Shown here in pieces: positions 1-39,214 of a DNA stretch of 39,214 nt (position 1 is the stretch's first letter; the number at the start of each line of letters is the position of its first letter). The DNA is from Schwartzia sp. (in: firmicutes) (GTDB lineage: Bacteria; Bacillota; Negativicutes; Selenomonadales; Selenomonadaceae): the NCBI GenBank assembly GCA_017458745.1, contig JAFTAB010000046.1, positions 1 to 39,214 of the forward strand. Reading direction: 5' to 3'. Both the position numbers and the translations under genes were made by a program. The notes beneath the pieces were generated by a model, which saw only the letters and a list, made by a program, of their open reading frames with translations, was not told the origin of the DNA and made no database searches.

Positions 1-99
1 AATCTGACGGGCTCCCCTGACAATCAAAGGCAATGAATCTGCCGACTTCTTCCATTCGACCAATACCTTATCCAGTTTTCGCTCCAAACGCTCTGCCAT
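1..99 (-). CDS. AAA ATPase of the DUF4143 type, N-terminal fragment (runs off the window)
   Basis: Reading the minus strand from the ATG at 99, 33 codons stay open to the window edge. The peptide starts MAERLERKLDKVLVEW and ends in LIVRGARQI, the strand and first half of the P-loop typical of ATPases with a C-terminal DUF4143 domain (LxxRGARQxGKT). The GKT itself lies outside the window. A GGGGG tract 8 nt before the ATG at 99 favours that start over the in-frame ATG at 114. The family fits a second, complete member at 10411-11739. Their cellular role is not established; they are common in accessory regions. Only the N-terminus is visible, so the family call rests on the short motif and is moderately secure. 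Confidence 0.6.
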   Translation of the reverse strand, partial: MAERLERKLDKVLVEWKKSADSLPLIVRGARQI

Positions 100-223
100 C
101 GCTATCGCCCCCATGCAGGAATATCATATCACATTTTTATCTAATAAAACAGCATAGAAATCACATTTTTCTGCTGCATTTAGATGGTTATATCACAAAA
201 TTATTTCGCGTTGCTAAAATTAT

Positions 224-270
224 AAGGGGCTGTCGCATGAAGGAAAAAATCTTCATGGGCAGCCCCTTTT
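224..270 (-). terminator. Rho-independent terminator, bidirectional shape
   Basis: A long stem is formed by AAGGGGCTG (224-232) plus ATGAAG (237-242) pairing with CTTCAT (251-256) plus CAGCCCCTT (260-268), with a T run on either side. It sits 15 nt after the stop of the minus-strand acid phosphatase gene and most likely ends that transcript. It also separates that gene from the ATPase gene at the window edge. Confidence 0.8.
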
Positions 271-282
271 CTTATTATATTG

Positions 283-1170
283 TTACTTGCCGTCGAATCC
301 CTGCCATGATTTAATCAGTGCTTTTCTTGCCTCCAGCAGCTCCTCAGGGGTCATGTCTTTCCAGCCGGGAATCATGGCCTTTTCCCATGCCCCGTACACC
401 GGGTTCGGAATCGCGATGAAGCGTGTGCCGAAGTCACTCGCCGCGCTGTCGATGGCAGCGTTTCTCGCCGCGCTGTCCATCGTGTCCGTGCCGAGCGGCC
501 AGTCGCCCGCGTTGTCGCCCATGTAAAAAATCACATCGTAGTCCTTCGTCACTGAGTCGAATCGGGGCTGCTTGCTGCCCGGCTCCGTTTTCAGCAGCAG
601 ATGGTCGTCGTCCGCGCAGGGGAAACCGAGCTTTTTCAAATTCTCTATTGTGCCGTCGTGGTTTGCCTCGTTCCGGTTCGTCACATAGAATACCTCGACG
701 CCCTGCGACGCTATGCGATTCAGGCAATCGACGGCGCCCGGCAGCGCCTCTGCCTCCGCTGCGGCGCACCACGCCATCCACACGCCCATGTAGTCAAAAT
801 CCTTTTCATATATGTATCTCGCTATCTCGGGCGTGTTGTCGAGGATGGCCTCGTCGATGTCCGTCACTATGGCTGGCGGGGGCAGCCCGTCGTCGCCGGA
901 TGATTCCCTCTCCGCCAATGCGTCATCTACGCTGCGCGCTGCAATGTTGTATGCCTGATAGCAGAGGGCGCGATACTCCGCGGCCGTCTGCATCCAAAGA
1001 AGCCCCATCACCTTCTGGTTGTTGAGGTCGCCTTTTGTCGTTTCCGCCTTTGCCGGCGCCGGGGCGTTGATCGCCTCGCAGAATCCTCGCGTCGATGAGC
1101 CGAATGTCATGCCGCCGAACGCTATGAATGATGCAGCCGCCAAGGAGGCAATGGTCTTAAATTTTTTCAT
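283..1170 (-). CDS. Exported HAD-family acid phosphatase / 5'-nucleotidase, lipoprotein e(P4) type
   Basis: The 295-residue product begins with a Sec signal (KK, then a hydrophobic stretch to about residue 24, with a possible AxA-like site near residue 33). The mature part has the e(P4)/class C acid phosphatase layout: the MGLLWMQTAAEYRALCYQA helix near residue 55, the nucleophile motif VTDIDEAILDN with D104 and D106, the second HAD motif FYVTNR, and the acidic motif MGDNAGDW. By family knowledge this is a metal-dependent phosphomonoesterase that strips phosphate from nucleotides outside the membrane. A Cys at residue 31 lacks a good lipobox, so it may be soluble or anchored by an uncleaved signal rather than a lipoprotein. 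It lies 46 nt downstream of a small minus-strand gene and may share its transcript. Confidence 0.9.
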   Translation of the reverse strand: MKKFKTIASLAAASFIAFGGMTFGSSTRGFCEAINAPAPAKAETTKGDLNNQKVMGLLWMQTAAEYRALCYQAYNIAARSVDDALAERESSGDDGLPPPAIVTDIDEAILDNTPEIARYIYEKDFDYMGVWMAWCAAAEAEALPGAVDCLNRIASQGVEVFYVTNRNEANHDGTIENLKKLGFPCADDDHLLLKTEPGSKQPRFDSVTKDYDVIFYMGDNAGDWPLGTDTMDSAARNAAIDSAASDFGTRFIAIPNPVYGAWEKAMIPGWKDMTPEELLEARKALIKSWQGFDGK

Positions 1171-1215
1171 CGATTAAAGTGTTCCCCTTTTCCGTGTTAT
1201 GCTGCCCAATCGAGG

Positions 1216-1386
1216 TCAGTTTTCATCGCGTATCGCGTCGGTGACCAGCTTCGCGAAAAGAGCCTCGACAGGCATATTCTCCCGTTCCGCGATTTCCTCG
1301 AATTTGGCTCGCTCCTTTTCGGTAAACTCAAAATCTTTCGTCGTCGCCTTGAGAGCCTCCACGGCATTTTCCTTGCTGTCCGCCAT
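1216..1386 (-). CDS. Small charged helical protein, function unknown
   Basis: A 56-residue protein beginning MADSKENAVEALKATTKDFE, rich in Glu, Lys and Ala, and predicted by eye to be mostly helical with no membrane segment. A strong AGGAGG stands 7 nt before the ATG at 1386; the ATG just before it (1389) is only 4 nt away, and the TTG further upstream lies before the Shine-Dalgarno itself. The gene precedes the acid phosphatase gene in the same direction. I do not recognise a family. The good ribosome site and clean reading frame are the reasons to call it real. Confidence 0.7.
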   Translation of the reverse strand: MADSKENAVEALKATTKDFEFTEKERAKFEEIAERENMPVEALFAKLVTDAIRDEN

Positions 1387-1627
1387 CATTGCTCCTCCTT
1401 TCAAATTCTACTGTACTATTATAAATCAAAAATCAAAATGCCGCCACGGTTAATATGAAAATTTTGCAATATAATGGGCTGTCCGCAAATAAAATGAGAC
1501 GTATTTGTTTCCGTTTAATAAATAAAAATTATCTATTGACAAGATGTGATATAATAAAATTAGATTATAGATTATGACTGCTGTTGGTAAAAATTTGTTA
1601 TCAACATTTTTGAAAGGAGAGGTTTTC

Positions 1628-2539
1628 ATGTTTTTTGACAGCTACGACACGCCGGTATTTCGTCCGCCCTCCGAGGCGCGGAGCTTCATACTGCGTCTCA
1701 CGCGCGGGTGCGCTCATAATAAATGCACTTACTGCAATATGTATCGCGGCGTGCAGTTTCAGGTTCTCACGGATGAGGAGATTGTCCGTCAGATTGGCAT
1801 GGCCGAGGCTTACGGCAAGCAATCGGTGCGCCGGGTTTTCTTTGCCGACGGGGACGCGCTTGTCCTTTCGACGGAGCGGCTGCTCAAAATTCTTCATCTT
1901 TTGAAAAAGACTTTCCCGAATTTTGAGCGTGCGTCGTCTTATGCCGCGCCGAAGGATATTCTGAGAAAATCAGAGGAGGAGCTTCGTCAGCTTCGCGAGG
2001 CGGGACTAAAGCTGCTCTACTACGGCATGGAGACGGGGGACTCCCTGACTCTGGCGGCAATAAATAAGGGCGTCGACGGGGAGGAGTCGATAGAGGTTGG
2101 CAGGCGCGCCATCGCAGCGGGAATGGAGCTCTCGGTTATGATAATTCTCGGCATCGCCGGGGTCGAGGGCACGCATCGCCACGCTATTGCGACGGCCCGT
2201 GCCCTGTCCGCGATTCGTCCGACATATCTCGGGGCGATTTGCCTCATGCTCTATCGGGGGAGCGAGCTGAAGGCGCAGTTCGAGCGCGGCGAGTTCCATC
2301 CTCTTTCGCCTGCGGGGCTCATGGAGGAGCTGTACGAGATAATCGACCATCTTGAGCTGCCCGCCGGCGAGCGTTGCGTGTTCCGCAGCAACCACATCTC
2401 AAACTACGCCCCGCTCGCGGCGACGCTGCCGACGGAAAAGGGCAGGCTGCTCGCCGACATCGACTACAGCATAGCGGAGCTCAGCAAGATGAAGGAATGG
2501 GATGTTTACAATCACGACAAATATGCTGTTATAAGATAA
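1628..2539 (+). CDS. Radical SAM protein
   Basis: A 303-residue protein from the ATG at 1628, chosen because GAAAGGAGA lies 8 nt upstream; the longer frame starting at 1574 would put that site inside the gene. The cluster motif RGCAHNKCTYC gives C28, C33 and C36, a C-x4-C-x2-C spacing rather than the commonest C-x3-C-x2-C. Further radical SAM features are SYAAPKDIL, the glycine-rich YYGMETGD segment and a conserved IILGIAG strand. There is no obvious accessory cluster or B12 domain, so the protein is a compact TIM-barrel enzyme. The substrate is unknown. It is a single-gene unit with its own terminator downstream. Confidence 0.85.
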   Translation: MFFDSYDTPVFRPPSEARSFILRLTRGCAHNKCTYCNMYRGVQFQVLTDEEIVRQIGMAEAYGKQSVRRVFFADGDALVLSTERLLKILHLLKKTFPNFERASSYAAPKDILRKSEEELRQLREAGLKLLYYGMETGDSLTLAAINKGVDGEESIEVGRRAIAAGMELSVMIILGIAGVEGTHRHAIATARALSAIRPTYLGAICLMLYRGSELKAQFERGEFHPLSPAGLMEELYEIIDHLELPAGERCVFRSNHISNYAPLAATLPTEKGRLLADIDYSIAELSKMKEWDVYNHDKYAVIR

Positions 2540-2550
2540 TCGGATAAAAA

Positions 2551-2590
2551 AGTGCCTGCGAGAGTTCATTCTGTCGCAGGCATTTTTATT
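2551..2590 (+). terminator. Rho-independent terminator after the radical SAM gene
   Basis: TGCCTGCGA (2553-2561) pairs with TCGCAGGCA (2573-2582), followed by five Ts. It also overlaps the stop of the convergent minus-strand gene that ends at 2586, so it probably serves both. Confidence 0.85.
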
Positions 2591-3131
2591 CCTCGATTTC
2601 TTTTTTTGGCTGCTCGTCGTTTTTGTCATTCTCCGGCACATAGTCCTCGTCGTCCTCGGGAATCTTTGCGCTCCTCGGCAGGATGAAGGGGAGGAACATG
2701 GCCTCGGCCGAGAGGAAAGCCGCGCCTAATCCTATAGAGGCGGCGAGCGAGATTCCCGCGTGCAGATGGTCGAGCGTCATCTTGGGCGGGAGAGAGCTCA
2801 TGATGTACTTGATGAAGTAAACGTCGGCGGCTATGACGGCGAGCAGCATTATGGGGCTCATTATGACGAGCCCGATTGGCCAGCCCGTGTCGCGGAGCCT
2901 CCTGACGGTGAAAGCGCACTGCGAATAATATGGCGGTATCGCGAGCGACAGGATAAGGAGAAAGTTGCTGCGCGGCGCGTCCATGAGACGGAGGTAGATG
3001 GCGAGCCCGATGATGACCGACTCTATGATGAAAGTGAAGATTAGCAGCCCAAAATATGGGAGACGCTTCATGCGCCCGCCAAAAGAAAACAGCGCGCCGA
3101 GAGCATCAACGAAGTATCCCAAACGCCTCAC
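2586..3131 (-). CDS. DUF805 family membrane protein
   Basis: The 181-residue product opens with an amphipathic stretch and FSFGGRMKRLPYFG, followed by a hydrophobic segment and the RRLRDTGWP motif. FxFxGRxxRxxYW and RRLHDxGxSGW are the signature pair of DUF805 (YhaH/YhaI-like) inner-membrane proteins. About four membrane segments are visible (roughly residues 26-46, 57-72, 86-108 and 128-152). The tail is very acidic and lysine-rich (DDEDYVPENDKNDEQPKK), presumably cytoplasmic. The molecular function of the family is unknown. It stands alone between a convergent radical SAM gene and an intergenic stretch holding a REP-like repeat. Confidence 0.8.
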   Translation of the reverse strand: MRRLGYFVDALGALFSFGGRMKRLPYFGLLIFTFIIESVIIGLAIYLRLMDAPRSNFLLILSLAIPPYYSQCAFTVRRLRDTGWPIGLVIMSPIMLLAVIAADVYFIKYIMSSLPPKMTLDHLHAGISLAASIGLGAAFLSAEAMFLPFILPRSAKIPEDDEDYVPENDKNDEQPKKEIEE

Positions 3132-3136
3132 CTCGC

Positions 3137-3198
3137 TATAAAATGAGACTTATTCAGTGGGAGGTTTAGACTCCCGCTGACACTGGTCGAATTTATCC
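3137..3198 (+). repeat. REP-like intergenic hairpin repeat, copy 1
   Basis: The unit runs AAAATGAGACTTATTCAG, GTGGGAG-TTTAGA-CTCCCGC, then GGTCGAATTTATCC, with GGGAG and CTCCC able to pair. The same order of blocks recurs at 15363-15425 and, inverted, at 32500-32569; a shortened copy lies at 11941-11978. A second half-unit (CTTATTGAGCGGGAG, then GCCCGTTGGCATCGG) follows at 3224-3262. No coding potential is seen in it. Confidence 0.75.
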
Positions 3199-3349
3199 AT
3201 TGCCTTATGGGTGCTTGACTCCCTCTTATTGAGCGGGAGTTTTAGCGCCCGTTGGCATCGGGAAAAATCATACGATGATATTATACAGGAAATTTTCATA
3301 TATTGTAAAGAAAACTCTTTGTATTGATTCAATAACTTTATCAACAAAA

Positions 3350-3380
3350 AACTCGCAACCGAAAGACGATTGCGAGTTTT
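3350..3380 (-). terminator. Rho-independent terminator of the alanine symporter gene
   Basis: ACTCGCAA (3351-3358) pairs with TTGCGAGT (3370-3377). Read on the minus strand the stem is followed by a run of Ts, 20 nt after the stop codon of the symporter gene. Confidence 0.8.
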
Positions 3381-3400
3381 TGTTGTCGGCAATATTTTGT

Positions 3401-4756
3401 TTATTCTGTACCGCCCTTTCTGCGGTGCTCCATGTAGAGGTGCGTCTCTGAGACTATGACTCCCGCGAGGGCTATGAGCGCGATGAGGTTCGGTATGGCC
3501 ATGAGGCCGTTCACTATGTCGGCGAGTATCCAGATGGCCTCCAGCTTCAGGAAAGCGCCCGAGGCGATAAGCGCGATAAATATGACGCGATAGGGGAGCA
3601 GTCCCCTCGTGCCCGCGAGGTAGATCATGGCGCGCTCGCCGTAGTAGTTCCATCCGAGTATAGTGGTGAAAGCGAACAGCACGAGCGAGATGGTGAGCAG
3701 CTTTGCGCCGAAAGCGCCAAACGCAGACGAGAACGCGTTCGTCGTCATCATCGCTCCCGCCGCGTCGCCATGCCACACGCCCGTCAGCACGAGCGCGAGT
3801 CCTGTCATGGAGCAGATGATGATGGTGTCGATGAATGTGCCGGTCATTGAGATGAGTCCCTGCTCGGCGGGCCACTTCGTCTTCGCCGCGGCGGCAGCTA
3901 TAGGAGCGGAGCCAAGGCCTGACTCATTTGAGAATACGCCGCGCGCAATGCCGTTCTGCATCGCCATCATGATGGTCGAGCCCGCGAATCCACCGAGAGC
4001 CGCATGACCAGAGAAGGCGCTTGTGATTATGAGCGAGAGCGCGTCAGGCACCTCGTTGATGTGCATGGCGATCAGCGCGATGCTGAAAAGGACATAGATG
4101 ACAGCCATGAAAGGAACAATCTTGTCGGCGACATTGGCAATGCTCTTGAGGCCGCCGATGGTGATGGCGGCGATGAGCACGGTCAGCAGTCCGTCGCTGA
4201 CGGCCACCGGTAGACCGAACGCTATATTCATGCTGTCAACAATCGCGTTGACCTGAGGGAATGTGCCGATGCCGAAATACGCGACCAGTACGCATGCGAT
4301 TGCGAAGAACGTCGCCATGGGCGCCCATTTTTCACCCATGCCGTTCTTGATGTAGAACATGGGGCCTCCGGCTACCTCCCCTTTCTCGTCCTTCGAGCGG
4401 AACTTCACGGCTAGGAGACCCTCGGCGTACTTCGTCGCCATTCCGAAGAAAGCGGCAACCCACATCCAAAATATCGCGCCCGGGCCGCCGACCTTGACGG
4501 CAGTCGCCACGCCGACGATGTTGCCCGTGCCGACCGTCGCGGCGAGAGCGACGCAGAGCGCCTTGAAGCTGGAGACATCGCCCTCGCCCTTGTTCTTCGC
4601 CTTGAATATCAGCGTGAGGGCGAGCGGCAGCCTGAACACCTGAATGACTCCGAGCCTGATGGTGAGGTAGATGCCGGTGCCGACCAGCAACGCGATGAGC
4701 GGTGGCCCCCACATGAAGGAGTCTATGCTGTTCAGCATAGGAATGAGTCCTTCCAT
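3401..4756 (-). CDS. Alanine/glycine:cation symporter (AGCS) family transporter
   Basis: A 451-residue polytopic protein, the usual length for the AGCS (sodium:alanine symporter) family. Family signatures visible are FMWGPPLIALLVGTG at the start, TVGTGNIVGVATAV, GGPGAIFWMWVAAFFGMATK, and FSNESGLGSAPIAAAAA in the second half. It should import small neutral amino acids such as alanine or glycine with Na+ or H+. The start at 4756 is set by AGGAGG 9 nt upstream; the longer in-frame extension has no such site. A perfect inverted repeat, TCCACT-gtg-AGTGGA (4778-4792), lies just before the ribosome site and could be an operator or an mRNA hairpin. It is a single-gene unit with its own terminator. 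Confidence 0.92.
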   Translation of the reverse strand: MEGLIPMLNSIDSFMWGPPLIALLVGTGIYLTIRLGVIQVFRLPLALTLIFKAKNKGEGDVSSFKALCVALAATVGTGNIVGVATAVKVGGPGAIFWMWVAAFFGMATKYAEGLLAVKFRSKDEKGEVAGGPMFYIKNGMGEKWAPMATFFAIACVLVAYFGIGTFPQVNAIVDSMNIAFGLPVAVSDGLLTVLIAAITIGGLKSIANVADKIVPFMAVIYVLFSIALIAMHINEVPDALSLIITSAFSGHAALGGFAGSTIMMAMQNGIARGVFSNESGLGSAPIAAAAAKTKWPAEQGLISMTGTFIDTIIICSMTGLALVLTGVWHGDAAGAMMTTNAFSSAFGAFGAKLLTISLVLFAFTTILGWNYYGERAMIYLAGTRGLLPYRVIFIALIASGAFLKLEAIWILADIVNGLMAIPNLIALIALAGVIVSETHLYMEHRRKGGTE

Positions 4757-4978
4757 ATAAATATTCCTCCTTTTGTATCCACTGTGAGTGGACAAAAATA
4801 AAATAAAACGCAAACCATATATTACCATAAATGCGCCCGTTTGTCGCATGATTTTGCAAAAAGTATTTTTATGCGCAAGCAGGATTTTTTCAGCAAGAGG
4901 CGAAATAATTATAGTATTGCTTATCTCTGTTGTGTCGGCACGATTTGCGAGCCTGCGCGACAGGCAGGGCGAAATATA

Positions 4979-5950
4979 ATGAGAGGAATGGATGTTGAAA
5001 TGCTTAAAAAATTATTCAGCAGGACGCTGTGCGCTCTTGTCGCCGCCATGTTCATCATGGACACGATGAGCCTGTCGCTCGCGTTTGCGGCCCCGACCAC
5101 GATGCAGGAGAAACTCGTCGCCACGGAAAAGGCGGCATACGGCAGCGAACAGACTGGGGCGCTCCTCGACCGAATCAGCAAGCTGGAGAAGGACTTCGCC
5201 AAGTCGAATCCCAATGCCAGCGTGATGAACAGGGTGGACACGGTGTATGAGAAGATGTTCATGAATGACCTCGGGCCGTCGTTCGTGACGCAGATGAACG
5301 CGATAGAGTACGGCGTAACGCAGCGGGTCAGCATGAAGTCGATACAGGAGCGTATCACCGACATGGAGATGACCCTTGCCGGGAAGCCGAGCGAGGGCAG
5401 CTACCTCGCACGCATCGACGCGCTCGCCGGATACGCTTTTGGCTCCGAGACGCTTCCCCTTGAGGTGGTCACTATCCCTGCGAACACGCTGGTGAAGGTG
5501 GCGACTGTCACTCCCATCAACGCCAAGACGATAAAGAAGGACGACCAAGTCGAGTATCAGGCGGCGGAGGATGTCATCGAGAACGGGATGCTGCTGTTCG
5601 CGAAGGGCACGCCCGGATACGGCAATGTCACCGATGTCGATCAGGCTGGCAATTTCGGGCGCGACGCGAAGGTCGAGATTGATTTCAAAAATATCCGCGC
5701 CGTGGACGGGACTGATGTCCCCATGATGCTCGGCGAGGAGGCCAAAGCGAAAATGGAGAGCACGGCGATGGCGGCAGGGGCAAGCCTTGCCGGTATAATA
5801 GTGCTTGGCCCCATCGGGGCGATAGGCGGGCTTTTCGTGCGCGGCAAGAATATAGATTTGCCTGCCGGCACGGAGCTGTACATCCAGACGAGCGCGCCGA
5901 TGTCGCTCTATGGCCTCAGAGTTGGGGAAAAGAGCGCGGCGGAAAAATGA
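4979..5950 (+). CDS. Exported protein of unknown function with repeated helical segments
   Basis: A 323-residue protein if started at 4979 (AGGG 9 nt upstream); an ATG at 5000, giving MLKKLFSRTLCALVAAMF, makes a cleaner signal peptide and is an equally possible start. After a signal ending near SLAFAA there are two related helical units (EKAAYGSEQTGALLDRISKL and a later DMEMTLAGKPSEGSYLARI), then a beta-rich C-terminal part with a glycine-rich hydrophobic stretch (LAGIIVLGPIGAIGGLF) and a final PAGTELYIQT. The layout suggests an envelope or surface-associated protein. I recognise no named family. It is transcribed alone and ends before a strong terminator at 6078. Confidence 0.75.
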   Translation: MRGMDVEMLKKLFSRTLCALVAAMFIMDTMSLSLAFAAPTTMQEKLVATEKAAYGSEQTGALLDRISKLEKDFAKSNPNASVMNRVDTVYEKMFMNDLGPSFVTQMNAIEYGVTQRVSMKSIQERITDMEMTLAGKPSEGSYLARIDALAGYAFGSETLPLEVVTIPANTLVKVATVTPINAKTIKKDDQVEYQAAEDVIENGMLLFAKGTPGYGNVTDVDQAGNFGRDAKVEIDFKNIRAVDGTDVPMMLGEEAKAKMESTAMAAGASLAGIIVLGPIGAIGGLFVRGKNIDLPAGTELYIQTSAPMSLYGLRVGEKSAAEK

Positions 5951-6077
5951 GAGGAAAGTTACCTCGATTGATTTGAGCTATATGAGGCCAAAAAAGCAGT
6001 CAAAGATTGATGTGTTTACCGCTGTTGGCTTTGCAAAATGGTTATAGCCGATTTTTTACCGTGCTATGTGAGAAATC

Positions 6078-6117
6078 AAAAACTCCTCGTTCCATCGTAA
6101 TGGAGCGGGGAGTTTTT
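6078..6117 (+). terminator. Rho-independent terminator
   Basis: AAAAACTCCTCGTTCCAT pairs with ATGGAGCGGGGAGTTTTT around a 4-nt loop (6078-6117). It lies about 130 nt after the exported-protein gene and faces the convergent glycosyltransferase-like gene, so it can serve both strands. Confidence 0.85.
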
Positions 6118-6167
6118 GCGATTACTATACTGAACGGTTCCTATTGAAACGATGAATAAGTCTTTTT

Positions 6168-7111
6168 TTAATTAGCATGATATCTAAAGGCTTTCCTATG
6201 ATTTTCATAATATTCCTTCATAGCTTCATTCTGACCGCCAAACGAGAAATGCCCTGCAACTGTATTTTCGGAAATAATCATCGCGAAAGAATATGTAATG
6301 CAAAACTGATTTATTTGTACCTCGTCTTGTCCCATGCCGCTCCCTTCATCCGGCACACGCCATCCTCCCATTGCTTCCCAAATTTTTCGATGCATAAGAA
6401 TAAGGCCGATGCTGAAATTAATAGGGCATGCCCCGTACTTAAAATCCTGTTTATGAAATTCTTCGTCCATGTAGTCGATGGATGGAATAAAACCATCCTC
6501 TCCCCAAAAAAATTTTGCTGCATCGGGAGATGTTCCTATCATGCGATTGGAAACAGCAGCGTATTTAACCTTTTCAAATTTCTTTTCATAGACACCGGTC
6601 AATCCCAGCTTTTGCAAGATTCTTACATGCCCGTAACCGTTAATGGGAAGAAGCGGCGCAACAAATCCTATATTATATAAGTCACTCTGAGCCACTTTCT
6701 TAAATGTTTCAATCAGCGTAGGTAGGCAATGCTTGGTGAGAAATATATCCTCGTCCATCTTATAAATGAATTTTGCGTTTGGATGTAATGTTATGGCTAT
6801 GTTTTGGATTAATGGCAAACAATTTCTTTTCGTGGCCAAATAAGACCATTTATTGTCAGAAGCGATTTTATCTAATCGAATATCGAATAAGCCCGAGGAA
6901 AGCAAGCAAATATCCATGTTCGGATAACTGAAACGTCGTAAACGGGAAAAAACATCCTCATATAAGTAAGGCTTATATCCCGCAAGAACGATTAAAAGAA
7001 TATCAGCATTTTTTCTTCGATCTATAAATAGAACGTTTTTTTGTTTTGGTTGAGGACGGTTATTGCGTCATATTTGGCAAAGCCGTCAATCCTTATATCA
7101 TCGATATCCAA
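6168..7111 (-). CDS. Glycosyltransferase-like protein, reading frame interrupted at an A7 tract
   Basis: The clean frame 6168-6917 (249 residues) begins MDICLLSSGLF, but the same frame stays open upstream and encodes a typical glycosyltransferase N-terminus (NADILLIVLAGYKPYLYEDV) without any start codon. A second frame starts at TTG 7111, with GGGGGA 9 nt before it, encodes about 29 residues (MDIDDIRIDGFAKYDAITVL...) and stops at 7022. The two frames join if one A is re-read at a run of seven As (plus-strand T7, 7036-7042), giving NQNKKNVLFIDRRK across the junction. The core carries the metal-binding-like motif YKMDEDIF, and NGYGHVR and MGGWRV segments. The gene is much more AT-rich than its neighbours, suggesting transfer. 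It is either a homopolymer-indel pseudogene or a -1 frameshifted gene. Confidence 0.7.
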
Positions 7112-7211
7112 TTCAAAAAATCCCCCTGTAAAAATTTGCTGAACTATAAATAATAAGCAGTAATAGTATAACAGATTTATAGTCGGGTTTCATCAGAAAT
7201 TACGGAAACGC

Positions 7212-8390
7212 TTATTGCTCCCGTTTTTTTGGCTCGGGCAAAATCATCGTCGCAAGCGCCGCCGCAAAGGAAATCAATACTATCATGGACATCACCGCGT
7301 ATATGCCAAAATTGTCAGCGAAGACGCCGAGCGACGGAGTCATAACGCCGCCGATTGAAAACGAGATGCCGAGCGTCACCCCCGAGGCGAACCCGACGCT
7401 CTTTGCAAGATAGCTTTGCCCCAGCACGACGAAAGATGAGTATGCCCCTTGCATTCCGATGCTGAAAGGTATCAGCATAGCGTAGACGAGGTACATGTTC
7501 CGCGGGAACACCATGAGAGCCAGCACCGGAACGAGCAGGGCGCATCCAAGCCGCAGCGTCCTGACATACCCGATGCGGTCGGCTATTCTGCCGCCCAAAA
7601 GTGTCGCCACAATACCCGCGATGGAGATGACCGAGAGCGTGACGCTGCCCGCCGCGTTAGACGCGCCGAGCGCGTCAATGCAGTAAAGCGGCAAAAACGC
7701 GCTGACGGCTGACTGAACTGTGGAGCGGAAAAAAATCACGAGCGTCAGCCGGGAAAAAGCGTGCCAGTCATTTTTCACGTTTTCGGTTTTAGCCATGCTT
7801 TTTTCTTTTGGGGTATTGCCGTCGTCATTCATTGATTTCGCGCAGCGACGAAGCGACCCGAGCAGGGAAAGCAGGAGAAGACTCATGGCGAGGCTGATGA
7901 TGCCGTACAGTGCCATGCCTCTCATGCCGAACGTCGTGATGAGAAAGACGGCAAGCAATGGGCCAAGACCGAATCCGCCGTTCCCCCCGACGGAGAAAAT
8001 GCTCATCGAGGCGCCGCGCTCATTGCCCGAGATCGCGTTCACCGTCCGTGCGGCCTCCGGGTGAAATATCGCGCTGCCGATGCCCATTATCGTCACCGCC
8101 GCGAAAATCGCCCAGTAGTTGCTCGTGAACCCCGTCGCGGCGAGGGGAGCTCCCGCGAGGAAAACGCCAAGGGGCATGAACCACTGGCGGGCCCCCCTGT
8201 CGGCGAGATACCCAAAAAGCGGCTGGATGATTGACGAGAGAAACGACGAGGCGAACATCAGCCCTGCCACGTCAGTATAGTCCATGCCGTAGAGCGAGAC
8301 AAAAAACGGCAGCACGGCAGGAAGAGAGCCGGTGTTTATGTCGTTGGCGAGGTGTGCCCCCGCCAAAAGATAGAGATACTTCTTTTGCAT
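7212..8390 (-). CDS. MFS transporter, fosmidomycin-resistance-like (Fsr type)
   Basis: A 392-residue protein with about 12 hydrophobic segments. The N-terminus LLAGAHLANDINTGSLPAVL followed by PFFV, then QPLFGYLADRG and IMGIGSAIFHPEAAR, is close to the Fsr branch of the major facilitator superfamily, where GxGSAxFHPEA is diagnostic. By family knowledge it is a proton-driven exporter of small compounds; the natural substrate cannot be told. The central cytoplasmic loop (about residues 187-205) is charged. The ribosome site is an AGGGG about 7 nt before the ATG at 8390. The frameshifted glycosyltransferase-like gene lies about 100 nt downstream on the same strand, with no clear terminator between them. 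Confidence 0.88.
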   Translation of the reverse strand: MQKKYLYLLAGAHLANDINTGSLPAVLPFFVSLYGMDYTDVAGLMFASSFLSSIIQPLFGYLADRGARQWFMPLGVFLAGAPLAATGFTSNYWAIFAAVTIMGIGSAIFHPEAARTVNAISGNERGASMSIFSVGGNGGFGLGPLLAVFLITTFGMRGMALYGIISLAMSLLLLSLLGSLRRCAKSMNDDGNTPKEKSMAKTENVKNDWHAFSRLTLVIFFRSTVQSAVSAFLPLYCIDALGASNAAGSVTLSVISIAGIVATLLGGRIADRIGYVRTLRLGCALLVPVLALMVFPRNMYLVYAMLIPFSIGMQGAYSSFVVLGQSYLAKSVGFASGVTLGISFSIGGVMTPSLGVFADNFGIYAVMSMIVLISFAAALATMILPEPKKREQ

Positions 8391-8472
8391 GAAAAGCCCC
8401 TTTTCGCTTTCGAATTTTTGATAGTGTAGTCTTCGGTAAAAGAATATTATTTATAAATGAAAAAACTGTAAA

Positions 8473-8500
8473 TTGATTTAGTTTTTCAGGAAGATATAAT
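8473..8500 (+). promoter_or_regulatory. Sigma-A-type promoter of the rubrerythrin gene
   Basis: TTGATT (8473-8478), a 16-nt spacer and a perfect TATAAT (8495-8500) lie 90 nt before the rubrerythrin ATG. The leader contains a small CGGGC-tgtt-GCCCG hairpin. Confidence 0.65.
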
Positions 8501-8589
8501 AAAAATTTATTATAATGATTTCGGTTTCGGCGCGGGCTGTTGCCCGTCTACGAGTAGATTAAAAGACAGAAGGCGGAAAGGAGATTTTT

Positions 8590-9135
8590 ATGAGCTTGCA
8601 TGGAATCACAAAGGGGACAAAGCTGGAGCAGATGGTTCAGATGATGGCGCAGGCGGAGGCCAACGGCACGATGATGTACTACGCTCTGGCGCGGCTCGCC
8701 AATGAGCAGGGGCTTACCGATGCCGCAAAGACATTCATCGAGGCGGCTAATCAGGAGGCGGTACACGCGGGATTCTATGCCGTCCTGAACGGCAAATACC
8801 CGAAGGATTTCTGGGATTTGGTGCGCGGATTGCAAAAAGCGGAGGAAGCCGGCGAGAAGAGTGTCCGCGCTTTCGCCGATAAAGTCCGCGCCGAGGGATT
8901 TGCCGAGGCCGCCGATGAGATGGAGATTTTCGCGAAGCAGGAAGGGCATCACGGCGTTATCCTCAAAGAACTGATGGAGAAGCTCAAGCCCGAGGCACTG
9001 AACGTGGACGGCAAGCAAATTTATGTATGCTCATGCTGCGGCTTTGAGTACGCCGGTGACTTGGACGCCGAGCCCGACAGCTTCGTCTGCCCGGTCTGCG
9101 GAATGCCAAGGAATGTTTTCAAGCTGAAACAATGA
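8590..9135 (+). CDS. Rubrerythrin
   Basis: A 181-residue protein with a four-helix diiron domain followed by a C-terminal rubredoxin domain. Likely diiron ligands are E23, E56 with H59 in the EAVH motif, and the EGHH motif near residues 118-121. The rubredoxin part has two CxxC pairs (C147/C150 and C167/C170). By family knowledge it is a cytoplasmic NAD(P)H-linked peroxidase that removes hydrogen peroxide in anaerobes; the reductase partner is not encoded nearby. AAGGAGA 7 nt before the ATG fixes the start. It is a single-gene unit with a good promoter upstream and a terminator about 100 nt downstream. Confidence 0.93.
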   Translation: MSLHGITKGTKLEQMVQMMAQAEANGTMMYYALARLANEQGLTDAAKTFIEAANQEAVHAGFYAVLNGKYPKDFWDLVRGLQKAEEAGEKSVRAFADKVRAEGFAEAADEMEIFAKQEGHHGVILKELMEKLKPEALNVDGKQIYVCSCCGFEYAGDLDAEPDSFVCPVCGMPRNVFKLKQ

Positions 9136-9188
9136 GTCCCCCGCTCTTATAAGTGGGAGTCTAAAGCCAATATCTACCGGCTGGATTG
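9134..9188 (+). repeat. Diverged REP-like hairpin repeat
   Basis: Directly after the rubrerythrin stop, a GAGTCCCCC ... GTGGGAGTC imperfect stem is followed by CTAAAGCC and CGGCTGGATTG. The CTTATAAGTGGGAGTCTAAA block resembles the CTTATTCAGTGGGAGGTTTA block of the repeat at 3137-3198. Confidence 0.4.
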
Positions 9189-9236
9189 AAACAAAAGAAC
9201 AACCAACCGACCGAGAAGCATCGCAGTGACTGCAAG

Positions 9237-9278
9237 AAGACGCACGGATTTTCGCCCGTGCGTCTTTTCTTTTTTTTC
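9237..9278 (+). terminator. Rho-independent terminator
   Basis: AAGACGCACGG (9237-9247) pairs perfectly with CCGTGCGTCTT (9256-9266), followed by a long T run. It ends the rubrerythrin transcript and lies before the convergent YczE-like gene. Confidence 0.9.
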
Positions 9279-9332
9279 GGCAAGCGTGAATGTCCGGTTT
9301 GCAGAGAATATGCCGATCTGTCGGAGGCTGAT

Positions 9333-10004
9333 TCACGGCGAGCGCAGAAGGTCATGCGTGATTTCTGAAACATCCCTGTGGCGAATTTCTCTGGGCTCGA
9401 AATGGATTATGTTGTAGATGACCTGCATAATCGCGCCGGCTCCTACGGTGCTGAGAAGCGTCCCTGCTCCTACCGCTCCCCCTAAAAGCCATCCGGCTAA
9501 AAGAACCGCAGCCCACAGAATGATTTGGACGATGCCGATGGGGATTTTAGGCAGACGCTTTCCTATGCCGACCAAAAGCGCATCGCGAGGGCCGCAGCAT
9601 TGTCCCGCTTTCATGTAAAAAAACATGCCAAAGGCCATAAACACAAAGCCTATGAGCATCAGCACGACTCCGTTGGGCAGGCTCTGGTTCTCGGGGAATG
9701 GGTTGATGGAATTGAACATCTGCACAAAATTTCCGGTCAAAAGAGCGTCAATGATTGTGCCGTATCCAATTTTTTCTCTCAAGCGAAGGTCAACGACCAG
9801 AATCGCGATTCCCATTATTGTCATGGCGAGGCCGTAATTCAGCGGCGTGTGGAGGGCTATGCCCATACCGAGGCAGTCCCATGGGGCCAGACCGATATTG
9901 GCGTAAATCGTCAGATGCACGCCGAACGCAAAGACAAGCAGCCCGGCGGCAATTTGAAGCCATTGCTTCAGTATTGTCCTGCGCATTGTAAAGATTGAGA
10001 CCAT
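9333..10004 (-). CDS. YczE/YitT-type integral membrane protein
   Basis: About 223 residues from the ATG at 10004, with five or six membrane segments. LLVFAFGVHLTIYANIGLAP followed by WDCLGMGIA, and later the CCGPRDALLVGIGKR motif, match the YczE family of membrane proteins, whose biochemical role is poorly defined. The start is uncertain: GGTGG stands 7 nt before the ATG at 10004, while in-frame ATGs at 10031 and 10052 have weaker sites; the extra residues there are polar and not conserved-looking. It is convergent with rubrerythrin and seems to be transcribed alone. Confidence 0.8.
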   Translation of the reverse strand: MVSIFTMRRTILKQWLQIAAGLLVFAFGVHLTIYANIGLAPWDCLGMGIALHTPLNYGLAMTIMGIAILVVDLRLREKIGYGTIIDALLTGNFVQMFNSINPFPENQSLPNGVVLMLIGFVFMAFGMFFYMKAGQCCGPRDALLVGIGKRLPKIPIGIVQIILWAAVLLAGWLLGGAVGAGTLLSTVGAGAIMQVIYNIIHFEPREIRHRDVSEITHDLLRSP

Positions 10005-10192
10005 TTGCAAGCCACCGTTTCCCTTTCGCATGAGATGCGCCTGCCGGCGCATAAGCGATTTGCATGAAATCGAAGATTGCGCATCATGCACGCCTCTCTT
10101 AAATTTTAACAGAGAGTAGCATGATGCTTTTTCCTTTCATATTTTACCATTGTATTTGTTGCTCCTGCAAATTAAAAGCGCATAACATTCGG
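10005..10192. other. Intergenic, AT-rich, upstream of the YczE-like gene
   Basis: This stretch holds the promoter region of the minus-strand membrane protein gene and possible N-terminal extensions of it. Beyond that no gene, RNA or repeat was recognised. The ~110-bp island repeat begins at 10193. Confidence 0.4.
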
Positions 10193-10301
10193 GCATCATA
10201 ATTTTTGCATTTGAGATTTAATGACAATGCAGCAGAAGAAAATGGGATAAAAGCGGCTCTACAGAATTATAAAGCATTGATATAATTTGCGTTTTATCCG
10301 A
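10193..10301 (+). repeat. Island repeat, copy 1 (~110 bp direct repeat)
   Basis: It begins GCATCATAATTTTTGCATTT and continues through AATGCAGCAGAAGAAAATGG and GCGGCTCTACAGAATTATAA to ATCCGA. It recurs almost base for base at 11830-11940, on the other side of the DUF4143 ATPase gene, and in a shorter, diverged form at 13564-13616. No reading frame is seen inside. It places the ATPase gene between direct repeats. Confidence 0.85.
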
Positions 10302-10377
10302 TTTCATAGGAATAATGCAAATAATATTGCTTTTTTCATATGAAAAATGCAAATTTTATTGCATTATTCCTATGAAA
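10302..10377. repeat. 76-bp near-perfect palindrome upstream of the ATPase gene
   Basis: The arms TTTCATAGGAATAATGCAAA and TTGCATTATTCCTATGAAA enclose further complementary sequence centred on CATATG (10337-10342). A few mismatches occur in the middle of each arm. It starts directly after island repeat copy 1 and ends 33 nt before the ATPase start. It could be an operator, a long hairpin in the leader, or the end of a mobile unit. Part of its left arm recurs at 11978-12007. Confidence 0.85.
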
Positions 10378-10410
10378 AATGTAAAATCGTTTATGAGGCA
10401 GGTGAGAAAT

Positions 10411-11739
10411 ATGTGGCGGGAGATTGAAAAAAAGCTGCTGGCGTGGAAAAATCGGAGCAATCGAAAACCTTTAGTGCTCGGCGGTATCCGGCAATGCGGG
10501 AAAACGTATTCTTTGCAGTCATTTGGCAGGGAGCAATTTTCAAGCTGCGTCTATTTCAATTTTGAGGCGCAGCCGGGACTTGACTCCATCTTCGCGCAGG
10601 ATTTCGATACCGAGCGGATTATTCGGGAGCTTTCGGGAATCAGCGGCACGCCGATTACAGAGGGCGAGACGCTGGTGATTTTCGATGAAGTGCAGGAATC
10701 GCCGCGCGCCCTCACATCGTTAAAATATTTCTGCGAGGAAAAGCCTGCCTTGCATATCGCGTGTGCCGGCTCGCTTTTGGGGACTTCCGTCCGGCGTGAG
10801 GGATTTTCCTTTCCGGTGGGAAAAGTGGAACGGCTTTTCATGTTCCCTCTGACATTTTACGAATTTGTGCAGGCCAACCGTGGCGGAGAATTGCTGGGCG
10901 TCCTTGCGGGCATGGAATTGGAGCGGGAAATATCGGCCGTTTACGCGGAGCGCATGAAGGATTTGCTGCGGCAATATTTCATTGTCGGCGGTATGCCGGC
11001 GGCTGTGTCCGCTTGGATTGACTCACAAGATTTGCAGGAAGTCGAAAGCGTTCAGGAAAATCTGCTTCGGGATTATGAAAACGATTTTTCCAAGCACGCC
11101 TCGCGCTCGGATATTCCCAAAATCCATATGATATGGAACTCTATCCCCATGCAGATTGCCAAGGAAAACAATAAATTCGTCTTTTCCCATGTCAAAAAAG
11201 GGATTCGTGCGAAAGATTTGGAAGACGCTTTGCAGTGGCTTCAAGATGCCGGGATGATTCACAAAAACGAGTTGGTCGCCAAGCCGGAAATTCCGCTTTC
11301 GTTCGGCGCGGATTCGACATATTTCAAAGTGTTCCTGCCGGACGTGGGGCTGCTTCGGAGACGAGCCAACCTCGCCGCGAGGGATATTATCAGCGGGAAT
11401 GAAAACTACAAGCGATTCAAGGGGGCCTTTGCCGAAAACTATGTGATGACGGAGCTGGCGGCTATGGGCTTCCACCCATATTTCTGGCGTTCCGGCAATA
11501 CGGCGGAAATAGATTTTCTCATCGAGGGCGGGGGCGAAATAATTCCCATCGAGGTAAAGGCGGCTGAGAACGTCAGAGCAAAAAGCCTCGCATTGTATAT
11601 GAGCCGCTATCGTCCGCGTTGCGCGTTCAAGACGTCGCTTAGAAACGTGGGCGTGACGCGGCAGGGGGACACGGAGCTGTGGAGCTTGCCGCTTTTTATG
11701 CTGTGGAAGATTGGAAGGTATTTGGAAGAAAACGCATGA
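10411..11739 (+). CDS. AAA ATPase with DUF4143 C-terminal domain
   Basis: A 442-residue protein from ATG 10411, chosen because AGGTGAG lies just upstream; the longer open frame back to 10315 runs through the palindrome and is not credible. Walker A is GGIRQCGKT (G25, K31, T32), Walker B is LVIFDEVQE (D92, E93), and CAGSLLG is the sensor-like strand. The second half has the DUF4143 pattern, ending with FAENYVMTEL, FWRSGNTAEIDFLIE and IPIEVKA, a nuclease-like fold with E-I-D and E-V-K residues. These proteins are widespread in anaerobes, often in accessory DNA, and their function is not settled. It is flanked by direct repeats and followed by a broken XRE fragment, which points to a mobile or duplicated unit. 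Confidence 0.9.
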   Translation: MWREIEKKLLAWKNRSNRKPLVLGGIRQCGKTYSLQSFGREQFSSCVYFNFEAQPGLDSIFAQDFDTERIIRELSGISGTPITEGETLVIFDEVQESPRALTSLKYFCEEKPALHIACAGSLLGTSVRREGFSFPVGKVERLFMFPLTFYEFVQANRGGELLGVLAGMELEREISAVYAERMKDLLRQYFIVGGMPAAVSAWIDSQDLQEVESVQENLLRDYENDFSKHASRSDIPKIHMIWNSIPMQIAKENNKFVFSHVKKGIRAKDLEDALQWLQDAGMIHKNELVAKPEIPLSFGADSTYFKVFLPDVGLLRRRANLAARDIISGNENYKRFKGAFAENYVMTELAAMGFHPYFWRSGNTAEIDFLIEGGGEIIPIEVKAAENVRAKSLALYMSRYRPRCAFKTSLRNVGVTRQGDTELWSLPLFMLWKIGRYLEENA

Positions 11740-11741
11740 AA

Positions 11742-11824
11742 TTTCTTTTGATACCGAAAAAGGCAAGAAAAGCATGACCGCCATGACGATTGTCAATTTG
11801 GCGGAGGCGCTTTCTGTTTCTTTA
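11742..11824 (+). pseudogene. Remnant of an XRE-type regulator gene
   Basis: Immediately after the ATPase stop codon, codons encode DTEKGKKSMTAMTIVNLAEA then LSVS. This is nearly identical to residues about 39-63 of the XRE protein at 13056-13439 (DIEKGKKSMTAMTIVNLAEA). The DNA match starts near TTTCTTTT, with one base missing relative to the intact gene, and breaks off at TCTTTACTCG just before island repeat copy 2. It has no start and no ribosome site. It is a scrap of a second copy of the regulator. Confidence 0.8.
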
Positions 11825-11829
11825 CTCGT

Positions 11830-11940
11830 GCATCATAATTTTTGCATTTGAGATTTAATGACAATGCAGCAGAAGAAAATGGTATAAAAGCGGCTCTACA
11901 GAATTATAAAAGCAATAGATATAATTTGCGTTTTGTCCGA
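11830..11940 (+). repeat. Island repeat, copy 2
   Basis: About 111 bp, matching 10193-10301 with only a few differences (for example GGTATAAAAG for GGGATAAAAG, and AAAGCAATAGATAT for AAGCATTGATAT). It lies between the XRE remnant and the Fic gene. After it, copy 1 continues into the palindrome, while here a REP-like unit intervenes before the shared AATAATGCAAA segment resumes at about 11978. Confidence 0.85.
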
Positions 11941-11978
11941 TGCCAACGGGTAAATTCGACTGAATAGTCTCATTTTAT
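11941..11978 (-). repeat. Shortened REP-like repeat lying within the duplicated segment
   Basis: Read on the minus strand: ATAAAATGAGACTATTCAG, then TCGAATTTACCCGTTGGCA. These are the two ends of the REP-like unit without its central GGGAG/CTCCC hairpin. It separates two segments that are contiguous in the other copy near 10301, so it looks like an insertion into this copy or an end-joining scar. Confidence 0.65.
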
Positions 11979-12042
11979 GGGAATAATGCAAACGATACTG
12001 CTTTTTCAATTGAGGAAATCGGTCAGGATGACGAAAACGCAT

Positions 12043-12112
12043 CTTTACTTTTTTGCGAGTGTTCCTCCATAAACCTTTACTTTTTTGCGTCAATATTTTA
12101 CAATAAGTAAAG
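12043..12112 (+). promoter_or_regulatory. Promoter and candidate operator of the Fic-XRE operon
   Basis: CTTTACTTTTTTGCG occurs twice as a direct repeat (12043-12057 and 12075-12089, 32 bp apart). The reverse complement of its first eight bases, AAGTAAAG, stands at 12105-12112. A promoter fits inside: -35 TTTACT (12076-12081), a 17-nt spacer, and -10 TACAAT (12099-12104). The second direct repeat covers the -35 and the inverted half-site covers the start region and the edge of the ribosome site. This is the layout expected of an operator bound by one of the two HTH proteins encoded downstream. Confidence 0.65.
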
Positions 12113-12124
12113 GAGGAGTGGCTT

Positions 12125-13042
12125 ATGATTTCTTATGCCGGTATGGACGCGCGCCTGAAAGCGGCGGGTATAACGAAAACCGCGTTGGCGGCGGCTCTTG
12201 GCATTTCCTCGCGGACGATGGCCAAAATTGGCAGGGGAGAAAAACTGTCGCGGCGGACGATGGAAAAAATCTCCGGCTATCTTGGATGCGGCGCGGACGA
12301 GCTGTGCCGGTACATCTCGGACAACGCGATCCTGCAATGCCTGCGGGACGAAAAGGACGCGAGGATTTCCGGCGGCCTGTACCATGAGCTGCAAGTGCGC
12401 TTGACGTACAATTCCAACCATATCGAAGGTAGCCGCCTGACTGAGGCGCAGACGCGCATGATTTTCGAGACGGACACGGTGACCGCCGGGGACGGCGTTC
12501 TCGTGGACGACATCATGGAAACAGTCCATCACTTTCGGGCGATTGATTATGTGATTGACACAGCGGAAGAGCGGCTGACGGAAAAAATCATCAAGCAACT
12601 GCATTTTATTTTGAAGCACGACACAAAAGACGCGCGGCTCCCGTGGTTTGTCGTGGGCGGCTACAAGGCGCGGGCCAACATGGTCGGAGGGCGGGAAACG
12701 ACAAAGCCGGAGGACGTGCCGCGAGCGATGAAAATGCTGCTGGAATCGTACAACGCGAGGGAACGCGTTTCCATCCATGACATCATCGCATTCCATGCAA
12801 AGTTCGAATCCGTCCACCCGTTCCAAGATGGAAACGGCAGGGTGGGCCGCCTGATTGCGCTGAAAGAATGTCTGCGGCATGGTGTTGTCCCCTTCCTTAT
12901 CGAGGACACGAAAAAATACTTCTATTACCAAGGGCTGGCGGAATGGGAAAAAGACCGCACAAGGCTGACGGAAACTTGCCTCGACGGGCAGGGCGCCTTC
13001 CGCCGCTTGCTGGTCATGCTGGGAATCCCCGCAAGCGAATGA
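12125..13042 (+). CDS. Fic-domain AMP-transferase with N-terminal HTH
   Basis: A 305-residue protein, preceded by AAAGGAGGAG. Residues 1-62 form a Cro/C1-like helix-turn-helix (KTALAAALGISSRTMAKIGR). The Fic catalytic motif HPFQDGNGRVGR (H231-R242) is intact, including the catalytic His. An inhibitory helix motif S97-x3-E101-G102 (SNHIEG) lies ahead of the Fic core, so the enzyme is expected to be self-inhibited in the manner of Fic proteins with an internal inhibitory Glu. By family knowledge it would transfer AMP to a protein hydroxyl group; the target is unknown. It is the first gene of a two-gene operon, 13 nt before an XRE regulator. The N-terminal HTH suggests it may bind its own promoter. 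Confidence 0.92.
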   Translation: MISYAGMDARLKAAGITKTALAAALGISSRTMAKIGRGEKLSRRTMEKISGYLGCGADELCRYISDNAILQCLRDEKDARISGGLYHELQVRLTYNSNHIEGSRLTEAQTRMIFETDTVTAGDGVLVDDIMETVHHFRAIDYVIDTAEERLTEKIIKQLHFILKHDTKDARLPWFVVGGYKARANMVGGRETTKPEDVPRAMKMLLESYNARERVSIHDIIAFHAKFESVHPFQDGNGRVGRLIALKECLRHGVVPFLIEDTKKYFYYQGLAEWEKDRTRLTETCLDGQGAFRRLLVMLGIPASE

Positions 13043-13055
13043 AGGGCGGGGTATC

Positions 13056-13439
13056 ATGGATAAGCGACGATTAAATGAAGAAATCGGGGCGCGGGTGCGA
13101 CGGCGAAGAGAAGTTTTGGGGTACACTCGCGAGCAGATTGCGGAGCGGGCGAATATTTCCGTGCAGTTTCTTTTCGACATCGAAAAGGGCAAGAAGAGTA
13201 TGACCGCTATGACGATTGTGAATCTTGCGGAGGCACTTTCTGTCTCGATAGATTTTTGGTTGCTCGGCGCGGAGCAAAATGATGGGCGGTATGGCGTGGA
13301 AGAGAAGAAGGAAAGGCAGAGTGCGAAATGGGAGCAGATGTTTTTGTTGCTACTGCCGGAGCAGAGAGAATTGGCGGAGGAAATGCTTCGGCTTTTTGTG
13401 CGCGGCGTGAGCATGAGCGGCAAGGCGAAGAATCACTGA
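13056..13439 (+). CDS. XRE-family transcriptional regulator
   Basis: A 127-residue protein. Residues 6-62 are a classic Cro/C1 HTH (VRRRREVLGYTREQIAERAN, then ISVQFLFDIEKGKK), and the rest is a charged helical tail with LLLLPEQRELAEEML. The ATG at 13056 follows GGGCGGGG, 13 nt after the Fic stop, so the two are almost certainly co-transcribed. It probably represses the operon through the CTTTACTT sites and may act as partner to the Fic protein. A fragment of a near-identical gene lies at 11742-11824, showing that the unit was once duplicated. Confidence 0.88.
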   Translation: MDKRRLNEEIGARVRRRREVLGYTREQIAERANISVQFLFDIEKGKKSMTAMTIVNLAEALSVSIDFWLLGAEQNDGRYGVEEKKERQSAKWEQMFLLLLPEQRELAEEMLRLFVRGVSMSGKAKNH

Positions 13440-13440
13440 A

Positions 13441-13555
13441 CAAGTCTCGTCGTCCCCTGCCGGTTCTTCTTCCGACTGTCGCTGTCCAAGTCGCTGAACT
13501 CGTTCCCGTTGTCGCCGGTGATGCTCTTGAATAATTTCGTGAACAAGAAGCCGTA
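13441..13555 (-). pseudogene. IS30-family transposase remnant
   Basis: Read on the minus strand from 13555, the frame encodes LFKSITGDNGNEFSDLD, the second-Asp region of an IS30-type DDE transposase (SITxDNGxEF). It then runs on as SRKKNRQGTTRLV into the end of the XRE gene. There is no start, no catalytic third residue, and no terminal inverted repeat nearby. It is a short leftover that supports past transposition at this end of the island. Confidence 0.65.
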
Positions 13556-13563
13556 TTATTGTT

Positions 13564-13616
13564 GCATCATAATTTTTACATTTACGATTTTATGACATTG
13601 CAGTAAAATAAAAGCA
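13564..13616 (+). repeat. Island repeat, partial diverged copy 3
   Basis: GCATCATAATTTTTACATTT followed by a diverged form of the GACAATGCAG block. It covers only about the first half of the 110-bp unit and marks the right side of the Fic-XRE section, as copies 1 and 2 mark the ATPase. Confidence 0.7.
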
Positions 13617-13648
13617 GTGTCATATTTTTGTATCAAGGATGATTAATC

Positions 13649-14404
13649 ATGCTTTTTGCCGCTATGCTCATATTGGGTGGACTTATTGGGTTCGTGGGCG
13701 CGGGGGGCGCCGGAGTCACTATCGCGCTCCTCACGGCCGGGTTTGGCGTGCCCATCCACACGGCTCTTGCCGTCGCCCTTGCCTCGATGGTTTTCACCAT
13801 GATTTCCGGCACTATCAGCCATCTTAGAGAAGGCGAGGTCGTCGTGAAGACGGGGGCGATTTTCGGCGCGGGCGGTGTCATAGGCGCACTGGTTGGCGCG
13901 GAGTTCGCGGGGACATTGTCGAGCGGCATCCTCCACTATCTCACGGGGCTGATGCTGTTCATCTCGTCTTTGCTCCTTTTCGCGAAACTGTACCACAATG
14001 ACATCATGGAGCGTTATTTTCCCGCCAGAAGTGAGCCGCTTGTCGGGAAAAAGCTGTATATGTACGGCATAATCTGTGGGCTGATTAATGGCTTCTTGTC
14101 GGGCGCGTTCGGAATCGGCGCGGCGTCTTTCATACAGATAACGCTGATGGTCGTGTTCGGCGTGCCGATACTTCAGGCAATCGGAACGTGCATGATGATC
14201 GTGCTGCCCATCTCCGCAGCGGGCAGCCTCGCCTATTTCTTCAACGGCTATCTCGATTTATCCATTTTCATTCAGACGTTTCTCGGCCAGACAATCGGCG
14301 CGTTTATCGGAGCGAAATTCACCCACATCGTTCCGAGTAATATTCTGAAGGTGGCAATCGTGCTGCTCCCGATGACGGGGGCGCTGACACTGCTGCTCGA
14401 ATGA
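13649..14404 (+). CDS. Sulfite exporter TauE/SafE (TSUP) family membrane protein
   Basis: A 251-residue protein with about eight hydrophobic segments. The halves each carry the TSUP pattern: GFVGAGGAGVTIALLTAGFG with VPIHTALAVALASMV in the first, and LSGAFGIGAASFIQITLMVV with VPILQAIGT in the second. The family exports small organic or sulfur-containing anions; the actual substrate here cannot be read. AAGGATG precedes the ATG by 8-9 nt. It begins just after the partial island repeat and is followed about 75 nt later by the reductase gene. Confidence 0.87.
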   Translation: MLFAAMLILGGLIGFVGAGGAGVTIALLTAGFGVPIHTALAVALASMVFTMISGTISHLREGEVVVKTGAIFGAGGVIGALVGAEFAGTLSSGILHYLTGLMLFISSLLLFAKLYHNDIMERYFPARSEPLVGKKLYMYGIICGLINGFLSGAFGIGAASFIQITLMVVFGVPILQAIGTCMMIVLPISAAGSLAYFFNGYLDLSIFIQTFLGQTIGAFIGAKFTHIVPSNILKVAIVLLPMTGALTLLLE

Positions 14405-14478
14405 ATGAGAAATTGACGCTTTTTGTATGCGTGATAATTTAATATGAAGATATATATTTATAATGAGGAGAATGAGCA

Positions 14479-15366
14479 ATGAAAATATTGGTTACCGGCA
14501 TCACGGGGCAGCTTGGCTTTGACGTCATGAGGGAGATTGAGCTGCGCAACAGGACATCCATTGACAACGGGGGCGAGGCTCTTTTTGAGGCTGTCGGCGC
14601 GACTCGAAAGGAGATGCCGCTTGACGCGCCCGACAAGATTGATTCATACATAGAGAGCGTGAGACCCGACGCCATTATAAATTGCGCGGCATATACTGCC
14701 GTGGACAAGGCGGAGGACGAGCCGGAGCTGGCGGAGACTATAAACGCGAAAGCTCCCGGCGTGATAGCGCGGGCGGCTCACGACATCGGGGCGAGGCTCA
14801 TCCATATCAGCACGGATTACGTTTTCCCCGGCGAGGGCGATGATTTTTACGAGGTGAGCGACGAGACGGGGCCCCGAAACGCGTACGGCATTTCAAAGCT
14901 CGATGGAGAGCGCGCCGTGCGTGAGGCGACTAACAGGCATTTCATCGTGCGCATTTCGTGGGTTTTCGGCATAAATGGCAAGAATTTCATCCGCACGATG
15001 CTCAATCTCGCTAAGACTCATGATAGCCTCACGGTCGTCAATGACCAGATTGGCTCGCCGACGTACACCGCTGACCTCGCGTCGCTACTCATCGACATGG
15101 TGCAGACTGAAAAGTATGGCACATATCATGCGACGAATGAGGGCGTGTGCTCATGGTATGATTTGGCGTGCGAGGTGTTCCGTGTGCGCGGGCTCGATGT
15201 CAATGTCACGCCCGTGCCGTCAAGCGAGTACCAGACCAAGGCGACGCGCCCGAAAAATTCCCGCTTGTCGAAAAAGTCGCTCGATGACGCGGACTTCAGG
15301 CGACTGCCGCGATGGCAGTACGCGGTCGAAAGATACCTCGAGGAGCTAAAGGCCATCGGCGAATAA
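14479..15366 (+). CDS. rfbD: dTDP-4-dehydrorhamnose reductase
   Basis: A 295-residue SDR-type protein of the usual RfbD/RmlD length. It has the N-terminal NAD(P) motif VTGITGQLG, the NCAAYTAVDKAEDEPELA stretch diagnostic of RmlD, the strand ISTDYVFPG, and the active-site YGISKLDGE (Y-x3-K). It reduces dTDP-4-dehydro-L-rhamnose to dTDP-L-rhamnose, the last step of the precursor pathway for rhamnose-containing surface polymers. The other rml genes are not in the window. GAGGAG precedes the ATG. A terminator and a REP-like repeat separate it from the next SDR gene, so the two sugar enzymes are probably separate units. Confidence 0.93.
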   Translation: MKILVTGITGQLGFDVMREIELRNRTSIDNGGEALFEAVGATRKEMPLDAPDKIDSYIESVRPDAIINCAAYTAVDKAEDEPELAETINAKAPGVIARAAHDIGARLIHISTDYVFPGEGDDFYEVSDETGPRNAYGISKLDGERAVREATNRHFIVRISWVFGINGKNFIRTMLNLAKTHDSLTVVNDQIGSPTYTADLASLLIDMVQTEKYGTYHATNEGVCSWYDLACEVFRVRGLDVNVTPVPSSEYQTKATRPKNSRLSKKSLDDADFRRLPRWQYAVERYLEELKAIGE

Positions 15367-15425
15367 AATGAGAATTATTAAGAGGGCGTTTTATATTTCC
15401 GCTGAACCTAGTCGAATTTACTCAT
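15363..15425 (+). repeat. REP-like intergenic hairpin repeat, copy 2
   Basis: AAAATGAGAATTATTAAGAG, then GGGCGTTTTATATTTCCGCTG, then CTAGTCGAATTTACTCAT, i.e. the same three blocks in the same order as 3137-3198. It overlaps the last codons of the reductase gene. Confidence 0.65.
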
Positions 15426-15455
15426 TATCATCGTATAAAAAGTTTTGAAAAAGTT

Positions 15456-15492
15456 GGACGCCGCGCTGTCATGTAGCGGCGTCCTTTATTTT
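15456..15492 (+). terminator. Rho-independent terminator after the reductase gene
   Basis: GGACGCCGC (15456-15464) pairs perfectly with GCGGCGTCC (15476-15484), followed by TTTATTTT. Confidence 0.88.
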
Positions 15493-15566
15493 GATAGTCT
15501 TGATTGTAAATTTGCCAAGTGGTAAAATGAGCATAATTGTTATGAAAGATTTGGAGCGATATTTTT

Positions 15567-16502
15567 ATGAAGGTTTTGGTAACGGGCGGGGCCGGGTTCA
15601 TCGGCTCGCATCTGATGAGGTATCTTTTGGAGAATGGCTATGACGCTGTCGCGCTTGACAATCTCACTGTCGGGAGCCGTGAAAATCTCCTTCCCGACAT
15701 GGAGCTCATCGAGGCGGACGTGCTCTCTGACAGGCTCACGGGCATTGTCGCGCAGGGACGCTATGATGCCATAGTCCACCTCGCGGCGCAGACCATGGTG
15801 AACACGTCGATGGATATGCCGCGCTTTGACGCGGAGCAGAACATAGCGGGCACGATAAACGTGATGGAGGCGGCGCGCGACGCGAACGTCGAGCGAGTGA
15901 TACTGGCTTCGACCGCGGCGGCGTATGGCGACGTGCTGGAGACGGAGCTGCCGATAAAGGAGACTCATAAAAGAGCCCCGATGTCATTTTACGGGCTTTC
16001 AAAATCGGTCGCCGAGCAGTACCTCGACATGTACCATAAATCTTTTGGAATCGACTATATCGTGCTGCGGTTCGCCAATGTGTATGGCGAGCGTCAGGGC
16101 AACGGGGGCGAGGGCGGCGTCATCAGCATATTCTGCAATGCGCTCGCCGGCGGCAATGACATCACCATATTCGGCGACGGCGAGCAGACGCGCGACTTCA
16201 TCTACGCGGGCGACATAGCCAGCGGCATAGCGGCGTCGCTCAGCGCAAAGCCGAAGGCCGCCAATGTCGCGTACAATCTCTCGACGCAGACGGAGACGAG
16301 CCTGCGCGAGTTGGTCTCGGTGCTAGGCAATATAAAGGGCAGTCCCATCATACCGAAGTATGGGCCTGAAAGACCGGGCGACATATATAAGTCTATGCTC
16401 TCAAACGGCAGAGCAAAGAGGGGGCTTGGCTGGCGGCCGATGATGCCGCTGGAGGAAGGCCTCAGGAGAACGTATGAATATTTCAAAGGAATCACTGATT
16501 AA
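15567..16502 (+). CDS. NAD-dependent nucleotide-sugar epimerase (UDP-glucose 4-epimerase-like SDR)
   Basis: A 311-residue extended SDR. It has the glycine motif VTGGAGFIGSH, VHLAAQTMVNTSMDMP, the catalytic STAAAYGD serine strand and YGLSKSVAE (Y-x3-K), and the substrate region NVYGERQGNGGEGGVISIF, with later FGDGEQTRDFIYAGD. This is the pattern of the UDP-glucose 4-epimerase branch; it should convert a UDP-hexose to its epimer for surface polysaccharide assembly. Exact sugar specificity cannot be read, so I give no gene symbol. The start has a weak ribosome site (GGAGCG). Confidence 0.88.
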   Translation: MKVLVTGGAGFIGSHLMRYLLENGYDAVALDNLTVGSRENLLPDMELIEADVLSDRLTGIVAQGRYDAIVHLAAQTMVNTSMDMPRFDAEQNIAGTINVMEAARDANVERVILASTAAAYGDVLETELPIKETHKRAPMSFYGLSKSVAEQYLDMYHKSFGIDYIVLRFANVYGERQGNGGEGGVISIFCNALAGGNDITIFGDGEQTRDFIYAGDIASGIAASLSAKPKAANVAYNLSTQTETSLRELVSVLGNIKGSPIIPKYGPERPGDIYKSMLSNGRAKRGLGWRPMMPLEEGLRRTYEYFKGITD

Positions 16503-16617
16503 GTCAAGTCGTGACCCTGTCGAGGAATTTTTTCGTCAGGCAAGGAAAAGGGCTTGAAGGCGTAGCATCGCTACGTCGAGAGCACTTTGACACAGCATGA
16601 CGGAAAAAGAACCGGCA

Positions 16618-16648
16618 GCCCGAAACAGTCCACTGGACTGTTTCGGGC
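16618..16648. terminator. Perfect 31-nt palindrome, terminator-like stem
   Basis: GCCCGAAACAGTCCA and TGGACTGTTTCGGGC flank a single C. The stem is strong but lacks a good T tail. Its core TCCACTGGACTGTTTC is shared exactly with the MITE-like elements at 21541 and, in part, at 31053, suggesting common origin. Confidence 0.55.
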
Positions 16649-16691
16649 GGGACTTATTCAGTGGTTCCGTGGAAAAAAGATAGAAAAGAAG

Positions 16692-16720
16692 AACGTCGAT
16701 TCAATGGAATCGGCGTTTTT
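16692..16720 (+). terminator. Rho-independent terminator
   Basis: AACGTCGATTC (16692-16702) pairs with GAATCGGCGTT (16706-16716) with one wobble pair, then a T run. It probably ends the epimerase transcript and lies 20 nt before the YdcF start. Confidence 0.7.
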
Positions 16721-16740
16721 GAAAAGGATATTTTATCCCG

Positions 16741-17505
16741 ATGATTTATATTCTGAAATTTGGCGCGAGCTTTATTCTGCCGCCGGGGATTTTTTTCGTG
16801 ACGCTTGCCGCGATTGCTGCTTGGGCATGGCGGCGCGGCGAGAAAAAAATCTCATGCGCGATTTTGTCTCTCACTTTCATTTTTTATCTGCTGTCTACCA
16901 GTGTCGTGGCCGACTCGCTGCTGCGAAGCCTCGAGTCGAGATACACTCCCCCCTCCGAGCCATACGGCGACGTGATTGTTGTGCTCGGAGGCGGCGCGAC
17001 GAAGGACACGCCCGACATCTGCGGCGAGCAGGGGCAGCTCACCGCCTCGCCGTCGAGCAGGCTGCTGACGGCGGCGCGGCTTTACCGCGTGCTGCGCGTG
17101 CCGATCATACTCTCGGGCGGGCAGGTCTACGCTGACAGCGGCCCCGAGGCTTGGATTGGCCGCCGCGTACTCATCGGCCTCGGCGTCGATGAAAACGACA
17201 TAATACTCGAAACGGATAGCCTTAATACCACGCAGAATGCCATCTTCTCGTCGAGGATTATAAGGGAGCGCGGATTCAGAGAGCCTGTCCTCGTGACCTC
17301 GGCGTTCCACATGCCGAGGGCGGTGCTGTGCTTCGAGAGCCGTGGCGTGGACGTCGTGCCGTTTCCGGCGGATTTTCAGGCCAACCGCGAGGCGAGGGAC
17401 TTCCACTATTCGCGCATGAGGCCGTCGTCCGACGCGCTGGCCGCGAGTTCCGTCGTGCTCCAAGAAAAACTCCGTATGCTGGTGACATTGATTACAGGCA
17501 GGTAA
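16741..17505 (+). CDS. YdcF family (DUF218) membrane-anchored protein
   Basis: A 254-residue protein. Two membrane segments at the N-terminus (about residues 8-30 and 37-56) are followed by a DUF218 domain: VIVVLGGGATKD, SRLLTAARLYR, PIILSGGQVY, ETDSLNTTQNA, VLVTSAFHMPRA and the closing helix. This is the YdcF/ElyC/SanA-like fold; members act in envelope or polysaccharide metabolism, but the reaction is not established. The MATE gene begins 8 nt after its stop, so the two are probably co-transcribed. Confidence 0.87.
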   Translation: MIYILKFGASFILPPGIFFVTLAAIAAWAWRRGEKKISCAILSLTFIFYLLSTSVVADSLLRSLESRYTPPSEPYGDVIVVLGGGATKDTPDICGEQGQLTASPSSRLLTAARLYRVLRVPIILSGGQVYADSGPEAWIGRRVLIGLGVDENDIILETDSLNTTQNAIFSSRIIRERGFREPVLVTSAFHMPRAVLCFESRGVDVVPFPADFQANREARDFHYSRMRPSSDALAASSVVLQEKLRMLVTLITGR

Positions 17506-17513
17506 CTCAGACC

Positions 17514-18860
17514 ATGGTAAAAGACCTCACAGAGGGTAGCCCGGCGCGGCTCATCCTGATGTTCACGCTCCCGCTGCTTGCGGGCAATATATTTCAGCAG
17601 CTTTACGCTTTCGTTGACACGCTGATCGTCGGGCGGTTTCTCGGCGTCAATGCGCTTGCCGCCGTCGGATGCACGGGCTGCTTGATGTTCCTGATGATGG
17701 GATTTGTCATGGGGACATCGGCGGGGCTGTCCATCGTGACGGGTCAGCGGTTCGGAGCGCGCGACGAGGAGGGAGTGCGGCGCAGCGCAGCGACCTGCGG
17801 CATAGTCGCAATCGCGCTCTCCATATTGCTGACGATTTTCGGCATATTGACAGCAAAGCCCCTGCTCGTGCTCATGGAGACACCCCCCGAGATTTTGGAG
17901 GGCGCGACGTCGTTCATCAGCATCATATACGGCGGCGTCGCGCTCATAATGCTCTTTGCGACGCAGACGAATCTCATCCGCTCGCTCGGCGACAGCCGCA
18001 CCCCCACCATAATGCTCGCCTGCGGCCTTGGGCTGAATATCATATTCGAGCCGATATACATCATCGGGTTCGGCTGGGGCATCCCCGGCGCGGCGCTTGC
18101 CACCGTCTCATCTCAGGTCTTCGCTAATCTCATCTGCTTCTTCTATATCGTAAAAAAAGTGCCCGCGCTGCGGACAAGGCGCAGCGACTGGCGCGTGTCG
18201 CGCGAGGAGATATGGCGTCATCTGCGCGTGGGTCTTCCGATGGGGTTCCAAGGCTCGGTCATCGCGATAGGGGCAATCATTCTTCAAGTCGCGCTCAATA
18301 ATCTGGGGCCGATTTCCGTTGCCGCATACGCAGCCGCGCAAAAAATCGACACGATAGCGGTCATGCCGATGATGTCATTCGGGATGGCGATGGCGGCGTA
18401 CACGGCGCAGAACTATGGGGCGCAAAAACTCTCGCGTATAAAAGAGGGCGTCAAAAAGTGCATCATGATGTCGGGCGCTTTTTCCATCGCCGTGGGCGCA
18501 TTCAATATTCTGCTCGGCTCGCGTATGATCGAGCTGTTCGTTGGCGCGGAGGAAACGCAGGTAATAGAGTACGGCACGGCATACCTCGTAATCAACGGGG
18601 CTTGCTACATCATCCTGTCGCTGCTCTTTATCCTGAGGTACACGCTTCAGGGGCTGGGGCAGACCGTCGTTCCGACCATCGCCGGCATGATGGAGCTTCT
18701 TATGCGGGCGATAGCCGCGCTGGTGCTTTGCAAATACTTCGGCTACATCGGCGCGTGCTGGGCGAATCCGCTCGCGTGGGTGGGGTCGCTCGCGCCGCTT
18801 TTGATGGCGTACGTCGTCACGCGTAGGACGCTGGTTGACAGGGCGCAGTCCGCTCGCTGA
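17514..18860 (+). CDS. MATE family efflux transporter
   Basis: A 448-residue protein with 12 hydrophobic segments, the normal MATE length. LPLLAGNIFQQLYAFVDTLI then VGRFLGVNALAAVG is the classic MATE N-terminus, and the second half repeats the fold (GLPMGFQGSVIAIGAIILQ, AQNYGAQK). It should export cationic drugs or metabolites in exchange for Na+ or H+. The ATG at 17514, 8 nt after the ydcF stop with an AGG upstream, is preferred over the longer open frame that overlaps ydcF and has unrelated sequence. An imperfect hairpin (AGCAATG/CATTGCT, 18878-18902) lies just downstream. Confidence 0.9.
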   Translation: MVKDLTEGSPARLILMFTLPLLAGNIFQQLYAFVDTLIVGRFLGVNALAAVGCTGCLMFLMMGFVMGTSAGLSIVTGQRFGARDEEGVRRSAATCGIVAIALSILLTIFGILTAKPLLVLMETPPEILEGATSFISIIYGGVALIMLFATQTNLIRSLGDSRTPTIMLACGLGLNIIFEPIYIIGFGWGIPGAALATVSSQVFANLICFFYIVKKVPALRTRRSDWRVSREEIWRHLRVGLPMGFQGSVIAIGAIILQVALNNLGPISVAAYAAAQKIDTIAVMPMMSFGMAMAAYTAQNYGAQKLSRIKEGVKKCIMMSGAFSIAVGAFNILLGSRMIELFVGAEETQVIEYGTAYLVINGACYIILSLLFILRYTLQGLGQTVVPTIAGMMELLMRAIAALVLCKYFGYIGACWANPLAWVGSLAPLLMAYVVTRRTLVDRAQSAR

Positions 18861-18948
18861 CGTAGCTGATGAAAATGAGCAATGCGATTTTTTGTCATTG
18901 CTTATCATATATATCATAGCTAAATTATATGAGGAGGAATGAATAATC

Positions 18949-19713
18949 ATGGGCTACAAACTTTGGGAGACATTTCAGGAATTGAGGGACGACTATGAAT
19001 GGGTGGAGCTGTCGCATCCGCTTGACAACGATACCCCCGTTTGGTCGGGCATACCCGCCGGATCGGTCGAGCTATCAAAGACGGTTTTCGACTGGGGCAA
19101 TCCGATGCTGGAGTGCCTGATTCAGACATTCAAATTCCCGGGGCAATTCGGCACGCATATTGATTTCCCGGGGCACTTCATCAAGGGCGCGCCCCTTTCC
19201 GACGCGTACGGCGTCATGAACTCGGTCTATCCTCTTTGCGTCATCGACGTGACAGCGAAGGTCGCTGATGATGCCCGCTACGCCGTGACGGTGGACGACA
19301 TAAAGCTCTATGAAGAAAGATATGGCGAGATACCGGAGGGGGCTTTCGTTGCTCTGCGCACCGACTGGCATAAATACTGGCCTGACATGGAGAAACTCTC
19401 GGGCATAGCCGAGGATGGCAGCGAGAATTTCCCCGGCTGGTCGCTCCCCGCGCTGAAATATATATACGAGACGAGGAACGCGGCGGCAAACGGACACGAG
19501 ACGCTCGACACCGATGCCTCGAAGCTGGCCGCGGAGGCGGGCGACCTCGCGTGCGAGCGGTACGTGCTGGAGAAGGGGAAGCTCCAGATAGAGGTCATGG
19601 ACAATCTTGACAAGGTTGCGCCCGCGGGGGCGATCCTGATAGCGGCATGGCCCAGAATCAAAAACGCCACGGGACTGCCCGCGAGAGTATTCGCCATAAC
19701 GCCCAGACAATAA
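18949..19713 (+). CDS. Cyclase family protein (kynurenine formamidase-like metal hydrolase)
   Basis: A 254-residue protein of the PF04199 cyclase family. VELSHPLDNDTPVW at the start and the metal motif FGTHIDFPGHF (HxDxPxH) are the signature; the C-terminal GHETLDTDAS and later strands complete the fold. Relatives include kynurenine formamidase and isatin hydrolase, which open amide rings or bonds with Zn or Mn. The substrate here is unknown. AGGAGG precedes the ATG by about 10 nt. A LysR regulator follows on the same strand after 127 nt and may control it. Confidence 0.87.
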   Translation: MGYKLWETFQELRDDYEWVELSHPLDNDTPVWSGIPAGSVELSKTVFDWGNPMLECLIQTFKFPGQFGTHIDFPGHFIKGAPLSDAYGVMNSVYPLCVIDVTAKVADDARYAVTVDDIKLYEERYGEIPEGAFVALRTDWHKYWPDMEKLSGIAEDGSENFPGWSLPALKYIYETRNAAANGHETLDTDASKLAAEAGDLACERYVLEKGKLQIEVMDNLDKVAPAGAILIAAWPRIKNATGLPARVFAITPRQ

Positions 19714-19763
19714 TGCCTATGATTTCTAATTTTTTTCTAAATCATTGAAATATGGTTAGATTC

Positions 19764-19775
19764 ATAGTATACTAT
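19764..19775. promoter_or_regulatory. Perfect 12-bp palindrome before the LysR gene
   Basis: ATAGTATACTAT lies in the AT-rich gap between the cyclase-family gene and the LysR gene. A T-N11-A-type palindrome in this position is a plausible autoregulatory site for the LysR protein. The evidence is the symmetry and location only. Confidence 0.35.
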
Positions 19776-19840
19776 TAGTAAAATATAAATGAGATATTTT
19801 ATAATATGTATAATATAAAATATTTTTAGAGGCGATGGCG

Positions 19841-20749
19841 ATGAATCTGACATATTATCGTAATTTTGTGCTTGCGACCGAGACAGGCAACCTCACAAAA
19901 GCAGCGAAGATCGCTCACATTGCCCAGCCGGCTCTGACGCATCAGATAAGGGTGCTGGAGGAGGAATTTGGGACGAGGCTTTTTGAAAGCGGCAGAGGCC
20001 GCCATCAGCTGCGCCTCACCGACACGGGATGGACGCTTTACAGGAGGGCAAAGCAGCTATGCCAGATTGAGGACGAGACTGTCGCCGAGATGTCGGAGAG
20101 CATGAGCGGTACCAATGCGGTGCTTTCGTTCAGCATGGCGTCGCCGCGAGTGCCCGTGTTTGTCTCGCGCTATGTCGAGCCATTCACCAGGACGCACCCC
20201 GACATTCGCTATGACATCCGCGAGACTTTTCATCTGGCGACGCTTGACGATGTGCTGCATGGCAATTCCGAGATCGGCATAACGAATATCGCCATCCCCG
20301 ATGCGTACCATTTTGACGTGCTGTTCTCGCATCCCGAGCATTACTATATTGTCGGGCACGAGGACAATCCATGGCTGGATTTGTCTGAGCCGATTGAGAG
20401 CATGGCGGCGCTGCGCGACATGCCTCTCGTCATCCTGCAAGGTCATCAGCGCATCATAGAATCGACCTGCCTCGATGAGGGGATTGTGCCGCTCATTCGT
20501 GCTCGCGTCGGGACTCTCGCGACATGCCTGGAGTTTGCGGCGCGCAATATAGGCCTTGCGCTCATTTCGCTGGGGGGGCCTTGCGCGCTGGCGCATGACC
20601 TCAAATTCGTTCCGATAAAAAGGGAGCGGTTGACGACCTCGATGCTCATGCTGAAGCTGAAGGGACGCCGCCTGTCAAAGGCGATGGGCGAGTTCGTGGA
20701 GATGTACATCGAAATGGAGAAGCATAAAAATAATACTGAGCCTGAATAA
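19841..20749 (+). CDS. LysR-type transcriptional regulator
   Basis: A 302-residue protein of standard LysR length. Residues 2-60 are the HTH: TYYRNFVLATETGNLTKAAK, then HIAQPALTHQIRVLEEEFG, TRLFE. The rest is the periplasmic-binding-protein-like effector domain (LSFSMASPRVPVFVSRYVEP onward). AGAGG stands 8 nt before the ATG at 19841; the ATG at 19835 is too close to it. It lies downstream of the cyclase-family gene on the same strand, rather than divergent as is more usual, and may sense a substrate or product of that enzyme. Confidence 0.9.
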   Translation: MNLTYYRNFVLATETGNLTKAAKIAHIAQPALTHQIRVLEEEFGTRLFESGRGRHQLRLTDTGWTLYRRAKQLCQIEDETVAEMSESMSGTNAVLSFSMASPRVPVFVSRYVEPFTRTHPDIRYDIRETFHLATLDDVLHGNSEIGITNIAIPDAYHFDVLFSHPEHYYIVGHEDNPWLDLSEPIESMAALRDMPLVILQGHQRIIESTCLDEGIVPLIRARVGTLATCLEFAARNIGLALISLGGPCALAHDLKFVPIKRERLTTSMLMLKLKGRRLSKAMGEFVEMYIEMEKHKNNTEPE

Positions 20750-20831
20750 AAATCTTAAAACAGAGCCACCAATCACCGCCTGCTTCCGAGCAGAAGAAAT
20801 ACGCGCCGCAAGTGTGAAATTCAAATGAATG

Positions 20832-20877
20832 AAAAAGCCTCTTGATGAGACAGGAAATCTCGTCAAGAGGCTTTTTT
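20832..20877 (+). terminator. Rho-independent terminator
   Basis: AAAAGCCTCTTGATGAGA pairs with TCTCGTCAAGAGGCTTTT around a 7-nt loop, with a T run. It ends the LysR transcript and, read in reverse, can also stop the carbonic anhydrase transcript coming from the other side. Confidence 0.88.
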
Positions 20878-20942
20878 TATTCGATGATTATGAGCGTTTA
20901 TTTCCCGATTAAGAAGCGGGAGTTTTATTGTCAGTCAGCATC

Positions 20943-21503
20943 TTATAAAAATTCTACTTTTCCGCTGTCGATGTGGTAGACAGCGCCCATGGCAGTGACC
21001 GAGAGTTTTTTGCCGAGGTTCTTTTCGACCTCCGAGCAGCTGTTTTTCACGTTGAGAGCCACAGCCTTGTCGCTGTCTTTCTCGCTGCCGATAGCCGCGA
21101 GTATTTTATCTATTATGGATTTTACATAGCCGTCGGGCGCATGATGGCCTGAGTCGAGCGCCGCGCCGACAGCCCCGCAGCGCGTGTGCCCCAGCACCAG
21201 CACGAGGGGAGTGCCGAGATGCCCAGCCGCGTACTCGATGCTGCCAAGCTCGATGTCCCCGACTACGAAGCCCGCGACACGGATGACGAACAGCTCGCCT
21301 ATCCCCGCGGAGAAAATGCTCTCCGGCACCACGCGCGAGTCGGAGCAAGTGACGACTATCGCGTAGGGGAACTGCCCCTCCTTGCAGGTTTTTTCGCGAA
21401 TCGCGGGCGAGATGTCGCCCTGCCCCGATGTCGCCGTCAAATATTTCGCGTTTCCGTCCTTCAGCCGTTGCAAAGCCTCCTGAGCCGTCATTGTTTTCTC
21501 CAT
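20943..21503 (-). CDS. Beta-carbonic anhydrase
   Basis: A 186-residue protein. Zinc ligands are C53 in VTCSDSRV, H106 and C109 in GHTRCG; the D55-R57 dyad is present. It interconverts CO2 and bicarbonate in the cytoplasm. AAAGGAGG 9 nt before the ATG at 21503 fixes the start; the longer open frame upstream runs into a MITE-like repeat. It is a single-gene unit. In an anaerobe of this type it may supply bicarbonate to carboxylases or recycle CO2 from 2-oxoacid oxidation. Confidence 0.92.
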   Translation of the reverse strand: MEKTMTAQEALQRLKDGNAKYLTATSGQGDISPAIREKTCKEGQFPYAIVVTCSDSRVVPESIFSAGIGELFVIRVAGFVVGDIELGSIEYAAGHLGTPLVLVLGHTRCGAVGAALDSGHHAPDGYVKSIIDKILAAIGSEKDSDKAVALNVKNSCSEVEKNLGKKLSVTAMGAVYHIDSGKVEFL

Positions 21504-21540
21504 GAATATAGCCTCCTTTTCGTTAGATGATAAGTAATTG

Positions 21541-21649
21541 TAAAATCTGCATTTTTCGTGAAACCCCTCCGGCGCTTTGCGAGAAACACTCCACTGGACT
21601 GTTTCTCCCCTTTCAGGGGAGGCTTGGTACTGCACTTGCCAACAAAAGC
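21541..21649 (+). mobile_element. MITE-like element, copy 1 (unit a)
   Basis: A start block TAAAATCTGCATTTTTCGTG is followed by CCCCTCCGGCGCTTTGCGAG, AAACACTCCACTGGACTG, TTTCTCCCCTTTCAGGGGAG and GCTT. The same blocks occur in the same order at 31053-31171 and, inverted, at 35462-35610. No transposase is encoded, so it would be moved in trans if at all. Confidence 0.65.
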
Positions 21650-21757
21650 AATCTCTAAAAACTGCATTTTTTGTGAATTCCCCCGTCAGCTTCGCTGACA
21701 CCCCCCTCTAAGAGGGGGCTATAGACTCACTCGTTGAGGGCTGACGGAGGGAGCTTT
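21650..21757 (+). mobile_element. MITE-like element, copy 1 (unit b, related end)
   Basis: It begins AATCTCTAAAAACTGCATTT, the terminal sequence of the element, but the interior differs: CCCCCGTCAGCTTCGCTGAC, then CCCCCTCTAAGAGGGGG and a closing GGGCTGACGGAGGGAG that can pair with the opening block. It is therefore a second type of palindromic unit sharing the same end. Confidence 0.55.
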
Positions 21758-21818
21758 CTAAATAAATTACATTATCCGCCTGTCTGCGCGATAAGTGCAA
21801 TTTAATCAGATTCAATTC

Positions 21819-24689
21819 CTAATCATATTTTATAGAATATTTTTTTTGGGTCTTGCCGTTTTTGGTGGTCATCTTTTTCAGTATGCGGTGCAGCGTCTTA
21901 GGGTCGATCGGCTTGGTGATGTACTCGTTCACGCCGGCGTCTCTTGCCTTTTTCATTGATTCCTCGAATGCGTCCGCCGTCATCGCGATGATTGGGATGC
22001 TTTTCGCGTCGCGGCGATCCATCGCACGTATCTGCCTCGTCGCGCCCATGCCGCTGAGTATCGGCATCTGCATGTCCATGAGTATCGCGTCGTATGTGCC
22101 CTCGGGGCGGCTGCCGAATAGATCCACGGCTTGCCTGCCGTTGCCTGCGTGCTCGTGAGTCACGTTGAAGTCGTCGAGTATGCGGGCGGCTATCTCGACA
22201 TTTATCTCGTTGTCCTCCACTAGCAGCACATGGAGGTTGAGCGGGATGCTGACGTTGTCCTCGTCGCTCCCGGCGTCATCGTGAGAGATATGCCCCGCGC
22301 TCTCGAAAGGCAACGTGATTATGAAGGTGGAGCCCATGCCGCGCTCGCTCTCGACTGCGATGGTTCCGCCCATGAGGTCTATGAGACTTTTCACGATTGC
22401 GAGCCCAAGGCCCGTCCCGATGGTGCCCGCCACTCGGGCGGGGTTGTCATGCTCCTGCGAGAAATCCTCGAACATGTGACGCTGAAATTCCTCGCTCATG
22501 CCTATGCCGTTGTCGGAGACGATGAACTTCGTCATTATGCGCCCGTCGGGCATCATGTCGGCTCCCGCGCTGAACTCGACCTCGCCGCCGTTCAGCGTGT
22601 ACTTCACGGCATTCGAGATGATATTCATGAGGACTTGCTTCACCCGAATCTTGTCGAGGAGCAGCAATGGTATGTCCGTTTCCTCGAATCTGACGCGCGC
22701 CGAGATGTCCTTTGGCGAGCACATGGGCTCCAGCATATTGACTATGTCCTTTACGAAGTCGTTGAATGAGCATGGCGTGGGCGAGAGCGTTATCTTGCCG
22801 CTGTTGATTTTTGAGAGGTCGAGCACGTCGTTTATGAGCGACAGCAGGAATGACGACGAGCTCTCTATGCGGTCGAGGTCACGAGAAATCTTTTCGGGGT
22901 CGTTTATGTCCTCGCGCGCGAAGGTTACGAGGTTTTGGATGGCGCCGATGGGCGTCCTGATGTCGTGGCTGATGCGCGAGACGAAGTCCGTCTTGGCTCG
23001 GTTTGATGCCTCCGCCGCCTCGACAGCGCGGCGCAGATCCGCGGTGTGCTTTTGCTCGCGCTCATAGGAAAGCGTTATGTCCTGCTGCACTTGGAGTATG
23101 TCGTGGTGCGCCTTGCTGAGCCAGCAGTACGATAGCTGCTTTCGCCGCGTCTTTCCCGTCTCCTTGTCGGTGTATTCGTACATGGTGACGAATGAGCCGG
23201 TCTTGTCGATGGCGGCTGTGACGGTGCGGATCTGCTCGGCTAAGGGGGGAGGCGTGATGCCGAGCGTGTCTTTTATCTTCTCTGCGATTTTATCGCCCGT
23301 GAATGGCACGTCAAGAGCCAGGTCGGGGAAAAGTTTCTGCCATTCGTCCGACACGCTCCTGTAAGTCACTGTGCACGCCTTCGCGTCGACGAGCGAGATG
23401 AAGTCGCTCGACTGCGCGAGCGTGAGGCTCAATATTTCCTCCCACTGCTTGTTGCGCGTGATGTCACGCGTGTAGAAGAATGCCAGCACGTCGCCGGTCG
23501 CGGGGTCGGGGAGCATAACGAGGCGAGTCTCCACCCACATTACGTGGCAATCGACCATGCGCTGGTACTCCATCCGCAGCTCTCTTTTGTCTTCATGGAA
23601 GAGCCGCAGTAACCCGGCGTGGCTGAAGTCCCTGAAAATCTTTTTTCTGATGCGGGGGTCGATTGCCGTGCGGGCCGACGCAAAAAGCACGTTGCGCGTC
23701 GCGGGTTTTTGATGCGCTATCTCCGGCTCGGCCTCTATTGCCTCCCTGAACAGCTCGCTTCCCTCATCGACATCCGGGATATTGGCCAGCGTCGGCGGGA
23801 GCGTGTCAAGGTATGTGTCGCGCGTCACATTGAAAGCGACAGCGAGAAAGATGTGCTTCGAGAGAGACGCTATCATCGCGCGCTCGTTGGCGAGCACTTT
23901 TTCGGCGTGCTTCAGCGCGTCACAGCGCTCCACGTAGCCTATCGTCTCGGTGGGATTTCCGTTCTCGTCAAAGGAATTGATGAGCTTCATGCGCATCCAT
24001 TCCATGCGATCTCTGCGGCGCATTTGGACATCGCATGTCGCCTCGTCGGCGCCGCCCTCGATTTTGCGCAGCATCTCGCGGAATGATTCGCGGTCGTTGT
24101 CCGGCATTTTGGTCGTCTCAAACAGGGACTCGGGGAAATTCTCGAGGACTTTCGGGAACGGAGGGAAAGATTTCGGGTGCATTATTGTCGTGGCGGTGCG
24201 TGACGGCATGTCGTAGACGAAGTACAGGGTTGACGAGTTAAGCGAGGCGATTTTGAGCAACCGCTCTTTCCTCGACAGTTCTCTTTCGGTCTTTATAGTG
24301 CCCGACGCGTCGGAAAAGGACACATAGAATCGCTCGACTCCCTTGCCGACAGTCTCGTGGTCGCCGACGAGGTTCACCCAAAGCCACTCGCCTTTGCCGC
24401 CTGAGCCGCCGGGCCTCACGCGAACGCGATACCGGAATGTCGTGCCCTCCTTTATCGCGGTCATCGCGGCGACGAAGATCCCCCTTCTGTCGTCGGGATG
24501 AAAAGCGTTCACGACGTTTCCCTGATATGTCCTTCGCCATAGCTTGCGCTGCGATTCCATGTCGTGAAAAAATCTGTCAAATATCTGAACAGTTTCAAGG
24601 AGGAGTTTTGACGGCGTGAAATCAAACACGCCCATCTTGACGGGAAAATTAAAATGCTCGTTTGCCGCAGGAGAAAATGTCTCGCTCAT
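21819..24689 (-). CDS. Hybrid sensor histidine kinase / response regulator
   Basis: A 956-residue protein without clear membrane segments, so probably cytoplasmic. About 540 residues of PAS-like sensor modules come first (several blocks ending in patterns such as FYVSFSDASG and FFYTRDITRN). The HisKA domain has H575 in SRISHDIRTP. The ATPase domain has N693 in ISNAVKYT, DNGIGMS (D726) and GTGLGLAIV. A C-terminal receiver follows with acidic residues E825/D826, phospho-acceptor D872 in LMDMQMP and K926 in ITKPID. All catalytic residues are present. No separate response regulator or output domain is nearby, so phosphate is presumably passed to a distant partner. The signal is unknown. Confidence 0.92.
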   Translation of the reverse strand: MSETFSPAANEHFNFPVKMGVFDFTPSKLLLETVQIFDRFFHDMESQRKLWRRTYQGNVVNAFHPDDRRGIFVAAMTAIKEGTTFRYRVRVRPGGSGGKGEWLWVNLVGDHETVGKGVERFYVSFSDASGTIKTERELSRKERLLKIASLNSSTLYFVYDMPSRTATTIMHPKSFPPFPKVLENFPESLFETTKMPDNDRESFREMLRKIEGGADEATCDVQMRRRDRMEWMRMKLINSFDENGNPTETIGYVERCDALKHAEKVLANERAMIASLSKHIFLAVAFNVTRDTYLDTLPPTLANIPDVDEGSELFREAIEAEPEIAHQKPATRNVLFASARTAIDPRIRKKIFRDFSHAGLLRLFHEDKRELRMEYQRMVDCHVMWVETRLVMLPDPATGDVLAFFYTRDITRNKQWEEILSLTLAQSSDFISLVDAKACTVTYRSVSDEWQKLFPDLALDVPFTGDKIAEKIKDTLGITPPPLAEQIRTVTAAIDKTGSFVTMYEYTDKETGKTRRKQLSYCWLSKAHHDILQVQQDITLSYEREQKHTADLRRAVEAAEASNRAKTDFVSRISHDIRTPIGAIQNLVTFAREDINDPEKISRDLDRIESSSSFLLSLINDVLDLSKINSGKITLSPTPCSFNDFVKDIVNMLEPMCSPKDISARVRFEETDIPLLLLDKIRVKQVLMNIISNAVKYTLNGGEVEFSAGADMMPDGRIMTKFIVSDNGIGMSEEFQRHMFEDFSQEHDNPARVAGTIGTGLGLAIVKSLIDLMGGTIAVESERGMGSTFIITLPFESAGHISHDDAGSDEDNVSIPLNLHVLLVEDNEINVEIAARILDDFNVTHEHAGNGRQAVDLFGSRPEGTYDAILMDMQMPILSGMGATRQIRAMDRRDAKSIPIIAMTADAFEESMKKARDAGVNEYITKPIDPKTLHRILKKMTTKNGKTQKKYSIKYD

Positions 24690-24921
24690 GTTTCTGCCCT
24701 CCTCATGTATTCGCGCCGGGCAATGGCAAATGGTGTCACGCGTCGATGCTTTTCCTCATATACAACATAAATATGGATTGCTTTAACGAATTGTCACATA
24801 CTGTATGTGCGAATCCTAAACAGAAAGTTTTTCGTTGGTTTTCGCTGAATAAATTTCGTTTATATCTATTCGCCGTGATAGGGTGATAATCCTGCTTGGG
24901 AAAAATAAAATGAACATTATG

Positions 24922-26223
24922 TCATGTGTTTCCCAATTTTTTCACTGCGTCCTCAAGGAGCCGTGCCGCCGTCACGATGTCCTCCGGCTTCGCGCTCTCT
25001 GCGGGGTTGTGGCTGATGCCGTCCCTGCACGGGATAAAGAGCATTCCCGTCGGCACGCGCTCCGCCCAGTGCATTGCGTCGTGACCCGCGCCGCTCATCA
25101 TCGCTCGATACGCTACGCCGTGCTCCTCGCATATTGAGGAGAGGAAATCGACCATCTCTTTGCTTATCGCTATAGGCTTTTCGTCGGAGATAGGCTCGAT
25201 GTCGTATGATATTCCTCGCCGCGTCATTATATCGTCGATGCGGCTTTTGATTTTATCCACGACGGCGCGCTTGGCGTCGTAGTCGATGCTTCGTATGTCG
25301 ATGCCTAGCGTCACCTCGCCGGGGATGACGTTCATCGCGTTCGGCGCGGCCTCCACGACGCCGACTGTGCCGACGACGGGCGGGCGACTGGCGGGGGCGG
25401 CTGCTTTATCATTTTCATCGTCGCTCTTTTTTGTGGCGATGCCGCTCGCCTCATTTGCCGACTGCTCGACGGCGAGGATTGCCTCGGCCGCGGCGCACAT
25501 ACCGTCGCGGCGCAGCTCCATCGGAGTCGCCCCGCTGTGATCCGCGCTGCCGTGTATATGCACGCGCATCCTCGTGGGAGCGGCGATGCCCGTGACCACT
25601 CCTATTTTTTCGTGCGACGTGTCGAGCACCTTGCCCTGCTCGATATGGACCTCAAGAAAAGCCCTCGGCAGCGCGTCATGGTAAGAGAGATAATTCGCCG
25701 AGGCGAGGGAGGCGGGGGAAAGCCCACGGGACATGAGCACGTCATGGAGAGTGACGCCGTTCTTGTCGGCATAGCGGAGAGTGTCCTCCTCTGTCAGCTC
25801 GCCGCACATCGCGCGGCTGCCGAGCGTCGCCGCGCCGAATCTCGACGACTCCTCGCACATGAAAAGCACACATTCGAGCGGGGCTTTCGTAGTTATGCCG
25901 TCCTCGTCGAGGCTCTGCATCACCTCGATGGCGGAGAGAATCCCGACAACCCCGTCGAAATTTCCGCCGCTTGGCACGCTGTCCCCGTGCGAGCCAAACA
26001 TCACCGCTGGGAGTGACTCGTCTTTCCCCGCGCGCCGCCCTATGACATTGCCAAAGGAATCGACATGGAGAGAGAGGCGAGCGTCGCGCATCAGCGACAT
26101 GAGATATTCGCGCCCCTGCCAGTCGGAGTCGGTGAAAGCGAGCCGATTTATGCCGGGGAGCCCGGGAGCCGTTATGGCGGCCATCGTTTCAAAACGGGAC
26201 ATAAGCCTTTCAAGTGAAATCAT
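24922..26223 (-). CDS. M20 family Zn-dependent amidohydrolase (N-carbamoyl-amino-acid hydrolase / allantoate amidohydrolase type)
   Basis: A 433-residue protein of the M20/hydantoinase-carbamoylase group. Metal-binding motifs are MFGSHGDSVPSGGNFDG (H79, D90), CEESSRFG (E124/E125), and LEVHIEQGKVLD in the dimerisation part, with a late AGHDAMHWA. GSHxDSVxxGGxFDG and ExxRFGxxxxGS are diagnostic for this group. It would release CO2 and ammonia from an N-carbamoyl amino acid or ureido compound; substrate cannot be told. CACAGGAGG 8 nt before the ATG at 26223 fixes the start. It is divergent from trkA. Confidence 0.9.
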   Translation of the reverse strand: MISLERLMSRFETMAAITAPGLPGINRLAFTDSDWQGREYLMSLMRDARLSLHVDSFGNVIGRRAGKDESLPAVMFGSHGDSVPSGGNFDGVVGILSAIEVMQSLDEDGITTKAPLECVLFMCEESSRFGAATLGSRAMCGELTEEDTLRYADKNGVTLHDVLMSRGLSPASLASANYLSYHDALPRAFLEVHIEQGKVLDTSHEKIGVVTGIAAPTRMRVHIHGSADHSGATPMELRRDGMCAAAEAILAVEQSANEASGIATKKSDDENDKAAAPASRPPVVGTVGVVEAAPNAMNVIPGEVTLGIDIRSIDYDAKRAVVDKIKSRIDDIMTRRGISYDIEPISDEKPIAISKEMVDFLSSICEEHGVAYRAMMSGAGHDAMHWAERVPTGMLFIPCRDGISHNPAESAKPEDIVTAARLLEDAVKKLGNT

Positions 26224-26317
26224 TTTGATTACCTCCTGTGAATCGAAATTATATCATATTTTATTTGGCGTGTTGATGATGTTGCTTTATTTTTAACTTA
26301 CTTTGATATATGGTGTA

Positions 26318-26326
26318 TGATATAAT
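26318..26326 (+). promoter_or_regulatory. Extended -10 promoter of trkA
   Basis: TGATATAAT, an extended -10 (TGnTATAAT), lies 83 nt before the trkA start; the -35 region at the proper distance is weak. The divergent M20 hydrolase gene starts at 26223. Confidence 0.45.
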
Positions 26327-26408
26327 ATTGCAAGGCAAAATGTGTCCCTGATGATGCGGGGAATGATATAACAAAATAAAAAAATTGCAGCATTGCGAGG
26401 CGGTTTAA

Positions 26409-27749
26409 TTGCGTATTGTCATCGTCGGCATGGGCAAGCTCGGCTACTCAATAGCGGAGCTGCTCTCCAAAGAAGAATATGAGGTCGTCGCCATTGACCG
26501 CAATCCCGAGAGGCTGGAGGCGGTGAAGAACACTCTCGACGTGCTCACCATCATGGCGAACGGGGCCAGCCCCGTCACTATGAACGACATAGACGTGCGG
26601 GGAGCTGATCTTTTGATAGCGGTCACCGACTCCGACGAGGTGAACATGGTCGCTACCAGCCTCGCCAAGAAGCACCGTATTCATCACACCATCGCGCGCA
26701 TACGCGACGTCCAGCTCATGAGCGAGGCAAATGAATATCTTAGGAAAGCTTTTGACATAGACCTGATGCTCAACCCCGAGCTGATAACTGCGCGAGAGAT
26801 TTACCGTATCCTGATGACGCCGGCCGCCCTCAATGTCGAGGACTTCGCGAGCGGCAAGGTGAGACTTTTCGAGGCGAAGGTCAGAAAGGAGTCAAAGCTC
26901 GCCAATATCCCGCTGAAGGATTTGGGGATACCTCCGAAGGTGCTGGCGGGGATGCTTTTCCGCGACCACCAGATGATTATCCCGCATGGCGATGACAAGC
27001 TGCTCCCGGGTGACAACGCCTATTTCATCGGCGACCCCGAGGCGATAACGAGCTTCTCGCGGAATTTCGTGCAGCGCGAGGCTAGGAAGCTGGAGCGCGT
27101 CATGATAATCGGCGCGGGGCGCACGGGCAGGTTTCTCGCGCCGATGCTCGACCAGCATGGCGTGCAGGTGAAGGTCATAGAGCAGGACAGGTCGCGCAGC
27201 GAGCAGGTGGCGGCGGAGCTGATAGACGGCATCTCGATATGCGGTGACGGCACGAGCATAGACCTTTTGATTGAGGAGGATGTGAAAAACGCCGATGTCG
27301 TCGTCTGCCTGACCGAGGACGACAAACTCAATCTGATGCTCGCGCTCCTCGCCAAGCACTTGGGCGCGAGGGAGACGGTCGTGCGCGTCGCCCGCGCGGA
27401 ATATGTCGAGCTCATGGAAAAAGTGGGCGTCGACATAGCCCTCTCGACGAGGCTGCTGTCAGCGAGCGAGGTGCTCGCGTTCGTGCGCCGTGGCGGCGTC
27501 GTGGCGGTGTCGCTTCTGGAGGGCGCGAAAGCGGAGGCCGTGGAGGTCATCGTGCAGGACAGGTCGCCGGTGGCGGACACGAAGCTGAAGGACGTGAGGC
27601 TCCCGAGGGAGTGCCTCGTGTGCGCGTATGTCAGGGGCGACGAGGCATACATCCCGAACGGCGACTCTGTCCTCCGCGCGGGCGACAGGGCGGTGCTGTT
27701 CGTGCAGACCCAGTTCGCGCAGAAAGTGATGAAATATTTTAAGAGTTGA
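26409..27749 (+). CDS. trkA: Trk system potassium uptake protein TrkA
   Basis: A 446-residue protein with the TrkA duplication: two RCK modules, each a NAD-binding TrkA-N domain (VIVGMGKLG at residues 4-12 and MIIGAGRTG near residue 235) followed by a TrkA-C domain. It binds to the membrane side of a TrkH/TrkG-type channel and gates K+ uptake by nucleotide binding. The start is TTG at 26409, supported by GAGGCGG 6-9 nt upstream; no ATG is near. The channel subunit gene is not adjacent within the window. A strong terminator follows. Confidence 0.93.
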   Translation: MRIVIVGMGKLGYSIAELLSKEEYEVVAIDRNPERLEAVKNTLDVLTIMANGASPVTMNDIDVRGADLLIAVTDSDEVNMVATSLAKKHRIHHTIARIRDVQLMSEANEYLRKAFDIDLMLNPELITAREIYRILMTPAALNVEDFASGKVRLFEAKVRKESKLANIPLKDLGIPPKVLAGMLFRDHQMIIPHGDDKLLPGDNAYFIGDPEAITSFSRNFVQREARKLERVMIIGAGRTGRFLAPMLDQHGVQVKVIEQDRSRSEQVAAELIDGISICGDGTSIDLLIEEDVKNADVVVCLTEDDKLNLMLALLAKHLGARETVVRVARAEYVELMEKVGVDIALSTRLLSASEVLAFVRRGGVVAVSLLEGAKAEAVEVIVQDRSPVADTKLKDVRLPRECLVCAYVRGDEAYIPNGDSVLRAGDRAVLFVQTQFAQKVMKYFKS

Positions 27750-27781
27750 TGACGTAAGGAGCCGTGCGAAAATTATTATCG

Positions 27782-27820
27782 AAACAGATTTAGTCCGATG
27801 AGGATTAAATCTGTTTTTTT
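27782..27820 (+). terminator. Rho-independent terminator of trkA
   Basis: AAACAGATTTA (27782-27792) pairs with TAAATCTGTTT (27806-27816), followed by a T run. Confidence 0.88.
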
Positions 27821-27853
27821 GTTAGTTGCGATTGTGCATATGTGAATATTTTT

Positions 27854-27903
27854 TGTGGATAAACCGAAATTTCGCAGTGATTCAAGCCGATGAGTGTGGA
27901 TAA
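27854..27903 (-). promoter_or_regulatory. Two consensus DnaA boxes
   Basis: TGTGGATAA, the complement of TTATCCACA, occurs at 27854-27862 and 27895-27903, in the same orientation and 41 bp apart (about four helix turns). A weaker relative (TGTGAATAT) precedes them at 27841. The surrounding DNA is AT-rich. Confidence 0.6.
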
Positions 27904-27983
27904 GTCTTGTTTCTTTTGAATGGCGCGATGTTCTGGATGGCAATTATTTTTTGCCGCGCTGAAATTTTAGATTTCAAGATGTG

Positions 27984-28011
27984 GGCAATATGTGGCAATA
28001 TGTGATAGAAT
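27984..28011 (+). promoter_or_regulatory. 10-bp tandem repeat and extended -10 before the Yellow-like gene
   Basis: GGCAATATGT is repeated exactly (27984-27993 and 27994-28003), and TGATAGAAT (extended -10) begins within the last bases of the repeat and ends at 28011. The repeat occupies the -35 to -10 spacer, a position typical of a regulator site. Confidence 0.4.
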
Positions 28012-28057
28012 AGAAGAAATTTTTGGCAAGTCCATTGTATTTTGAGGAGGTAATATA

Positions 28058-29176
28058 ATGAAAGGATGGATAAAAAAATCAATCGCCGCTGCTTTTTCGG
28101 CGGCGCTGATTGGCATGGGGGCGCCCGAGGCGAGCGCCCTGAATGTGTCGCAGGATGTGCCGCCCGATTTGACTCTTGTGGCTCAGTCGGATTTTCAGTG
28201 GGCGGGGCTGACTATCTCGCCGCGCGGCCGCTTTTTCGTTTGCTTCCCCGAGTGGGGAGTGCATCCCGAGTTCAAGCTGGCCGAGCTGGTGAACGGGGTC
28301 ACGGTGCCATTCCCGAGCGACGAGATGCAGGGCAGTTTCGCCAATGTGCAGAGCATCTCATGCGACAAGGAGAATATGCTGTGGGTGCTTGACGCGGCAA
28401 AGGTGCCGGGGGAGCCGTCTGCCCCCTCGGCCGTGAAGCTGTGCCGCGTGGATATTGACATGGGCACTGTCATGGACACATATACATTCAATGCCGATGT
28501 GATTCTCCCCGACACATATCTGAATGATTTCCGCATAGATTTGGATTCGAGCACGGCATATATCACCGACTCGGGGCATGGCGGAATAATCCTGCTTGAC
28601 CTCTCGACGGGTGAGTCGTATCGCGCTCTCACCGACATAGTCGAGGTGAGGGCAAATCTCCAGAGCATTTATTTTCCCACGACGGGTATGTTCAGCCGTC
28701 TGGAGCACAGCGACGGGCTGGAGCTGTCCAATGACAAAAAGACGCTCTATTTTGCGTCGCTCGGCGGCGACCGCGTTTACGGAGTGCCGACAGCCGCGCT
28801 GAAAAATCGTGCTCTTTCCATGGATGAGCGCAAAAAGGCTGTACGGGAGATAACGCTCGACGGCGCTCCTAGCGACGGCATGGTCATTCGTGGCGACTAT
28901 CTCTACATGGGCGACCTCGCCGATGAGGGCATTTTGGAGCTTGACACGACGCTGGCGGGGAAAAAGGAGGCCGGCGCGATACTCAATCTCGGCAAGGATG
29001 TCCGCTGGGCATCATCTTTCGCGCTGGGGCTGGACGGCAGCATATATTTCACGACCTCGGCGGAGAATTACCCGATTGACCAGCAGAAGCCTTATGAGCT
29101 TTACAAGATGTCGTGGACTAAAAAATCCGACCCGATGAAGATAAAGGACACGCCGGTGCCGTTTTATGGAAATTGA
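28058..29176 (+). CDS. Exported Yellow/major royal jelly protein-like beta-propeller
   Basis: A 372-residue protein. KKSIAAAFSAALIGMGAPEA then SA forms a Sec signal with cleavage near residue 27. The mature part has the pattern of the MRJP/Yellow family (PF03022): FFVCFPEWG, ENMLWVLDAAK, YLNDFRIDLDSSTAYITDSG then HGGIILLDLS, and DGLELSNDKKTLYFASLGG, DGMVIRGDYLYMGD. Such six-bladed propellers include insect Yellow proteins and bacterial relatives of unknown role. Its function here cannot be told; a periplasmic or surface sugar- or lactone-related role is only a guess. It stands alone upstream of dnaX with GAGGAGG before the ATG. Confidence 0.8.
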   Translation: MKGWIKKSIAAAFSAALIGMGAPEASALNVSQDVPPDLTLVAQSDFQWAGLTISPRGRFFVCFPEWGVHPEFKLAELVNGVTVPFPSDEMQGSFANVQSISCDKENMLWVLDAAKVPGEPSAPSAVKLCRVDIDMGTVMDTYTFNADVILPDTYLNDFRIDLDSSTAYITDSGHGGIILLDLSTGESYRALTDIVEVRANLQSIYFPTTGMFSRLEHSDGLELSNDKKTLYFASLGGDRVYGVPTAALKNRALSMDERKKAVREITLDGAPSDGMVIRGDYLYMGDLADEGILELDTTLAGKKEAGAILNLGKDVRWASSFALGLDGSIYFTTSAENYPIDQQKPYELYKMSWTKKSDPMKIKDTPVPFYGN

Positions 29177-29240
29177 TGGACGCTGATAATCACGGGCGTG
29201 CCACGAGGAACGTAATTTTTTTGACAAGGAGCTAAAGCAA

Positions 29241-31016
29241 ATGGCGTATGTCGCGCTTTATCGCAGGTGGCGCCCCACGGTTTTCGCCGATGTGGTGGGG
29301 CAGCAGCATGTGAGCCGCACGCTGGAAAAAGCAATAGAGCAGGACAGGGTAGGCCACGCGTATTTATTCGCGGGCCCGCGAGGCACGGGCAAGACGAGCA
29401 CGGCGAAAATACTCGCCAAGGCTCTCAACTGCGAGAAGGGCCCGACCGTTACCCCGTGCAACGAGTGCGAGAGCTGCATGAGGGTGAATGACGGCACGTC
29501 AATGGACGTGTTCGAGATCGACGCGGCGTCCAATCGCGGCATAGATGAAATCAGGGGGCTGCGCGAGACGGTGAAGTTCGTGGCCGCCGATGGGAAATAC
29601 AAAGTCTACATCATAGACGAGGTTCACATGCTCACGAGCGAGGCTTTCAATGCTCTCCTCAAGACGCTGGAGGAGCCGCCGTCGCGAGTCGTTTTTATCC
29701 TCGCGACGACCGAGATTCACAAAGTGCCAGCCACTATCCAGTCCCGCTGCCAGAGGTATGACTTCAAGCGGATATCGTCGGCCGACATAGAGGCAAGGCT
29801 TCGCTATGTCGCCGCTAATTCGGGCATCGAGGCGGACGACGACGCGCTTGCCGTCATAGCGCGCGAGGCGGACGGAGGAATGCGCGACGCGCTCTCGACG
29901 CTCGACCAGTGCGCCGCCCTCGCCGAGACGCGGGTGACGAGCGAGGTAGTGCGCGAGATACTCGGGCTGATAGGGCGCGAGTATGTGACGGAGACGATCG
30001 AGGCCATTGCCTCGCGCGACAAAAGCAGAGCTCTTTCGCTTGTCGCGAGGCTGATGGCTGAGGGCAAGGATTTGCGTGAGCTTGCAAGGGAAATGATTTT
30101 GGAGCTGCGCTCCGTCATGGTCTTTCAGGCGGCGGGCAAGCTGGACGGCGTGGAGATGTACGAGACATCGCAGGAGATGCTCGAAAAGGAAGCGAAATAT
30201 TTCGCCCCGTCCTCATTCATGCCGATGATAAATCGCCTCCATGACGCGCTGGGCGAGATGCGATGGACGAGCGAGCCGCGCATAGCGATGGAGACGGCTT
30301 TGCTCGACCTGTGCGGCTTGGGCGCAAATGAAAACCCGCCAAAAGAAGCGGCTCAAAATGTGCCGCGAAGCGATGCGCCGACGCAAAGCGGGGGCGATGC
30401 GAGGCTCTCGGCGATAGACTCTGCCCGAATAAAGGAAATGGAGTCGCAGATAAAGGGGCTCATGAAGAAGGTGGCGGAGCTGGAGGCGCGCCCCGAGGCC
30501 GTGGCGCAGGCAGCAGCCTCGACCCCGCGCAGGAGGACAGCCAAGACAGCTAAAGCGTCATCGCGCGCGATTCGCCCTGTCGAGCCGCCAAAGGTGACGC
30601 CCGAGGGTCAAAAGCTGTGGCAGGATTTGCTGAAAAGTCTGTCCGCGGACGAGAAATATCACATCGTGCATAACTGCGCGGCGAAAGGCGTGTTCGCGGG
30701 AACGTCGCCGGGGTTCATCCATTTGAGCTTCACCAGTGACTTCCTTCGCGACAGGATTGAGCGGCCCGATTATGACAAGATTTTCGCGGCAAAGCTGATG
30801 GAGCTGACCGGCAAGGAGATGCACGTCATATGCGAGCAGCCCGCGCCGCCTCCACCTCCCCCCCCGCCGCCGCCCCCGAAGCGGCCCGACTATGTGCCCG
30901 ACATGGGCAGGATGAGCGCGGAGGAGCGAAAACCGATAGAAAAAGCGGTGGAATTTTTCGGAGATGAATTTATACCGCTCCCTGACGACAAGGACTATTC
31001 GCCGAGCGACGATTGA
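29241..31016 (+). CDS. dnaX: DNA polymerase III subunits gamma and tau
   Basis: A 591-residue protein. Residues 1-370 are the clamp-loader AAA+ module: MAYVALYRRWRPTVFADVVG, Walker A GPRGTGKTST, zinc-binding cysteines in CEKGPTVTPCNECESC, Walker B IIDEVHML, and the sensor/SRC motif IQSRCQRYDF. The tau C-terminal part has a helical segment, an Ala/Arg-rich linker and eleven consecutive prolines near the end (about residues 536-546). It loads the beta clamp and couples the replicative polymerase. AAGGAG precedes the ATG by 9 nt. No A-rich slippery site was seen, so a separate gamma product is not predicted. A MITE-like element separates it from ybaB. Confidence 0.95.
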   Translation: MAYVALYRRWRPTVFADVVGQQHVSRTLEKAIEQDRVGHAYLFAGPRGTGKTSTAKILAKALNCEKGPTVTPCNECESCMRVNDGTSMDVFEIDAASNRGIDEIRGLRETVKFVAADGKYKVYIIDEVHMLTSEAFNALLKTLEEPPSRVVFILATTEIHKVPATIQSRCQRYDFKRISSADIEARLRYVAANSGIEADDDALAVIAREADGGMRDALSTLDQCAALAETRVTSEVVREILGLIGREYVTETIEAIASRDKSRALSLVARLMAEGKDLRELAREMILELRSVMVFQAAGKLDGVEMYETSQEMLEKEAKYFAPSSFMPMINRLHDALGEMRWTSEPRIAMETALLDLCGLGANENPPKEAAQNVPRSDAPTQSGGDARLSAIDSARIKEMESQIKGLMKKVAELEARPEAVAQAAASTPRRRTAKTAKASSRAIRPVEPPKVTPEGQKLWQDLLKSLSADEKYHIVHNCAAKGVFAGTSPGFIHLSFTSDFLRDRIERPDYDKIFAAKLMELTGKEMHVICEQPAPPPPPPPPPPPKRPDYVPDMGRMSAEERKPIEKAVEFFGDEFIPLPDDKDYSPSDD

Positions 31017-31052
31017 CTATGACCATTCAATTTGATATTCTATATTGATGAT

Positions 31053-31171
31053 GGCAATCTCTAAAAACTGTTTTTTGTAAAACTCAAAACTCCTACGGCG
31101 CTTTGCGAGAAACACTCCGCTGGACTGTTTCTCCCCTGAAAGGGGAGGTGCCCGAAGGGCGGAGGGGTTCA
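31053..31171 (+). mobile_element. MITE-like element, copy 2
   Basis: GGCAATCTCTAAAAACTG at the left end, then CGGCGCTTTGCGAGAAACAC, TCCGCTGGACTGTTTCTC, CCCTGAAAGGGGAGG, and GCCCGAAGGGCGGAGGGG at the right. It matches the reverse complement of the complete copy at 35462-35610 over most of its length but lacks the right terminal repeat. It lies between dnaX and ybaB, ending about 14 nt before the ybaB ribosome site. Confidence 0.8.
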
Positions 31172-31200
31172 TTTATTTGACTTTGAGAGGAGAAAGATAT

Positions 31201-31545
31201 ATGTATTCAGGAATGGGCGGAGGAATGAACATGAACAACATGGGAGCCATGATGAAGAAGGTGCAGAAATTTCAGGCTCAAATGAAGCTCATGCAGGACG
31301 AACTGAAAAAGAAGACCATCGAGGTGACGGCCGGCGGCGGAGCGGTGAAGGTCGTCATAAACGGCGACAAGGTCATAGAGAAGCTCATCATCGACAAGGC
31401 GGCTGTCGACCCGGAGGATGTCGAGATGCTTCAGGATCTCGTTATGGCGGCTGTGAATGAGTCGATAAAGAAAGTGGACGACATGACGACCGGCGAGATG
31501 CAGAAGCTCACGGCGGGGCTTGGGCTGCCGCCGGGGCTCATCTGA
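31201..31545 (+). CDS. ybaB: YbaB/EbfC family nucleoid-associated protein
   Basis: A 114-residue protein: [20 protein letters not shown], then a coiled helix [20 protein letters not shown], the core [20 protein letters not shown], and C-terminal [17 protein letters not shown]. It binds DNA as a dimer. AGAGGAGA 6-9 nt upstream fixes the ATG at 31201; the TTG eight codons earlier would place that site inside the gene. The stop overlaps the recR start (TGATG), so the two are translationally coupled. Confidence 0.95.
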
Positions 31546-32141
31546 TGAAGCACATCGCGCCCCTCGCGCATCTCATTGAGCATTTCCGCGCTCTCCCCGG
31601 CATCGGGGCTAAGACGGCGACGCGCCTCGCGTATCATGTCCTCGACATGGACGCGGGTGATGCGCGGGCTCTCGCGGAGGCGATAATCGAGGCGAAGGAA
31701 AAAATCGGGCTGTGCAATACCTGCTTTAATCTCTCCGACAGAAATCCGTGCATGATATGCGCGTCCGACAAGCGCGACCGCTCGATAATATGCGTGGTCG
31801 AGCAGCCGCAGGACGTAGCCGCGATGGAGAGGACGCGCGACTACGCTGGATTGTACCATGTGCTGCATGGCGCGCTGTCGCCTCTCGACGGGATAGGCCC
31901 CAATAATCTGCGAATAAAGGAGCTATTGATGCGCATCAATGGCGGCGGAGTGGGCGAGGTCATAATGGCGACTAATCCTAACGTCGAGGGCGAGGCGACG
32001 GCGATGTACATAGCGAAGCTGATAAAGCCGCTCGGCGTGAAGGTGACGCGCATAGCTCACGGACTTCCCGTCGGGGGAGATTTGGAGTACGCCGACGAGG
32101 TGACGCTCGCCAAGGCGATGGAGAACAGGGTGGAGCTGTAG
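31545..32141 (+). CDS. recR: Recombination protein RecR
   Basis: A 198-residue protein of the standard length. The N-terminal helix-hairpin-helix is [18 protein letters not shown], the zinc finger has [16 protein letters not shown], and the Toprim domain includes [29 protein letters not shown] and [18 protein letters not shown], with [17 protein letters not shown] at the end. With RecF and RecO it helps load RecA at gaps. The ATG overlaps the ybaB stop. It is followed by the bofA-like gene after 28 nt. Confidence 0.97.
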
Positions 32142-32168
32142 CCGTTATATTAAGGAGGAATTTCAGAT

Positions 32169-32423
32169 TTGGAAGCACCGCTTGTAGTATCATTTGCTAT
32201 CGGCATACTCGCGATTATTTTAGTCGCGAAGCTAATCGGCATGTCGATAGATGTGATGCTGAAATTCGTATCGAACAGCGTCGTCGGGGCGCTCATGCTC
32301 ATAGTGGTTAATTTCTTCGGCGCAGAAATGGAGCTTACGATACTCAAATGCCTTTTCTGCGGAGTGCTGGGCATACCCGGGGTCGTGCTGCTTTTCATCT
32401 ACGAGAAATTCATTGTCGGGTGA
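32169..32423 (+). CDS. bofA: BofA family (pro-sigma-K processing inhibitor-like) membrane protein
   Basis: An 84-residue protein with two or three hydrophobic segments and the family's small-residue pattern near the C-terminus (CLFCGVLGIPGVVLLFIYEK). The start is TTG at 32169, with AAGGAGG about 9 nt upstream. The order dnaX-ybaB-recR-bofA is conserved in Firmicutes and supports the call. In sporulating species BofA restrains the SpoIVFB protease; whether this organism sporulates cannot be told from the window. It ends the cluster with a strong terminator. Confidence 0.85.
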   Translation: MEAPLVVSFAIGILAIILVAKLIGMSIDVMLKFVSNSVVGALMLIVVNFFGAEMELTILKCLFCGVLGIPGVVLLFIYEKFIVG

Positions 32424-32436
32424 TACCGAGGAATAC

Positions 32437-32488
32437 AAAAAGCAGAACAAATTTAGTCGTGGTCGGCTGGATTTGCTCTGCTTTTTTT
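32437..32488 (+). terminator. Rho-independent terminator of the dnaX-recR-bofA cluster
   Basis: AAAAAGCAGAACAAAT pairs with ATTTGCTCTGCTTTTT across a long loop, with a T run. Confidence 0.8.
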
Positions 32489-32499
32489 ATGTGCTTATG

Positions 32500-32569
32500 G
32501 GGTAATTCGACTGGATTCGGTGGGAGTTAAAAGCCCCATTGAATAAGTCGCATTTTATTATTATGATGT
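32500..32569 (-). repeat. REP-like intergenic hairpin repeat, copy 3
   Basis: Read on the minus strand: AAAATGCGACTTATTCAATG, GGGCTTTTAACTCCCACC, CCAGTCGAATTACCCC. Same three blocks as 3137-3198, in the opposite orientation, directly after the terminator. Confidence 0.75.
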
Positions 32570-32608
32570 TTTTATTATATGTTTTATGTAAAAAAATACA
32601 TAAAACTA

Positions 32609-32638
32609 TTGAACATTGTCAATGAGTTGTGCTATTAT
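32609..32638 (+). promoter_or_regulatory. Sigma-A-type promoter of the kor operon
   Basis: TTGAAC (32609-32614), an 18-nt spacer, and TATTAT (32633-32638), 48 nt before the korD ATG. An imperfect palindrome (ATTGAACATTGTCAAT) covers the -35. Confidence 0.5.
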
Positions 32639-32685
32639 TGTACCATTGCAATGATATTTTGGGTAAAAAAGGTGTGTGAGCAAGC

Positions 32686-32883
32686 ATGGCATTGAAATTT
32701 GTCACGGCTCGGTGCAAGGGGTGCGGCATATGCGCTTACTTCTGCCCCAAAAAGGTTTTGACCGTCACGGAGCTGAACAAGGCGGCCATCGCCGAGGGCA
32801 AGGAGAACGACTGCATTGAGTGCGGCCAGTGCGAGATGCGCTGTCCTGATTACGCAATTTTTGTGGAAAGGGGGGCAAAGTAA
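32686..32883 (+). CDS. korD: 2-oxoacid:ferredoxin oxidoreductase, delta (4Fe-4S ferredoxin) subunit
   Basis: A 65-residue protein with two full 4Fe-4S motifs, CKGCGICAYFCP and CIECGQCEMRCP. It passes electrons from the catalytic subunits to ferredoxin. It is the first gene of a four-gene operon with alpha, beta and gamma subunits, and it stops just before the alpha start. Size and order match the four-subunit 2-oxoglutarate:ferredoxin oxidoreductases of Firmicutes. Confidence 0.93.
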   Translation: MALKFVTARCKGCGICAYFCPKKVLTVTELNKAAIAEGKENDCIECGQCEMRCPDYAIFVERGAK

Positions 32884-34041
32884 ATGGCCGATACAAAAGT
32901 GATGCTTATGCAGGGCAATACCGCTGTCGTGGAGGGAGCGATTGCCGCTGGCGTGAGATTTTACGGCGGCTATCCCATCACCCCGTCGACGGAGATTGCC
33001 GAGGGCATGGCGAAAAGGCTTCCGATGGTCGGGGGCAAATTCATGCAGACCGAGGACGAGATAGCGGGACTTGGCACTGTGATAGGCGCGTCGCTCGGAG
33101 GGCTGAAGGCGATGACGGCGACGAGCGGCCCGGGATTTTCCCTGAAGCAGGAGATGATCGGGCTTGCCTGCAATGCCGAGGTGCCGTGCGTCATAGTCGA
33201 TGTGCAGCGCGTGGGCCCCTCGACAGGCCAGCCGACGTCGCCGTCGCAGGGCGACGTGATGCAGACGAAGTGGGGCACGCACGGCGACCACTGGGTCATC
33301 GTCGTGTCGCCGTCGAGCGTCCCCGAGTGTTTCACCCTCACCCAGAGGGCTGTCGCGCTGGCGGAGACTTACCGCGTGCCCGTCATCATGCTGATGGATG
33401 AGATAGTGGGGCATATGCGTGAGCGCATAGAGATACCTGTGAGCTACGATGATGTTCCGCAGGTGAACCGTGCGCGCCCGACCTGCCCGCCTGAAGAGTA
33501 TCTCGCCTATCGGGCGGGGGAGAGCGGCGTGCCGGAGATGGCGGATTTCGGCAGCGGCTATCGCTGGCATGTGTCGGGGCTGGTGCATGACGACACGGGC
33601 TTCCCCAAGAGCAGCGGCAAGGCGACGATGGAAGCGGAAAATCGCCTGCGCGGAAAAATAATGAATCATCGTGACGAAATAATACAGGTCGAGCGTCATA
33701 TGCTCGACGACGCGGAGTTTGCGATTATCGCTTTCGGCGGAGCGGCGCGCACTGCGTATGACGCGGTCGAAATGGCTCGCGCGAGGGGACTGAAGGTCGG
33801 GCTGCTGCGCCCGATAACGATATGGCCGTTCGCGACACATGAGGTGCGCGAGCTGGCGCGGAGCGTGAAGGGCATCCTCGTCCATGAGCTGAACTGCGGC
33901 CAATATGTCATATCCGTCAAGGCGGCTGTCGGAGGCGCGTGCCCCGTTGACCTTTACGCGAAATATGACAATGAGTCGGCGACGCCGGAGGAAATGCTCG
34001 CCGAGATAGAGAAAGCTATGAAAGGGGATGGCCTGATATGA
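32884..34041 (+). CDS. korA: 2-oxoacid:ferredoxin oxidoreductase, alpha subunit
   Basis: A 385-residue protein. MLMQGNTAVVEGAIAAGVRF then YGGYPITPSTEIAE is the characteristic N-terminus (domain I of the oxidoreductase, with YPITPSTE), followed by QTEDEIAGLGTVIGASLGG and TSGPGFSLKQEM. The C-terminal part is the transketolase-like domain II (HMLDDAEFAIIAFGGAAR, GLLRPITIWPF). Substrate is most likely 2-oxoglutarate, inferred from subunit layout; branched-chain 2-oxoacids cannot be ruled out. AAAGGGGGG precedes the ATG. The stop overlaps the beta start (ATGA). Confidence 0.93.
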   Translation: MADTKVMLMQGNTAVVEGAIAAGVRFYGGYPITPSTEIAEGMAKRLPMVGGKFMQTEDEIAGLGTVIGASLGGLKAMTATSGPGFSLKQEMIGLACNAEVPCVIVDVQRVGPSTGQPTSPSQGDVMQTKWGTHGDHWVIVVSPSSVPECFTLTQRAVALAETYRVPVIMLMDEIVGHMRERIEIPVSYDDVPQVNRARPTCPPEEYLAYRAGESGVPEMADFGSGYRWHVSGLVHDDTGFPKSSGKATMEAENRLRGKIMNHRDEIIQVERHMLDDAEFAIIAFGGAARTAYDAVEMARARGLKVGLLRPITIWPFATHEVRELARSVKGILVHELNCGQYVISVKAAVGGACPVDLYAKYDNESATPEEMLAEIEKAMKGDGLI

Positions 34042-34865
34042 AAGAAGCGCTCGTGGAGAAATATTTCCGCGCGGGTCATCTGCCCCATCTTTGGTGCCCG
34101 GGCTGCGGCAACGGCACGGTGCTGGGGGCGATCGTCACGGCGATTGACAACCGAGGGATAGATAAAAATGATGTCGCTTTCATATCCGGCATCGGGTGCT
34201 CCAGCCGCTCGTCGGGCTACGTCGATTTCAACACGGCGAACACGGTTCACGGCCGCGCCCTGCCGATAGCGACGGGGCTGAAGATGGCAAATCCGAAGCT
34301 GAATGTCATCGTCGCGTCAGGCGACGGCGATTGCTCCGCCATAGGGGGCAATCATCTCATTCACGCGGCGAGGCGCAATGTTGATTTGACGCTCATCGTT
34401 TTCAATAACAGCATATACGGCATGACGGGCGGCCAATACTCGCCGCTCACTCCCGTCGGCAGCAGGGCGACCACGGCACCGTATCTGACGATTGAGCCGG
34501 CATTTGATATACTTGATCTTGCCCGCGCGGCGGGAGCCACGTTCACCGCCCGCGCGACATCGTATCACGTGCCGCTGCTCACGAGCGTCATAGAGAAAGG
34601 CATCGCTCATAAAGGCTTTTCCGTCATAGAGGCGGTCACGGCGTGCCCGACGAATTTCGGCCGCCAAAACAAAATCGCGGCTCCGGCTCTCATGATGGCG
34701 TGGCAGCGTGACCATGCCGTGATGAAAGCGAAATGGGACACTATGACGGACGCGGAGCGCGAGGGAAAATTCCCCGTCGGGGTGCTCTCCGAGCGAAACG
34801 ACGTCAAGGAATACACCGAGGCGTATGATGAGATCATCAGGAGAGCGCAGGGGGTGAGCGCATGA
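34038..34865 (+). CDS. korB: 2-oxoacid:ferredoxin oxidoreductase, beta (TPP-binding) subunit
   Basis: A 275-residue protein. LWCPGCGNGTVLGAI at the start, the TPP/Mg motif GDGDCSAIGGNHLIHAAR to NN, and NNSIYGMTGGQYSPLTP are diagnostic for the beta subunit. It binds thiamine diphosphate and, through conserved cysteines, a 4Fe-4S cluster. The ATG overlaps the alpha stop, and its own stop overlaps the gamma start, so the subunits are translationally coupled. A thiamine diphosphokinase gene lies just downstream on the other strand. Confidence 0.94.
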   Translation: MKEALVEKYFRAGHLPHLWCPGCGNGTVLGAIVTAIDNRGIDKNDVAFISGIGCSSRSSGYVDFNTANTVHGRALPIATGLKMANPKLNVIVASGDGDCSAIGGNHLIHAARRNVDLTLIVFNNSIYGMTGGQYSPLTPVGSRATTAPYLTIEPAFDILDLARAAGATFTARATSYHVPLLTSVIEKGIAHKGFSVIEAVTACPTNFGRQNKIAAPALMMAWQRDHAVMKAKWDTMTDAEREGKFPVGVLSERNDVKEYTEAYDEIIRRAQGVSA

Positions 34866-35407
34866 GGCACACATTCAGATTTTCGGGCACGGGCGGTCAG
34901 GGGCTCATCACCGCCGGCATCATACTGGCCGAGGCCGCGCTGCTCGACGGCAACCTTGCGGTGCAATCGCAATCTTACGGCCCCGAGGCGAGGGGCGGCT
35001 CATCGAAAGCGGAGGTCATCATCTCCGACGAGCCGATACATTTCAGTCGCGTCACTTGCCCCGGCACGCTTCTCGTCATGAGCCAGGAGGCGGCTGATAA
35101 ATTCGCTCACGATTGCACGGAGGAAAGCCTTGTCATCACCGACAGCCTTTTTGTGAGCGAGGTCAATGCAAACGGCGCGAAGCGGATAGACCTCGACATC
35201 ACGAGGACGGCGACGCGCGTTTGCGGCAAGCCGCTCTTTGCAAATATAGTCGCGCTCGGGGCGGTCGCCGGCCTCACAAACTGCGTCAGCGAGAAATCGC
35301 TTGAGCGGGCGGTGCTCGAGAGAGTGCCAAAGGGCACCGAGGATGCCAACAGGAAAGCACTCGCGGCGGGATTCTCGCTTGCCAGCGAGGCGCAGGGCAA
35401 GGCGTGA
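34862..35407 (+). CDS. korC: 2-oxoacid:ferredoxin oxidoreductase, gamma subunit
   Basis: A 181-residue protein, FSGTGGQGLITAGIILAEAA at the start and SQSYGPEARGGSSKAEVIIS, both typical of the gamma subunit. It completes the KorDABC complex. The operon oxidises a 2-oxoacid with CoA to acyl-CoA and CO2, reducing ferredoxin, or runs in reverse for CO2 fixation. A MITE-like element lies 55 nt downstream. Confidence 0.92.
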   Translation: MRHTFRFSGTGGQGLITAGIILAEAALLDGNLAVQSQSYGPEARGGSSKAEVIISDEPIHFSRVTCPGTLLVMSQEAADKFAHDCTEESLVITDSLFVSEVNANGAKRIDLDITRTATRVCGKPLFANIVALGAVAGLTNCVSEKSLERAVLERVPKGTEDANRKALAAGFSLASEAQGKA

Positions 35408-35461
35408 AATGATATAATCATGCTGCTCGCCGATGGCCTCATCGAAGATTATCATAAAAAA

Positions 35462-35610
35462 GGGAATCTCTAAAAACTCAAATCTTCGTTTGAACCCCTC
35501 CGCCCTTCGGGCAATCCAAAGCCTCCCCTGAAAGGGGAGAAAAAGTCCAGTGGAGTGTTTCTCGCAAAGCACCGGAGGGGTTTTACAAAAAGCAGTTTTT
35601 AGATGTTGCC
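35462..35610 (-). mobile_element. MITE-like element, complete copy with terminal inverted repeats
   Basis: The left end GGGAATCTCTAAAAACTC and the right end CAGTTTTTAGATGTTGCC are inverted repeats of each other with few mismatches. Inside, in inverted order relative to the copies at 21541 and 31053: CCCTCCGCCCTTCGGGC, CCTCCCCTGAAAGGGGAG, AGTCCAGTGGAGTGTTTCTC and CACCGGAGGGG. Total 149 bp. No open reading frame. Confidence 0.85.
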
Positions 35611-35618
35611 AAAACACA

Positions 35619-35654
35619 AAAAAGCAGCGATTTTGCAAATCGCTGCTTTTCTTG
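35619..35654 (-). terminator. Rho-independent terminator between korC and thiN
   Basis: AAAAGCAGCGATTT pairs with AAATCGCTGCTTTT around a 3-nt loop, with A and T runs on either side, so it can work on both strands. It lies 12 nt after the thiN stop. Confidence 0.85.
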
Positions 35655-35665
35655 TTGCTCTCTTT

Positions 35666-36430
35666 TCATTCCCAGCACATATAAATCCCCAGCTCTCCCT
35701 TTTCCAGCGATACCGATATTGCTTTGCCTTGTCGGTCGCTCGCGGGGGAGTCATCCAGTCGGTTGCTTATCGCGTTCATCATGGTCTGCTTCAGTGTCGC
35801 CCCGTTGATTTGCCACTTTGTCCCCAGCAGTGTCACGCCCGTCGCTCTCGCCGAGAGCGGCAGCAGCGACACGACGCTCGGGATTTTTTTTATGTGGAAA
35901 ATAGCGGACGCGGCTCCGTGCAGGGGAAGGAGAAATTCATGCTCGTCCGCCAGCGCGCCTGTGAGACCCGAGCCTATCAGCGAGTACACGTTTGACAGCG
36001 CGTGGTCGAGTCGCCCGCCGAATGAGCCCGTGAGCACCATAAAAGAGAAAGGGCTGAACCTTCTCATTCGCATCAGCGCAAGCTGTGTGTCGGTGAAGTC
36101 CTTGTCTTTCGGATAGCGGTCGATCGGGATACTCTGCTTATTCAGCCAGCCAAGATTTTTTTTGCTCACGCTGTCGAAGTCGCCTATCACGCGGACAGGT
36201 CTTAGTCCCGCGGCGCGTGCCGCGTCTAGCCCGCGATCCACGCACACCAGCGTTCTCGCTTTTGCCGCCTCTCCCAGCCACTCGGGGGACGGGGCTCGCC
36301 CGCCCAGCACGAGCAGCGTGTCGCCGTATGAGCTTGCCTCTTTCCTATTCGCTATATTCGCGCGCAGCGACATTCGCATCCTCACGCTGAGCCACGGGAG
36401 CGTCAGCGTGAATTTTTTGTCTTTAGGCAT
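35666..36430 (-). CDS. thiN: Thiamine diphosphokinase
   Basis: A 254-residue protein. The TPK fold is seen in LLVLGGRAPSPEWL, VRVIGDFDSVS (the GDFDS motif), YPKDKDFTDTQLAL, and LTGSFGGRLDHALSN. It transfers pyrophosphate from ATP to thiamine, giving TPP. The first ~35 residues precede the conserved core, so a shorter start is possible, but GGGG stands 9 nt before the ATG at 36430. It is convergent with the kor operon, whose beta subunit needs TPP. Confidence 0.9.
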   Translation of the reverse strand: MPKDKKFTLTLPWLSVRMRMSLRANIANRKEASSYGDTLLVLGGRAPSPEWLGEAAKARTLVCVDRGLDAARAAGLRPVRVIGDFDSVSKKNLGWLNKQSIPIDRYPKDKDFTDTQLALMRMRRFSPFSFMVLTGSFGGRLDHALSNVYSLIGSGLTGALADEHEFLLPLHGAASAIFHIKKIPSVVSLLPLSARATGVTLLGTKWQINGATLKQTMMNAISNRLDDSPASDRQGKAISVSLEKGELGIYMCWE

Positions 36431-36603
36431 ATATCATCGCCCCGTTTTTGAAAATCTAAAATGCTCATTTTTGAATAAATCTCATTCTATCATATCGCTT
36501 GCCCGCGCGAAAGATTTTGCTTTCAAAATTATGACGGTTATACTATAATTATCAATAAGATTTATTGTTTGCAGGTTGATATATTAAGGAGGGTTTTATT
36601 GAA

Positions 36604-37893
36604 ATGAAAAAATTCACTCTGCCTTACGGGCGCGGCACGAAAACTTTTGAGCTGGACGAGTCCAAGATTCTTCAGGAGATAAATATGCCGTCTGCGACTC
36701 CGCTGACGGACATCGCAGGCTCGGTGCTCGATGCGGTGCGCCACCCGATAGGCTGCCCGACTCTCGATGAGACGGTGAAGCCGGGCGACACCGTCACCTT
36801 CATCTGCAATGACCCGACGCGCGTCGCTAACAGTTTTGACTTCATGCCCGTGCTGGTCAATGAGTTCAATCGCCTCGGCGTGCCCGATGAGAATATGCAG
36901 ATTGTCTTTTCCCTTGGCAGCCATCGCCTCATGACGGAGGAGGAGATGCGCGAGGGCGTGGGCGAGGAGGTCGGGCGTCGCCTCAAAATGTATAACAGCG
37001 ATTGCAACGTGAACGGCGACTTTGAATATTTCGGCGCGACGAGCCGCCACACCCCTGTGCTCATCAACAAGAGGATATGCCACAGCAATCATATCGTGCT
37101 CACCGGCACCATCGTCTACCACTATTTCAGCGGCTACGGCGGGGGACGCAAGGCGGTGCTCCCGGGCTGCGCGGCGATGGAGACGATACGCAGCAATCAC
37201 AGCCACATGATGGATCCGCGTGCGGGGCTGGGGGCGACTGACGGCAATCCTGTCTACGAGGATCAGATGGAGGGCGTGGCTCTCTGGGCTGACGCGATGA
37301 AGGAGCGCGGCTCGCACGTTTTCCTCTTTAACGCGATACTCGACGCGCAGCACCGCTTCTTGAAGATGTTCGCGGGCAACTACATAGACGCGCACAAGGA
37401 GGCGTGCAGGTTCGTCGATGAGGTGTACGGCGTGCCGATAGAGCGGCAGGCGGACATCACGATAGTGAGCTGCGGCGGCTACCCGAAGGACATCAATGTG
37501 TATCAGATGCAAAAGACCATGGACAACGCCGTGCTCGCGACAAGGCAGGACGGAGCGGTGATACTGCTGGCGGAGTGCGAGGAGGGCAGCGGCAGCAAGG
37601 TGCTGGAGGAGACGTGCAGGAGGCTTGGGTCAGCCGACGCGATTGAAAATGAGCTGGAGAAAAATTTTGTCATTGGCGCGAACAAGGCTTACGCGGTGAC
37701 GAGGCTCACGAAGAAAGCGAGATTCATACTCGTCACAGGGCTGGACAAGAAGATGGCAAAGGAAATGCTCTTCACTGACGCGGTCGATACGGTGGAGGAG
37801 GCAATAGCCGAGGCGAAGAAGATTGTCGGCGGCGACCCGACATATATAGTGATGCCGGCAGGCAGCCTGACGGTGCCGCGCCTGAAAAAATGA
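36604..37893 (+). CDS. larA: LarA-type nickel-dependent lactate racemase family protein
   Basis: A 429-residue protein of LarA length. The catalytic residues known in Lactobacillus plantarum LarA (H108, H174, K184) correspond to H107 in SLGSHRLM, H173 in VYHYFSGYGG, and K183 in GGRKAVLPG. The N-terminal PYGRGTKTFEL and the C-terminal TYIVMPAGSLTVPR also match. LarA family members racemise 2-hydroxy acids with a nickel-pincer cofactor. The substrate may be lactate or another hydroxy acid. Cofactor genes larB, larC and larE are not in the window. AGGAGGG precedes the ATG by 10-11 nt. Confidence 0.88.
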   Translation: MKKFTLPYGRGTKTFELDESKILQEINMPSATPLTDIAGSVLDAVRHPIGCPTLDETVKPGDTVTFICNDPTRVANSFDFMPVLVNEFNRLGVPDENMQIVFSLGSHRLMTEEEMREGVGEEVGRRLKMYNSDCNVNGDFEYFGATSRHTPVLINKRICHSNHIVLTGTIVYHYFSGYGGGRKAVLPGCAAMETIRSNHSHMMDPRAGLGATDGNPVYEDQMEGVALWADAMKERGSHVFLFNAILDAQHRFLKMFAGNYIDAHKEACRFVDEVYGVPIERQADITIVSCGGYPKDINVYQMQKTMDNAVLATRQDGAVILLAECEEGSGSKVLEETCRRLGSADAIENELEKNFVIGANKAYAVTRLTKKARFILVTGLDKKMAKEMLFTDAVDTVEEAIAEAKKIVGGDPTYIVMPAGSLTVPRLKK

Positions 37894-37920
37894 AATGCAG
37901 CGAGCCACGGCAAAAAATAT

Positions 37921-37949
37921 TTGAAAAAATTTTCGCGCTATGCTAGAAT
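37921..37949 (+). promoter_or_regulatory. Sigma-A-type promoter of ileS
   Basis: TTGAAA (37921-37926), a 17-nt spacer, and TAGAAT (37944-37949). Transcription would start near 37957, just ahead of the T-box leader. Confidence 0.75.
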
Positions 37950-37964
37950 ATCCTCCATCATATT

Positions 37965-38246
37965 AAAATGCGATGACGAAGAGAGTACGTCTGTCTGAAA
38001 GTCCAAGAGCCTGTTTTTGGCAGCTCACAGCGAGTCGGGCATGGTGCGAGCCGATGGCGAGTATGGCGGACGGAAAATCACTTCCGAGCAGCGGGCTGAA
38101 AATTTTTTGTATGATTAGGCCTTGCCGCGCTTCCCGCGTTATGGGATAGCATATGCGCGCGTTTCGCGCAAGTATGTGAAAATAGGTGGTTCAAAAGCGT
38201 AGGCGTATGCCCTCATCCTGTTTTCGGGATGGGGGCTTTATTTTTT
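37965..38246 (+). ncRNA. T-box leader riboswitch, isoleucine specific
   Basis: The leader between the promoter and ileS has the T-box layout: a long stem I region, an ATC (Ile) specifier triplet at 38077-38079 in CGGAAAATCACTTCCG, a T-box segment AGGTGGTTC with TGGT at 38187-38190, and a terminator stem. The TGGT bulge can pair with ACCA at the end of tRNA-Ile, and the specifier codon agrees with the gene controlled. Uncharged tRNA-Ile is expected to favour the antiterminator and so raise ileS expression. The left boundary is approximate. Confidence 0.8.
38209..38246 (+). terminator. Regulated terminator of the T-box leader
   Basis: GCCCTCATCC (38209-38218) pairs with GGATGGGGGC (38227-38236), followed by TTTATTTTTT. 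It would form when tRNA-Ile is charged. Confidence 0.85.
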
Positions 38247-38284
38247 GCGGCGCGCGTACAATATAAATGGAGGGAATTTTATTT

Positions 38285-39214
38285 ATGCTTTATGAGAAAG
38301 TTGACACTAATCTGAATTTCGTCGAGCGCGAGAAGGAAGTGCTGAAATTTTGGAATGACGAGGGCATCGCGCAGAAGGCGATAGACCAGCGAAAGGATAA
38401 CGATACTTTCACTTTCTATGACGGCCCCCCGACCGCGAACGGCAAGCCGCACATAGGCCATGTCCTCACGCGCGTCATAAAGGATATGCTGCCGCGCTAT
38501 CAGTCGATGAAGGGGAAAAATGTCCTCAGGAAAGCGGGCTGGGACACTCACGGCCTGCCGGTCGAGCTGGAGGTCGAGAAAGCCATCGGCATCAATGGCA
38601 AGGATCAGATAGAGGCGTACGGCATCGAGCCTTTCATAAAGAAATGCCGCGAGTCGGTCTGGCAGTATAAAGCGATGTGGGAGGAATTCTCCGATGTCGT
38701 GGGATTTTGGGCGGACATGGAGCACCCGTATATCACCTATGAGAATGACTACATCGAGTCCGAATGGTGGGCACTGAAGGAGATATGGGACAAGGGGCTG
38801 CTCTACAAGGGCTACCGCGTTGTGCCGTACTGCCCGCGCTGCGGCACGCCGCTCTCGTCGCACGAGGTAGCGCAGGGCTACAAGGACGTCAAGGAACGCT
38901 CCGCGATGGTGAAATTCAAGGCGAAGGGCGAGGACGCGTATTTCCTCGCATGGACGACGACGCCATGGACGCTGCCGTCGAACCTTGCGCTCTGCGTCAA
39001 TCCCGAGGTTGACTATGTTAAGATAAAGGTAGACGGCACGTCGTATTATCTCGCCGAGGCACTTGTCGGGAGCGTGTTTGACGGAGTTGACGGCGAGCGC
39101 GAGGTAATCGCCAGGTTCAAGGGCAAGGAGCTGGAGCGCCGCGAGTACGAGCCGCTCTATCCTTTCGCCGAGGGCAAGCTGAACGGCAAGAAGGCTTTTT
39201 TCGTCACCTGCGAC
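38285..39214 (+). CDS. ileS: Isoleucyl-tRNA synthetase, N-terminal 310 residues (runs off the window)
   Basis: The frame opens at ATG 38285 with GGAGGG 10 nt upstream and continues to the window end. [20 protein letters not shown] carries the HIGH motif of class I synthetases, [15 protein letters not shown] and [18 protein letters not shown] follow, and [13 protein letters not shown] begins the CP1 editing domain. The wording of these motifs ([24 protein letters not shown]) is that of the eukaryotic-like type 2 IleS, which many Firmicutes carry, rather than the E. coli type. KMSKS and the zinc domain lie outside the window. The T-box leader upstream agrees with the amino acid. Confidence 0.95.

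What the first reader, a model, noticed from the sequence alone, without database searches (positions are those of the whole stretch)
12043..13439. Self-inhibited HTH-Fic protein with XRE partner and structured operator
A Fic enzyme with intact HPFQDGNGRVGR and an internal inhibitory SNHIEG is itself fused to an HTH, and is encoded with a second HTH protein. Two CTTTACTTTTTTGCG repeats and an inverted AAGTAAAG overlie the promoter and ribosome site. A modifying enzyme that also reads its own promoter, with a separate repressor, would be an unusual toxin/antitoxin-like circuit. This is the best candidate in the window for a little-described system.
Basis: partly seen in the sequence, partly recalled or inferred. 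Interest (0 to 1): 0.6.

Follow-up and report, generated by a model that had tools for sequence, protein, structure and literature searches.

The report
Self-repressing DNA-reading AMP-transfer (Fic) enzyme
This gene encodes a self-inhibited AMP-transfer enzyme fused to a DNA-reading domain, and its relatives in bacteria and phages keep the same paired DNA sites over their own promoter, so it very probably switches itself off; the second regulator next to it is a chance neighbour.

Summary
In detail: an intact HTH_26-Fic protein (12125-13042), an XRE gene 13 nt downstream, two CTTTACTTTTTTGCG repeats and an inverted AAGTAAAG. The inverted pair CTTTACTT-N21/22-AAGTAAAG, lying over the -35 and the -10/start region, is upstream of all 19 HTH_26-Fic genes first examined and all 13 of a later hold-out set (identity down to 57%; bacteria and phages), and of none of 66 Fic relatives without this HTH. 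It occurs once in the window's genome. Fic relatives with a different N-terminal HTH (HTH_17-like) carry a different inverted operator (25/29). So the Fic enzyme itself is very probably the repressor of its own gene. The XRE protein is not part of the system: it is adjacent in none of the other 31 loci, and its closest homologues are stand-alone genes before an unrelated metabolic gene. The closest known case is CccR of Yersinia pseudotuberculosis, a self-inhibited Fic toxin with a C-terminal HTH that represses itself through widely spaced inverted boxes over -35/-10. This is a solitary, mobile, N-terminal-HTH variant of that idea. Binding, AMP transfer and target are untested.

The parts
12043..12057 (+). 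Auxiliary half-site O1 (CTTTACTTTTTTGCG)
   Evidence: Exact repeat. Most relatives have a further half-site about 21-32 nt upstream of O2, in either orientation; it is absent in a few.
12075..12089 (+). Operator half-site O2 (CTTTACTTTTTTGCG), covering the -35 hexamer
   Evidence: CTTTACTT kept in all 32 HTH_26-Fic loci.
12105..12112 (+). Operator half-site O3 (AAGTAAAG), inverted, directly after the -10
   Evidence: Start-to-start distance to O2 is 30 (29 in two loci) in all 32 loci; one mismatch in two of them.
12076..12104 (+). Predicted promoter: TTTACT (12076-12081), 17 nt, TACAAT (12099-12104)
   Evidence: Sequence, with a -10-like hexamer at the same place in all 19 first loci; inferred, not measured.
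12125..13042 (+). HTH_26-Fic protein, 305 aa, class II architecture (inhibitory motif N-terminal to the Fic motif)
   Evidence: Pfam, alignment A1, AlphaFold model pLDDT 92, closest fold C. difficile Fic 4x2d/4x2c/4x2e.
12125..12322 (+). N-terminal HTH_26 (Cro/C1 type) domain, residues 1-66; probable recognition helix residues 29-36 (SRTMAKIG)
   Evidence: Pfam HTH_26; helices in the model; S28 R30 T31 A33 K34 invariant in A1.
12413..12430 (+). Inhibitory motif SNHIEG (residues 97-102; E101)
   Evidence: E101 and G102 invariant among 25 aligned relatives; at the end of helix 85-100 in the model.
12815..12850 (+). Catalytic Fic motif HPFQDGNGRVGR (residues 231-242)
   Evidence: Invariant in A1; all positions but V240 and G241 invariant in the wider A2.
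13056..13439 (+). XRE/HTH_3 gene: neighbour, judged not to be part of the system
   Evidence: Adjacent in 0 of 31 other loci; stand-alone homologues L038-L040 in front of a saccharopine dehydrogenase gene.
11742..11824 (+). Remnant of a second XRE copy (codons about 37-65)

Best explanation
The Fic protein is a solitary, self-contained, self-repressing enzyme. Its N-terminal HTH_26 domain binds CTTTACTT half-sites; an oligomer (most simply a dimer) holds the inverted pair O2/O3, whose centres are 30 bp apart, over -35 and the -10/start region and blocks transcription, with O1 as an auxiliary contact. The Fic domain, held back by its own SNHIEG helix, transfers AMP (and may remove it) when the inhibition is released; the target is unknown and probably a bacterial protein. 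Expression thus stays low at two levels: the protein limits its own gene, and each molecule inhibits itself, so no separate antitoxin gene is needed. The XRE gene was placed behind it by local rearrangement and at most shares its transcript. Shown here: architecture, intact motifs, conservation and specificity of the operator, non-conservation of the XRE neighbour. Inferred: binding, repression, oligomer state, enzyme activity, toxicity.
For: Operator pair in 19/19 HTH_26-Fic loci versus 0/66 other Fic loci (29 HTH_17-like, 2 other HTH_26 type, 35 of the rest); 13/13 hold-out loci with perfect arms at distance 29-30, proteins 57-78% identical. The arms are conserved while most of the spacer drifts. 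Reverse scan of 150 related genomes by operator alone: 9 genomes hit, 7 at an HTH_26-Fic gene, 1 at a Fic remnant, 1 orphan; in viral contigs 3 of 7 pattern matches lie at HTH_26-Fic genes, the others being two copies of one other intergenic site and two sites inside coding sequence. Fic fusions with a different HTH carry a different wide inverted operator (25/29), and the remaining Fic genes show wide inverted repeats of at least 9 nt near background rate (2/29). The HTH_26 fusion forms one clade (100/100). Precedent: CccR is shown to auto-repress through inverted boxes 26 bp apart near -35/-10 (PMC9755527).
Against: No binding or activity data. The HTH_26-Fic loci are one clade, so operator and gene could be co-inherited through another shared constraint, such as a host factor. 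O1 varies in position and orientation and is missing in some loci. Arms with centres 30 bp apart are wide for a Cro/C1-type HTH, though they are 36 bp apart in CccR.
Confidence: 0.78

Rival explanations
1. Two-gene toxin-antitoxin-like circuit: the XRE protein is the repressor and/or antitoxin of the Fic enzyme.
For: 13-nt gap and the same strand, so co-transcription is likely here; XRE/HTH_3 proteins are common antitoxins (family knowledge; weak NCBIfam similarity to HipB/HigA-type models, below their cut-offs).
Against: No XRE homologue in any of the other 31 HTH_26-Fic loci; XRE homologues at 78-88% identity are stand-alone; in G054 and G228 both genes exist on different contigs; the sequence before XRE keeps a homologue's leader (GAAGGGCGGGGTATCAT, as in L039), so the end of fic abuts an existing XRE leader; Fic already has a cis inhibitory helix.
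Confidence: 0.07
2. The operator belongs to a host regulator, not to the Fic protein.
For: Binding is not tested; all HTH_26-Fic loci are one clade.
Against: The dyad occurs once in the window's genome; it is absent upstream of Fic genes with another or no HTH, including ones in the same family; it travels with the gene into phages and several bacterial families.
Confidence: 0.1
3. The inverted repeat acts in the RNA as a hairpin controlling translation.
For: In the window O3 runs into the ribosome site.
Against: O2 overlaps the -35 and would lie outside the transcript from this promoter; in most relatives O3 does not touch the ribosome site.
Confidence: 0.03

Closest known systems
CccR (YPK_0951), Yersinia pseudotuberculosis (PMC9755527)
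   Same: Class II Fic enzyme with its own HTH; represses its own promoter through two widely spaced inverted boxes (AGATAATCAT-N26-ATGATAATCT) near -35 and -10; toxic to bacteria.
   Different: C-terminal HTH, SoFic-like overall fold, T6SS effector in an effector locus; here an N-terminal HTH_26, CdFic-like catalytic domain, solitary gene, boxes CTTTACTT-N22-AAGTAAAG, no secretion link seen.
C. difficile Fic protein_0569 (CdFic; PDB 4x2c/4x2d/4x2e)
   Same: Closest solved fold of the catalytic part (TM 0.91 normalised to 4x2d_A, about 30% identity over 234 columns); serine/glutamate inhibitory motif at the same place.
   Different: Its 235-residue chain aligns from window residue 67 on, so it lacks the HTH_26 domain; sequence identity is low.
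PADLOC candidate PDC-S04
   Same: Fic part matches PDLC04836 (E 5e-98), as do all 14 aligned relatives.
   Different: The match starts after the HTH; defence is a prediction. One PDC-S04 tested in its native host showed no defence (PMC12409345).
CbFic2, Coxiella burnetii (PMC10628234)
   Same: Fic plus HTH, N-terminal inhibitory helix; DNA binding stimulates (de)AMPylation.
   Different: DUF4172 and a C-terminal winged HTH; acts on histone H3; no own-promoter operator described in the passages read.
FicTA (class I Fic toxin-antitoxin)
   Same: Fic AMP-transferase under inhibition by a serine/glutamate motif helix.
   Different: There the helix is on a separate antitoxin protein; here it is in cis.

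Membership tests
Fic AMP-transferase superfamily | HPFx(D/E)GN(G/K)R active-site motif and Fic fold | tested here: met
   HPFQDGNGRVGR; Pfam Fic E 2.7e-15; model matches Fic structures.
Class II Fic | (S/T)xxxE(G/N) inhibitory helix N-terminal to the Fic motif in the same chain | tested here: met
   SNHIEG 97-102 at the end of helix 85-100.
Class II Fic | AMP transfer that rises when the inhibitory glutamate is lost | not testable with these tools
   Needs an assay.
Auto-repressing HTH-Fic (CccR type) | HTH in the same chain | tested here: met
   HTH_26, N-terminal.
Auto-repressing HTH-Fic (CccR type) | Wide inverted boxes over own -35/-10 | tested here: met
   32/32 loci.
Auto-repressing HTH-Fic (CccR type) | Shown binding and repression | not testable with these tools
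   Needs EMSA and a reporter.
CccR orthologues | Fic domain followed by a C-terminal HTH | tested here: not met
   HTH is N-terminal; the chain ends about 60 residues after the Pfam Fic match and no HTH family matches there.
Class I FicTA / two-gene toxin-antitoxin | Conserved separate antitoxin gene | tested here: not met
   XRE not conserved as neighbour; inhibitory helix is in cis.
PDC-S04 phage-defence candidate | Match to the model | tested here: met
   E 5e-98; membership is by sequence only, function unproven.

The most novel reading that the evidence does not exclude
A family of solitary AMP-transfer enzymes with interchangeable N-terminal DNA readers (HTH_26 or HTH_17-like), each carrying its own matching inverted operator, in which operator DNA acts as the antitoxin: binding the promoter locks the enzyme inhibited, and loss of operator DNA or of promoter occupancy (for example when an invading phage alters the chromosome) releases AMP transfer.
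Probability: 0.15. Interest if true: 0.75.

Novelty: new variant of a known kind. Interest (0 to 1): 0.46.

Why it matters
Class II Fic proteins are said to be about 80% of Fic proteins, with almost nothing known of their functions (CccR paper, PMC9755527). That makes the regulation of dozens of uncharacterised Fic genes, including phage-borne ones, predictable and testable, and removes the need to look for a missing antitoxin gene.

Tried and rejected
XRE as partner: rejected on non-conservation. Conserved neighbour of another kind: bacterial loci share none; phage loci share only phage genes. RNA element at the locus: the Rfam scan gave only a sub-threshold microRNA match on a palindrome at the start of the ATPase gene. 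Regulon: no second dyad in the window's genome. Mobile-element reading of the flanking repeats 10189-10353 / 11822-11992 / 13563-13613: the repeats are real, but part of the sequence is a genome-wide dispersed repeat, so no cassette mechanism is claimed. Operator for the second HTH_26 type (L080, L159): L159 has a 15-nt inverted repeat, L080 none; too few to judge. The genus-mate G001 lacks both genes and the gene order there differs, so it gave no clean empty site.

Full report
OBSERVATION. The Fic ORF at 12125-13042 encodes 305 aa with HTH_26 at the N terminus and a Fic domain. It has the cis inhibitory motif SNHIEG (97-102) and an intact HPFQDGNGRVGR (231-242). An XRE/HTH_3 ORF starts at 13056. 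The two exact 15-mers lie at 12043 and 12075, with AAGTAAAG at 12105. TTTACT (12076-12081), 17 nt and TACAAT (12099-12104) make a plausible promoter, so the inverted pair brackets the core promoter: O2 over -35, O3 over the start region, O1 32 nt upstream of O2.

PROTEIN. The model (pLDDT 92, pTM 0.84) shows an N-terminal helical HTH domain followed by the Fic fold, with E101 at the end of helix 85-100. The closest solved structures are the wild type and mutants of a C. difficile Fic protein (TM 0.85-0.93 normalised to the target). E101, G102 and most of the catalytic motif are invariant across 25 aligned relatives, so the enzyme is probably active when released (inference).

WHOSE OPERATOR IS IT? 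Relatives were collected from named genome contigs, unnamed related genomes, phage records and IMG/VR, and classed by N-terminal domain. CTTTACTT and AAGTAAAG, at most one mismatch each and 29-30 nt apart, stand upstream of 19 of 19 HTH_26-Fic genes, and of none of 29 with an HTH_17-like N terminus, 2 with another HTH_26 type, or 35 of the remaining class. Shuffled regions give 2e-4 per locus. Arms are kept while most of the spacer drifts. A later search gave 13 further HTH_26-Fic loci (57-78% identity) as a hold-out: 13 of 13 have the pair with perfect arms at 29 or 30 nt. One of these, L197, is nearly the same as L006, and L004/L005 and L076/L077 are close pairs, so the number of independent cases is somewhat below 32. 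The reverse scan by operator pattern alone over 150 related genomes hit 9: seven at HTH_26-Fic genes, one in front of a broken remnant of such a gene (G070:C57:25030), and one orphan (G089). The dyad is unique in the window's genome.

A SECOND READER WITH A SECOND OPERATOR. The HTH_17-like fusions (Pfam HTH_17 at or just under its cut-off) have their own inverted pair ATCGGCAA / TTGCCGAT, 43-47 nt start to start, typically over the promoter, in 25 of 29 loci; none of the 19 HTH_26-Fic loci has it. Perfect wide inverted repeats of at least 9 nt occur in 18/19 HTH_26 and 17/29 HTH_17-like loci, but in 2/29 of the rest, against a shuffled rate of 2-3%. In a tree of the catalytic domain the HTH_26 fusion is one clade (100/100) that sits among the HTH_17-like lineages; the other HTH_26 type lies elsewhere. 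Because each class is largely one lineage, this is a strong correlation but few independent events.

THE XRE NEIGHBOUR. No XRE homologue lies in any other HTH_26-Fic locus. Close homologues (85, 78 and 88% identity) occur in G228, G035 and G054, each alone with its own promoter region in front of a saccharopine dehydrogenase gene (Pfam PF16653/PF03435). G054 and G228 also carry HTH_26-Fic, on other contigs. The window's XRE leader (GAAGGGCGGGGTATCAT) matches that of L039, so the end of fic abuts a pre-existing XRE leader. A remnant of a second XRE copy (11742-11824) and copies of a flanking repeat show that this spot has been rearranged.

MECHANISM. The best reading is a solitary, self-repressing, self-inhibited AMP-transfer enzyme. 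The published case CccR works in the same way at the promoter: EMSA, footprint, reporter and operator mutants show a Fic protein with an HTH repressing itself through 10-bp inverted boxes 26 bp apart near -35 and -10, needing dimerisation (PMC9755527). CbFic2 shows that DNA can stimulate (de)AMPylation by an HTH-Fic enzyme (PMC10628234). The window protein differs from both in having the HTH at the N terminus and in its catalytic subfamily, so it is a variant, not an orthologue.

ROLE. The gene is sporadic (12 of 189 genomes of the family), has no conserved neighbour in bacteria, occurs in phage genomes, and matches PADLOC's candidate PDC-S04. This fits a mobile accessory gene with a toxin-like or defence role, but one PDC-S04 member tested in its native host gave no defence (PMC12409345). 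Target and trigger are unknown.

VERDICT. Observation confirmed; 'enzyme reads its own promoter' well supported by comparison; 'separate XRE repressor' not supported; 'little-described' fair, but with a direct precedent.

Noticed in passing
window 10315-11739: AAA_14/DUF4143 ATPase matching PADLOC candidate PDC-S01 (E 8e-168), lying just upstream of the Fic gene and flanked by 85%-identical direct repeats of about 165 nt (10189-10353 and 11822-11992).
   Followed up: partly
window 11931-11992 and many contigs of G000: The 3' part of the flanking repeat belongs to a short dispersed repeat with about 60 partial matches in the window's genome.
   Followed up: no
window 10302-10377: A 76-nt nearly self-complementary sequence overlapping the start of the ATPase ORF.
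   Followed up: no
L181 (G070:C57:25030-25067): Full operator followed by a broken remnant of an HTH_26-Fic gene, in a genome with an intact copy on the same contig.
   Followed up: partly
L176 (G089:C124:6088-6125): Operator-like dyad with no Fic gene nearby, in a genome where no HTH_26-Fic gene was found; an orphan site or another use of the operator.
   Followed up: partly
L065 (PV036423.1), L077, L078, L079: Phage genomes carry HTH_26-Fic with the operator, beside a gene on the other strand that looks like a terminase small subunit (judged by eye; no Pfam match in the fragment tested). In PV036423.1 the Fic gene is annotated as hypothetical.
   Followed up: partly
L016-L031, L081-L098, L160, L163: HTH_17-like-Fic fusions with their own conserved operator ATCGGCAA...TTGCCGAT, 43-47 nt start to start.
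   Followed up: yes
L159 (G344): A second HTH_26-type Fic fusion with a different 15-nt inverted repeat (CTTTAGAAAACTAAA) upstream.
   Followed up: no
L006 (OMYP01000023.1) 2776-4306: HTH_26-Fic followed by an AbiEii nucleotidyltransferase gene (Pfam E 1.9e-30) and, before it, an AbiEi-like gene (by eye).
   Followed up: partly
window 21541-21633, 31052-31171, 35491-35611: Another intergenic repeat family of roughly 90-120 nt (79-90% identity).
   Followed up: no
G000:C185:4531-5079 (L002): A second, distant Fic gene (30% identity) without the HTH or operator in the same genome.
   Followed up: no
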